Positions 1 to 48,328 of a stretch of 48,328 bases of DNA are shown piece by piece. Below the pieces are notes generated by a model, which was not told the origin of the DNA, made no database searches, and saw only the letters and a list, made by a program, of their open reading frames with translations. The stretch is from an uncultured Bacteroidales bacterium (lineage in GTDB: Bacteria > Bacteroidota > Bacteroidia > Bacteroidales > Bacteroidaceae): the NCBI GenBank assembly GCA_902763865.1, contig CACWTR010000044.1, forward strand, positions 1 to 48,328, read 5' to 3'. Position 1 is the first letter of the stretch. The number at the start of each line of letters is the position of its first letter. The position numbers and the translations under genes were made by a program.

Positions 1-1764
1 CCCCTCTGCGGGGAGAGGGGAGCAGTCGGGCGTAGTGTCGATGATGCGGTAAAAGCCTCCCCCGTCCCCTCCAAGGGAGGGGGGAAAGGGCCGCCATTCC
101 CCATCGCCTCCCGTAAGGGCGGGGAGTTCTGTGCGGACGTATGTGCCGATGAAGGAGATGCTGCCTACGCTGACCGTGTCGGGTTTCAGCCCCGCCAAGT
201 CCAAAGTGCCCGGGTCGATGCTGAAGTCCTCGAAGGGCACAATAATATAAGGTACGTGCGCGCGAGGCTGCTGCTCCTGCTCGAAGACAATCTGCCCAGC
301 CTCCACGCGGTCCAATCTGTAGTACTTCCCCTTCCCCGCATCCGGCTCCGTCGGCAAGATGACAGTTGCCATCTGGCCTGCGGTGAAGGTGACAGGGTCT
401 TCTGTTACCGCTTCCTTTTCCGGCCAGACATCGTAGAGTACCTCGCCGTCGCGCTCAAAGTGAACGAGCATGGAACGGTAGTGACGCACAGGATACTTAT
501 TCCGATAATAAGTATCAAACTCTGATAAAGCTATATATGGATTTGGTGGTCCAAACAGGCATTCTCCATCATTCCATTCCGTAATGCCTATTCCTTGAAT
601 GATACGACCGCCATACGAACTATTTATCCATGGTTTTTCTGTGTTGATAGGGGTTTCCCCATCCAAATCAACGTACTTCAATGGTCTTACGCCTCCGAAA
701 TCCCCCTCCTTTATTTCTTTAATAACGCCATAGTCATACATACCACAAGGAGGGGAACATGTTGCATTTGCCCCTATTAAATCCCAGTAAGAAAGTTCTT
801 TCCCTATGCTCCAATCAAACTGATATACATCTCCTGGCCATATTATATAACCATCTTCCCTAGGAGGAATAGTTACCATAATGTGACTACTATTTCCATA
901 GTAATCTCCTTTAGATACAAAAAGTGTAAGAGAGTCTGCCCACTCTGGTCCATTAGTATATACCTTATTATATACAATGTCTTTGTCTGTATATTCCCCT
1001 TGCACATAATACTCTATTGTCTCAAAGTTCGCCACCCATTCATCGCCAACCTTCGAGTACCAACTATCGTATTTCAAGGTATCAAGACGAATCTCTGTCC
1101 ACCTAGTCCCTTCGGGGAAATACTCTACATGTCCCATCTTTGATACAAAGTTAGAAAACTTGAAGATTTCTTGTCCATTGACCTCGCAGTTCACGAAGAA
1201 GCGATTATTCCCACTTGCTTCAAACCCCCATGTATTAAGAGGACCAAATTCGCTGCCTATACCTTCTATCCACCATCCAGACGAGTAATCCTCAAAAGAA
1301 GCATCCACTCTATTCACATATAGACAATGTCTGCTTATTCCATTTATTTCTGTTACTCCATTCTTGTTGTTTCGCATCTCGATTTTCCACTCTGGATGGA
1401 TTGGGTCTGACGTAATGGATGTGAATCCTTCAGGAATCCGAAAGTCATATAAGAGGCAACTTTCTTTAGAACCGCTAGGAATAAAATAGACTTTACCTTC
1501 TATTTCGTATAGAGCCAACTTATATACGGTAATGCTATCGTTATTCTCATTGAACGTGTATAATTTCTTGCAGTTCATGTCTGAGATCAAAGTGTCTCCC
1601 TTGATGAGGTAGCTGTACTTATAATCAGGAAATATGTCGAAAGCTTCCACATTATGATATAGCATATTCCAGACTTTTCCTTCTTCCACAAACTGATGGC
1701 TTATTTGGGCTATTGTACTTAAGCACAACAGACTTGATGCAAATAGAATAAAAATTCGTTTCAT
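1..1764 (-). CDS. Secreted protein of unknown function, 3' end cut off by the window edge
   Basis: An uninterrupted reading frame of 588 codons runs from an ATG at 1764 to base 1 with no stop, so the C terminus lies outside the window. The first 20 residues (MKRIFILFASSLLCLSTIAQ) form a typical signal peptide, so the product is exported. I recognise no enzyme motif. The mature protein is rich in aromatic and charged residues and looks like a beta-rich Bacteroidetes surface or periplasmic protein. The first 430 or so codons are AT-rich, while the last 150 (bases 1-480) are GC-rich like the rest of the chromosome. Two GC palindromes (1-20 and 66-82) are read in frame near the visible end and encode Gly/Pro-rich residues. 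A TAnnTTTG box lies at 1857-1864, leaving a leader of about 85 nt. Function unknown. Confidence 0.85.
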   Translation of the reverse strand, partial: MKRIFILFASSLLCLSTIAQISHQFVEEGKVWNMLYHNVEAFDIFPDYKYSYLIKGDTLISDMNCKKLYTFNENNDSITVYKLALYEIEGKVYFIPSGSKESCLLYDFRIPEGFTSITSDPIHPEWKIEMRNNKNGVTEINGISRHCLYVNRVDASFEDYSSGWWIEGIGSEFGPLNTWGFEASGNNRFFVNCEVNGQEIFKFSNFVSKMGHVEYFPEGTRWTEIRLDTLKYDSWYSKVGDEWVANFETIEYYVQGEYTDKDIVYNKVYTNGPEWADSLTLFVSKGDYYGNSSHIMVTIPPREDGYIIWPGDVYQFDWSIGKELSYWDLIGANATCSPPCGMYDYGVIKEIKEGDFGGVRPLKYVDLDGETPINTEKPWINSSYGGRIIQGIGITEWNDGECLFGPPNPYIALSEFDTYYRNKYPVRHYRSMLVHFERDGEVLYDVWPEKEAVTEDPVTFTAGQMATVILPTEPDAGKGKYYRLDRVEAGQIVFEQEQQPRAHVPYIIVPFEDFSIDPGTLDLAGLKPDTVSVGSISFIGTYVRTELPALTGGDGEWRPFPPSLGGDGGGFYRIIDTTPDCSPLPAEG

Positions 1765-1856
1765 AATTTGATATTTTATATATTTAATTGAAAGGAGAAA
1801 CTTTTTCATGGCGTTTGGTATATTAAGATTATGAATTATATCGGTGTTTCAATGGC

Positions 1857-1864
1857 AAATATAG
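1857..1864 (-). promoter_or_regulatory. -7 box of the leftmost secreted-protein gene
   Basis: Read on the minus strand this is TATATTTG, a match to the Bacteroidetes -7 consensus TAnnTTTG. It lies about 93 bp before the start codon at 1764. Confidence 0.6.
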
Positions 1865-1947
1865 TTGCTTTTTGCCAATTAGCCAATAAAAAGAAGTCCG
1901 AAGTGGTCCGAAACAGGTGATTTTATACCGAAAATCACAGAAGTTGG

Positions 1948-1978
1948 TTGCATGAAACAGGGAAATGTGATAATTTTG
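1948..1978 (+). promoter_or_regulatory. Promoter of the TPR/HTH regulator gene
   Basis: TTG at 1948-1950, a 20-bp spacer and TAATTTTG at 1971-1978 fit the Bacteroidetes -33/-7 arrangement. Transcription would begin near 1985, at or past the upstream GTG at 1983, which favours the ATG at 2001 as the true start. Confidence 0.65.
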
Positions 1979-2000
1979 CGAAGTGAAAACGAATACATTT

Positions 2001-3656
2001 ATGCAAAAGACGATTTTATCTGTCATCTCATTCTGTTTGCTGCTGCTTGCGTTTTCTTGCAAGGAAGCTACGAAAGAAGGACACCCTTTGTCAGAAAGCA
2101 TAGAGCAGGCGTGGCAGGAAGCGGAAACTTCACTGCCGAAGGCTTTGGCAAGTGCCGCGATGGTGCGAGACTCCGTCGGGAACGCCCCTGAGTATGTCCG
2201 AAAGAGGTACGATTTGCTGACCATTCGCCTGCGCGACAAACAGGACATGCCGGCAACGTCTCCCGACTCGGCCTTGCACGTGGCATCTTATTTTGAAGGA
2301 TGCGAAGATGTCATCTGGGGGGAGCGTGCCTATTACTACCTGGGCAGTGCCTACCGCGACCTGAAAGACTATCCCCGGGCTGTGAGCTGTTTCCTGAAGG
2401 CTGTCGATGCAGCTGTGCAGAGTCCGGCGGATGCCGATACCCTGATATGGCAGAACGCCCTTTCCCAGCTGGGGCATCTCTATATGCTGCAGCTGAACTA
2501 CGAAGAGGAGTTGGCCGTTAAGCTTCAAGCCGTCAGTCTGGCAAGGCAGTCCGGCAGGAACCTGGGATTTTATCTGGCAGAAGCAGCTGCTGCCTACAAG
2601 CACCTGAACGACACGCTTCGCTGCCTCCGGTGCACCGACGAAGCGTATCGCATTATCCGAGAAGAAAAGTTCCCCCCTAAGTACGGGAGAGTGCTGGGGT
2701 ACATGCTGGTGACATACTCCGGCTACAAGCGGTACGAGAAGCTCGATACCCTGCTCGGATGCCTGTTGCACCTTCCGGAGGGCCGGCGCCCTTACAACTA
2801 CGAGCTGTGCCTCGCCAAGTTCCACGAGCATTCTGGTCGCACAGACTCCGCCATCTTCCACTACAAGGCCTGCTACGACAGTGAGCAGGCCCTGCCCGGA
2901 CGGTACGAGGCTTCAGCCGGTCTGCAGCGGTGCTATATGCAGAAGGAAGACTTCCGCCGGGCCGCCGAGTGGGGCTGCCGCCTCTATGACATCAACGACT
3001 CCATCATTGCACGGCGCGAATTCGAGGAGACACAGAAGGCCCGGGACACATATACCTATTACCGCGACCGCGAGAAGGAGCAGGCCATCATGCTGCGGGA
3101 CGAAACGTTGGCCCGACGAAACCAGGCCATCATGTTCGTCTCTGTCATCATCGGACTGGCCTTGGTGAGCACTATCATGGCAGGGCTGGCCTTCTACTAC
3201 TTCCGCAGGAAACGCTTCATGGAGGAAATCGTCGGCAGGGACAGGCTGCTCGAGTCGGCCAGGGAAGAGATTGACGAGCACCTGAAGGAACTGAAGCAGA
3301 ACGAGAAGATAAACAAGGACCTGACCCAGATAGCCTTGTTCGGAAATGCGACGGAGGGTGCGGAAGACGTCATCAGACATTTCCTGCTGGCCAGCTCCGG
3401 CAAGGTAAGCCTCGGGAAGGACTCCTGGAAGATGCTGATGAGTGCCGTGGAGACTCTGTACCCAGGGTTCCTTGAGGCAGTAATGGACCGGCAGCAGGGA
3501 CATTTGCACGAGCCGCTGCTGCGGACGATTTGCCTGCTGAAGATTGGAATGAAACCCTCACAGATAGCCCGGGTCATGGATGCCAAGAAACAGACGGTCT
3601 GGAGTCGCGTGAAGAGGGCGGAGGAAATGTGCGGAAGCCTTCTCCGGGCTGACTGA
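2001..3656 (+). CDS. Membrane-anchored TPR protein with C-terminal HTH (sensor-regulator)
   Basis: The product is about 551 residues. It has an N-terminal signal with a lipobox-like LAFSC, then an alpha-helical region of TPR-type repeats (about residues 80-350, for example AYYYLGSAYRDLKDYPRAVSC). One hydrophobic membrane segment follows (about 375-397, ending in the positive stop YYFRRKRF), then a charged coiled coil. The C-terminal helix-turn-helix (GMKPSQIARVMDAKKQTVWSR) resembles LuxR-type recognition helices. Bacteroidetes proteins of this layout are thought to read a periplasmic signal and bind DNA from the membrane. Here the target is unknown; the divergent gene at 1764 is a plausible one. 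The in-frame GTG at 1983 is an alternative start but sits at the predicted transcription start. Confidence 0.8.
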   Translation: MQKTILSVISFCLLLLAFSCKEATKEGHPLSESIEQAWQEAETSLPKALASAAMVRDSVGNAPEYVRKRYDLLTIRLRDKQDMPATSPDSALHVASYFEGCEDVIWGERAYYYLGSAYRDLKDYPRAVSCFLKAVDAAVQSPADADTLIWQNALSQLGHLYMLQLNYEEELAVKLQAVSLARQSGRNLGFYLAEAAAAYKHLNDTLRCLRCTDEAYRIIREEKFPPKYGRVLGYMLVTYSGYKRYEKLDTLLGCLLHLPEGRRPYNYELCLAKFHEHSGRTDSAIFHYKACYDSEQALPGRYEASAGLQRCYMQKEDFRRAAEWGCRLYDINDSIIARREFEETQKARDTYTYYRDREKEQAIMLRDETLARRNQAIMFVSVIIGLALVSTIMAGLAFYYFRRKRFMEEIVGRDRLLESAREEIDEHLKELKQNEKINKDLTQIALFGNATEGAEDVIRHFLLASSGKVSLGKDSWKMLMSAVETLYPGFLEAVMDRQQGHLHEPLLRTICLLKIGMKPSQIARVMDAKKQTVWSRVKRAEEMCGSLLRAD

Positions 3657-3662
3657 AGCTGT

Positions 3663-5936
3663 TCAGTATCGTTTGACTTCTTCTATTTCCTCAATCTTCT
3701 TGAGGTCGCGGATGATGGCTTGTATGTCGCGGACGTCGTGGACGTCGAAGTTGATGTCGGCGGTGAAGAGTCCGTCGCTGGTCTCGATGTGGAGGCTGTG
3801 CATGTTGACGTTGAGCTGTCCGGAGAGGATGCCCGTTATCTGGTGGAGCACGCCTACGCGGTCGAAGCCGACGATGTGGAGGGTGGCGGGGAAGGAGAGT
3901 CCGCCGTGGGTGTCCCATTTGGCGGAGAGTATCTGGTTGCCGTCGCTGACTTTGAGTCGCTTGGCGATGTCGCACTGCCGCTTGTGGATGACGATGTGCT
4001 GGTCGTGGTCGATGTAGCCGAGCACGTCGTCGCCGGGGATGGGGTGGCAGCAGTCGCAGATGACGTAGCGTCCGATGGTCTCTTCGCTGAGGATGAGTGT
4101 CTTCTTGCGGTCTATGCGGAGGGGGGTTGCTGTCTCCCCCGTCCCTTCCGAAGAAGTGGTGGCTGGGGCGGCGGCTGTCTTCCGCTTGAAGATGGTCAGG
4201 TATTTCTTCCACTTCTTCTTGCCGGGGTTCTTCTTGTTGAGTGTTTCCAGGTCGGCATCGCCCAGGGTGATGGTGCGCGAGCCGATGGCGGAGAGCAGCT
4301 CTTCGCGTGTGCCGAGCTCGTGGAAGCGGCACAGCTTGTCGATGTTGATGCTGTTGGGTTCCTTTTCGTGCTCCTGGAAGAATTCGTTCAGTATCTCTTC
4401 GCCAGCCTTCTGCTTCTCGCGTTCTTCGCGGCGCAGGATGGCCTGTATCTTTCCCTTGGCTTTGGCGGTGGTGGTGATGTCGATCCATTTCCCATCGACT
4501 TTCTGGTTCTTGGAGGTGAGGATTTCCACTTGGTCGCCGCTCTGCAGGACGTGGCTGATGCCTACGAGCTTGTGGTTGACCTTGGCTCCGATGCAGTGGG
4601 TGCCGAGGAAGGTGTGGATGCTGAAGGCGAAGTCGAGGACGGTGCAGCCTGCCGGCATGGTCTTGAATTCTCCTTTCGGTGTGACGACGAATATCTCGTT
4701 GGCGAAGAGGTTTAGCTTGATGGCGTCGAGGAAGTCGATGGCGTTTGGTTGCGGGTCGTCGAGGATTTCGCGGATGGTGTAGAGCCATTTGTCGAGTCCG
4801 CCGGAGCCTGTGCCGCCCGGCTCGTCGTCGCCCGTTTCTCCTTCCTTATATTTCCAGTGTGCTGCGAAGCCGTGTTCTGCAATGTCGTCCATGCGGCGGC
4901 TGCGTATCTGCACTTCCATCCAGTTTCCGGCTTCGCTCATGAGGGTGGTGTGCAGGGCTTGGTAGCCGTTGGCCTTGGGGGTGGAGAGCCAGTCGCGGAG
5001 TCGGTCTGGCCGGGGCTTGTAGATGCTGCAGGCGGCGGCGTATATCTTGAAGCACTCGGCGGTTTCGTCCATGCCTTCTTCCACCTCGAAGACGATGCGC
5101 ACGGCCAGGATGTCATAGACTTCGTCGAAGGTGACATGCTTCGTCTGCATCTTGTTCCAGATGCTGTAGGGCTTCTTGATGCGTGCCTTTATCTCGTAGC
5201 GCAGTCCCATGGCGTCGAGCTTCTGGCGGATGGGGACGGTGAAGCTCTCGAAGGAGGCGATGAGGCTGTCGTGCTCCTTGTCCAGCTGTGCCTGAATGCT
5301 GCTGTACTCTTCCGGATGCTCGTAGCGGAAGCTGAGGTCTTCGAGTTCTTCCTTGACCTTGTTCAGCCCGAGGCGATGTGCGAGGGGGGCGTAGATGTAG
5401 AGTGTCTCGCCTGCTATCTTGTACTGCTTGCCGGGGAGCTGGCTGCCGAGGGTGCGCATGTTGTGGAGGCGGTCGGAGATTTTGATGAGGATGACGCGTA
5501 TGTCCTCGCTCATCGTGAGCAGCAGCTTCTTGAAGGACTCGGCCTGCACGGAGGCTTTGTCTCCGAAGATGCCGCCGGATATCTTTGTCAGCCCATCGAC
5601 AATCTGTGCTATCTTCGGGCCGAAGATGTTGGCGATGTCCTCTACGGTGTAGTCGGTGTCCTCTACGACATCGTGGAGCAGTGCCGAGCAGATGCCGGTG
5701 CTGCCGAGGCCAATCTCTTCGCATGCGATTTGCGCTACGGCGATGGGGTGCATGATGTACGGTTCGCCTGAGAGTCGGCGCACGCCCTTGTGGGCTTGCT
5801 TTGCGAAGTTGAAGGCTTTGTCGATGATTTCGGTGTGCTTGCGGTGGTGCGATGCAAGATAGGTGTCGATGAGGTGTTGGTAGGCTTCGCTCACCATCTT
5901 CTCGTCTTCCATTTCCCGGGGGGTCATGTCTTCCAT
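3663..5936 (-). CDS. rel: Bifunctional (p)ppGpp synthetase/hydrolase, RelA/SpoT family
   Basis: The 757-residue protein makes and degrades (p)ppGpp, the stringent-response alarmone. It shows an HD hydrolase domain (about 40-195, with H88-D89 in LLHDVVEDTDY), so hydrolysis is probably retained. A synthetase domain follows (about 230-370, with KKPYSIWNKMQ and TPKANGYQALHTT), then a TGS domain (about 415-480), a CC-containing zinc-finger-like region (CDCCHPIPGDD) and a C-terminal ACT domain (about 680-757). The length is normal for a long RSH enzyme. It is the last gene of the parA-parB-DUF5683-transglycosylase-rel run, 40 bp after the previous stop. A Thr/Ser/Gly-rich stretch near residue 600 (TSSEGTGETATPL) is encoded by DNA resembling the GC palindromic repeat family described in the findings. 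Confidence 0.95.
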   Translation of the reverse strand: MEDMTPREMEDEKMVSEAYQHLIDTYLASHHRKHTEIIDKAFNFAKQAHKGVRRLSGEPYIMHPIAVAQIACEEIGLGSTGICSALLHDVVEDTDYTVEDIANIFGPKIAQIVDGLTKISGGIFGDKASVQAESFKKLLLTMSEDIRVILIKISDRLHNMRTLGSQLPGKQYKIAGETLYIYAPLAHRLGLNKVKEELEDLSFRYEHPEEYSSIQAQLDKEHDSLIASFESFTVPIRQKLDAMGLRYEIKARIKKPYSIWNKMQTKHVTFDEVYDILAVRIVFEVEEGMDETAECFKIYAAACSIYKPRPDRLRDWLSTPKANGYQALHTTLMSEAGNWMEVQIRSRRMDDIAEHGFAAHWKYKEGETGDDEPGGTGSGGLDKWLYTIREILDDPQPNAIDFLDAIKLNLFANEIFVVTPKGEFKTMPAGCTVLDFAFSIHTFLGTHCIGAKVNHKLVGISHVLQSGDQVEILTSKNQKVDGKWIDITTTAKAKGKIQAILRREEREKQKAGEEILNEFFQEHEKEPNSINIDKLCRFHELGTREELLSAIGSRTITLGDADLETLNKKNPGKKKWKKYLTIFKRKTAAAPATTSSEGTGETATPLRIDRKKTLILSEETIGRYVICDCCHPIPGDDVLGYIDHDQHIVIHKRQCDIAKRLKVSDGNQILSAKWDTHGGLSFPATLHIVGFDRVGVLHQITGILSGQLNVNMHSLHIETSDGLFTADINFDVHDVRDIQAIIRDLKKIEEIEEVKRY

Positions 5937-5976
5937 AGGTTCTTCCGGTCTAACGTTAAAACAGTCTTTATTGTGT

Positions 5977-7248
5977 TCAGTTCACTCTGATTTTCTGTCC
6001 TGTATAGATGTATGTGCCCTTGATGCCGTTGAGCGACTTGATTTTGGCTACGGTGGTGCGGTTCCTCGATGCGATGTCGCTCAGGGTGTCGCCCTTGCGG
6101 ACCGTCACGGTCGTGCCGCCGCCACCGCTCCGGCTTCTGCCCCTGCCCCTTCTTCTGGCCGGTGCGGTCATGGGCACGTCGGGAACGGTCTGTATCTCTG
6201 GTACCGGGGCGTAGATGGAGTCGCCTGCCTCGATGAAGGTGTTGATGGCAGCCGTGGGGAGGCGAAGGGTGCAGATGTGCGACTCGCCCGGAATGAGCGA
6301 GGTGCGGTACTGCGGATTGAGGGCGCGTAGCTCGTCCCGGCTGATGCCGGTCAGCTCGGCGATGCGTTCCATGTATATATTGCGACTGATTTGCAGCGTG
6401 TCGGTGCCTTGCGGCAGCTTGGTGTTGACGGGGCAGATGTTGTGGTCGCAGTAGTAGTTCATGATGTAGTTGGCAGCGATGAAGGCCGGCACGTAGCCGC
6501 GTGTCTCGGCAGGCAGGTAGGGATAGATGGTCCAGTAGTCCTTGGAGCCGCCGGCCCGCTTGATGGCTTTGTTCACGTTATTGGGTCCGCAGTTGTAGCT
6601 GGCGATGACCAATGTCCAGTCCCCGAAGATGGCGTAGAGGTCGTGCAGGTAGTGGGCGGCGGCATAGCTGGCCTTGATGGGGTCGCGGCGCTCGTCGATG
6701 AGGCTTGTCACCTCCAGCCCGTACTGTTTGCCTGTGCCTATCATGAACTGCCAGAGTCCCACGGCACCGGCCCGGCTGACGGCAGTCGGGTTGAGTGCGC
6801 TCTCGATGATGGGCAGGTAGCGGAGTTCCAGTGGAAGCTGGTAGCTCTCGAGTGCTTCTTCGAAGATGGGGTTGTAGAAGTTGCCCATTCCCAGCAGCAC
6901 GGCTACGGACTGGCGCAGCCGTCCGCTGTAGAGGTCGATGTACTTCTGCACGACGTTGTTGTAGGGCATGTCGATGATGTTTGGCAGGCGTCTGAGTCGT
7001 CGGGCATAGGTTTCGGCATCGTACTCGGGGTTCTCTCCTGTCGATTCGCAGTTCTCGTCGAAAAGCAGGAACTTGCTTGTCTGCCAGCTGGCCAGCAGGC
7101 TGTCTATCTCCTGTGTCTGCATGCCTTCCGGCAGTTCGAGGGTGTTCAGGCTGTCGTCTGTTTCCTGAGCCAGCGCATGAGGCATGGGGCAGAGGGCAAG
7201 GAACAGGGCAAATACTATCTTGCAGGGTTTGTAGGGCATGTTGGTCAT
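5977..7248 (-). CDS. Membrane-bound lytic murein transglycosylase (SLT + LysM)
   Basis: This 423-residue exported enzyme should cleave peptidoglycan glycan strands to 1,6-anhydro products in the periplasm. A signal peptide (about 1-27, ending ALAQ) precedes an SLT domain (about 110-265). The catalytic Glu is E149 in PIIESALNP, followed by the family signature AGAVGLWQFM and by ASYNCGPNNV. An Arg/Ser/Gly-rich linker leads to a single LysM domain (about 378-422, TVRKGDTLSDIAS...NGIKGTYIYTGQKI) for wall binding. The architecture is MltD-like, though shorter than E. coli MltD, with one LysM instead of two. It lies 16 bp after the DUF5683 gene in the par-rel operon. Confidence 0.93.
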   Translation of the reverse strand: MTNMPYKPCKIVFALFLALCPMPHALAQETDDSLNTLELPEGMQTQEIDSLLASWQTSKFLLFDENCESTGENPEYDAETYARRLRRLPNIIDMPYNNVVQKYIDLYSGRLRQSVAVLLGMGNFYNPIFEEALESYQLPLELRYLPIIESALNPTAVSRAGAVGLWQFMIGTGKQYGLEVTSLIDERRDPIKASYAAAHYLHDLYAIFGDWTLVIASYNCGPNNVNKAIKRAGGSKDYWTIYPYLPAETRGYVPAFIAANYIMNYYCDHNICPVNTKLPQGTDTLQISRNIYMERIAELTGISRDELRALNPQYRTSLIPGESHICTLRLPTAAINTFIEAGDSIYAPVPEIQTVPDVPMTAPARRRGRGRSRSGGGGTTVTVRKGDTLSDIASRNRTTVAKIKSLNGIKGTYIYTGQKIRVN

Positions 7249-7264
7249 ATCGTTGAATGTTATT

Positions 7265-7993
7265 TCAGAAGTTGAGCACGCACTGGATGCCGTGGGTCGT
7301 GCGGCGGCGGTGCATGTCGATGCGTTCAGTTTCGATGAAGGTGGGCTGGATGTGGAGGCTCAAGTCGCGCGAGATGTCGAAAGTGGAGAGCTCGGCATCG
7401 ACGTATGCATCGATGACGGAGAGGAGATAGACGCCCGCGAAGGCGAAGATGCTCAGGTCGCGAAAGCGCCGGAAGCTGTCCTTCCTGCTCTTGAAGATGG
7501 ACTGGAAGCGTCCTTCCTGCCCTACGATGCTGTAGCGGGGCGGCAGCATCTTCTCGTAGCTCTTCGTGTCGGGGTCGCTGTCGGAGATGTCGAGGTAGGC
7601 TTGCGAGTAGTCGTTGTACATCTGGGTGTTCCACGTCAGGGCGTAGATGCAGCCAATGAAGCCGCCGTAGAAGATGGGCAGTTTCCAGTATTTACGGTTG
7701 TAGAACTGTCCGGCTCCGGGTATGACGAGGGCGAGCCATGTGGCCCGTATGGGGTCGGGCTTGAAGTTGGCAAGGTCACGCCGCAGTTTCTTCCCGCTCA
7801 GGATGTTGTCGGTGATGGCGTAGAGTGCCGCCGTGTCGATGGCAAGGGAGTCGTCCTTGTCGATGGCGAGGGAGTCGATGGAGGGCACACGGTCCCCTTC
7901 CTGAGCCCAGGCCGTAGGACAGCAGAAGCTGAACGGCAGCCAAGGCGCAAGGAGCAGGATTGCCAGGAGAAGTGTGTGCCGACGGGTCATCAT
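7265..7993 (-). CDS. DUF5683 membrane protein
   Basis: The 242-residue protein has a signal peptide (about 1-34, ending AWAQ). A central membrane-associated region follows, with PGAGQFYNRKYWKLPIFYGG and a second hydrophobic helix (LSIFAFAGVYLLSVIDAYVDA). This is the pattern of DUF5683, a Bacteroidetes family commonly found beside parB. Its start overlaps the parB stop by four bases (ATGA-type coupling), so translation of the two is probably linked. The biochemical function is unknown. Position between parB and a lytic transglycosylase suggests a cell-envelope role, which is inference only. Confidence 0.85.
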   Translation of the reverse strand: MMTRRHTLLLAILLLAPWLPFSFCCPTAWAQEGDRVPSIDSLAIDKDDSLAIDTAALYAITDNILSGKKLRRDLANFKPDPIRATWLALVIPGAGQFYNRKYWKLPIFYGGFIGCIYALTWNTQMYNDYSQAYLDISDSDPDTKSYEKMLPPRYSIVGQEGRFQSIFKSRKDSFRRFRDLSIFAFAGVYLLSVIDAYVDAELSTFDISRDLSLHIQPTFIETERIDMHRRRTTHGIQCVLNF

Positions 7994-8895
7994 TCGCGGA
8001 GTTTGTCGAGCAGTTCGATGATGCGTTCCAGTTCAGCCTCTCCGGAGAAGGGGATGCTGATTTTCCCCTTGCCGCTCTCGGAGCACGTCATCTCGACGCG
8101 TGTCTTGAAGATTTTCCTCAGCCCCTCGCGCAGCTGGTTGTAGTCGGCGCTCAGGTTGGAGCCTTTCTGCCGGATGCGTGTGCCGGTTTTTGTCTTGACG
8201 GATGCACCCTCGCTGAGCTGCTTCACCATGTCCTCTATCTTGCGGACGGAGAGGTGGTCCTTCTTCATCTCGGCAAAGACCTTGAGCTGTGCTTCGGGGT
8301 CGGAGAGGGCGAGCAGGGCGCGGGCGTGGCCCATGTCTATTTCGCGGTTGCGCAGGGCGACCTGTACGCTGGCGGGCAGTTTGAGCAGCCGCAGGTAGTT
8401 TGTCACGGTGGCGCGGTTCTTGCCCACGCGTTCACTGAGCTGTTCCTGGGTCAGGTTGTACTGTTCGATGAGGTTCTGGTATGCCAGTGCCACTTCGATG
8501 GCCGTGAGGTCCTGCCGCTGAATGTTCTCGACGAGGGCCATCTCCATCATGTTCTCGTCATCGACGGTGCGGATGTAGGCGGGGATGGTGACGAGGCCCA
8601 CGCGCTGGCTGGCCCGCCATCGGCGCTCGCCGGCGATGATGACGTAGGTGCCGTCGCCCATGTCGCGCAGGGTGATGGGCTGTACGATGCCTATCTGCCG
8701 GATGCTGTTAGCCAGCTCCTGCAGGCTGTCGTCGTCGAAGTCGCGGCGCGGCTGGTTGGGGTTGGGGCGTATGTTGTCCATGCGCACCTCGATGAGGTTC
8801 GACGAGCCGCTGGTGTGCACCTCTTCTTCTGTCTGCAGCAGGGCGTCGAGTCCTCTGCCCAGTGCCTGTCCCTGATATTTCTTCTTAATGGCCAT
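7990..8895 (-). CDS. parB: Chromosome partitioning protein ParB
   Basis: The 301-residue ParB/Spo0J protein loads on parS and spreads as a CTP-gated clamp. Recognisable parts are the N-terminal ParA-contact segment (QGQALGRGLDALL), the ParB/Srx CTPase domain (NPNQPRRDFDDDSLQELA and GERRWRAS), and the HTH parS-binding domain (QLSERVGKNRATVTNYLRLL, then GHARALLAL). A C-terminal dimerisation domain completes it. I start at the ATG at 8895, which gives the usual MAIKKK opening; an in-frame TTG nine bases upstream is less likely. The gap to parA (8896-9020) is filled with short inverted words. No consensus parS was noticed in the window. Confidence 0.95.
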   Translation of the reverse strand: MAIKKKYQGQALGRGLDALLQTEEEVHTSGSSNLIEVRMDNIRPNPNQPRRDFDDDSLQELANSIRQIGIVQPITLRDMGDGTYVIIAGERRWRASQRVGLVTIPAYIRTVDDENMMEMALVENIQRQDLTAIEVALAYQNLIEQYNLTQEQLSERVGKNRATVTNYLRLLKLPASVQVALRNREIDMGHARALLALSDPEAQLKVFAEMKKDHLSVRKIEDMVKQLSEGASVKTKTGTRIRQKGSNLSADYNQLREGLRKIFKTRVEMTCSESGKGKISIPFSGEAELERIIELLDKLRE

Positions 8896-9032
8896 ATCTG
8901 TCAATTCATAATTCTTAGTTCATAATTGCGTTTCGTTCAATTCATTTTCATAGTCCGTCATTCATAATTCATAGGTTGAAGTCAGTCAGTCTGTTTCCCT
9001 GCGGCGGGAAGAATTATGAACTATGAATTGCG
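8896..9032. repeat. Short-word inverted repeats between parA and parB
   Basis: The gap and the last codons of parA hold repeated words of the type ATTCATAATTC and GTTCATAATTG. Copies at 8902-8930 and 8979-8992 face inverted copies at 9011-9030, so the parA-parB message could fold here. The parA stop codon (9021-9023) lies inside one copy. Confidence 0.75.
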
Positions 9033-9785
9033 TGAGAGTATTTCCTGTGCCAAGGCCAGGTGAGCCTTGGAGCCTGCGGCATCGGCATCGTAGAGGATGG
9101 CGGGCACGCCGTGGCTGGGAGCTTCGCTGAGCTTGACGTTGCGCTGGATGACGGTCTTGAAGACGAGTTCGCGGAAGTGGCGCCGTACTTCCTCGTAGAT
9201 TTGGTTGGCAAGGCGCAGGCGGCTGTCGTACATGGTCAGCAGGAATCCTTCTATCTCGAGTTGGGGATTCATGCGTGTCTTGACAATTTTGATGGTGTTG
9301 AGCAGCTTGCTGATGCCTTCCAGGGCGAAGTATTCGCACTGCACGGGGATGATGACGCTGTCGGCTGCCGTGAGTGCGTTGACCGTGATGAGGCCGAGGC
9401 TGGGGCTGCAGTCGATGAGGATGTAGTCGTAGTCCGCCACGATGGGCTGCAACAGTTCCTTCATGATGCGCTCCTGGTTCTTGAAGTGGAGCAGTTCAAT
9501 CTCTGCGCCCACCAGGTTGATGTGCGAAGGCACGATGTCGAGGCCCTCGATGTCGGTCGTATAGATGATGTCGCGGATGCTGACCTGTCCGAGCAGGGCG
9601 TTGTAGATGGAGTGGTCTATCTTGCTCACATCGACACCCATGCCGCTGGAGGCGTTGGCCTGCGGGTCGGCATCTACGAGCAGCACTTTCTTCTCCAGCG
9701 TTGCGAGCGAGGCGGCCAGGTTCATGCTTGTCGTGGTCTTGCCCACACCGCCCTTCTGGTTAACGATTGCAATGGTTTTGCTCAT
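9021..9785 (-). CDS. parA: Chromosome partitioning ATPase ParA/Soj
   Basis: The 254-residue ParA ATPase acts with ParB in origin segregation and, in other bacteria, contacts DnaA. It has the deviant Walker A box with signature lysine ([13 protein letters not shown]11 and K16), the Walker A' [16 protein letters not shown] and the Walker B region [12 protein letters not shown] chose the ATG at 9785 because it gives the conserved opening [13 protein letters not shown] and follows a TAnnTTTG box at 9808-9815. A longer frame to 9947 has no family support upstream. The last residues (RNS-stop) and the stop codon fall within a dispersed AATTCATAGTTC-type repeat. parA heads the five-gene par-rel operon. 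Confidence 0.95.
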
Positions 9786-9807
9786 ATACAGTAGGCTTAA
9801 TTTTTTG

Positions 9808-9815
9808 CAAAGATA
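9808..9815 (-). promoter_or_regulatory. -7 box of the parA-rel operon
   Basis: The minus strand reads TATCTTTG, 22 bp before the parA start. It is the only clear promoter motif ahead of the five-gene operon. Confidence 0.65.
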
Positions 9816-9865
9816 CAGCAAAAGTGCGAGAAGTCGGGACTTTTCCTCTGTTATTCTGCCATAAA

Positions 9866-9894
9866 TGTTGATAAACGTCCCATTTTGTGGATAA
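9866..9894 (-). promoter_or_regulatory. Pair of DnaA-box-like sites upstream of parA
   Basis: The minus strand carries TTATCCACA (9886-9894), a perfect canonical DnaA box, and TTATCAACA (9866-9874), a one-base variant, in the same orientation 20 bp apart. Both lie between the divergent promoters of parA and the helicase gene. Confidence 0.5.
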
Positions 9895-9932
9895 CTGAGG
9901 CGGGAAAGTTTTTCTCTTTCCCCTTTTTTCCG

Positions 9933-9940
9933 TACTTTTG
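9933..9940 (+). promoter_or_regulatory. -7 box of the SF1 helicase gene
   Basis: TACTTTTG matches TAnnTTTG and ends 18 bp before the ATG at 9959, so the in-frame TTG at 9938 is inside the promoter and cannot be the start. Confidence 0.6.
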
Positions 9941-9958
9941 CCGTCAAAATCAGACATC

Positions 9959-11911
9959 ATGGCAGACAGTCCTATCAGTATCCTGACCCGCCAACGCTCC
10001 CTGCTGCAGACGGAATACGCCTACGAGAAGGAAGAGTTTCAGCGGCTCACCGAGACGACCGGCATCGACAGCAAGGTGCGGCGCGGCACGGCGTGGTTCC
10101 CCGTCTCGTTGGGGCGAAGCTACCGCAACTCGCTGGACCAGCTGGTGGTGGAGGTTTATAGGGGGCAAGGAGCGAGGGGCATGGAGCAAGGAGCGAGGGG
10201 CATGGGGCAAGGAGCAGGGGGCATGGAGCAAGGGGCTGACGATGAGGCCGAGCCATCCCTCTTCGAGCCGGGCAAGCCTGTCTGTTTCTTCACGGAGGAT
10301 GCTTCCGGCTTGCGGCACGGCACGGGCGGAATGCTGCACTACTACAAGTTCGTGGCTCAGGTGAGCTACGCCGAGGAGGACCGCATGGTGATTGCCCTGC
10401 CCGGCGAGGAGGCCCTGGTGCAGTTGCAGGCTGGTCAGCGCACGGGCGTACAGCTGTACTTCGACGAACAGACGTACCGCCTGATGTTCGAGGCCCTGGA
10501 CAGCGCAATCAGCGCCAAGACAGGCCGCCTGGCCGAGCTGCGCGACATCTTCCACGGTTCGCTGCCCGCCGGCAAGTTCACCTTCGATGCAGTACGCTTC
10601 CCTTGGCTCAACACGTCGCAGCAGGCAGCCGTGAACGAGGTGCTGTGGGCCAAGGATGTGGCCGTGGTCCACGGTCCGCCGGGAACGGGCAAGACGACGA
10701 CGCTGGTGGAAGCCATCTACGAGACGCTGCACCGCGAGAATCAGGTGCTGGTGTGTGCGCAGTCGAACATGGCAGTGGATTGGATTGCCGAGAAACTTGT
10801 GGATCGCGGGGTGAGTGTGCTGCGCATAGGCAACCCGACGAGGGTCACGGACAAGATGCTGAGCTTCACGTATGAAAGGCGCTTCGAGTCGCATCCCCTC
10901 TACACGGACCTGTGGGCTGTGCGCCGTGCCATCGGCGAGCTCTACGCCCATCGCAGCGGCAACACCGAGGGGCGTCACCAGAAGATAGCACGCCTCAGGG
11001 AGCGGGCTGCCGAGATGGAGTTCACCATCAATCAGAGCCTTTTCGACAGTGCCAAGGTGATAGCGTGCACACTGGCTGGTTCGGCCAGCCACCTGCTGAC
11101 AGGCATGAAGTTCGGCACGCTCTTCATCGACGAGGCGGCGCAGGCTCTGGAGGCTGCCTGCTGGATAGCTATCCGCAAGGCGCACCGCGTGGTGCTGGCT
11201 GGCGACCACCGTCAGCTGCCGCCCACCATCATGAGTCCCGAGGCGCTTCGCGGCGGGCTGGACCGCACCCTGATGCAGGCTATCGTGGAGAACAAGCCCG
11301 CTGCGGTGTCGCTGCTGCGGGTGCAGTACCGAATGTGCGACACCATCATGCAGTTCCCCAATCATGAGTTTTACGGCGGCAAGCTGGAGAGTGCGCCCGA
11401 AGTCAAGTACCGCGGCATCCTCGACTGGGACTCCGCCGTGGAGTGGATAGACAGCCCCGACGGAGAAGGAGGCGAGCAGAGCGACGGCCTCTCCCGAGTG
11501 AATCCTGCCGAGGCGGTCCTGACGCTCGAAACCCTCAAGCGTTATTTCGAGAAGATAGGCACCGAGCGCATCCTGGAGGAACGCATCGACGTAGGCATCA
11601 TCTCCCCCTACAAGGGGCAGATACGCCTTCTGCGCCGTCTGCTCAAGAAGGATCGCTTCTGGAGGCCCTTCCGCAACCTTGTCACCGTGAACACGGTAGA
11701 TGGCTTCCAGGGGCAGGAACGCGACATCATCGTCATCAGCCTCGTGCGCTCGAATGCTGAAGGCGACATCGGCTTCCTGCGCGACCTGCGGCGCATGAAC
11801 GTAGCTATCACCCGTGCCCGGATGAAGCTTATCCTTCTGGGCGACCGCACCACGCTGTGCCGCATGCCCTTCTACCGCCGACTCTCGGAATACGTTGACG
11901 CCAGCTGGTAG
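9959..11911 (+). CDS. Superfamily 1 DNA/RNA helicase (Upf1/SMUBP-2-like)
   Basis: The 650-residue protein has the SF1B helicase motif set in order: Walker A VVHGPPGTGKTTTL (about 236-250), QSNMAVDWIAEKL (Ia), FIDEAAQALEAACW (II), LAGDHRQLPPT (III), LLRVQYRMCDTIMQFPN (IV), VNTVDGFQGQERDIIVISLVRSN (split here as motif V) and NVAITRARMKLILLGD (VI). It should be an ATP-driven 5'-3' helicase, with substrate not determinable from sequence. Residues about 67-92 are a low-complexity insert of GARGMEQ-type repeats, encoded by 10158-10232, which splits the N-terminal region. It is divergent from parA and followed by a 22-bp tandem repeat. Confidence 0.92.
   Translation: MADSPISILTRQRSLLQTEYAYEKEEFQRLTETTGIDSKVRRGTAWFPVSLGRSYRNSLDQLVVEVYRGQGARGMEQGARGMGQGAGGMEQGADDEAEPSLFEPGKPVCFFTEDASGLRHGTGGMLHYYKFVAQVSYAEEDRMVIALPGEEALVQLQAGQRTGVQLYFDEQTYRLMFEALDSAISAKTGRLAELRDIFHGSLPAGKFTFDAVRFPWLNTSQQAAVNEVLWAKDVAVVHGPPGTGKTTTLVEAIYETLHRENQVLVCAQSNMAVDWIAEKLVDRGVSVLRIGNPTRVTDKMLSFTYERRFESHPLYTDLWAVRRAIGELYAHRSGNTEGRHQKIARLRERAAEMEFTINQSLFDSAKVIACTLAGSASHLLTGMKFGTLFIDEAAQALEAACWIAIRKAHRVVLAGDHRQLPPTIMSPEALRGGLDRTLMQAIVENKPAAVSLLRVQYRMCDTIMQFPNHEFYGGKLESAPEVKYRGILDWDSAVEWIDSPDGEGGEQSDGLSRVNPAEAVLTLETLKRYFEKIGTERILEERIDVGIISPYKGQIRLLRRLLKKDRFWRPFRNLVTVNTVDGFQGQERDIIVISLVRSNAEGDIGFLRDLRRMNVAITRARMKLILLGDRTTLCRMPFYRRLSEYVDASW
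10158..10232 (+). repeat. In-frame GGGGCAAGGAGCA-type repeat within the helicase gene
   Basis: About six imperfect 12-15 bp units (GGGGCAAGGAGCGAGG, GGGGCATGGAGCAAGG and variants) are read through as Gly/Ala/Arg/Met/Gln. Related runs occur in surE and lpxB. Confidence 0.85.
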
Positions 11912-11961
11912 CGCCTTCTAAACGAACTATTTTCTCCGGGTAAAGGTCGTCCTGTAAAAAA

Positions 11962-12060
11962 CCTCACGAGCTTATGGGCAACACCTCACGAGCTTATGGC
12001 CAACACCTCGCGAGCTTTTGGGCAACACGTCACGAGCTTATGGGCAATGGCTCGTGTGCT
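11962..12060 (+). repeat. 22-bp tandem repeat, four full units and a decayed fifth
   Basis: Units start at 11962, 11984, 12006 and 12028, with a degenerate unit from 12050. The core is CACGAGCTTATGGGCAAC with one to four differences between copies. It begins 50 bp after the helicase stop in a 379-bp gene-free gap. There are no unique spacers, so it is not a CRISPR array. Confidence 0.9.
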
Positions 12061-12088
12061 TTTCAAATAGAAGAAATGTTATCCATCC

Positions 12089-12169
12089 TACAGGCTGAAC
12101 AGGAACTGCCGGTCCAGCGTTCACTCACTGGATGACGCGGAAGCGGATGAGGCGGTCCACCTTGATGCC
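12089..12169 (-). pseudogene. Relic of the 3' end of an AlbA-type gene
   Basis: The minus strand matches the last 80 or so bases of the intact gene at 13130-13756 in two blocks. One encodes RLIRFRV, the other RQFLFSL before a TAG stop; the intact gene has RLIRFRV and RQFLFYL. An in-frame TGA and a one-base insertion between the blocks break the frame. The relic and the intact 3' end form direct repeats on either side of the toxin-antitoxin-like pair. Confidence 0.75.
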
Positions 12170-12215
12170 TAAAAAACATCAATAAAGGAAAGAGCAAGTG
12201 GCTAAATTAGCATAT

Positions 12216-12270
12216 AAGTTGATTTGTTCGTCAAAACATTTGGAAGAATCAACTTTTATGTTTATTTTTG
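12216..12270 (+). promoter_or_regulatory. Promoter and inverted-repeat operator of the toxin-antitoxin-like pair
   Basis: TTTG at 12239-12242, 20 bp, then TATTTTTG at 12263-12270 forms a complete Bacteroidetes promoter. A perfect 9-bp inverted repeat (AAGTTGATT at 12216-12224, AATCAACTT at 12247-12255) places one arm between the -33 and -7 boxes, as expected for autorepression by the HTH protein at 12786. Confidence 0.7.
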
Positions 12271-12290
12271 CAGCAGTTTGTTGAGGAATC

Positions 12291-12770
12291 ATGGAAAGGA
12301 ATCTGCTAATAGAGTTGCTTGAAGACGGCGAAAAGGTCAGTCTCTACTCGCCTCACTTTGAAGGAGAGGAGTATTCGGAATTCGAGAAATTCCTCCTGAC
12401 ATATAGAGAAACTTACCCCGATGATGTGCGTCAGTTGGTTTACAGACTTGATATCATCAAACGCGATGGAGCCGAAGACAGGCATTTCCGTTACGAGGGA
12501 ACCATGCGAGACAGGGTAATGGCTTTACCTTCACATTTGGAGACTACATCTCTAAGGCTGTATTTGTTAAATATCCAATCCAGAATCTTGATACTGGGTA
12601 ACGGCGGGTTAAAACAGACTGCCACGTATCAGGAAAACGAGAATCTGCATCGTCAGGTCAGGACTCTACAGAAGATTGATATCGAATTAAAGCAACGGGA
12701 GAGAGAAAAGGTGATTGTTGTCAAAGGCACAGAACTGCTGGGCGAACTGTCGTTTACGATAGATGAATAA
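12291..12770 (+). CDS. Unknown protein, probable partner (toxin?) of an HTH antitoxin
   Basis: The 159-residue soluble protein has no signal peptide or membrane segment. Its central part (YEGTMRDRVMALPSHLETTSLRLYLLNIQSRILILGNGG) has the size and order of a small nuclease-type toxin core. A Lys/Arg/Glu-rich helix and a short strand follow (GTELLGELSFTI). I cannot place it in a named family. The evidence for a toxin role is context: the gene comes first, is followed 15 bp later by a small XRE/HigA-like gene, and has an autoregulatory-looking operator. It is distinctly more AT-rich than neighbouring genes, as expected of transferred DNA. HigB-like or RelE-like activity is possible but unproven. 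Confidence 0.65.
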   Translation: MERNLLIELLEDGEKVSLYSPHFEGEEYSEFEKFLLTYRETYPDDVRQLVYRLDIIKRDGAEDRHFRYEGTMRDRVMALPSHLETTSLRLYLLNIQSRILILGNGGLKQTATYQENENLHRQVRTLQKIDIELKQREREKVIVVKGTELLGELSFTIDE

Positions 12771-12785
12771 GGAAAGGAGGCCAAC

Positions 12786-13103
12786 ATGAAGACAAACAAG
12801 ATAATGGATGAGATTCGCAGTACAATTTCTCCCGAAATGAAGCTGCAGATGGATTTGTCCGTTGCAATAGCAAATCGTATTTACAGTATTCTGGAGGCGA
12901 AAGGAATGTCTCAGAAAGAGTTTGCTTGCCTGATGGGGAAAACAGAAACGGAAGTGAGCAGATGGTTGTCTGGAACTCACAATCTGACGATGGCGACGAT
13001 TTGTAAAATTTCTGCTGCTCTCGGGGAAGACATAATCCGGGTCACCAATAATGTGTACGAGCCTGTCTCCGAAGTGGAGTCATTGTATGCCGCAGAGCCA
13101 TGA
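12786..13103 (+). CDS. HigA-like XRE-family HTH antitoxin/repressor
   Basis: The 105-residue protein contains an XRE/Cro helix-turn-helix (about 43-85). The helix pair SQKEFACLMGKTETEVSRWLSG is followed by HNLTMATICKISAALGED, the standard HigA-type sequence. An N-terminal helical arm (residues 1-40) could bind the partner. The start at 12786 is preceded by AGGAAAGGAGG, an unusually strong Shine-Dalgarno sequence for Bacteroidetes, which normally lack one. This suggests higher output of this protein than of its partner and perhaps foreign origin. Likely represses its own promoter at 12216-12270 and neutralises the product of the preceding gene. Confidence 0.8.
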   Translation: MKTNKIMDEIRSTISPEMKLQMDLSVAIANRIYSILEAKGMSQKEFACLMGKTETEVSRWLSGTHNLTMATICKISAALGEDIIRVTNNVYEPVSEVESLYAAEP

Positions 13104-13129
13104 AGAAATAAAAGACTTTCCCCTCCGCC

Positions 13130-13756
13130 CTACAGATAGAACAGGAACTGCCGGCTTGCATATTCCCACTGGACGACGCGGAAGCGGATGAGGCGGGCCA
13201 GGAGGGTGATGACCTTCGGGCGGGGAAGGCGGGTGCTGCGGACAATCTGGTTCAGCGAGAGCCGATGGTCGCGCAGGACATCGAGTATCTTTTTGACGGA
13301 TTCGGTATAGGTCATCATGGTGCCTCGGGGATTCTGCGACTCGCGCCAGAGGGCCAGATGCACGGGCGAGGCGACGATGTTCTCGTCGGCAATGCGAAGA
13401 TAGGCTACCGGTTTGCCGTCCTCGCCGACAGCGCAGATGGGGCGACGGTCGGAGAGAGGGACAGTGGCGACTACGATGGTGTGCCCCTCGACGTGATAGG
13501 TGTCGAACCCTATGCTGGCTTCCGGACGGCAATAGCGGTAGGCAGCCTGGTGCATCATGAAAATTTCCTCTTCGGAACGGACACCGGACATGTTGCCGTC
13601 GTCGCGGACACCAATCAGCAGCCGTCCGCCGTCGGTGTTGGCAAATGCCGATACTGACTTGGCCAACTTCCGGGCATCGGAGACGCGATACTTGAAGTCC
13701 TGCTGCTGGTGCTCGCCCTCGCTGATGAGGGAGTGAAGGTAATGTCTGTCGTCCAT
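13130..13756 (-). CDS. AlbA/Schlafen-type putative DNA- or RNA-binding protein
   Basis: The 208-residue protein starts with a Schlafen AlbA_2 domain (about 1-120). Diagnostic elements are GEHQQQDFKYRVSDARKLAKS, the glycine-rich AFANTDGGRLLIGVRDDG and the strand YLRIADENIVAS. A small winged-helix-like C-terminal region follows (about 145-208, SLNQIVRSTRLPRPKVITLLARL). Members are annotated as ATP-binding or transcriptional regulators; the function here is unknown. A candidate promoter lies at 13912-13919, leaving a leader of about 150 nt with strong inverted repeats. A decayed copy of its 3' end lies at 12089-12169. Confidence 0.8.
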   Translation of the reverse strand: MDDRHYLHSLISEGEHQQQDFKYRVSDARKLAKSVSAFANTDGGRLLIGVRDDGNMSGVRSEEEIFMMHQAAYRYCRPEASIGFDTYHVEGHTIVVATVPLSDRRPICAVGEDGKPVAYLRIADENIVASPVHLALWRESQNPRGTMMTYTESVKKILDVLRDHRLSLNQIVRSTRLPRPKVITLLARLIRFRVVQWEYASRQFLFYL

Positions 13757-13767
13757 CCTCGTTTTAT

Positions 13768-13905
13768 TTAGGTGGGTTCTATAAATTAGCTTTGGATTGC
13801 TCTTAGGCTATTTTCGAGCAGATTTGACTTCAAACCCGCCGAAGCGTAGCAGGCTACGGTTCAAGGGACTGAAGGCAAAGATGCCGAAAAGAACACCTTT
13901 AGAAG
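13768..13905 (-). other. Inverted-repeat-bounded leader, possible structured RNA
   Basis: On the minus strand the region opens with AAAGGTGTTCT and closes with AGAACCCACCTAAA, which can pair with one bulge. Inside, CGTAGC-CT-GCTACG (near 13845-13860) and flanking CTTGAACC/GGGTTTGAAG give a nested hairpin. It starts just after the -7 box at 13912-13919 and ends about 12 bases before the AlbA start codon. It could be a regulatory leader or a small non-autonomous mobile element. Confidence 0.45.
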
Positions 13906-13911
13906 ATGGGG

Positions 13912-13919
13912 CAAAGTTA
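13912..13919 (-). promoter_or_regulatory. -7 box upstream of the AlbA gene leader
   Basis: TAACTTTG on the minus strand. Transcription would start near 13905, at the outer arm of the inverted-repeat leader. Confidence 0.55.
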
Positions 13920-13978
13920 CATAATAATAAGGAATAAATGAAAGGGGAAAGCAAAAAACTTGAGAAAGGGGAAAATAA

Positions 13979-14022
13979 CCTTAATCTCTAATCCCTAATC
14001 TCTAATCTTTTTACTATCTTTG
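13979..14022 (+). promoter_or_regulatory. surE promoter preceded by a heptamer-type repeat
   Basis: TATCTTTG at 14015-14022 is the -7 box. The 30 bases upstream are repeats of CTAATCTC/CTAATCCC, the complement of the GATTAGGGATTAG words found at 37013-37075. Confidence 0.65.
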
Positions 14023-14043
14023 TGCCATAAAAAGATACATTCC

Positions 14044-14910
14044 ATGCCAAACAGACCTTTGATACTCGTCTCGAATGACGATGGCGTACAGGCACAGGGC
14101 ATCAGGGAACTGACCCGTATGATGCAACAGCTGGGAGACGTCGTCGTAGTGGCCCCCGACGGCCCGCGCAGTGCCGCCTCGTGCAGCATATCGCCCATAA
14201 CGAATATTACCGTGAAGCTCCTGCACGAGGAGGAAGGCTTGCACATATATCAGTGCAGCGGCACACCCACCGACTGCGTGAAGCTGGCGATGGACGGCCT
14301 GCTGGGGCGCGTGCCGGACCTCATGGTGAGCGGCATCAACCACGGCGACAACGCCTCGGTGAGCATTCACTATAGCGGCACCGTGGGGGCGGCACGGGAA
14401 GCTTGCATGAAGCAAGTGCCCGCCATTGCCTACAGCCTGCGGACGAAGAGCTGGCAGTGCGACTTCCGTCCCTACGAGGAAGCAATCCTCCATACGGCAC
14501 GCTACGTGCTGGAGAACGGACTCCCCCCCGATGTCCTGCTCAACGTGAACTTCCCCGAAGTGTCCGAGCTGAAGGGCCTGATGCTGTGCCGCGTCAGCCG
14601 CGGCAGGTGGATGAAGGAGATGGAGAAGGTGGGCGAAGGAACCTATCGGCTGACCGGTTACTTCCAGAACCTGGAGCCCGAGGCCGAGGACACCGACTTC
14701 TGGGCAATGGACCACGGCTATGCCGCCGTTGCACCTGTCCAGCTCGACATGACGGCACACGGGGTGCTGGAAAAAATGAGGGAGCAAGGAGCAAGGGGCA
14801 TGGGGCAAGAGAATAGAATCAAGGGGCAAGGAGCAAGGAGCAAGGGGCAGGGGGCAAGAGAATACAAACTGCCCCAGCAATCCTCTTGCCCCTTGCCCCC
14901 TGCCCCTTAA
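14044..14910 (+). CDS. surE: 5'/3'-nucleotidase SurE with repeat-derived C-terminal tail
   Basis: SurE hydrolyses nucleoside 5'- and 3'-monophosphates using a divalent metal. The metal site is clear: LVSNDDGV (D12, D13), PRSAAS and SGINHGDN, then the SURF-type motif YSGTVGAAREA. The ATG at 14044 follows a TATCTTTG box and gives the standard MPNRPLILVSNDDG opening. The core ends near residue 245 (LDMTAHGVLEKM), the normal family length. The remaining 43 residues are translated from GGGGCAAGGAGCA-type repeats and their inverse (REQGARGMG... to CPLPPAP), and the TAA itself is formed by repeat DNA. The tail is probably non-essential. lpxB follows 12 bases later. Confidence 0.93.
   Translation: MPNRPLILVSNDDGVQAQGIRELTRMMQQLGDVVVVAPDGPRSAASCSISPITNITVKLLHEEEGLHIYQCSGTPTDCVKLAMDGLLGRVPDLMVSGINHGDNASVSIHYSGTVGAAREACMKQVPAIAYSLRTKSWQCDFRPYEEAILHTARYVLENGLPPDVLLNVNFPEVSELKGLMLCRVSRGRWMKEMEKVGEGTYRLTGYFQNLEPEAEDTDFWAMDHGYAAVAPVQLDMTAHGVLEKMREQGARGMGQENRIKGQGARSKGQGAREYKLPQQSSCPLPPAP
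14780..14908 (+). repeat. GGGGCAAGGAGCA-type repeats with inverse copy at the surE 3' end
   Basis: Direct units fill 14785-14860. An inverse copy (CTCTTGCCCCTTGCCCC...) occupies 14883-14908 and can pair with 14842-14860 around a 22-nt loop. The hairpin sits at the surE stop, just before lpxB, and has no U-run, so it is not a standard terminator. Confidence 0.8.
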
Positions 14911-14922
14911 TAGACTAAAGCA

Positions 14923-16092
14923 ATGAAGTACTATCTCATAGCGGGAGAAGCCAGTGGCGACTTGCACGCAAGCCACTTGATGGCGGCACTCAGGAAGGAG
15001 GACCCTGAGGCAAGGTTCCGCTTGTTCGGCGGCGACATGATGAAGGCCCAAGGTGGAGAACTGGTTCAGCACTACCGCGACCTCGCCTATATGGGCATCA
15101 TCCCGGTCCTCATGCACCTGCCCACGATACTGCGCGGCATGAAGCGCTGCCGCCGGGACATCCTCGAATGGCAGCCCGATGCAGTCATCCTGATTGACTA
15201 TCCCGGCTTCAATCTTAAGATAGCACGCTTCGTCAGGCAGCACACCCGCATCCCCGTCTTCTACTACATCTCGCCCAAGATATGGGCATGGAAGGAATGG
15301 CGCATCAAGGACATCAGGCGCAACGTGGATTGCCTGCTGAGCATCCTGCCCTTCGAGGTTGATTTCTTCGAGCGCAAGCATCACTATCCCATCCACTACG
15401 TTGGCAACCCGACGGTAGATGAGGTGGCAGCCTATCTGCAGGAGCACGGGGCAGGGGACAGGGAGTCGTTCTGCCGCGACAACGGACTCGACAGCCGACC
15501 CGTCATAGCCCTGCTGGCAGGCAGCCGCAAGCAAGAGGTGCGCGACAACCTTCCCCGCATGGTCAAGGCCGCAGAACCTTTCTTGAAGGACTACCAGCTC
15601 GTACTGGCCGCAGCACCCGGCCTCAGCGACGAATTCTACCAAGGGGTAAGGAGCAGGGAGCAGGAAGCAAAGCTCAAGGTTGTCCGGGGGCAGACTTACC
15701 GCCTCCTGCAGCACAGCCAGGCAGCACTGGTGACGAGCGGAACGGCAACACTCGAGACGGGCCTCTTCCGCGTCCCGCAAGTGGTGTGCTACCACATGAA
15801 GTGGGGTCGTCTGGCATCCCTCGCCCGCAGGCTGGTGCTGAACGTCCCCTTCATCTCCCTGGTCAACCTCGTGGCAGGCGAAGAGGTCGTGCCCGAACTC
15901 GTGGCGGAACAGATGAATCCCGAGAACGTCCGTCGCCACCTTGCCGCCATTCTGCCCGGCGGACCCGACAGGCAGAAGCAGCTGCAAGGTTACGACCGCA
16001 TGGCTGCCATCCTCGGCGAGCCCGGAGCACCGGGGCGTGCCGCAAAGATAATTTTGGAGCAAGTGAACAAGGGGGCAACCCCTAATTTCTAA
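14923..16092 (+). CDS. lpxB: Lipid-A-disaccharide synthase LpxB
   Basis: LpxB (389 residues, normal length) joins UDP-2,3-diacylglucosamine with lipid X to make the lipid A disaccharide at the inner membrane face. It shows the GT19 motifs AGEASGDLHASHL (residues 6-18), LIDYPGFNLKIAR, YYISPKIWAWKEWR, HYVGNPTVDEV, LLAGSRKQEV and the C-terminal TSGTATLETGLFRVPQVVCYHMK. A short segment (QGVRSREQEAK, near 15640-15672) is encoded by DNA like the GGGGCAAGGAGCA repeats, and the last codons (GATPNF) and stop run into another short-word repeat. It probably shares the surE promoter. Confidence 0.95.
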   Translation: MKYYLIAGEASGDLHASHLMAALRKEDPEARFRLFGGDMMKAQGGELVQHYRDLAYMGIIPVLMHLPTILRGMKRCRRDILEWQPDAVILIDYPGFNLKIARFVRQHTRIPVFYYISPKIWAWKEWRIKDIRRNVDCLLSILPFEVDFFERKHHYPIHYVGNPTVDEVAAYLQEHGAGDRESFCRDNGLDSRPVIALLAGSRKQEVRDNLPRMVKAAEPFLKDYQLVLAAAPGLSDEFYQGVRSREQEAKLKVVRGQTYRLLQHSQAALVTSGTATLETGLFRVPQVVCYHMKWGRLASLARRLVLNVPFISLVNLVAGEEVVPELVAEQMNPENVRRHLAAILPGGPDRQKQLQGYDRMAAILGEPGAPGRAAKIILEQVNKGATPNF

Positions 16093-16136
16093 TTTCCAAT
16101 CCCCAATATAAACAAACTATTAAAATCAAAACAACT

Positions 16137-16412
16137 ATGATCAGACTGAATTGTTTCTTCCAGGCAAAGAGGGGCAAGTACAACGAAGCCCTCGAAGCCG
16201 CCATCCTGCTCACCGCCAAGACGCAAAAGCACGAAGGCATGGTTTCCTACGACGTTTTCGAAAGCGCCACGCGCAAGGACATCTTCATGTTCTGCGAGAC
16301 GTGGGAGAGCGAAGAAGCCCTCGCACGCCACTCAGAGACACCCGAGTTCAAGGAATGCGTCGGCATCATCCAGAGCTGCGGCGAAATGAAGATAGAGAAA
16401 CTGGAGCTGTAG
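16137..16412 (+). CDS. Antibiotic-biosynthesis-monooxygenase (YgiN-type) family protein
   Basis: The 91-residue protein has the ferredoxin-like ABM fold pattern: strand LNCFFQAKRGKYNEALEAA, then KTQKHEGMVSYDVFES, then the signature FMFCETWESEEALARHSETPEF. Family members act as small quinol or heme-degrading monooxygenases, or have unknown substrates. The specific reaction cannot be told here. It lies 44 bp after lpxB and ends 19 bp from the convergent porZ stop. Confidence 0.8.
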   Translation: MIRLNCFFQAKRGKYNEALEAAILLTAKTQKHEGMVSYDVFESATRKDIFMFCETWESEEALARHSETPEFKECVGIIQSCGEMKIEKLEL

Positions 16413-16431
16413 CCACCAGCTGCAACTCCGG

Positions 16432-18777
16432 CTATCTGACAACGACAATGCGTGTGACGATGGCTTTGCCTCCGTCGGGAGTGTTGGCTACGACGTGGTA
16501 CATGCCGCTCGCCACGCGTTTGCCGTTGTTGGCCAAGCCGTTCCACATGCACGTGCCGCCCACCGAAGTGCCGTTCCAGACAAGCTGACCGCCGGTGGAG
16601 AGAATCTTCACTTCTGTGTCTGCCACCAGTCCGCGGATGGCAACGGAACCGTTATAGTCGGGAGTGACGGGGTTGGGGAAGACTTCCACGTTGCTTTTGC
16701 TCAACTCCGCCTCGGGAGCCGTAGCTTCGGCCATGAAGCTGCAAAGGCCCTTGTCTGTGCCGAAGACGACCTCACCTGTTTCCAGGTGGACGGCAATGCT
16801 CTGCACGTTGTTGCTCAGCAGGGGGCTGTCCTCGGTCGTGAAGTGGTGTAGCATCTCCTGCCCGTCGGCGCTGATGAGGAAGACACCATTCGTCTGAGTG
16901 CCTATCCACTTGCGGTTGGCCGCATCGATGCTGATGCAGGCAATGGAGACATCGTTGAGCAAGTAGTCGGCCAGTCCGCTGCCGTCGTTGCGGTTAATCT
17001 TGATTTGCGTGAACTGGAAGTTGGAGTTGAATATCTCGGAGACATCCTCGATGACAAAGAGCCCTGCCGATGTGCCCACCCAGACCAGGCCGTCCATGTC
17101 TTCGCAGAGACAGAAGAACTGCTGGGGAGAGTAGGGCGTACCGTCCTGATTGGTGATGGTCTGGTGCAAGATGGTCTTGTCGTCCGTAGTGCGCTCCGTC
17201 CCCTTCGTGTCAAGGCAGAAGATGCCGCGCTTGTCGATGCGTCGGCTGCTTATCAGCTTGATGCCGCTGCTGTGGTGAAGAATGTAGTCTATCAGCGAGC
17301 AGGCTTCGAGCTGAGGATAGTACATGTTGACCCACTTGCCGTCCGGCTTGAGGTAGTGCAGCACCGTGTCTCTCATTGACGAAGCCATCCACAGGTTGCC
17401 GTCGATGTCATAGCTCAGGGCAGAGCACATAACATAATTATAGTACTGCGACAGGTCGGGCAGAAGACTGTGCAGGGATGAGTTGTCGTGGCCGTAGTGC
17501 TTGACGAACTTCCCGTTCTTGTACTCGAAGAGGCCGGCGCGATAAAGGCTGGCGAAGTGGCGGGTGTCGTCCGTCGGGTCTTGCACCAAGTCGGTCGTAT
17601 TGATAAGGTTGAGCCTGCGGTACTGGGCGGGGATTTCCATCTCAGTGAAGTTGGTCCACTTCCCGCCGCCGTCCGTCGAGCCCAGTCTGTCGTACATCAT
17701 CGACGTGGCAGGATTGCTGAAGCCCTCCACCGTGTTGATGCCTCCGGCCACGAGGAGACGGTCACCTACCCAGCTGACCCTGTAGCCGAGGTCGCGTCTT
17801 GGGCTGTCAGGCTGAATGACCTGACCCGTCGGCGAGAAGGTCGTGCCGTCAGTCTTGTAACCGCACAAACCATTCTCCTGCTCGCTCATCCAGTACGTGC
17901 CGCCTGCATAGGAGATGTCGGACCATTTGTTCTCGAAGGGAATGGTGGTGACGGCAGCCTTTAACGCCGCTGCATCCTGACCGCTTACGTCCGACGTGAA
18001 GCAGACCGCAGTCTTGTTACCCCAAATCAACTGGTTCCCCAAGTCCTTGACGAAGGTATATGTACCGGTGTAGAACGTCTTGGCAGAATGCGCTTTCGAG
18101 GGATCGGATGCAGAGAAGGAGTTTCCTGTCATCAGTATAATCTTGTCCTGGAAACAGGAAAGGTCCTTGACGTCTCCCGCGTCATGAAATACCTTCCAGT
18201 TCTCTTCCTGATGCATGTTGTCCGACTTCGGGCATCGCAGCACTCCTTCCGAGGTGCCGAGGAAGATGGCATCGTCCGAAGCGGCTATACAGGAGATGGT
18301 GAAGCTCAGCTTGTAGGTGTTGCGGAAGACTCCTTCCTTCATGTCAAGCTCCGTAAAGCCGAATCCCGTGGTGAGGTAGGCTGTCGAGCCGTTGACATAG
18401 ACATCGGAGACTTCCTTGTTCAGGATGCGTTTGTCCTTCAGGGCAGAAAGGTTCTGGACGTTGTCGTTGGCATCGAGCAGGTCGATGTTGCTGTTGGAAT
18501 AGACGATGAGGAGTTTGCCGGCTTCCTTGCTGTATGCGATATGCGAAATGCTTGCATCGCTCAGCACTCCCATGTGGTCGTATGTGCGTACCTCGCCGTC
18601 TTCCGTGTCGTAGGAGAGCAGGTTGCCGTTCATCAGCGAATAGACAATGCTGCCGCCGGTTGCGCTCTTCGTGGCGATTTGGTAGCTAAGATACAGCTTC
18701 CAGGTGCCTATCTGTTCGGCAGCGGCAGACAGGCAAAGCATGCTCAGGAGCAGTATCAGGGATCTTCTGTAGTTCAT
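16432..18777 (-). CDS. porZ: Type IX secretion system component PorZ
   Basis: The 781-residue protein has a signal peptide (about 1-21), then two beta-propeller-like regions. Residues about 25-310 include GTWKLYLSYQ and GVLSDASISHIAYS; residues about 330-690 contain two-component-regulator-type blades such as DGLVWVGTSAGLFVIED and NRKWIGTQTNGVFLIS. The C-terminal domain (about 700-781, VEVFPNPVTPDYNGSVAIRG to GMYHVVANTPDGGKAIVTRIVVVR) is a type A T9SS sorting signal. Size, order and CTD match P. gingivalis PorZ, which sits in the surface attachment complex and presents A-LPS to the sortase PorU. The gene lies downstream of rdgB, as often in Bacteroidales. Confidence 0.85.
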   Translation of the reverse strand: MNYRRSLILLLSMLCLSAAAEQIGTWKLYLSYQIATKSATGGSIVYSLMNGNLLSYDTEDGEVRTYDHMGVLSDASISHIAYSKEAGKLLIVYSNSNIDLLDANDNVQNLSALKDKRILNKEVSDVYVNGSTAYLTTGFGFTELDMKEGVFRNTYKLSFTISCIAASDDAIFLGTSEGVLRCPKSDNMHQEENWKVFHDAGDVKDLSCFQDKIILMTGNSFSASDPSKAHSAKTFYTGTYTFVKDLGNQLIWGNKTAVCFTSDVSGQDAAALKAAVTTIPFENKWSDISYAGGTYWMSEQENGLCGYKTDGTTFSPTGQVIQPDSPRRDLGYRVSWVGDRLLVAGGINTVEGFSNPATSMMYDRLGSTDGGGKWTNFTEMEIPAQYRRLNLINTTDLVQDPTDDTRHFASLYRAGLFEYKNGKFVKHYGHDNSSLHSLLPDLSQYYNYVMCSALSYDIDGNLWMASSMRDTVLHYLKPDGKWVNMYYPQLEACSLIDYILHHSSGIKLISSRRIDKRGIFCLDTKGTERTTDDKTILHQTITNQDGTPYSPQQFFCLCEDMDGLVWVGTSAGLFVIEDVSEIFNSNFQFTQIKINRNDGSGLADYLLNDVSIACISIDAANRKWIGTQTNGVFLISADGQEMLHHFTTEDSPLLSNNVQSIAVHLETGEVVFGTDKGLCSFMAEATAPEAELSKSNVEVFPNPVTPDYNGSVAIRGLVADTEVKILSTGGQLVWNGTSVGGTCMWNGLANNGKRVASGMYHVVANTPDGGKAIVTRIVVVR

Positions 18778-18811
18778 AGTTCACGGTTCATGGTTGACGG
18801 TTTATGATGCT

Positions 18812-19417
18812 TCACTTTTCTCTCAACAGGTATTCGGCCAGCTTCTTCGTGGCTCGTCCGCGGTGGCTGATGGCGTTCTTTGCTTCGGCACTCATCTGTG
18901 CAAAGGCCAGTCCGTCGGCTTCGAGTGGAGCGAAGACAGGGTCGTAGCCGAAGCCTTCCTTGCCGGCACGTTGCAGGAGAATAGTGCCTTCCACGATGCC
19001 CTCGAAGAGATGTTCCTTGCTTCCCTGGACGAGGGCGATGACTGTGCGAAAGCGGGCTGCACGCGTGGCGGCTCCTTCGAGTTTGTCGAGCAGGCAGCGG
19101 ATGTTGGCATCGGCGTCGTGACTTTCGCCATAGCCGTTCATGGCTCCGAAGCGTGCCGTAAAGACACCCGGCGCACCGCCCAGCGCTTCCACTTCCAGGC
19201 CGGTGTCGTCGGCAAAGCAATCTACGCCGTAGTGCTCGTGGACGTAGCGTGCCTTCTGCAGCGCATTGCCTTCGAGCGTGTCGGCTGTCTCGGGGATGTC
19301 CTCTGTGCAACCGATGTCGTTCAGGCCTTTCACGGAGAAGTCACAGCCCAGTATCTGCCGGACTTCCTCCAGCTTGTGGGCATTGTTCGTAGCCATGACA
19401 AGTTCTCGTTCCATCAT
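18812..19417 (-). CDS. rdgB: Non-canonical purine NTP pyrophosphatase RdgB/HAM1
   Basis: The 201-residue enzyme removes ITP, dITP and XTP from nucleotide pools by hydrolysis to the monophosphate. Family motifs are all visible: MATNNAHKLEEVRQIL (8-23), CFADDTGLEVEALGG with the metal-binding Asp pair, FGYDPVFAPLEADGL, and AISHRGRAT near the end. The start could be M1, M2 or M8; I keep the longest. It lies between yitT (25 bp away) and porZ in the leuS-porZ run, and the gap to porZ holds TTCATAGTTCA-type words. Confidence 0.95.
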   Translation of the reverse strand: MMERELVMATNNAHKLEEVRQILGCDFSVKGLNDIGCTEDIPETADTLEGNALQKARYVHEHYGVDCFADDTGLEVEALGGAPGVFTARFGAMNGYGESHDADANIRCLLDKLEGAATRAARFRTVIALVQGSKEHLFEGIVEGTILLQRAGKEGFGYDPVFAPLEADGLAFAQMSAEAKNAISHRGRATKKLAEYLLREK

Positions 19418-19442
19418 TTAGCCTTTTTACTTTTTAATCTTT

Positions 19443-20351
19443 TCACCTTTTAATCGTGTCGAATCCTTCTCCGAAGACGCCTTCCACGTTGCTCATGGAG
19501 ACGAAGGCTTTGGGGTCGATTCGTTTTATGAGTTGGAAGATGCTGCGGCTCTCGTATCTCTTGGCCAGGATGAGGAGCACCTGCCGCTTCTCTTTGCTGT
19601 AGAATCCTTCGCCGGCAAGGACGGTCACGCCGCGCTCGAGCCTTGTGTTCACCTCCTGTGCTATTTCCTCATAGTGCTCGCTGATGATGATGAACTGCAC
19701 GCTTTGCCTGGCGGAGTTGATGACGTAGTCGAGGAAGTTGGTGCTGATGAACATTGCCAGGTAGCCTACGACCATAGTCTCTATGTTGTGGGAGATGACG
19801 TAGCTGGAGCCGATGATGATGATGTCGAGCATGAGGAGCAGGCGTCCGAGCGAGATGTTCCAGTACTTGTTGATGGCGCTGGCAATGATGTCCGTGCCTC
19901 CTGTGCTGCCTCCGGCCAGGAAGATGGTGGCCAGTCCGAGTCCTTCGAGGAAGGCACCGATGACGCAGGCCATGAACTTCTGTTCGCCCAGGATGTGCAT
20001 GAGGGCTTGTGTGCCGTCGGCAGCCGTTTCCGTCAGTTGAGCCTGCATCAGGTCGATGCCGACGGAGATGAGCAGTGTGACGATGATGGTGCGCACCAGG
20101 TAGCGCCAGCCCAGGATGCGCATTGCCATGAGCAGCAGGGCAACATTGATGAGGAGATAGGTGCTTCCGGCGGGGAAGCCCGACATGTAGTATATCACGG
20201 TTGAGATGCCGGACACGCCTCCGCTGACAATTTTGTAGGGCAGCAGGAAGGTGGTGTAGCCCACCGTGTAGATGACGGTGCCCAGGAGCATCTGGAGGTA
20301 GTCGCGCAGCAGTTGCCAAGGGGAAGGTCCTATGATGTCTTTGAGTCTCAT
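19443..20351 (-). CDS. YitT-family membrane protein (first of two)
   Basis: The 302-residue protein has five or six membrane helices of the YitT_membrane domain (about 15-215), for example TVGYTTFLLPYKIVSGGVSGISTVIYY and GLGLATIFLAGGSTGGTDIIAS. A cytoplasmic DUF2179 domain closes it (about 220-300, ITLERGVTVLAGEGFYSKE-type sequence ending GVFGEGFDTI). Transport substrate is unknown. It is followed upstream in the operon by a paralogue of the same length, 13 bp away. Confidence 0.9.
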   Translation of the reverse strand: MRLKDIIGPSPWQLLRDYLQMLLGTVIYTVGYTTFLLPYKIVSGGVSGISTVIYYMSGFPAGSTYLLINVALLLMAMRILGWRYLVRTIIVTLLISVGIDLMQAQLTETAADGTQALMHILGEQKFMACVIGAFLEGLGLATIFLAGGSTGGTDIIASAINKYWNISLGRLLLMLDIIIIGSSYVISHNIETMVVGYLAMFISTNFLDYVINSARQSVQFIIISEHYEEIAQEVNTRLERGVTVLAGEGFYSKEKRQVLLILAKRYESRSIFQLIKRIDPKAFVSMSNVEGVFGEGFDTIKR

Positions 20352-20364
20352 GTGTTCCCTGTTC

Positions 20365-21258
20365 CTACGGTTTTATGACGTTGAATCCGTTGCCATACAC
20401 GCCTTCTGCCCTGCTTTGCGAGACGAAGGCAGCGGGGTCTGTCTCTTGTATCATTCTCAGAATTTGGACGGCTTCCCGTTTATGAACGATGGTGATAAGG
20501 ACCTTGATGTCCTGGTGGCTGTAGTATCCTTCGCCGTTCATGGAGGTGACGCTGTGACAGGTCTCGGTTATGATGCGCTGGCAAATTTTGTCGGGTTTGT
20601 TGGTGAAGATGATGAACTGGATGTCCTGCCGTGCGCTGTTGATGAGCATGTCGAGGGCGTAGGTATAGACGACGAGTGTGACGTAGCCGAAGACGACCAT
20701 TCTGACGTCGTGGAAGATTGGCCAGCAGGATGCGATGACGAGGAAGTCGAGGAAGAGCAGGGCGCGTCCGAAGGAGATGTTGCGGTATTTGTTGACGAGT
20801 GCCGCGATGATGTCCCAGCCTCCGGTGCTGCCGCCAGTGAGGAAGACGATGCCGATGCCCAGGCCGTTCAGTATGGCTCCCAGCACGCAGGCCATGGAGT
20901 CTTGGCCCGGACCGAGGATTTGCACCAGGTTGCCGGCGTTGTCGGTCATCATCTGCTGTCCCAGCTCCAGGTAGGTGGAGAGAGCAAGGACGGCGTATGA
21001 CGTCTTCACGACGAACCTCCATCCCAGCTGCCAGAGGGCGAACACGAGCAGGATGCCGTTGGCGATGAGCGTGGCATAGCTGACGGGGAAGCCTGTGACG
21101 TAATAGACGATGGCGAACATGCCTGTCATGCCGCCCGTCGTGATGTGGTAGGGCAGCAGGAAGGCTGCCCAGCCCAGGGCGTAGGTGGCCAGTCCGATGT
21201 TGATGGCAAGGAAGTCGCGCACGAACTCCCATATCCTGTGGATACTGAGTTTTGGCAT
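20365..21258 (-). CDS. YitT-family membrane protein (second of two)
   Basis: This 297-residue paralogue of the neighbouring gene has the same layout: membrane domain (ALGWAAFLLPYHITTGGMTGMFAIVYY, GIGIVFLTGGSTGGWDIIAA) and C-terminal DUF2179 (HSVTSMNGEGYYSHQDIKVL...GVYGNGFNVI). The ATG at 21258 follows the leuS stop by two bases and opens with MPKLSIHRIWEF. The frame extends further upstream into leuS but without family similarity. The pair arose by tandem duplication, and the two may form a hetero-oligomer or have different substrates. Confidence 0.9.
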   Translation of the reverse strand: MPKLSIHRIWEFVRDFLAINIGLATYALGWAAFLLPYHITTGGMTGMFAIVYYVTGFPVSYATLIANGILLVFALWQLGWRFVVKTSYAVLALSTYLELGQQMMTDNAGNLVQILGPGQDSMACVLGAILNGLGIGIVFLTGGSTGGWDIIAALVNKYRNISFGRALLFLDFLVIASCWPIFHDVRMVVFGYVTLVVYTYALDMLINSARQDIQFIIFTNKPDKICQRIITETCHSVTSMNGEGYYSHQDIKVLITIVHKREAVQILRMIQETDPAAFVSQSRAEGVYGNGFNVIKP

Positions 21259-21260
21259 GG

Positions 21261-24086
21261 TTATGCTTGGGGCTTGACGACGATGTTGACGATGCGGCCC
21301 GGTATGGCAATGGTCTTGACGATCTGCATTCCTTCGAGGTATTTTGCTGCCTCGGGTGCTGAGGTGGCGAGGCTGACCATCTGCTCGGGTGTGGCATCGG
21401 CGGGGAAGAGCATGTCGAAGCGTACCTTGCCGTTGAACTGTACGCCGAGCTTGATGCTGGTCTCCACGAGGTACTTCTCGTCGAACTGCGGCCACTTGGC
21501 ATCGCAGACGGAGCCTGTGTTGCCGAGTGCTTCCCAGAGCTCTTCGGCGATGTGGGGAGCGAAGGGTGCGATGAGCACGGGCAGTTCGCCGAGGACGGTG
21601 CGGCTGGTGCACTTCTGCTGTGTCAGCTCGTTGACGGCCACCATGAAGGCCGAGATGCTGGTGTTGTAGGAGAAGCTCTCGATGTCAGCCGTCACCTTCT
21701 TGATGAGCTTGTGCAGGGTCTTGAGGCTCTCGGGGGACGGCTCGTTGTCCGTTGCGGCCAGGTTGCCGTCCTTGTCCCAGAAGAGTGCCCACAGCTTCTT
21801 GAGGAAGCGGAAGCATCCGTCGATGCCGTTGGTGTCCCAGGGCTTTGACTGTTCTACGGGGCCGAGGAACATTTCGTAGAGTCGCAGTGTGTCGGCTCCG
21901 TAGTTCTCGACAATCATGTCGGGGTTGACGACGTTGTACATCGACTTCGACATCTTCTCGATGGCCCATCCGCAGACGTACTTGCCGTCCTCGAGGATGA
22001 AGTCGGCTGTGGCGTACTCGGGGCTCCATGCCTTGAATGCTTCGAGGTCGAGGATGTCGTTCTTGACGATGTTCACATCCACGTGGATGGGTGTGACGTC
22101 GTACTGGTCCTTCAGTCCGAGGGAGACGAAGGTGTTGGTTTCCTTGATGCGATAGACGAAGTTGGAGCGTCCCTGTATCATGCCTTGGTTGACAAGTTTC
22201 TTGAAGGGCTCGTCGGTCTTGCTCACGCCGAGGTCGAAGAGGAACTTGTTCCAGAAGCGCGAGTAGATGAGGTGGCCTGTGGCGTGCTCTGAGCCTCCGA
22301 CGTAGAGATCGACGTTCTGCCAGTAGGCGGCTGCCTCGGGGCTGACCAGTGCCTCATTGTTGTGCGGGTCCATGTAGCGGAGGTAGTAGGCGCTGGAGCC
22401 TGCAAAGCCCGGCATGGTGTAGAGCTCGATGGGGAAGACGGTCTTGTTGTCGATTGCTGAACAATCGACCACGCGGCGGTTCTGTTCGTCCCATGCCCAT
22501 ACCTTGGCGTTGCCCAGTGGCGGCTCGCCTGTCTCGGTGGGCAGGAACTTTTCTACCTGCGGCAGCTCGATGGGCAGGCACTGCTCGGGTATCATGGTTG
22601 GGATGCCATGCTTGTAATAGACGGGGAAGGGCTCGCCCCAGTAGCGTTGGCGCGAGAAGATGGCATCGCGCAGTCGGTAGTTCACCTTGATGTGTCCCAG
22701 GCCGTGTGCCTGGACGAAGCGCTTCGTCTCGGCGATGGCCTGCTTGATGGTGAGTCCGTTCAGGCAGAGGCGCTCGCCGTCGTACTCCACACTCTTGTCG
22801 GGGCTGACGGGCGAGTTCATGACGATGCCTTCCTTGGCGTCGTAGCTTTCCTCCGAGACGTCGGCTCCCTCCACCAGGGGGATGATGGGCAGTCCGAAGT
22901 GACGGGCGAAGGCGTAGTCGCGGCTGTCGTGGGCGGGGACGGCCATGATGGCTCCCGTGCCGTAGCCGGCCAGGACGTATTCGGCGATGTAGATGGGGCA
23001 GTGGTCGCCCGTGATGGGGTTGATGCCGTAGGCGCCGCTGAAGACGCCTGTGACGGTGTGGTCTATCATGCGTTCCCTCTCGGTGCGGCTCTTGACGTAC
23101 TTGATGTACTCATCGACGGCTTGGCGCTGCTCGGGTGTTGTCACCTTATCGACCAGTTCGCTTTCGGGAGCCAGGACGAAGAAGGTGACGCCGAACATCG
23201 TGTCGGCCCTGGTGGTGAAGATGGTGAAAGCCCCTTCCGGCTCCCCCGAGGGGGAGAGTGTATAGGGAATCTCGACTTCCGTTCCTTCGCTGCGGCCTAT
23301 CCAGTTGCGTTGTGTCTCCTTGATGCTTTCGCTCCAGTCAATGGTGTCAAGCCCGTCGAGCAGTCGCTGGCTGTAGGCGCTGACGCGCAGGCACCACTGC
23401 CGCATCTTCTTCTGCTCCACGGGGTAGCCGCCGCGCACGCTGACGCCTTCCACCACCTCGTCGTTGGCAAGCACCGTGCCGAGGCCGGGGCACCAGTTCA
23501 CCATTGTCTCGCCGAGGAAGGCCAGGCGGTGCTGCATGAGCAGGTCGCTCTGTTCCTGTTCGCTGTCCGGCCACTTGCCTTCCTGCTTGAATTTGTCGAT
23601 GAACTTCTCGATGGGCTGTGCCTTCTGAAGCTCTTCGTCGAAGTAGGAGTTAAACATCTTCTGGAAGGCCCACTGCGTCCACTTGTAGTAGTCGGGCGAG
23701 CAGGTGCGCACCTCGCGGTCCCAGTCGAAGCAGAAACCTATCTTGTCCAGCTGCTGGCGGTAGCGGTCGATGTTGGCGAAGGTGGTCTTCTCGGGGTGCT
23801 GTCCCGTCTTGATGGCATACTGCTCGGCGGGCAGTCCGTAGGCATCGTAGCCCATCGGGTTGAGCACGTTGAAGCCTTGCAGCCGCTTGTAGCGGGCATA
23901 GATGTCGCTGGCGATGTAGCCCAGGGGATGCCCCACGTGCAGTCCTGCGCCGCTGGGGTAGGGGAACATGTTCAGGACGTAGTATTTCCTGCGGCTCCAG
24001 TCCTCCGTCACTTTGTATGTCTGCCGCTCTGTCCAGAGGCGGTGCCACTTCTTCTCAATCTCACGAAAGTTATATTCCTTTGCCAT
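21261..24086 (-). CDS. leuS: Leucyl-tRNA synthetase
   Basis: The 941-residue class I enzyme charges tRNA-Leu. The HIGH motif is HVGH at 50-53 ([15 protein letters not shown]) and KMSKS is at 710-714. The CP1 editing domain is present (about 220-430, with [16 protein letters not shown] and [13 protein letters not shown]). The ATG at 24086 gives the conserved [14 protein letters not shown] opening. Within CP1, near residue 280, the residues SPSGEPEG are encoded by a perfect GC palindrome (CTCCCCC-GA-GGGGGAG at 23241-23256), an apparent in-frame repeat insertion. leuS heads the minus-strand operon leuS-yitT-yitT-rdgB-porZ, from a -7 box at 24120-24127. Confidence 0.96.
23241..23256. repeat. In-frame GC palindrome in leuS
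   Basis: CTCCCCC-GA-GGGGGAG, flanked by CCTTCCGG, is read as part of SPSGEPEG. It resembles the palindromes at 1-20, 66-82 and 36315-36333. Confidence 0.7.
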
Positions 24087-24119
24087 ATATAAGTAATGTG
24101 TTTGCGCGTTAATGCGGTG

Positions 24120-24127
24120 CAAAGGTA
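24120..24127 (-). promoter_or_regulatory. -7 box of the leuS operon
   Basis: TACCTTTG on the minus strand, 33 bp before the leuS start. Confidence 0.65.
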
Positions 24128-24321
24128 CAAAAAAGAATTCAGAATGAAGAACAACGGGGCGAGAATTACGTCATCGGGGGGCGAATTTGTCTCTTTTGCG
24201 ACTCCAGGCGGGGCAAGAAACGCAAAGAAACAGCTGCCGGAGAGGAAAACATCCCTGAAAGGGAGGGTCCGGCAAACCAAACACGGCGATGCGGGTCCGG
24301 AACCCTCCCGGGGTGCGGGAG
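24128..24321. other. Gene-free stretch, nothing recognised
   Basis: I see no convincing gene, RNA or repeat in these 194 bp between the leuS promoter and the 139-bp element. Confidence 0.5.
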
Positions 24322-24460
24322 AAAACCTTGGGCAACGTGACGAAAAACTATTTTCATGACGTGAAAATTAATTTTCACGGTTTGAAAATATATTTTCACG
24401 TCATGAAAATTAATTTTCAAAGCTTGAAAATAACTTTTGATTACGTTGGCTGGCGGTTTT
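24322..24460 (-). repeat. 139-bp palindromic element, copy A
   Basis: Outer ends are AAAACC and GGTTTT, and the next arms are CAACGT and ACGTTG. Between them are four 17-bp units TTTTCA-N5-TGAAAA starting at 24351, 24372, 24393 and 24414, exactly 21 bp apart with spacers TTAA, TATA and TTAA. It lies between the divergent promoters of leuS and the DUF3667 gene and is inverted relative to copy B at 35024. Confidence 0.9.
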
Positions 24461-24518
24461 GTTTGCGCTGCTAAACATTATTTTTCCTGTTCCGGCTTGC
24501 TATGTCGGGCAAAATGCG

Positions 24519-24526
24519 TACTTTTG
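24519..24526 (+). promoter_or_regulatory. -7 box of the DUF3667 gene
   Basis: TACTTTTG, 28 bp before the ATG at 24555. This position excludes the in-frame upstream codons from 24459 as the start. Confidence 0.65.
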
Positions 24527-24554
24527 CAGCTGGAAATTCAGAAGAAGAAAGGCA

Positions 24555-25433
24555 ATGAAGAGAATGGCAGAGAAATGGAGGGCGTTCAGGAGATGGCAGC
24601 AGATGCCGCACACCGTGGCCCCGATGTCGGAGCAATGGCACAAGTGCTGCACCTGCGCAACGGAGTTCCAGGGGAACTACTGTCCGCGGTGCGGGCAGTC
24701 GGCCAGCATAGGCCGCTATTCCTTCTGGAAGGCATTCCTGCTGTTCCTCGACGTGTGGGGGCTGGGCAACAGAGGCATGTTCCGTACCCTGCGCGACCTC
24801 ATCCTGCGCCCGGGCTACATGATTCGCGACTACCTGTCCGGCATGCAGTCGGCCTACTTCCCGCCCTTCAAAATGTTCTTCCTGATGACTGCCCTGTCCC
24901 TGATTGTGCAGGGCGGTGTGAATGTGCAGGGCATCAACTATTTTGAGAAATCACGTCAGGAAATAGGCAAGACCAATGACGGCTACCGGGCCCAAAAGGA
25001 CGAGTCGGAGGAAGAGAAACGGGTGGGGCGGGCTGTGTACAGCAGCTTTGACAGAATGGCCGACAAGATGGCGGACTACCAGCAGAACTATCCCAACCTG
25101 TTTTCGCTGGTTCTGCTTCTGCTCTCGTCGGGATACCTCTATTTCTTCTTCCGCAAGAGTCCCCACATCCCCGACCTTCGCTTCTCCGAGTTCATCGTGG
25201 CGTTGGTTTATGTCACCAACATTGTGTCGCTCTTCAGCATTGTCTGCGATGTCCTGTGCATCGGTTGGGGCTGGCAGGTTCCGCTGATGGGCATGATGTG
25301 GATTGTCCCGATGTGTCAGTTGTCGGGATTCAGCTGGTGGAAGGTCAGCCTCATTCTCATGGTGGGAATCGTGCTGGCATTCATGTCCTTCTTCGCGATT
25401 GGGCTGGCCTTCGCCGTATGGATGCTGAAGTGA
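24555..25433 (+). CDS. DUF3667 membrane protein with N-terminal zinc ribbon
   Basis: The 292-residue protein starts with a basic segment and a zinc-ribbon-like CxxC...CxxC (CCTCATEFQGNYCPRCGQ, about 34-51). A conserved DUF3667 region follows (GRYSFWKAFLLFLDVWGLGNRG and RDLILRPGYMIRDYLSG), and then four or five membrane helices. A charged loop (about 160-195) separates the first helix from the rest. The function of the family is unknown. The gene stands alone behind its own promoter and ends 34 bp from the convergent esterase gene. Confidence 0.85.
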   Translation: MKRMAEKWRAFRRWQQMPHTVAPMSEQWHKCCTCATEFQGNYCPRCGQSASIGRYSFWKAFLLFLDVWGLGNRGMFRTLRDLILRPGYMIRDYLSGMQSAYFPPFKMFFLMTALSLIVQGGVNVQGINYFEKSRQEIGKTNDGYRAQKDESEEEKRVGRAVYSSFDRMADKMADYQQNYPNLFSLVLLLLSSGYLYFFFRKSPHIPDLRFSEFIVALVYVTNIVSLFSIVCDVLCIGWGWQVPLMGMMWIVPMCQLSGFSWWKVSLILMVGIVLAFMSFFAIGLAFAVWMLK

Positions 25434-25467
25434 CGGGACTCCTTCCGCAGGAGCGGGTGCCGGCGGC

Positions 25468-26619
<1,152 letters not shown>

Positions 26620-26658
26620 TTAGCTGTTTAATCGTGTACAATTAATCAATTCTCATGG

Positions 26659-26666
26659 CAAAAGTA
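26659..26666 (-). promoter_or_regulatory. -7 box of the esterase gene
   Basis: TACTTTTG on the minus strand, 45 bp before the start codon. For the divergent GH78 gene I see only an imperfect TTACTTTG at 26710-26717. Confidence 0.55.
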
Positions 26667-26745
26667 AGTATTTTTTTGGAATTCACTTTCATAATTGCAA
26701 AAAAAAGTGTTACTTTGTGGCAATTATTGGTAAAAGGAGAAGAAT

Positions 26746-29526
26746 ATGAGACACTTTTTCCTGCCTATTCTGGCAATGTTCATGATAATGCAGAGCGCTG
26801 TAGCCAGCGACCTGAAAGGATTCCGCATCAGCCGCATGACGGAGCCCGCTGGAATTGTACGGACAGCACAGTTCTCATGGCAGACAAGCAGCAAGAAACC
26901 CAACGTCAGGCAGACGGCCTACCGGTTGCGTGTCGCAACCTCGAAGGCTGACCTCCAAGCTAGGCGCAATCTGCTGTGGGACAGCGAAAGGACAGAGTCC
27001 GACGAGAGCGTGGCCGTGCCCTACCAAGGCCGCCGACTGCCCTACCAGAGCCGCATCTACTGGCAGGTAGAAGTATGGCTCAACACCGGCGAGCATCTGA
27101 AAAGCCCCGTGCAAACCTTCCTGACCGGACTCAAGCACTTCAGCGAACAGGCCCTCTGGATTGGAGCGGACGATGCCGACAAGATCGTGACGGGCGACGA
27201 CGGCAGCCGGGACCTCCCCGCACGCTATTTGCGACACACCTTCACCATCGACAGCAAGGTGAAACGCGCCATTCTCTACGTCAGCGGCTTGGGCTACGGC
27301 ACCACATACATCAACAACAAGCCGGTCAGCCCTGACATCTTCGGCACGCTCCAGACCGACTACACGAAGACAGTCTATTACAACACCTACGACGTCACCG
27401 ACCTCCTGCGTCGCGGCAGCAATGCCATCGGCTCCGTACTGGGCAACGGCTATGTCCTGGGCTTCAACAAAAGCTGCGTCTCCTATGGACTGCCAAGGTT
27501 GAGGGCACAGCTCGTCGTAGAGACTGACCGCGACACCCTCACCGTCGTCACCGGCACCGACTGGAAGGTAACAACCGACGGACCCATCCAGCGCAACCAC
27601 CTCTACAACGGCGAGCGCTACGAAGCAGCACGCCAAATGGATGACTGGACACTGCCTTCCTTCGACGACAGCCGATGGCAGCAAGCCCGGCAGCTGCAGG
27701 CACCAACCGGTGTCGTGCAACCACAGCCCTCGCCCTGCATGCGCATACAGAAGGAACTGCAGCCCCAGAGCATCCGTCGCACTGCCGACGGGCGCTACAT
27801 CATCGACATGGGGCAGAACATGGTCGGACAGCTGCGCGTCCGTCTCTTCGGCAACGAGGGCGTGCCCGTCATCATACGTTATGCCGAGCTCCTCGAACCA
27901 AACGACCCCGACCGGCTCTACGTAGCCAACCTCCGCTCTGCCAAGTGTACCGACACCTACATCCCGGCTCAGGACGGCACGTTCACCTATCAGCCGCAGC
28001 TCACCTACCAAGGTTTCCGCTTCGTCGAAATATCCGGCATCGAAAAGGAACCCAGACTGAAGGACATCACCGGCTGCGTCATCTATGACCGGATGGCTGA
28101 CCAAGGTACCTTCTGGTGCGACAACGAACTCCTCAACAAACTGCATCAGAACGCCTACTGGGGCATCATCGGCAACTACCACGGCATGCCCACAGACTGC
28201 CCGCAACGTGACGAGCGAATGGGATGGATGGGCGACCACGTGATGGGATGCTACGGCGAGAACATGCTGCTCGACAACGGAGCACTCTACTACAAGTGGC
28301 TGCAAGACGTGTGGGACACGCAGGACGACGAAGGTCTTATCGCCGACGTCGCACCCGGCTTCTGGGTCGTGCGGCAGAAGGACGTGGCTTGGGAAGCACT
28401 CTCCGTCTATGCCACCTACATGCTCTTCCGCCGCTACAACGACATCAATGCCGTGCTCAAGTACTACCCCTTCCTGCAAACCTACATGCGCTACCTGGAC
28501 CGCAACCTCAAGGACGGCATCGTTTCCACCAATTGCTGGGGAGACTGGTGTATGCCGCCAGAGCGTCCCGAGCTCATCCACAGCCAGGACCCCGCACGCA
28601 AGACCGACGGCTCGCTCATCTCCTCTGCCATGTACTACAGCATGCTCATCATGATGGGTCACATGGCTGAACAGCTCGGCATAGAAGCTGACAGGGCAAA
28701 TTTCGAGAAGCAGCGGCAGAAGCTCAAGGAAGACTACAACCGTCATTTCTATCACCCCGAGACGGCAAGCTACTCCAACAATACCGTGACGGCCAATCTC
28801 CTCTCCCTTGAATTCGGACTCGTGCCCGAGGGCGACGAAGAACGCGTCCTGCAGAACATTGTCGATGTGACGCGCGACACTTACCGCGACCACGTGAGCT
28901 GCGGCGTCCTGGGAATGCAGCACCTCATGACCTGCCTCACCCGGCGCGGACACCTCGACCAGGCCATGCGCATCATCCTGCAAAAGGACTATCCAAGCTT
29001 CGGATACATGATAGAGAAAGGAGCAACGACAATCTGGGAACTTTGGAACGGCGATACAGCAGACCCGGCTATGAACAGCGCCAACCACGTCATGCTGCTC
29101 GGCGATGTCCTCATCTGGATGTACGGCGACCTGGCAGGCATCCGCCAGTCGGCCAACAGCCGCGCCTACAAAGAACTGGACATGTACATCAGCATGCCTG
29201 AAGGAATGGACCACGTCCGCGCCACACACGAAACGCCCTACGGCACCGTCAGCAGCGAGTGGTGGCGTACAGAGGTCGGCGTCACATGGAAGGTAGATAT
29301 TCCGGCCAACTCCTCGGCCCGCATTCACGTGCCTAGCGGCTATACCATACAGGGAATGCACAGCCTGCGCTGGGCAAGTGCCGAGGTCGAAGCAGGCGGC
29401 ATCTGCCTCACCGTAGGCTCCGGCACCTATACCATCAACGCACACAAAGTGTTCACCGAGTCCCAGCCAACGATACTCCAACGCATGGCAAAGTCAATAA
29501 AGAATACACTGAATGCCGAACCATAA
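26746..29526 (+). CDS. Alpha-L-rhamnosidase, GH78
   Basis: The 926-residue exported enzyme (signal peptide about 1-20, ending AVAS) has the full GH78 layout. An N-terminal Ig-like domain (about 25-125) is followed by the beta-sandwich with PARYLRHTFTID and YVSGLGYGTTYINNKPV. A second sandwich contains DMGQNMVGQLRVRL. The (alpha/alpha)6 catalytic domain (about 450-810) includes DCPQRDERMGWMGD, where E490 is the likely general acid. The C-terminal beta domain completes it. The enzyme should release rhamnose from pectic side chains or glycosides in the periplasm. It begins a plus-strand run with the WYL-type regulator, the GH2 enzyme and the DUF1080 lipoprotein. Confidence 0.93.
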   Translation: MRHFFLPILAMFMIMQSAVASDLKGFRISRMTEPAGIVRTAQFSWQTSSKKPNVRQTAYRLRVATSKADLQARRNLLWDSERTESDESVAVPYQGRRLPYQSRIYWQVEVWLNTGEHLKSPVQTFLTGLKHFSEQALWIGADDADKIVTGDDGSRDLPARYLRHTFTIDSKVKRAILYVSGLGYGTTYINNKPVSPDIFGTLQTDYTKTVYYNTYDVTDLLRRGSNAIGSVLGNGYVLGFNKSCVSYGLPRLRAQLVVETDRDTLTVVTGTDWKVTTDGPIQRNHLYNGERYEAARQMDDWTLPSFDDSRWQQARQLQAPTGVVQPQPSPCMRIQKELQPQSIRRTADGRYIIDMGQNMVGQLRVRLFGNEGVPVIIRYAELLEPNDPDRLYVANLRSAKCTDTYIPAQDGTFTYQPQLTYQGFRFVEISGIEKEPRLKDITGCVIYDRMADQGTFWCDNELLNKLHQNAYWGIIGNYHGMPTDCPQRDERMGWMGDHVMGCYGENMLLDNGALYYKWLQDVWDTQDDEGLIADVAPGFWVVRQKDVAWEALSVYATYMLFRRYNDINAVLKYYPFLQTYMRYLDRNLKDGIVSTNCWGDWCMPPERPELIHSQDPARKTDGSLISSAMYYSMLIMMGHMAEQLGIEADRANFEKQRQKLKEDYNRHFYHPETASYSNNTVTANLLSLEFGLVPEGDEERVLQNIVDVTRDTYRDHVSCGVLGMQHLMTCLTRRGHLDQAMRIILQKDYPSFGYMIEKGATTIWELWNGDTADPAMNSANHVMLLGDVLIWMYGDLAGIRQSANSRAYKELDMYISMPEGMDHVRATHETPYGTVSSEWWRTEVGVTWKVDIPANSSARIHVPSGYTIQGMHSLRWASAEVEAGGICLTVGSGTYTINAHKVFTESQPTILQRMAKSIKNTLNAEP

Positions 29527-29590
29527 GTCCTATAGGTCCTGTAGTTCTTATAAGACCCATAAGTCCTATCAGCCCGATTAGCCCCAAAAC
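29524..29590 (+). repeat. Short-word repeat between the GH78 and regulator genes
   Basis: Variants of AAGTCCTAT, GGTCCTGTAG and AAGACCCATAAG are strung together in this 68-bp gap. The first copy overlaps the GH78 stop codon. Confidence 0.6.
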
Positions 29591-29594
29591 TACC

Positions 29595-30281
29595 ATGATA
29601 CAAAACGACCTGCAACGCCTCCGCTGGATGATTCTTGACGAGGCACTACGCGACCCCGTGACGGAATACTTCATGGGCGAGCGGACCAAAACAAACGAGA
29701 CGGGCAACACACGAAGCCTGATTCACTACGTCAACACGCGCCTCAAGGCCGTCAACCGCGAGTTCAGTTGCAGCAAGCGAATGCTGCAGAACGACGTCGC
29801 CTACTTCCAGCAGAAGGGTGCACGTCTGGAACCTCGCTTCCGCCGAGGGCATAAGCGCATCTTGCGCTATGTCAACCTGCAGTGGAAGAATCCGCTGCTC
29901 AAGGCTGCTTCGTTCCTCAAATACGAGAATGAAGCTGCGGGAGCATTGCCCCTTGCCCTGCCGGACGGACCGGTCAAGGCCGTCACTCTGCGCATCAGCA
30001 GGGACGAAGAGGCAGTACGCCTCAAGCTTGGCAGCCCCGAGGTATTGCAGCGCAGCACAGATGCCAAGGCAGGAACCGTCACGATTCAGGTGGAGTTGCC
30101 CATGAGCGAAGCTCTGCAGAACCTGGTTCTTGGCATGGGAACGGACGTTGAGGTGCTGGCTCCCGAAAGCTTCCGCGAAGACCTGCGCCAGACGATAGCC
30201 GCACTACAGAAACTCTATAAGAAAGAAACGCCATCGGCAAAGAAACCCATTCAGGGCGACCTCTTCGACGGGCTGTTTTAG
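29595..30281 (+). CDS. WYL/WCX-type transcriptional regulator, short form
   Basis: The 228-residue cytoplasmic protein opens with a winged-helix-like region (about 25-95, RSLIHYVNTRLKAVNREFSCSKRMLQNDVAYFQQKGA). The C-terminal WCX-type ligand-linked domain (about 125-205) has VTLRISRDEEAV...VTIQVELPM and the diagnostic end GTDVEVLAPESFREDLRQTI. The central WYL domain of the usual 310-330 residue regulators is largely missing, so this is either a compact subfamily or a deletion form. Sitting between two glycosidase genes, it may control them. WYL regulators usually sense nucleic-acid or small ligands, so the signal is uncertain. Confidence 0.65.
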   Translation: MIQNDLQRLRWMILDEALRDPVTEYFMGERTKTNETGNTRSLIHYVNTRLKAVNREFSCSKRMLQNDVAYFQQKGARLEPRFRRGHKRILRYVNLQWKNPLLKAASFLKYENEAAGALPLALPDGPVKAVTLRISRDEEAVRLKLGSPEVLQRSTDAKAGTVTIQVELPMSEALQNLVLGMGTDVEVLAPESFREDLRQTIAALQKLYKKETPSAKKPIQGDLFDGLF

Positions 30282-30342
30282 TCCCGGTGAGCCTGGTGGG
30301 GGCAATGAGCCTAACGAGATACAATAACCTAATACCTATAGT

Positions 30343-32178
30343 ATGAATAAGATCAGCAAGCTGCTTTTGGCAGCAACCATGCTGCTTGGTTTTGGCAGCA
30401 CAGTGAATGCTGCCGGCATTCCCCGCAGCGAGTATCCCCGTCCGCAGTTTGAGCGTACAGACTGGGTAAACCTCAACGGCACCTGGACGTACAGTTTCGA
30501 CTTCGGCCAGACAGGTGCCGAGCGAGGCTTCCGCGACAGCAAGGGCTTCGACGGCAAGATAACCGTACCGTTCTGCCCCGAGAGCAGCCTCTCCGGAGTG
30601 CAGCACACGGACTTCATCCCCTGCCTTTGGTACCAGCGCCGCATTGAGGTGCCTGCTGCCTGGGCGGGCAAGAATATCCTGCTCAACTTCGGTGCCGTCG
30701 ATTACGATGCCACCATCTACATCGACGGGAAGAAGGTGGGTCGCCACTGCGGTGCCGGTTCTTCCTTCTCGCTGGACATCACGAAGTTCGTGAAGGCCGG
30801 CGGCAGCGCCAACCTCGTCATTCAGGTGAAGGACAACCTGCGCGGCGGCAAGCAGCCCGGCGGCAAGCAGAGCACAGGCTTCTACAGTGCAGGCTGCAAC
30901 TATACCCGCGTGACGGGCATCTGGCAGACAGTCTGGATGGAACCCGTCAGCCCTCAGGCCCTGAAGCGTGTCTTCGCCACTCCCGACATCGACCAGCAGC
31001 AGCTCGTGGTCCGTCCGGAGTTTTACGAGGAGGCTAACGGCAATACGTTGACCGTTCAGGTTTTCGACGGCGGCAAGCTCGTCTCGAGTCGCAAGGCTCC
31101 CGCCACCAACAATACCATTATCGTCCTTCCCATCAAGAAGCCGAAGCTCTGGACTCCTGAGACGCCCAACCTCTACGACGTGACCTACACCGTCAGCGAT
31201 GCCGAGGGCAATGTTGTTGATAAGGTGCAGTCCTATGCAGGCATGCGCAAGATTCACCTGGCCGGCGGCTATTTCTATCTGAACAACGTGCCCTACTTCC
31301 AGCGCCTGGTGCTCGACCAGGGTTTCTATCCCGACGGCATCTGGACTGCTCCCAGCGATGAGGCCCTCAAGCACGACATCGAGATGAGCAAGGCCGTAGG
31401 CTTCAACGGTGCACGCCTCCACCAGAAAGTCTTCGAGGAGCGCTACTTTTACTGGGCCGACAAGCTGGGCTACATCACATGGGCCGAGCAAGCAAGCTGG
31501 GGCCTGGACGTGAACAACGAGGAGGCTGTCCGCAACTTCCTGACGGAATGGGCCGACGAAGTGGTGCGCGACCGCAATCACCCGAGCATCGTCACCTGGA
31601 CGCCCCTGAACGAGACTTGGGGTGCGCGCGACGGTGTCTATGTCCGCTTCGTGAACGACCTCTACGAGCTGACCAAGGCCATCGACCCGACGCGTCCCGT
31701 CAACGACGCCAGTGGCGACGGCCACGTCAAGACGGACATCTGGAGTGTCCACGACTACAGCCGCGAGTACGAGCGCCTCACCGAGAACCACAACATCAAG
31801 CAGGGCGTGGAGCCCTACCGCAACATGGGCGGCAAGGACTGGCTTGCCAAGTACAACGGCCAGCCCTACATGCTCGACGAGTTCGGCGGACTCGGCTGGA
31901 TTCCCAAAGAGGAGCGTGCCAACTCGTGGGGCTATGGCGCACAGATAGAGACCGAGGACGAGTTCTTCCGGATTCTGGAGAAGGAGGTCGATGCCATCAA
32001 GGCCTGCAAGCACATCACCGGCTTCTGCTATACGCAGATAACCGACGTGGAGCAGGAGAAGAACGGTGTCTATTACTATGACCGCCGTCCGAAGTTCGAT
32101 GCTGCCAAGTGGAAGGCCATCTTCGAGAAGATACCTTCCGTCATCGAGAACCCGCAGGACCTGAGCGGCTGGAAGTGA
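30343..32178 (+). CDS. Glycoside hydrolase family 2 enzyme (beta-galactosidase/glucuronidase type)
   Basis: The 611-residue exported protein (signal peptide about 1-24) has the three core GH2 domains: the jelly-roll sugar-binding domain (about 28-200, RTDWVNLNGTWTYSFDFG and LNFGAVDYDATIYIDGKKVG), an Ig-like domain (about 205-305) and the TIM barrel (about 310-600). The acid/base is E424 in TPLNETWG and the nucleophile E513 in MLDEFGGLG. The length is that of the short GH2 enzymes. Specificity cannot be read reliably. It lies 61 bp after the regulator gene and 54 bp before the DUF1080 gene. Confidence 0.9.
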   Translation: MNKISKLLLAATMLLGFGSTVNAAGIPRSEYPRPQFERTDWVNLNGTWTYSFDFGQTGAERGFRDSKGFDGKITVPFCPESSLSGVQHTDFIPCLWYQRRIEVPAAWAGKNILLNFGAVDYDATIYIDGKKVGRHCGAGSSFSLDITKFVKAGGSANLVIQVKDNLRGGKQPGGKQSTGFYSAGCNYTRVTGIWQTVWMEPVSPQALKRVFATPDIDQQQLVVRPEFYEEANGNTLTVQVFDGGKLVSSRKAPATNNTIIVLPIKKPKLWTPETPNLYDVTYTVSDAEGNVVDKVQSYAGMRKIHLAGGYFYLNNVPYFQRLVLDQGFYPDGIWTAPSDEALKHDIEMSKAVGFNGARLHQKVFEERYFYWADKLGYITWAEQASWGLDVNNEEAVRNFLTEWADEVVRDRNHPSIVTWTPLNETWGARDGVYVRFVNDLYELTKAIDPTRPVNDASGDGHVKTDIWSVHDYSREYERLTENHNIKQGVEPYRNMGGKDWLAKYNGQPYMLDEFGGLGWIPKEERANSWGYGAQIETEDEFFRILEKEVDAIKACKHITGFCYTQITDVEQEKNGVYYYDRRPKFDAAKWKAIFEKIPSVIENPQDLSGWK

Positions 32179-32232
32179 AGCCCCGTGAGTCTAAGAAGTC
32201 AACAAACCCAGTAAACCCTATATAATAAAACA

Positions 32233-33111
32233 ATGAAAAAGACAGTTTTCTTTGCTGCCTCTTTGGCAGCGATGCTTCTGGCCTCTTGCTGCCAGAACAA
32301 GTGTAAGTGCACATGCGATTGCGAGGCATGCCAGAACTGCGTGGAGAAGCAGGATCCCAATGCTCCCAAGGACAGCGCAACCATCATCGACAACGAGCAG
32401 TACGACCTCTCGCAGCTGAAGGTCGATGCCGACGGCTACTACGTCCTCTACGACGGCACCAGCCTCGACGGATGGCGCGGCTACGGCCAGGATGCCGTAC
32501 CTGCCAGCTGGGAGAGCATCGACGGCACCATTCACCTCAAGGGCAGCGGTACAGGCGAGGCTCAGGTGGAGGGCGGCGGCGACCTCCTGTTTGCCCACAA
32601 GTTCAAGAACTTCACCTTCGAGTGTGAGTACAAGATCAGCAAGGGCGGCAACTCCGGCATCTTCTATCTGGCTCAGGAGACAAAGGGCAAGGACGGCAAC
32701 TACCTGCCTATCTGGCAGTCCTGCTCCGAGTACCAGGTGCTCGACAACGCCAATCACGAGGACGCCAACCAAGGCATCGACGGCAACCGTCAGGCTGCTT
32801 CGCTCTACGACATGATTCCTGCCCGTCCGCAGAACGCCAAGCCTTTCGGCGAGTGGAACACCGTGAAGATTCGCGTCTTCAAGGGCTCCGTATGGCACTA
32901 TCAGAACGGCGAGGAGGTGCTGGAATACCATCTCTGGACTCCGAAGTGGAAGGAAATGCTGGACGGCAGCAAGTTCAAGAAGGGCGGCGAATTCCCTGCT
33001 GCCTACGACCTGATGATTGTCGAGGGCCAGAAGGACGGCGGCTACATTGCCTTCCAGGACCACGGCGATGACGTCTGGTATCGCAACGTCCGTATCAAGC
33101 TCGACGAATAG
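32233..33111 (+). CDS. DUF1080 lipoprotein (3-keto-glycoside hydrolase family) with cysteine-rich stem
   Basis: The 292-residue protein has a lipoprotein signal (AAMLLASCC). Immediately after the lipobox is a stem with repeated cysteines (CCQNKCKCTCDCEACQNC). The rest (about 65-292) is a DUF1080 concanavalin-like domain with the family opening YYVLYDGTSLDGWRGYG, the middle FECEYKISKGGNSGIFYL and the end DDVWYRNVRIKL. Recent work on the family shows hydrolysis of 3-keto-disaccharides or glycosides; applying this here is inference. A strong terminator follows at 33136-33173. Confidence 0.88.
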   Translation: MKKTVFFAASLAAMLLASCCQNKCKCTCDCEACQNCVEKQDPNAPKDSATIIDNEQYDLSQLKVDADGYYVLYDGTSLDGWRGYGQDAVPASWESIDGTIHLKGSGTGEAQVEGGGDLLFAHKFKNFTFECEYKISKGGNSGIFYLAQETKGKDGNYLPIWQSCSEYQVLDNANHEDANQGIDGNRQAASLYDMIPARPQNAKPFGEWNTVKIRVFKGSVWHYQNGEEVLEYHLWTPKWKEMLDGSKFKKGGEFPAAYDLMIVEGQKDGGYIAFQDHGDDVWYRNVRIKLDE

Positions 33112-33135
33112 TCCGGCTGAAGCGCTTATAACAAC

Positions 33136-33173
33136 GGGGCTGTGTCAAAAGGAAATGACACAGCCCCCTTTTT
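33136..33173 (+). terminator. Rho-independent terminator after the DUF1080 gene
   Basis: GGGGCTGTGTCA (33136-33147) pairs perfectly with TGACACAGCCCC (33156-33167) around an 8-nt loop, followed by a C and six Ts. Confidence 0.92.
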
Positions 33174-33178
33174 TGCTT

Positions 33179-33384
33179 TAACCACGAATTGCACGAATTA
33201 CACGAATTATTCAACTGCTGTTTGTCAGCTAATTATAAATTCGTGCAATTCGTGCAATTCGTGGTTTGTTTTGACACATCCTCGTTTATTGTTTTAACTA
33301 CGAATTTCACCAATTACACGAATTTGTAACTGCCCAACAATCCTGTGGGAACCTTTCGTGCAATTCGTGGAATTCGTGGTTTGA
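33179..33384. repeat. Two successive CACGAATT-type hairpin modules
   Basis: Module 1 has arms at about 33179-33208 and 33238-33268; module 2 at about 33295-33324 and 33353-33384. Each arm is about 30 bp of CACGAATT/AATTCGTG words with a loop of about 29 bp. The modules are about 116 bp apart and fill the gap between two convergent genes. Confidence 0.88.
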
Positions 33385-33443
33385 AAGTATTTCCATTGTT
33401 TTGATGCCCCCTCGTTGTTTATATATATGTGTGTGCTTCTGCC

Positions 33444-34979
33444 CTATTTGCAGAACGGGTCGCCGCTCGGGTCGCGGCTCACCACCCAGCGGAAGGCGTT
33501 TACGAAGAGCAGGTTCTGCGTGGCATCGATGAAGGCTTCGTCGCCGTGCCCCATGTTCAGGTAGATCATCCGGTACTTCGTGTTGGTCCAGACGACGGGG
33601 AAGTCGCCCCACTTCACGACATCTTTCAGGCCGAAGGGATACATCTTGGGCGAGATGGAGAGCAGCACCTCGACGTCGGGATTCAGGCGTGGGCTGGGCT
33701 GCCACTGGTAGAACTCGCTGGCGGGTGCGACAAAGCTCTGCGGCAGGCTGCGCGTGACGGGGTGCTCCCTCGTGTCGCACTCCAGGAGCGCCGGCTGCGG
33801 GGGCCAGTTGTTGCAATAGAACATGCCGCAGCCCAGGAACTCGTTGAACCAGGGCCATCGGGTGTTCCGGTCGTTGTAGGCCGAGGCGTGGAACCCCATC
33901 CATCCGCCGCCGCCTTCCATGTACCTGCGAAAGGCGTCGCGCTGCGCCTCTCCGCCCGGCGTGGCGTTCAGGCTGACGATGATGCTGTAGTCGCGCAGCT
34001 TCTCGTAGGGGTAGTCGGCCAGGGAGGTGGTGACGTCCATGAGCCAGCCCTCGCCGTAGGTGAGCTTTCGGAAGAATTCGATGGCCTGTTTGTCAAACTG
34101 CACGTGTGCTTCCTCTGCCCCGGGCTCGTAGTGGAGCAGGGCGCGGAAGCGGGGCTGGCTGGCATAGTTGGCAGCGTACTCTCTGCCGCTGTCCGCCCCG
34201 TCGTCGCCGAGCGTCCAGTGCAGGGCATTCTCCAGCAGACGGATGAATGCTGCGTTGCGGAACAGCGACTTGCTGTGCCCGAACTGGAAATAGACGTTGC
34301 GTGCCTTCTTCCCTGGGTTGGTCCATATCACGGGGTGGTCGCCCATCCGCACGTCTGTCCGGATGGAGTAGCTGCTTTCATCTACGCTTGCCAGCACGTG
34401 GACGTTGGGCCGCGGACTGGTCTCGTAGGTGTACCATTCGTCTTCCTTCACCACGAAGCGCTCGGGCACTCCCTTCATGACGGGGTGTTCCCTGTCCTCC
34501 GTCAGCACCGTCCCGTCGCACTTCTCGGCGATGTAGTTTCGGTAGCGGATTCCTCCCATGAAGTCGGAGAACCAGCCCCACATTGGGTAGCCGTCGAATT
34601 CTCCGAGCAGGCTGGCATGGTGGAACCCGACGTAGCCGCCCTTTCCCTGGTCGATGTATTGCTGCATGTCCTGCTGTGCCGCCTTGCTCCAGGCGTAGGG
34701 AGGATAGTTCAGCTGGAGCACGAGATTGTATCTGAAGAGTTCTCCCCGGGCGATGTCCTGTGCCGAGTTCAGCACCGTCAGCTCCATGTTGAAGCGTTCC
34801 TTCTGGCCTTCGAGCCAGGCCAGTCCGGCACTGGTGAACCCTTCGTGCAGTCCGCCCCTCTCGGCCAGGACCAGCACCTTTCGCGCGGTGGCCTTCCCGC
34901 CATCCTTTCCCTGTGCGTAGGCCGCCAGTGAGCAGCACATCATGGCCGTCAGCAGCCAAAGAATCCTGAAATGTTTCAT
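33444..34979 (-). CDS. Exported protein with two tandem ThuA domains
   Basis: The 511-residue protein has a signal peptide (about 1-22, ending AYAQ) and two ThuA (class I glutamine-amidotransferase-like) domains. The first (about 34-265) contains VLVLAERGGLHEGFTSAG, GGYVGFHHASLLG and HPVIWTNPGKKARNVYFQFGH. The second (about 280-510) contains FRALLHYEPGAEEAHV, GGWMGFHASAYN and FPVVWTNTKYRMIYLNMGHG. Most ThuA proteins have a single domain of 220-280 residues, so this is an internal duplication. ThuA was linked to trehalose use in Rhizobium; in Bacteroidetes it commonly occurs with DUF1080 genes, as here. No glutaminase triad is apparent. Confidence 0.88.
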   Translation of the reverse strand: MKHFRILWLLTAMMCCSLAAYAQGKDGGKATARKVLVLAERGGLHEGFTSAGLAWLEGQKERFNMELTVLNSAQDIARGELFRYNLVLQLNYPPYAWSKAAQQDMQQYIDQGKGGYVGFHHASLLGEFDGYPMWGWFSDFMGGIRYRNYIAEKCDGTVLTEDREHPVMKGVPERFVVKEDEWYTYETSPRPNVHVLASVDESSYSIRTDVRMGDHPVIWTNPGKKARNVYFQFGHSKSLFRNAAFIRLLENALHWTLGDDGADSGREYAANYASQPRFRALLHYEPGAEEAHVQFDKQAIEFFRKLTYGEGWLMDVTTSLADYPYEKLRDYSIIVSLNATPGGEAQRDAFRRYMEGGGGWMGFHASAYNDRNTRWPWFNEFLGCGMFYCNNWPPQPALLECDTREHPVTRSLPQSFVAPASEFYQWQPSPRLNPDVEVLLSISPKMYPFGLKDVVKWGDFPVVWTNTKYRMIYLNMGHGDEAFIDATQNLLFVNAFRWVVSRDPSGDPFCK

Positions 34980-35000
34980 CTTTTATAGGTTTGTTGCGTA

Positions 35001-35008
35001 CAAAGATA
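35001..35008 (-). promoter_or_regulatory. -7 box of the ThuA gene
   Basis: TATCTTTG on the minus strand. Its -33 region coincides with the GGGTTTT end of element copy B (35024-35030). Confidence 0.65.
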
Positions 35009-35023
35009 CGACTTTTCTTTCAT

Positions 35024-35162
35024 AAAACCCGCAGGGCCACGTTATAAAAGTTATTTTCATGGTTTGAAAATCAATTTTCAAAGCTTGAAAATATATTTTC
35101 ATGACGTGAAAATTAATTTTCATGACGTGAAAATAGTTTTGCAACGCGTTGCGCCGGGTTTT
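35024..35162 (+). repeat. 139-bp palindromic element, copy B
   Basis: It has the same length and plan as copy A. Ends are AAAACCC and GGGTTTT, and four TTTTCA-N5-TGAAAA units start at 35054, 35075, 35096 and 35117, 21 bp apart, with spacers TCAA, TATA and TTAA. It separates the divergent ThuA and guaA promoters and is in the opposite orientation to copy A. The remaining 35163-35297 shows nothing else. Confidence 0.9.
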
Positions 35163-35297
35163 GTGTCCTGCTGTTCCGGAGTTGTTCAGGTGCACTTCGG
35201 CCTTTCCTTTTCAGTGGAAAAGCAAGGCAAATATGCCATTTCCCTTCCGTTGCTGATTTTCTTCGGGCATTTTGGACTTGGTTTGGCTTTTATTTCG

Positions 35298-35305
35298 TAA
35301 CTTTG
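35298..35305 (+). promoter_or_regulatory. -7 box of guaA
   Basis: TAACTTTG, giving a leader of about 60 nt before the ATG at 35374. Confidence 0.65.
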
Positions 35306-35373
35306 CACCCGCTTAGACAAAAGAGAGGGTAGGGACATCGTTTCCTTCCCCTCGGTTTTATTTTCAGGTATAT

Positions 35374-36999
35374 ATGCAGCAACAGAAAATCATCATCCTG
35401 GACTTCGGTTCGCAGACGACGCAGCTCATAGCCCGCCGCCTCCGCGAGCTCGACACGTTCTGCGAGATTCTGCCCTACAACAAGTTCCCCCAGGAGGACC
35501 CCGACGTCATCGGAGTGATACTTGCAGGCAGCCCCTACAGTGTCTATGACCCCGAGGCGTTCCGTGTCGATCTCAGCCAGTTCCGCGGGCGTATGCCTGT
35601 CCTGGGCATCTGCTATGGTGCACAGTACATGAGCCATACGTTGGGCGGCAAGGTGGAGCCGGCAGGCAGCCGCGAGTACGGTCGCGCCAATCTTTCCGCA
35701 ATAGACTTCTCGGACCCGCTCTTCAAGGGCTTCGACCCGGACAGCCAGGTCTGGATGAGCCACGGCGACACCATTACGGCACTGCCCGAGGGCTTCCACT
35801 GCATAGCCAGCACCGAGAAGGTGAAGTATGCTGCCTATGCTGCCGACGGCGAGCCCATCTGGGGCGTGCAGTTCCATCCCGAGGTGTTCCATTCCTTGCA
35901 GGGCACACAGCTCCTGAAGAACTTCGTGGTCGATATCTGCGGCAGCCGTCAGGACTGGTCGCCCGCCAACTTCGTGGAGACCACCGTAGCCGAGCTGCGC
36001 CGTCAGATAGGCCGGGACCGCGTCGTCCTCGGCCTTTCGGGAGGCGTAGATAGCAGCGTGGCCGCCGTCCTGCTGAACAGGGCCATCGGCAGCCAGCTGA
36101 CCTGCATCTTCGTGAACCACGGCATGCTGCGCAAGAACGAGTACGAGAATGTCATGAAGGACTACGAGTGTCTGGGGCTGAACGTTGTCGGCGTGGATGC
36201 CTCGGAGAAGTTCTTCAGCGACCTTGCCGGTGTTGTCGAGCCCGAGCAGAAACGCAAGATTATAGGGCGCGACTTCATAGAGGTGTTCAATGCCCAGGTG
36301 AAGACCCTCTCTAACTCCCCCCTAAAAGGGGAGGATATAAAGTCTCCCTTTGAGGAAGATTTAGAGGGTCCGGAAGCCTCCCCTATGAGGGAAGGTTTGG
36401 AAGGGTCTTCTTATCATTGGCTCGCCCAGGGCACCATCTATCCCGACCGCATCGAGAGTCTGAACATTACGGGCAAGGTCATCAAGAGTCACCACAACGT
36501 AGGCGGCCTGCCCGAGGAGATGAACCTGCAGCTGTGCGAACCGCTCAAGTGGCTCTTCAAGGACGAAGTGCGTCGCGTAGGCCGTCAGCTCGGCATTCCC
36601 GAACACCTCATAGGCCGCCATCCCTTCCCCGGGCCTGGTCTGGCCGTGCGCATCCTTGGTGAAGTCACCCCCCAGAAGGTGCGCATCCTGCAAGAAGCCG
36701 ACGACATCTTCATCCAGGGCCTGCGACAGTGGGGACTCTACGACCAGATATGGCAGGCAGGAGCCATCCTGCTCTCCGACGTGCGCAGCGTAGGAGTGAT
36801 GGGCGACGAGCGTACCTACGAGAACCCTGTCGCCTTGCGAGCTGTCACCAGTACCGACGCAATGACTGCCGACTGGGCCCACCTCCCCTACGAGTTCCTG
36901 GCAAAAGTCTCAAACGACATCATCAACAAGGTGCGCGGCATCAACCGCGTCTGCTACGACATCTCGTCGAAGCCGCCATCGACCATCGAGTGGGAGTAA
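35374..36999 (+). CDS. guaA: GMP synthase (glutamine-hydrolysing) with in-frame repeat insertion
   Basis: GuaA (541 residues) aminates XMP to GMP. The glutaminase domain (1-190) has the nucleophile C80 in [12 protein letters not shown] and the His/Glu of VQFHPEV. The ATP-PPase domain has the PP-loop [14 protein letters not shown] (about 220-233), and the C-terminal dimerisation domain has [17 protein letters not shown] and [10 protein letters not shown]. Residues about 311-345 ([15 protein letters not shown]... to GLEG) have no place in the usual 505-515 residue family alignment. They are encoded by GC/AT palindromes at 36303-36410, inserted just before [11 protein letters not shown]. Since this is the only guaA here and the frame is intact, the enzyme probably tolerates the insertion. 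Confidence 0.95.
36303..36410 (+). repeat. In-frame palindromic insertion in guaA
   Basis: GACCCTCTCTAA (36303-36314) is the inverse of TTAGAGGGTC (36361-36370). CTCCCCC and GGGGAG within 36315-36333 form a second hairpin, and CTCCCCT and AGGGAAG within about 36378-36394 a third. The length is a multiple of three, so it adds about 35 residues. Confidence 0.82.
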
Positions 37000-37012
37000 T
37001 GCGGAGACTGCG

Positions 37013-37078
37013 GATTAGAGATTACGGATTAGGGATTAGGGATTAGGGATTAGGGATTAAGGATTAGAGATCAGAGTA
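37013..37078 (+). repeat. GATTAGGG-type short tandem repeat
   Basis: About eight variants of the heptamer GATTAGG/GATTAGA fill the gap between guaA and the efflux operon. The complementary words occur before surE (13979-14010). Confidence 0.85.
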
Positions 37079-37110
37079 AAATAATGATTAGAAATAAAGA
37101 CTTAGGAAAC

Positions 37111-38196
37111 ATGACAAAACACATCTCATGGATGAGTGCAGCTGCATTGGCCGGCCTGTGCCAACTGCTGGTTGCCTGCACTGGCTCCAAAAGCGAATCG
37201 GTAGAAGAGATTCGCTATGTGAAGACTGCTCAGGCCGTGCGCATCAGCGACGCAGCCGAACTGAGCTATCCGGGCCGGACGAAAAGCTCGGAAGAAGTGA
37301 ACGTGGCCTTCCGCGTGAGCGGACCGATACAGCGCCTACTGGTCAAAGAGGGCCAGTTCGTCAGCAAAGGTCAGCTCATCGCAGAGATGGACCCTCGCGA
37401 CTACGAAGTACAGCTCTCTGCCACACAAGCAGAGTACGAACAGATCAAGGCAGACGCAGAAAGAGTGATGGCCCTCTACAAGGAGGACGGCACCACGGCC
37501 TCCAACTACGACCGCGCCCGCTACGGCCTGCAGCAAATCACCGAGAAGCTGGCACACCACAAGAACCAGCTGGCCGACACACGCCTCTATGCACCCATCA
37601 GCGGCTACGTCCAGACCAAGATGCACGAAGCAGGCGAGACCGTCAGCGCCGGAATGCCCATCGTCTCGATGTTCAATGCCGGCGACGTCGAGATAGAAGT
37701 CTTCGTGCCGGCCTCCGACTATGCACGGCAGGAAGAACTGATCAGCGCCACCTGCTCCTTTGAAGTGACACCCGGCAAGACCTATCCCCTCGAAGTCGTC
37801 AGGGTCAGCAAGGAAGCCAACGCCAGCCAGCTCTTCGCAGCCCGCCTGCGTATCAAGGGCGAGTACGACCACCAGAAGATAACGCCGGGCATGTCCACAA
37901 TGGTCTATGCCTCCTACCACGCACCAAACGAGGCAAACGGAGTCATCGTCCCCACTACGGCCATCGACCGTAAGGACGGGAAGACCTTCGTCTTTGTGCT
38001 CGACACCACTACCGGCACCGTCAGCCACCGCGTCGTAGAGGTCGGACGCCTCGACCTGGAAGGAAACATACAAGTGCTGAACGGCCTGAAACCCGACGAG
38101 ACAGTCGTCAGTGCCGGCGTACGCTACCTCACCGACGGACAAAAAGTAAAGCAGATGGAAAAGACATCGAAGGCCAACGTCGGAGGACTGCTGTGA
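37111..38196 (+). CDS. RND efflux periplasmic adaptor (membrane fusion lipoprotein)
   Basis: The 361-residue adaptor links the inner-membrane pump to the outer-membrane channel. It has a lipoprotein signal (lipobox LLVACTG), then the barrel-sandwich/lipoyl halves (FRVSGPIQRLLVKEGQFVSKGQLIAEMDPRDYE and TRLYAPISGYVQTKMHEAGETVSAG). Between them is an alpha-hairpin (about 90-150), followed by beta-barrel and membrane-proximal domains. I start at the ATG at 37111, which gives a signal of normal length; an in-frame ATG at 37084 is possible. It is the first gene of the adaptor-pump-channel operon; no clear -7 box was seen. Confidence 0.92.
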   Translation: MTKHISWMSAAALAGLCQLLVACTGSKSESVEEIRYVKTAQAVRISDAAELSYPGRTKSSEEVNVAFRVSGPIQRLLVKEGQFVSKGQLIAEMDPRDYEVQLSATQAEYEQIKADAERVMALYKEDGTTASNYDRARYGLQQITEKLAHHKNQLADTRLYAPISGYVQTKMHEAGETVSAGMPIVSMFNAGDVEIEVFVPASDYARQEELISATCSFEVTPGKTYPLEVVRVSKEANASQLFAARLRIKGEYDHQKITPGMSTMVYASYHAPNEANGVIVPTTAIDRKDGKTFVFVLDTTTGTVSHRVVEVGRLDLEGNIQVLNGLKPDETVVSAGVRYLTDGQKVKQMEKTSKANVGGLL

Positions 38197-38199
38197 TTT

Positions 38200-38272
38200 G
38201 ACAATTGGACAATTGGACAAATTGACGTGAATTGAATTGTAAAATTGTGAAATCGCAAAATTGTGAGATATA
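38200..38272 (+). repeat. ACAATTGG/AAATTGTGA word repeat in the efflux operon
   Basis: GGACAATTGGACAAATTGAC and AAAATTGTGAAATCGCAAAATT-type words fill the gap between adaptor and pump genes and can pair with each other. A spacer of this size inside a co-transcribed operon may alter relative expression. Confidence 0.6.
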
Positions 38273-38275
38273 ACT

Positions 38276-41200
38276 ATGGAAATAGATTTTTCCCGTTGGG
38301 GACTGAATAATCGCAAGCTCGTATCCTTCTTCGTGACCATGCTGGTCATAGGTGGCATCATCAGCTACGATGTCATGCCGAAGCTGGAGGACCCTGCCAT
38401 CAAGGTGAAGCAGGCAATGGTCATAACCACCTATCCCGGTGCATCGGCACACGAGGTGGAGCTTGAGGTGACAGACAAGATAGAAAAAGCCATCCGCGAA
38501 ATGCCGGGCATCGACAACGTGCAAAGCCAGTCGATGAACGACCTGAGCATCATCACCGTGGAACTGGAGACCACGGTCCGCGACAAGGATGTAGAACAGA
38601 AATGGGACATCCTGCGCCGCAAAGTGAGCAACGTATCCTCCTCCCTGCCGAGCAACGCATCGACACCCATCGTGCGCGACGACTTCGGCGATGTCTTCGG
38701 CATGTTCTATGCCCTCACTGCCGACGGGCTGAGCGACCGCGAAATGTCGGACTATGCCGAGCTCGTGAAGCGCAACGTGGCAGACATCAAGGGCGTGTCG
38801 CGCGTCGAGATATACGGCCAGCGAAAAGAATGCATCTACATCGAGATGCGACAGGACAAGATGTCCAACCTCGGCGTAATGCCTATGGAAGTCATCCAGA
38901 CACTCAACAACCAGAACCGCACCACCTACTCCGGCTACTACGACAACGGCACGCACCGCGTCCGCGTCACCGTTGACGACCGCTTCAAGCATGTGGAGGA
39001 CATAGCAAACATGATCATTCAGGGGCACGACGACGAGCAGATACGCGTCCGCGACGTGGCACAAGTCTTCAAAGGCTATGTCGAACCGACACGCAACGAG
39101 ATGAAGCGCGACGGACAACGGGCACTCGGCATCTCGATAGCAGGCGTGGCAGACAAGGACATCGTCAAGGTCGGCAAAGAAGTGGAAGAGACCATCCGGG
39201 AACTCAGTAAGGAGATGCCCCTCGGCGTGAAGTTCGAGAAAGTCTTCAATCAGCCCGAGCGCGTCGAAACGGCCCTCAACACCTTCCTCGTCAACCTGGT
39301 TGAGTCGGTGGCCATCGTCGTCTTCGTCCTCATCTTCACGATGGGCTTCAAGTCCGGAATCATCATCGGCATCAGCCTCCTCACCATCGTGCTGGGCTCC
39401 CTGCTCGTGCTGGGCGGCTTCGACGGCACACTGCAGCGCGTCAGCCTCGGCGCATTCATCCTGGCAATGGGAATGCTGGTCGATAATGCCATCGTCATCG
39501 TGGACGGCATACTCATCGACCTGAAGCAAGGACGCTCGCGTATAGAGGCTCTCACCTCCATCGGTCGTCGCACGGCAATGCCCCTGCTCGGGGCCACCCT
39601 GATAGCCATCCTTGCCTTCTGGCCCATCTTCCTCAGTCCCGACACGGCTGGTGTCTATGTGCGCGACCTCTTCATCGTCATTGCCGTCTCGCTCATGCTG
39701 TCCTGGATTCTTGCCCTCGTGCACGTCCCCATCCTGGCAGACCGCATGCTCAAGGCTCCCAAGAAGGCAGACGGCGATGGCAGCGAGATGTATCAAGGCT
39801 TCAGCTATACCGTGCTGGAGAAAATCATGAACTTTGGCCTTCGCTTCCGCTTCGTCATGGTGGGGCTTGCCGTTGTCGCCGTATTGCTCAGCGTCTGGGG
39901 CTACAAGTTCCTCAACCAAGCCTTCTTCCCCGACATGGAGTACGACCAGCTCTACATGGAGTACAAACTGCCCGAAGGCACCAACCATACCCAGGTAGCA
40001 CAGGACTTGGCGGAAATCAGCGAATATCTGAAGACGCGCAAGGAAGTGACACACATCACGACCTCCATTGGCGGCACTCCCAGCCGCTATAACCTCGTGC
40101 GCAGCATCGCCACCCCGTCGCTTTCCTATGGTGAACTCATCATCGACTTCGAGACACCAAAGGCACTGGTCGAGAACATCAACGACATCCAACACGAACT
40201 GAACAAACGCTATCCCGATGCCTACATCAAGCTGAAACGCTATAACCTGATGTTCAAGAAGTATCCCATCGAGGTGTGCTTCAGCGGACCGGACCCCTCG
40301 GTCCTCCACAGGCTTGCTGATTCGGCAAAGGCCATCATCGCTGCCTCCGACAAGGTGTACCTGCCTACCTCCGACTGGGAACCACAGGTGCCGGTGCTGT
40401 CCATCAACTATGACCAGCCCTCTGCCCGCACGACGGGCCTGAGCCGCAGCGACGTCGCCATGTCCGTCCTGGCATATACCGGCGGCATACCGGTTGCCAC
40501 CTTCTACGAAGGCATCCACAGCGAGAACATCATCCTCAAGTTTACCGATGCACACGGAGGCGACATAGAGCGCATCGACAACGTGCCAGTCTTCGGACTG
40601 CTGCCCAACTTCAACATGCTGTTCAACCGCTCCACCGTGACAAAGGTCCTCTCGGGGACTATCGACAAGAACGGCATCATCGAGATGCTCACCCGGACCA
40701 CTCCGCTCAAGCAGGTGGCAAATGGCGTAGAGCTGAAATGGGAGGAACCTGTCGTCATGCGCTACAATGGTCAGCGCCAGCAGCGCGTGCAGTGCTCGCC
40801 GCGTCCGGGAGTAGGCACGGAGGCCGCACGCCGCTCCATTGCCAAGGAGATAAAGAAGATTCAGCTGCCTGCTGGCTACGAGCTCTCGTGGCAGGGAGAG
40901 AAGATGGCAAGCGACCGCTCCATGCAGTACCTCTTCAACGGATTCCCTCTTGCCATCATCCTCATCATCGTGATTCTCATCATGCTCTTCAAGGACTACA
41001 AGAAGCCGGCCATCATCTTCTGCTGCATCCCGCTCATCTTCGTGGGCGTGATTCCTGCCGTGCTCATTACCGGCAAGCCCTTCGGCTTCGTCGCCATCGT
41101 GGGTGTGCTGGGTCTTATCGGCATGATGGTGAAGAACGGCATCGTGCTCATGGATGAGATTAACCTGCAAATCAGCGAAGGCGTAGAGCCGCGTGCAGCC

Positions 41201-41398
41201 CTTGTAGGCAGTTCGAAGAGCCGACTGCGTCCCGTCATGATGGCTTCGCTCACCACGATTCTCGGCATGATACCCCTCATCCCCGATGCCATGTTCGGCA
41301 GCCTGGCTGTCACCATCATGGGCGGTCTGTTCATCGGTACGCTCATCACCCTCATCTTCATCCCGATCCTCTATGCAATGTTCTTCAATATAAAGTAA
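38276..41398 (+). CDS. RND multidrug efflux pump, inner-membrane subunit
   Basis: The 1040-residue pump has 12 membrane helices and two large periplasmic loops, as in AcrB-type transporters. Examples are the N-terminal NNRKLVSFFVTMLVIGGIISY, the porter domains (about 40-330 and 560-860), and the TM4 segment GMLVDNAIVIVDG. In TM4 the AcrB proton-relay pair Asp-Asp is Asp403-Asn404, while the partner lysine in TM10 (GMMVKNGIVLMDEI) is kept. This D-N form is seen in other RND branches and suggests a modified proton relay. Substrates cannot be inferred. The gene lies between adaptor and TolC-type genes, and the channel gene starts three bases after its stop. Confidence 0.95.
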   Translation: MEIDFSRWGLNNRKLVSFFVTMLVIGGIISYDVMPKLEDPAIKVKQAMVITTYPGASAHEVELEVTDKIEKAIREMPGIDNVQSQSMNDLSIITVELETTVRDKDVEQKWDILRRKVSNVSSSLPSNASTPIVRDDFGDVFGMFYALTADGLSDREMSDYAELVKRNVADIKGVSRVEIYGQRKECIYIEMRQDKMSNLGVMPMEVIQTLNNQNRTTYSGYYDNGTHRVRVTVDDRFKHVEDIANMIIQGHDDEQIRVRDVAQVFKGYVEPTRNEMKRDGQRALGISIAGVADKDIVKVGKEVEETIRELSKEMPLGVKFEKVFNQPERVETALNTFLVNLVESVAIVVFVLIFTMGFKSGIIIGISLLTIVLGSLLVLGGFDGTLQRVSLGAFILAMGMLVDNAIVIVDGILIDLKQGRSRIEALTSIGRRTAMPLLGATLIAILAFWPIFLSPDTAGVYVRDLFIVIAVSLMLSWILALVHVPILADRMLKAPKKADGDGSEMYQGFSYTVLEKIMNFGLRFRFVMVGLAVVAVLLSVWGYKFLNQAFFPDMEYDQLYMEYKLPEGTNHTQVAQDLAEISEYLKTRKEVTHITTSIGGTPSRYNLVRSIATPSLSYGELIIDFETPKALVENINDIQHELNKRYPDAYIKLKRYNLMFKKYPIEVCFSGPDPSVLHRLADSAKAIIAASDKVYLPTSDWEPQVPVLSINYDQPSARTTGLSRSDVAMSVLAYTGGIPVATFYEGIHSENIILKFTDAHGGDIERIDNVPVFGLLPNFNMLFNRSTVTKVLSGTIDKNGIIEMLTRTTPLKQVANGVELKWEEPVVMRYNGQRQQRVQCSPRPGVGTEAARRSIAKEIKKIQLPAGYELSWQGEKMASDRSMQYLFNGFPLAIILIIVILIMLFKDYKKPAIIFCCIPLIFVGVIPAVLITGKPFGFVAIVGVLGLIGMMVKNGIVLMDEINLQISEGVEPRAALVGSSKSRLRPVMMASLTTILGMIPLIPDAMFGSLAVTIMGGLFIGTLITLIFIPILYAMFFNIK

Positions 41399-41401
41399 AG
41401 T

Positions 41402-42829
41402 ATGAAACGCATAATATATATATATAATGTATTGGCACTGGTCCTGTGCTGTGCGCCGTTTGCAGATGCCAGGGCTCAGGAAGAGGCACGCAGCATCTCG
41501 CTCGACGAGGCACGCGAGCTGGCACTGCAGCACAACAAGGACATTGCCAAGTCCAGGCTTACCCTCGAGCAGACACGCAATGACGCGAAGGCCTACAGGA
41601 CGAAGTTCCTGCCTCGCATCAACGTCATGCTGGCCGACCTCTATTCCCCGTACAGTGGCGACCTCACCATTCCCGGCGGACACCTGCCCATCTACGCTAT
41701 GAACCCGATACTTGGCACGTACATCCCCGACGTCACGCTGGCATCCGACGGGAGCCTTATGCTCAACCAGTATGCCGACTTCCCCTCGCAGAAGCTTGAC
41801 TACAAGTTGGGCAACATCTTCCTCGGCAATGTCTCCCTCACCCAGCCCCTCTACATGGGCGGCAAGATAACGGCTGCCCACCGCATGGCAAAGCGCGGAG
41901 CGGAAATGGCAAGCGAGAACATACGCCTCACCGAGAGTCAGGTCATTGTGCAGACCGACGAGGCCTACATGCAGGCGGTGCTCGCCAGGCAGCTGGCAGA
42001 CGTGGCACGCTCCTACAAGGAACTGCTCGATGAACTGCAGAAGAACGTGGAGAGTGCCGTGAGTCACGGACTGAAGACGCGCAACGACCTGCTCAAGGTG
42101 CAAGTGAAGGCAGGCGAGGCCGAGCTGTCCATCCAGCGTGCCGAAAATGCCACAAGGCTGAGCACCATGAATCTTTGTCACATCATGGGACTGCCCCTCA
42201 ACACACCTCTCCAGCTCGATGCGGACCACATCTCCGAAGAAGCTTCCGGAGCAGCCACAGGCGGAAGCCTCTCGACGGAAGCACGCCCCGAGAATGCCAT
42301 ATTGCAGGCAAAGACTGACATCGCAAAGCTGCAGGTGAAGCTTACGCGCAGCGACTTCCTGCCGCAGCTGGCCCTGTTTGCCGGCTATTCATACGTGAAC
42401 GGCGTCAAGGTAGCGGGCAGCAAATTGTTCGACTCGGGTTCCGTAGCAGTGGGTGCCACGCTCAAGGTGCCAGTCATTACCTTCGGCGAGCGCTTCTACA
42501 AGGCTCGTTCAGCCAAGGCCCGCTATCAGATAGCACAGACGGAACAGCAAAACCTGACCGAGCAGATGCAGCTCGAACTAGCACAGGCCGACAACAACTT
42601 TGCGGAGGCGCAGACGGAAACAACCATCACGCAGCGCAACCTGGAACAGGCTGAAGAAAACATGCGCCTGGCAAGGAAGCAGTACGACGTGGGCACGGAG
42701 CCTCTCTCGCAGCTGCTCGATGCGCAGGCCGCGTGGCAGCAGGCATCTGCCAACTACGTCAGGGCCCAGTGCCAGCTGCAGGTGGCCTACACCAAGCTGC
42801 TCAAGGCACAGGGAATCCTCAGGGAATAA
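41402..42829 (+). CDS. TolC-family outer-membrane efflux channel
   Basis: The 475-residue protein has a signal peptide (about 1-25, ending DARAQ) and two OEP repeats. Each holds long coiled-coil helices (ISLDEARELALQHNKDIAKSRLTLEQTRNDAKAY-type opening; later AQTETTITQRNLEQAEENMRLARKQYDVG) and a beta-strand pair for the outer-membrane barrel. The C terminus ALYTKLLKAQG-like is typical. It completes the tripartite efflux operon. Its stop is two bases from the convergent tsaE stop. Confidence 0.93.
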   Translation: MKRIIYIYNVLALVLCCAPFADARAQEEARSISLDEARELALQHNKDIAKSRLTLEQTRNDAKAYRTKFLPRINVMLADLYSPYSGDLTIPGGHLPIYAMNPILGTYIPDVTLASDGSLMLNQYADFPSQKLDYKLGNIFLGNVSLTQPLYMGGKITAAHRMAKRGAEMASENIRLTESQVIVQTDEAYMQAVLARQLADVARSYKELLDELQKNVESAVSHGLKTRNDLLKVQVKAGEAELSIQRAENATRLSTMNLCHIMGLPLNTPLQLDADHISEEASGAATGGSLSTEARPENAILQAKTDIAKLQVKLTRSDFLPQLALFAGYSYVNGVKVAGSKLFDSGSVAVGATLKVPVITFGERFYKARSAKARYQIAQTEQQNLTEQMQLELAQADNNFAEAQTETTITQRNLEQAEENMRLARKQYDVGTEPLSQLLDAQAAWQQASANYVRAQCQLQVAYTKLLKAQGILRE

Positions 42830-42831
42830 GA

Positions 42832-43248
42832 CTATGCAAGAGTGACGGTGCGTGCACCGTCCTCTTCCACTTCGATGCTGACCCGTACTGTATTCTCGGG
42901 CAGCAATTCCTCTACCAGCTCGGGCCATTCGATGAAGCAGGGCGAGCCGCTGTAGAAGTAGTCCTCAGTGCCGATGTCGTAGGCTTCGCGCAGGTTCTTG
43001 ATGCGGTAGAAGTCGAAGTGATAAACACTCCTGAATTCTTTATTTACTCCGTATTCGTTCACAATCGCGAAGGTGGGCGACGTGACGGTATCTTCCACGC
43101 CCATTGCCTCGCAGATGGCCTTGATGAACGTCGTCTTGCCGGCACCCATCTTGCCGTAGAAGGCAAAGACGCGCCTCTCGCCCATCGCCTCCACAAACTG
43201 CCGTGCAGCTGCTGCAAGGCCGTCGGTGCTCTCGATTCTTATTGTCAT
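42832..43248 (-). CDS. tsaE: tRNA threonylcarbamoyladenosine biosynthesis ATPase TsaE
   Basis: TsaE (138 residues, typical length) is the ATPase that acts with TsaB, TsaC and TsaD to make t6A37 in ANN-decoding tRNAs. The Walker A box is YGKMGAGKTTFIKAI (31-45). Switch I/II signatures are TSPTFAIVNEY and HFDFYRI, followed by CFIEWPE. The ATG at 43248 is chosen because the 19 residues further upstream are unsupported. A -7 box at 43310-43317 lies 62 bp upstream. In related genomes tsaE often neighbours porX; here the restriction-modification gene lies between them. Confidence 0.93.
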   Translation of the reverse strand: MTIRIESTDGLAAAARQFVEAMGERRVFAFYGKMGAGKTTFIKAICEAMGVEDTVTSPTFAIVNEYGVNKEFRSVYHFDFYRIKNLREAYDIGTEDYFYSGSPCFIEWPELVEELLPENTVRVSIEVEEDGARTVTLA

Positions 43249-43309
43249 TGTTCTTAAACTTGTTGCTGCCTTTGGAAAAAATGAAGAGTATGTTTCCGTC
43301 CGCAACGCG

Positions 43310-43317
43310 CAAAGATA
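43310..43317 (-). promoter_or_regulatory. -7 box of tsaE
   Basis: TATCTTTG on the minus strand, divergent from the promoter at 43411. Confidence 0.6.
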
Positions 43318-43410
43318 CGACTTTTTCCCCTAACTGCAATGCAAAGTCATGTTTATATGGGCTTAATGAAACTTTTCGTGCTCTTTGCACCATCATTCGG
43401 AATAAATCAT

Positions 43411-43418
43411 TAACTTTG
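43411..43418 (+). promoter_or_regulatory. -7 box of the MmeI-like gene
   Basis: TAACTTTG, 22 bp before the ATG at 43441. It supports that start over the in-frame TTG at 43435. Confidence 0.6.
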
Positions 43419-43440
43419 TAGCGGAATAGCATGCTTGCGA

Positions 43441-46356
43441 ATGAAAGCAGAGAAACAAATTGCTGCGGCAGCAGCGGAATTTGCCTTGCGATGGAAAGGG
43501 CGCGGTTACGAGAAAGGGGACTCCCAGATATTCTGGGCCGACTTGCTCCAGAACGTCTTCGGCGTGGAGAACATTGCCGACTTCATCCGCTACGAGGAAC
43601 AGGTGAAGGTGGATGCCACCAACTTCATCGACGGACATATCAGCTCTACGCGTGTGCTCATCGAGCAAAAGTCCATCAACAAGGATCTTCGCGCTCCCGT
43701 CACTCAGAGCGACGGCCAGCGCCTCACTCCCTTCCAGCAGGCAAAACGCTACTCTGCCGAGCTGCCCTATTCCCAAAGGCCGCGATGGATTGTGGCTTGC
43801 AACTTTGCCGAGTTCCTTGTCTATGACATGGAGCAACCCAACGGCGAACCGGAGAGCATCCTGCTGGAGAACCTCGGCAAGGAATACTATCGGCTCAGGT
43901 TCCTTGTCGATGTGAAGAGCGAGCACCTGCGCAAGGAGATGGAGGTGTCGATGCAGGCCGGCGAGATAGTTGGGAAGATTCACGAGGCTCTGCTCAGGCA
44001 GTACAACGACGACTCGCCGCGGGCCTTGCGCTGGCTCAACATCCTGTGTGTCAGACTGGTGTTCTGTCTCTATGCCGAGGATGCGGGCATCTTTGCCCAC
44101 GACCAGTTCCATGACTACTTTGCCCGCTACGAGGCCGAGGACCTGCGCCGTGCCTTGCGCGACCTCTTCGAGGTGCTGAACACGCCCAAGGCGGAGCGCA
44201 GCAAATACCTGAAGGATGACCTCGCAGCCTTCCCCTACACCAACGGCGGGCTTTTCGAGGAAGAGATAGAGATACCGCAGTTCACCGAAGAGCTCAGGCA
44301 GATACTCCTGCAGGACGCGAGCCTCGGTTTCGACTGGAGCGAGATATCGCCCACCATCTTCGGAGGCGTGTTTGAGAGCACGTTGAATCCTGAGACGCGT
44401 CGCAGCGGAGGCATGCACTACACCAGCATCGAGAACATCCACAAGGTCATCGACCCATTGTTCCTCGACGACTTGCGCAAGGAGCTTGACAACATCCTCG
44501 AAGAGAAGGTCGAGCGGCAGCGGCAGAGGAAGCTGATGGCCTATCAGGACAAGTTGGCCTCCCTCACCTTCCTTGACCCGGCCTGCGGCTCCGGCAATTT
44601 CCTCACGGAAACCTACCTGAGCCTGCGTCGCCTGGAGAACGAAGCCATACGGCAATACACACATGGGCAGACGCAGTTTGCATGGGAAGGCCTTTCGCCC
44701 GTCAAGGTCAGCATCCGGCAGTTCTACGGCATCGAGATAAACGACTTTGCCGTCGCGGTTGCTACCACGGCCCTTTGGATATCGGAGGCGCAGATGCTCC
44801 GCGAGACAGAGAAAATCATCCACCACGACATCGACTTCCTGCCCCTCAAGAGCTACGCCAACATCCGAGAAGGGAATGCACTGAGGATGGACTGGAACAT
44901 CATCGAAGTCCCGTCCAATGTCCCTACCATACATGCCAGGAACACCTATGTTCTCTTTGAAGAAGAGCCCTTGTCGCTCCACGAACCTGCAGCGGCATAC
45001 GGAGACATCAACCTGGTGACTTCCGACGTGAAGCGCGGCCCGAAGCCCGGCACAAGGTACGAGGTCCGCTTCGACTACATCATGGGCAACCCGCCGTTTG
45101 TGGGGAAGAAGGAGCAGTCCCGCGAGCAGAAGGAAGACCTGACGAGCCTTTTCGACAAGAAAGCCAAAGGCATAGGGAACATCGACTACGTGGCCGGATG
45201 GTACAAGAAGGCTCTGCAGACGATAGGCGGAGAGCGGACAAAGGTAGCTTTCGTCTCCACCAATTCCATTACGCAGGGCGAGCAGGTCCCCATCCTTTGG
45301 CGCGAGCTGTACAAGGCCGGGATGAACATACTGTTTGCCCGACGCACTTTCCGGTGGGACAGCGAGGCCACGGACAAGGCGCACGTCCATTGCGTCGTGA
45401 TAGGCTTTGCCAGGGGCAACGCTGTTGGCGGCAAGAAGGTCATCTATGACGGCGAAGCTGTGAAAGAGGTCAGTGAGATCAATCCTTATCTTGTGGAGGG
45501 CGCACCGGTCTTCATCGACAAACGCGAGGCGCCCATCTGCGGCGTGCCTCGCATCATGTACGGCAGCATGCCTATCGACGACGGTCATCTCATCCTGAAC
45601 CGGGAGGACGTGGATGCCCTGCTGAAGGAGTCGCCGGACAATGCCCGCTTCATACGCCGGTATGCCGGAGGGGACGAAATCATCAAGAACAAGGAACGTT
45701 GGTGCCTTTGGCTTGAAGGCATCAGTCCAAGGGAGATGCGCCAGTCGCCTCTTGTCATGGAACGTGTCCGCCGGACGATGGAGTTTCGGCAGGGAAGCAA
45801 CCGCCCCCAGACGTTGAAGCTGGCCGAGACTCCATACCTGTTCGGAGAGATACGCCAGCCCCGGACCGACATGCTTGTCATCCCCAAGGTGTCCTCCGAG
45901 CGTCGCCGCTATATTCCCGTCGCCTTCGTGTCGCCGGATGTCATCGTCAATGGCAGCGCACTCATCGTGCCCGACGCCACTGCCTACGAATTCGGCGTAA
46001 TCATCTCCAACGTACACATGGCATGGATGAGGGCAGTGGCAGGAAGGCTCGAGACGCGCTATCAGTATTCAGGCTCGAATGTCTATAACAACTTCCCCTG
46101 GCCCAATCCTACCGACGGACAGAAGGCAAGGATAGCAGCGACGGCACAAGCCATCCTCGATGCCCGCGGCCTCTATCCCGATTCAAGCCTTGCCGACCTC
46201 TACGACGAACTGACGATGCCTGCGGAACTTCGCAAGGCTCACCAGGAGAACGACCGAGCCGTGATGCAGGCCTACGGCTTCGATGTCAGGACAATGACCG
46301 AAAGCCAGTGCGTGGCGGAACTTTTCAAGAGGTATCAGGAACTGACGAAGGAGTGA
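43441..46356 (+). CDS. MmeI-like type IIG/IIL restriction-modification enzyme
   Basis: The 971-residue protein joins nuclease, methyltransferase and target recognition in one chain. The N-terminal nuclease has D64-x10-E75-x-K77 (FIDGHISSTRVLIEQKS), the MmeI-type active site. A helical spacer follows (about 175-360). The N6-adenine methyltransferase has motif I LDPACGSGNF (about 377-386) and motif IV MGNPPFVGKKE (about 548). A target-recognition domain (about 640-860) and a C-terminal helical region (to 971) finish it. It should methylate one strand of an asymmetric site and cut at a distance. The recognition sequence is not predictable here. No separate restriction or specificity subunit is nearby. 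All motifs are intact. Confidence 0.92.
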   Translation: MKAEKQIAAAAAEFALRWKGRGYEKGDSQIFWADLLQNVFGVENIADFIRYEEQVKVDATNFIDGHISSTRVLIEQKSINKDLRAPVTQSDGQRLTPFQQAKRYSAELPYSQRPRWIVACNFAEFLVYDMEQPNGEPESILLENLGKEYYRLRFLVDVKSEHLRKEMEVSMQAGEIVGKIHEALLRQYNDDSPRALRWLNILCVRLVFCLYAEDAGIFAHDQFHDYFARYEAEDLRRALRDLFEVLNTPKAERSKYLKDDLAAFPYTNGGLFEEEIEIPQFTEELRQILLQDASLGFDWSEISPTIFGGVFESTLNPETRRSGGMHYTSIENIHKVIDPLFLDDLRKELDNILEEKVERQRQRKLMAYQDKLASLTFLDPACGSGNFLTETYLSLRRLENEAIRQYTHGQTQFAWEGLSPVKVSIRQFYGIEINDFAVAVATTALWISEAQMLRETEKIIHHDIDFLPLKSYANIREGNALRMDWNIIEVPSNVPTIHARNTYVLFEEEPLSLHEPAAAYGDINLVTSDVKRGPKPGTRYEVRFDYIMGNPPFVGKKEQSREQKEDLTSLFDKKAKGIGNIDYVAGWYKKALQTIGGERTKVAFVSTNSITQGEQVPILWRELYKAGMNILFARRTFRWDSEATDKAHVHCVVIGFARGNAVGGKKVIYDGEAVKEVSEINPYLVEGAPVFIDKREAPICGVPRIMYGSMPIDDGHLILNREDVDALLKESPDNARFIRRYAGGDEIIKNKERWCLWLEGISPREMRQSPLVMERVRRTMEFRQGSNRPQTLKLAETPYLFGEIRQPRTDMLVIPKVSSERRRYIPVAFVSPDVIVNGSALIVPDATAYEFGVIISNVHMAWMRAVAGRLETRYQYSGSNVYNNFPWPNPTDGQKARIAATAQAILDARGLYPDSSLADLYDELTMPAELRKAHQENDRAVMQAYGFDVRTMTESQCVAELFKRYQELTKE

Positions 46357-46387
46357 CCGCAGCAATTCATTTACCGTTTCCCGTTCT

Positions 46388-46407
46388 CCCCTCTCACCGG
46401 AGAGGGG
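46388..46407. terminator. GC hairpin between the MmeI-like gene and porX
   Basis: CCCCTCTC-ACCG-GAGAGGGG separates the convergent genes and may end transcription from both sides, though a U-run is missing. It belongs to the same palindrome family as 1-20 and 66-82. Confidence 0.55.
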
Positions 46408-46425
46408 ACAGGGTGCCAGGGCTCT

Positions 46426-47991
46426 TTATCTCCTTTTCCCTCTCAGCGTGATGAGGGGGATGAGCATTTCCTCCATGCTGATGCCGCCGTGCTGGAAGGT
46501 GTCCTTGTAGTACTGGACGTAGTAGTTGTAGTTGTTCGGGTAGGCGAAGAAGCCGTCCTGCGTGGCGAAGATGTAGGTTGTGCTCAGGTTGGGGCTGGGC
46601 AGTCCGGCGCGGCGCGGGTCCTTTATCTCGAAGACCTCCTTGGGGTTGTAGGAGAGGTTCTTGCCGAGTTTGTAGCGCAGGTTGGTGTTCGTGTTGCGGT
46701 CGCCAATGACCTTGACGGGGTTGTAGCAGCGGATGCTGCCGTGGTCGGTGGTGAGCACGACGGTGCAGTCCTGTGCGGCGAGTGTGCGGAAGAGTTCGCT
46801 CACGGCGGAGTGCCTGAGCCAGCTTTGCGTGATGCTCCGGTAGGCTGCCTCGTTGCTGGCGAGTTCGCGCACCATGAGGCTCTCGGTGCGGGCATGGCTG
46901 AGCATGTCGATGAAGTTGATGACCACGACGTTCAGGTCGTTCTTTTGCAGCGAGGGTATCTGCGGGACGAACTTCTCGACGGCTCCCGAGTGATTGATTT
47001 TGTGGTAGGAGAAGGTGTTGCGGCGGCGATAGCGCTCCAGCTGAGTCTTGATGAGGGGTTCTTCGTTCAGGTTCTTGCCTTCCTCGCTGTCCTCATCGAC
47101 CCAGAGGCTTGGGAACATGCGGGCGATGTCGTTGGGCATCAGGCCGCTGAAGATGGCGTTGCGGGCGTACTGTGTTGCCGTGGGGAGGATGGAGAGGTAG
47201 AGGTTCTCCTCTACCGTGAATGAGTCTGCTATCTCGCCCAGGAGCATTCGCCACTGGTCGAAGCGGAAGTTGTCGATGACGATGAGGAAGACTTTCTCGC
47301 CTCGGTCCAGCAGGGGGAAGATGGTGCGCTTGAAGATGTCGGGACTCATGACGGGCCGCTCTTCCGGCTTTTCCATCCAGTGCATGTAGTTTCCGCGGAT
47401 GAACTTGGCGAACTCCGCGTTGGCTTCGCGTCGCTGCATGGCAAGCATCTCCTGCATGCCGCTCTCCGTCTCGCTCAGTTGCAGTTCCCAGTAGGTGAGC
47501 TTGCGGTAAACTTCCTTCCATTCCTCTATGCTGGATGCATCGTTTATCTGCATGCCCAGGCGCGAGAAGTCCTGCTGGTAGTTGGTCTGCGTGTGTTCCG
47601 TCACGATTTCCTTCTGCTGGATGTTCTTCTTCAGTGTCAGCAGGATTTGTGTCGGGTTGACAGGCTTGATGAGGTAGTCGGCTATCTTGGCTCCTATGGC
47701 TTGCTCCATGATGTGCTCTTCCTCGCTCTTCGTGACCATCACGACGGGCGTGGCGGGCAGCAGTTCCTTGACGCGGGTGAGGGTCTCCAGTCCGCTCAGG
47801 CCGGGCATGTTCTCGTCCAGCAGGATGAGGTCGTAGGACTTGCCGTCCTGCGAGATGCTGTTCTCTATCTCGTCCAGCGCGTCGTAGCCGTTAGTCACGG
47901 TTTCCACCTCGTAGCCCTTCTTCTCGAGGAAGAGGATGTGAGCCTTCAGCAGCTCTATCTCGTCGTCAACCCAAAGCAACTTGTATTTCAT
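46426..47991 (-). CDS. porX: PorX, response regulator with PglZ/alkaline-phosphatase-like output domain
   Basis: The 521-residue protein has an N-terminal receiver domain (1-125) with acidic D9-D10, phospho-acceptor D59 in LILLDENMPG, T87 and K109. A helical linker follows (about 130-210). The PglZ-type alkaline-phosphatase-superfamily domain (about 225-521) has VFLIVIDNFRFDQW, SILPTATQYARNAIFSG, VINFIDMLSHARTE and VVLTTDHGSIRCY. Size, order and the metal-site residues match P. gingivalis PorX, which with PorY and SigP controls type IX secretion genes. It has its own promoter at 48035-48042. Confidence 0.92.
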   Translation of the reverse strand: MKYKLLWVDDEIELLKAHILFLEKKGYEVETVTNGYDALDEIENSISQDGKSYDLILLDENMPGLSGLETLTRVKELLPATPVVMVTKSEEEHIMEQAIGAKIADYLIKPVNPTQILLTLKKNIQQKEIVTEHTQTNYQQDFSRLGMQINDASSIEEWKEVYRKLTYWELQLSETESGMQEMLAMQRREANAEFAKFIRGNYMHWMEKPEERPVMSPDIFKRTIFPLLDRGEKVFLIVIDNFRFDQWRMLLGEIADSFTVEENLYLSILPTATQYARNAIFSGLMPNDIARMFPSLWVDEDSEEGKNLNEEPLIKTQLERYRRRNTFSYHKINHSGAVEKFVPQIPSLQKNDLNVVVINFIDMLSHARTESLMVRELASNEAAYRSITQSWLRHSAVSELFRTLAAQDCTVVLTTDHGSIRCYNPVKVIGDRNTNTNLRYKLGKNLSYNPKEVFEIKDPRRAGLPSPNLSTTYIFATQDGFFAYPNNYNYYVQYYKDTFQHGGISMEEMLIPLITLRGKRR

Positions 47992-48034
47992 ATATCTTCC
48001 CTTAACTTTTTTAACTTCTTCAGTATTATCAGTG

Positions 48035-48042
48035 CAAATATA
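48035..48042 (-). promoter_or_regulatory. -7 box of porX
   Basis: TATATTTG on the minus strand, 44 bp before the porX start. Confidence 0.62.
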
Positions 48043-48192
48043 GCGATAAATCCCGATTTATGTGCCGCTCCGGTAAGGATTTTTATAAAAGAAGTCAGTC
48101 AGTCAGCATTTATTATGTTTTTCCTTGACTTCTTTTGCAAAAAAAAACATCACTTCGCAGGCGTAGGGCAAAAACCCCTGCGTGAAAAAGGA

Positions 48193-48227
48193 AAAACCCC
48201 AAAGCACACGTCGAAAAGTTATTTTCA
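48193..48227 (+). repeat. Truncated 139-bp element, copy C
   Basis: AAAACCCC, CACGT, AAAAGTTATTTTCA matches the left end of copy B (35024-35059) in order and nearly in spacing, then stops inside the first unit. The following sequence, ATTGGTGTCCGGTAAAAG, is unrelated to the element. Bases 48043-48192 hold a CGCAGG/CCTGCG hairpin near 48156-48182 but no gene that I can support. Confidence 0.72.
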
Positions 48228-48328
48228 AATATTGGTGTCCGGTAAAAGTTGAAAAGAGGTATATTATGTGTCTGCAGTGCCGATAAATAGGCATAGCGGT
48301 CTCATTCTTGAAAGAGTAAGCCCCCTCT

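Follow-up and report, generated by a model that had tools for sequence, protein, structure and literature searches.

Dispersed arrays of four phased palindromes in a Bacteroidaceae genome, candidate targets of an HU-wHTH protein

Several bacterial systems rest on short palindromic sites that are dispersed over the chromosome and served by one dedicated protein, as in MatP/matS, Noc/NBS and ParB/parS. REP/BIME elements, which go with RAYT transposases, are intergenic arrays of palindromic units. For the HU-HIG proteins (PF18291) we know of no described DNA target, and a literature search for such targets found nothing relevant; the family reportedly underwent an expansion in Bacteroidetes, for which Burroughs and colleagues are said to have proposed, in 2017, a role against mobile DNA. 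Pfam describes PF18291 as an HU domain fused to a wHTH, an Ig or a Glycine-rich motif. Two further cases come from Porphyromonas gingivalis. The BrickBuilt MITE consists of 23-nt repeats, 1 to 22.8 per copy, with a differing leader and tail carrying TIRs (PMC4596501), and the HU protein PG0121 was studied in relation to a 77-bp inverted repeat (PMC3969353). Literature searches returned no recognised description of the arrays reported here.

The DNA analysed (the window, 48,328 nucleotides) is contig C44 of G000, a draft genome of an uncultured Bacteroidales bacterium (2.91 Mb, 75 contigs, 84% complete). It contains eight exact TTTTCA-N5-TGAAAA units where shuffled sequences are expected to hold 0.06. 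Each unit is a 17-bp palindrome, and four of them make up an element, of which the window has two, A and B (Table 1). In element A the units start at 24351, 24372, 24393 and 24414, in steps of 21 bp, and the surrounding region is a single imperfect inverted repeat with 58-nt arms, 78% complementary, centred between units 2 and 3. The four 21-bp-phased units within a near-palindrome that a preliminary description had reported here are thus present and exact. The window also has tandem heptamer repeats, at 10162-10236 (GGGGCAA), 13982-14008 (TAATCTC), 14781-14858 (GGAGCAA) and 37012-37071 (GGATTAG). Such repeats mimic period-21 signals and also lie near Lrp/AsnC genes of G000, G468 and G476 (L296, L297, L298).

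Table 1. Array elements of the window, their parts and their neighbouring genes
Feature	Position	Strand	Content or basis
Element A, centre	24351..24430	none	four units; cores TGACG, CGGTT, CGTCA, AAGCT
Element A, linkers	within 24351..24430		TTAA, TATA, TTAA
Element A, left arm	24278..24350	none	A-tracts in the ~22-bp register of the family logo
Element A, right arm	24431..24503	none	inverted counterpart of the left arm (ACGTTG, GGTTTT)
Element B, centre	35054..35133	none	four units; cores TGGTT, AAGCT, TGACG, TGACG
Element B, linkers	within 35054..35133		TCAA, TATA, TTAA
Element B, left arm	34981..35053	none	sequence and family logo
Element B, right arm	35134..35206	none	sequence and family logo
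leuS	21261..24086	-	Pfam; neighbour of element A, context only
DUF3667 protein	24555..25433	+	Pfam; neighbour of element A, context only
ThuA-domain protein	33444..34979	-	Pfam; neighbour of element B, context only
GMP synthase (guaA)	35374..36999	+	Pfam; neighbour of element B, context only
Candidate further array	11961..12047	none	four tandem 22-bp repeats (ACCTCACGAGCTTATGGGCAAC, 89% matches), between predicted ORFs

The same element recurs throughout the genome. The four-unit pattern, searched with up to three mismatches, matched 68 and 67 times on the two strands of G000 and the reversed control 0 times; the matches with zero mismatches occupy 65 distinct places. Sequence was read for 62 groups, namely 60 fetched loci (59 perfect places and one two-unit place) and the two in the window; four of the 65 perfect places, on C52, C54, C55 and C70, lie outside the fetched set. 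Four exact units were found in 61 of the 62 groups and two in the other, and all 184 spacings between units are 21 bp. One of the 61 has in addition a fifth unit with one mismatch. The two-unit element (L027, G000:C3:42205) is the only fetched one of its kind and retains the arms. With the two-unit pattern, 207 matches were obtained at two or fewer mismatches and 208 at three or fewer; imperfect copies are almost absent from G000. The preliminary description had named a lack of further copies, or a lost phase, as grounds against a functional array, and what was found is about 65 places with the 21-bp phase kept throughout.

Within this uniform frame the N5 cores vary, with 9 types over 244 units. 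Every element has two or three YGnCR units and none has 0, 1 or 4. The order of the two unit classes is likewise restricted (32 CCAA, 15 CACA, 10 CCAC and 4 others), which descent from a few founders may explain in part. There are 55 distinct 80-mers among 61, identical ones being present at different sites. Outside the units, a symmetrised logo of 61 elements has A-tracts, each with pyrimidines after it, at about -6, -28, -50 and -72 relative to the edge of the array, weakening outwards, and symmetric arms of ~22 bp register are also present in the sister species G468 (39 elements). Since the A-tracts reach to about -72 on each side, the footprint of an element would be ~230 bp. The array-edge sequence TAGTTTTG itself fits the Bacteroidetes promoter box TAnnTTTG, which in the first 20-bp bin has 20 matches over 124 edges in G000 and 3 over 82 in G468.

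The elements are intergenic and show no clear preference for promoters or for an orientation. Of the 62, 29 lie in a tandem setting, 16 in a convergent and 10 in a divergent one, 5 are located within a predicted ORF and 2 at the edge of a contig. Four of the five in-ORF elements are covered by stop-to-stop frames of 87-117 aa and the fifth by none above 83 aa, and because of these short or absent frames the five ORFs are read as spurious. A location between divergent promoters, as proposed in the preliminary description, therefore holds for copies A and B and fails for the family. The elements are also kept apart. The 29 within-contig gaps of G000, a set that takes in the two-unit and five-unit elements, have a minimum of 8753 bp, where random placement expects 8.4 gaps below 8.5 kb, and none of 20000 random placements was as sparse. 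The 15 gaps of G468, drawn from 51 of about 67 elements, have a minimum of 11.9 kb (P 0.0016). On C8 of G468 an arm match suggests a further element ~10.6 kb from a listed one, which is less than that minimum.

The preliminary description had also proposed that the whole element could fold into one long hairpin or cruciform. The 139-nt single strand does fold far better than its shuffles (z of -10.3 as DNA and -10.0 as RNA), and in tandem settings the arrays tend to lie nearer the stop of the upstream gene than the start of the downstream gene, as would suit a cruciform, a long RNA hairpin or a bidirectional terminator. The minimum-energy fold, however, is branched, with unit 4 in a hairpin of its own, and is not one long hairpin. 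The pairing of cores argues further against structure as the function. Units 2 and 3 are complementary in 0 of 62 elements of G000 where 9.5 are expected (0 of 3000 shuffles gave as few) and in 0 of 41 of G468 where 3.6 are expected (34 of 3000 shuffles gave as few). Units 1 and 4, judged by their cores, are complementary no oftener than in shuffles (7/62 against 9.4 expected in G000, 7/41 against 7.4 in G468). These totals of 62 and 41, in the pairing tests as in the TAnnTTTG tests below, count each five-unit element twice. As complementarity between units 2 and 3 is never seen, what is kept is not a long hairpin or cruciform, and the non-matching partner cores led to the rejection of a hairpin, cruciform or terminator function. 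A search against Rfam gave 21 rows, none of which reached the gathering score. A structural element is scarcely credible as an account of the family.

The exact word of G000 was absent from 60 relatives searched, and the exact four-unit word gave 0 stretches in the genome_contigs collection, from which the own species may be left out. The looser two-unit pattern matched in 26 of 399 genomes of the family, a noisy census since the reversed control also matched in 15. The three-unit pattern matched in 17 of 139 genomes of the genus, the own one included, and by this pattern 122 are without a 21-bp array; its reversed control matched in two genomes, G482 (7 vs 5) and G497 (1 vs 5). In several relatives the loci read contained arrays with different words and three to five 21-bp units each. 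The sister species G468 has ~67 elements of the type TTWYCA...TGRWAA, with linkers that are mostly TATA, and this word type gave 35 stretches in genome_contigs, 33 of them from one sheep-rumen MAG. About five positions are apparently common to G000 and G468, each with the species' own word in the centre, and most positions differ. An element common to G464, G472 and G512 has 58-60 identical positions out of 60 in each comparison window from -92 to +207, with wide variation in the neighbouring windows; as some other stretches there are nearly identical too, this by itself is modest evidence. The regions upstream of leuS were uninformative, gene order differing in the relatives compared.

A related class has a period of 22 bp. 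In G074 (54% GC) the patterns used found no 21-bp arrays. In 293 kb of its sequence the arrays with a period of exactly 22 bp number 16, and the other periods from 15 to 30 gave only one array, at 21. Most of the 22-bp arrays have three to five units and are often palindromic by eye; those on contig C1 (L151-L165) include both recurring words (GAGCGTGCTC, GGTGGAGTGCCACC) and single ones. Samples of 100 kb gave 3 arrays of 22 bp in G296, where other periods are equally common, 2 in G211, 1 in G088 and none in G273. The candidate further array of the window, whose word is unlike that of A and B, is probably another member of this wider 22-bp class.

A candidate for the protein that reads the arrays came from one of the positions common to the two species. 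In L048 of G000 and L167 of G468 an array lies directly before an HU-HIG gene. In G000 the product has 210 aa (G000:C12, HU domain at 97962-98354, in loci L048 and L308), and the HU-HIG profile scores are 56.8 bits for L308/L048 and 61.0 bits for L312, with a cut-off of 26.2. A profile built from eight sequences (alignment A1) matched HU and IHF structures around residues 28-83 (best E 3e-4); the single candidate sequence gave no match to them. The C-terminal tail has weak matches only, at best 0.058 in Pfam and E 0.32 to a winged-helix protein of the PDB over residues 141-190, and may be read, weakly by profile and in line with the Pfam description, as a wHTH.

At this common position the array lies 22-23 bp before the TAnnTTTG box of the HU-wHTH gene. 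A TAnnTTTG 15-30 bp beyond an array edge, a range that was picked after the HU-wHTH case had been seen, occurs before this gene only, in 1 of 62 elements of G000 and 1 of 41 of G468. The full layout of array, TTGTT and then TAnnTTTG ~22 bp beyond the array is present in five genomes of the genus (G000, G468, G476, G482, G214). Since the array directly adjoins the promoter of this gene at its -33 region, the protein is probably autoregulated.

The linkage extends to other genomes. Orthologs lie beside arrays in L146 (G476, 68% identity) and in L127 (G078, of another genus, 31%), both loci having been fetched for their arrays only. Among 20 further array loci, three have an intact ortholog just downstream (L325 in G145, L338 in G482, L344 in G214) and one, L337 of G482, a truncated one. 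The match in L325 could be foreseen, its array being the same as that of G078; those in G482 and G214 could not. In all, a profile of the HU-wHTH protein matched in 6 of 62 array-fetched loci of other genomes, and the ortholog follows an array in five genomes besides G000 and G468, two of which (G078, G145) belong to another genus. The G074 protein L310, 33% identical, has no array upstream. In L337 a second array at about 1500-1760 is followed by the truncated start of the HU-wHTH gene, as if the gene and its promoter array had been duplicated and broken.

Linkage was then counted for the HU-HIG family as a whole, one of three families tested (PF01797, PF01037, PF18291). There are 5 matches in G000, 11 in G468 and 6 in G074, and 16 of the 22, those above the cut-off and of at least 140 aa, were counted; six that were short, broken or below the cut-off (L314, L316, L317, L319, L323, L324) were dropped. 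A 21- or 22-bp array lies within 300 bp upstream of 6 of the 16 genes (L308, L305 and L311 in G000, L312 and L304 in G468, L303 in G074), compared with 4 of 227 background genes, taken from one G074 contig with a simple gene finder. P is 2e-7 for 6/16 and 8e-5 for the 4/14 that remain without the two genes that had prompted the idea. L311 was counted by its outer start, from which it is similar to L305 over the full length (64%); if start codons are picked mechanically, an inner ATG is taken and the counts become 5/16 (P 6e-6) and 3/14 (P 0.002). If the background is set at 5%, P rises to 8e-5 (6/16), 0.004 (4/14), 0.0009 (5/16) and 0.03 (3/14). The count leaves out other kinds of upstream signal: at L309 a repeated heptamer, at L321 a weak signal 479 bp away, and a repeat of 26 bp. 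The array is absent upstream of 10 of the 16 genes, one of which has only 137 bp of upstream sequence. L303 and L304 have the array but are without the wHTH-like tail. The word before L305 (CATCGCGATG) recurs in a second G000 array (L068), and that before L303 (GAGCACGCTC) has nine occurrences in the 293 kb of G074 sequence.

Two other kinds of reader were considered. The arrays could be operators of an ordinary regulon, in which a transcription factor controls the genes adjacent to them. The array at the promoter of the HU-wHTH gene would fit, and an Lrp/AsnC gene has an array 244 bp upstream of it. The convergent settings and the lack of a clear orientation preference speak against it, as do the confinement of TAnnTTTG at 15-30 bp to a single element in each genome and the mixed functions of the six Pfam-read neighbour genes of dispersed elements at other positions, which together make a regulon distinctly improbable. 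The second possibility is an Lrp/AsnC octamer wrapping the four sites. The octamer is a disc of four dimers, to which sites at two-turn spacing would fit, and the inner palindrome TGAAAATNNATTTTCA presumably resembles sites reported for archaeal Lrp proteins. In the five array-bearing genomes strong period-21 signals were present at four loci with AsnC-domain genes, three of which proved to be heptamer repeats. This leaves an array beside 1 of 11 AsnC-domain matches, against ~0.8 expected by our own estimate; the candidate was dropped, and an Lrp/AsnC reader appears very improbable.

The reading preferred here, to which a probability of roughly 0.6 is given, is that the arrays are targets of the autoregulated HU-wHTH protein and are dispersed in the manner of nucleoid-organiser sites. 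Each element would bind, with high affinity, a DNA-bending protein of the HU-HIG family that recognises a specific sequence. Each 17-bp palindrome would be read by one dimer, and with four sites two helical turns apart, the four dimers would all sit on the same side of the helix. With the 22-bp A-tract arms, the bent complex would reach over the whole footprint. That the half-sites are invariant, the phase fixed and the word shifted in common from one species to the other would follow from sequence-specific reading, and the HU domain would explain an interest in long, bendable A-tract arms. The remaining arrays, intergenic and at least 8.7 kb apart where this is measurable, would be fixed anchor points of the nucleoid. 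It is the lack of promoter preference together with the minimum spacing that suggests an architectural rather than a regulatory role, and this is the least certain step of the proposal. The phased protein-binding array of the preliminary description is well supported on these grounds, the copies throughout the genome keeping the 21-bp phase and a candidate reader having an array at its own promoter.

The spacing rule fits transposition immunity of a mobile family equally well. In that case, the main rival to the preferred reading, the arrays would be a selfish MITE- or REP-like family that spreads by copying, is uniform through recent spread or gene conversion and has no function for the host. 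Several observations show that mobility or duplication has contributed to their history. At least 8 of 40 copies in G468 lie in a longer repeat that extends ~165 bp to the left and 110-140 bp to the right of the array. Long matches to the left arm of this repeat number ~15 in G468; part of the family in that genome has thus travelled as a MITE-like unit. In G000 three pairs share a flank (L028/L063, 262 bp at 90%; L023/L045, 108 bp at 88%; L023/L024, 99 bp at 84%). The identical 80-mers at different sites and the existence of a P. gingivalis MITE with 23-nt repeats (PMC4596501) point the same way. Against this, among the other G000 copies no common flank of at least 60 bp comes to an end within 120 bp of both array edges, imperfect copies are nearly absent while the alphabet of cores is small, and exact matches in IMG/VR, where a phage origin was looked for, number 0. 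A search of six genomes for the Y1 transposases of REP/RAYT systems gave one strong match in G000 (C4:17736), 31 kb away from the one perfect element that this contig has, and weaker ones elsewhere, those of G468 reaching 28 bits at best. The linkage to the HU-wHTH gene in seven genomes would also be left unexplained, and a purely selfish family is rather unlikely.

Some details of the repeated flanks deserve mention in their own right. The MITE-like subfamily of G468 comprises L172, L176, L189-L191, L196, L197 and L205, and its ends resemble inverted repeats by eye. At G468:C26:5098-5268 two short matches face each other, which may be a copy without an array. The left flank common to L028 and L063 starts 69 bp from the array and could reflect either a duplication or a shared second repeat.

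A broader and more tentative proposal can also be made, for which the chances are judged somewhat less than even. Bacteroidaceae would carry a class of systems that mark the chromosome, each HU-HIG protein having a private palindromic word, set in arrays of about four sites at a two-turn phase, one at its own promoter and the others at kilobase intervals throughout the genome. Several such pairs of protein and word would operate in parallel in one genome (in G000, TTTTCA-N5-TGAAAA and CATCGCGATG), and all sites of a genome would change together as the specificity of the protein drifts. HU-HIG proteins are present in several copies per genome here. If these proteins read the arrays, the whole family gains a testable function and a readable code of unit word, number and phase, a major group of gut and rumen bacteria gains a candidate chromosome-organising system, and the joint change of tens of sites from one species to another would offer a natural example of co-evolution between a protein and its sites.

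Compared with the known systems, the arrays are neither REP/BIME elements nor a BrickBuilt MITE by the features tested. They differ from REP/BIME in spacing and symmetry, and none of the Y1 transposase genes found adjoins a listed element. Like BrickBuilt, which belongs to a related bacterium, they are dispersed in intergenic DNA as tandem repeats with a length of about two helical turns; they differ in having four 21-bp units (61 of 62 groups) with dyad symmetry rather than a variable number of 23-nt repeats (PMC4596501). As to a leader and tail, common flanks are present in three pairs of G000 copies, and at least 8 of 40 G468 copies have the longer repeated unit. PG0121 likewise pairs a Bacteroidales HU protein with a long inverted repeat, but the part of the report drawn on concerns one locus and an E. 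coli-like HU and describes no phased array family (PMC3969353). The candidate reader is a member of HU-HIG by the Pfam cut-off. The sites are dispersed and spaced, the candidate reader is linked to them by promoter position only, and the arrays are candidate sites of a site-specific chromosome organiser. Unlike MatP, Noc and ParB, such a system would have four phased sites at each locus, long arms, a candidate reader of the HU type and a word that varies from species to species.
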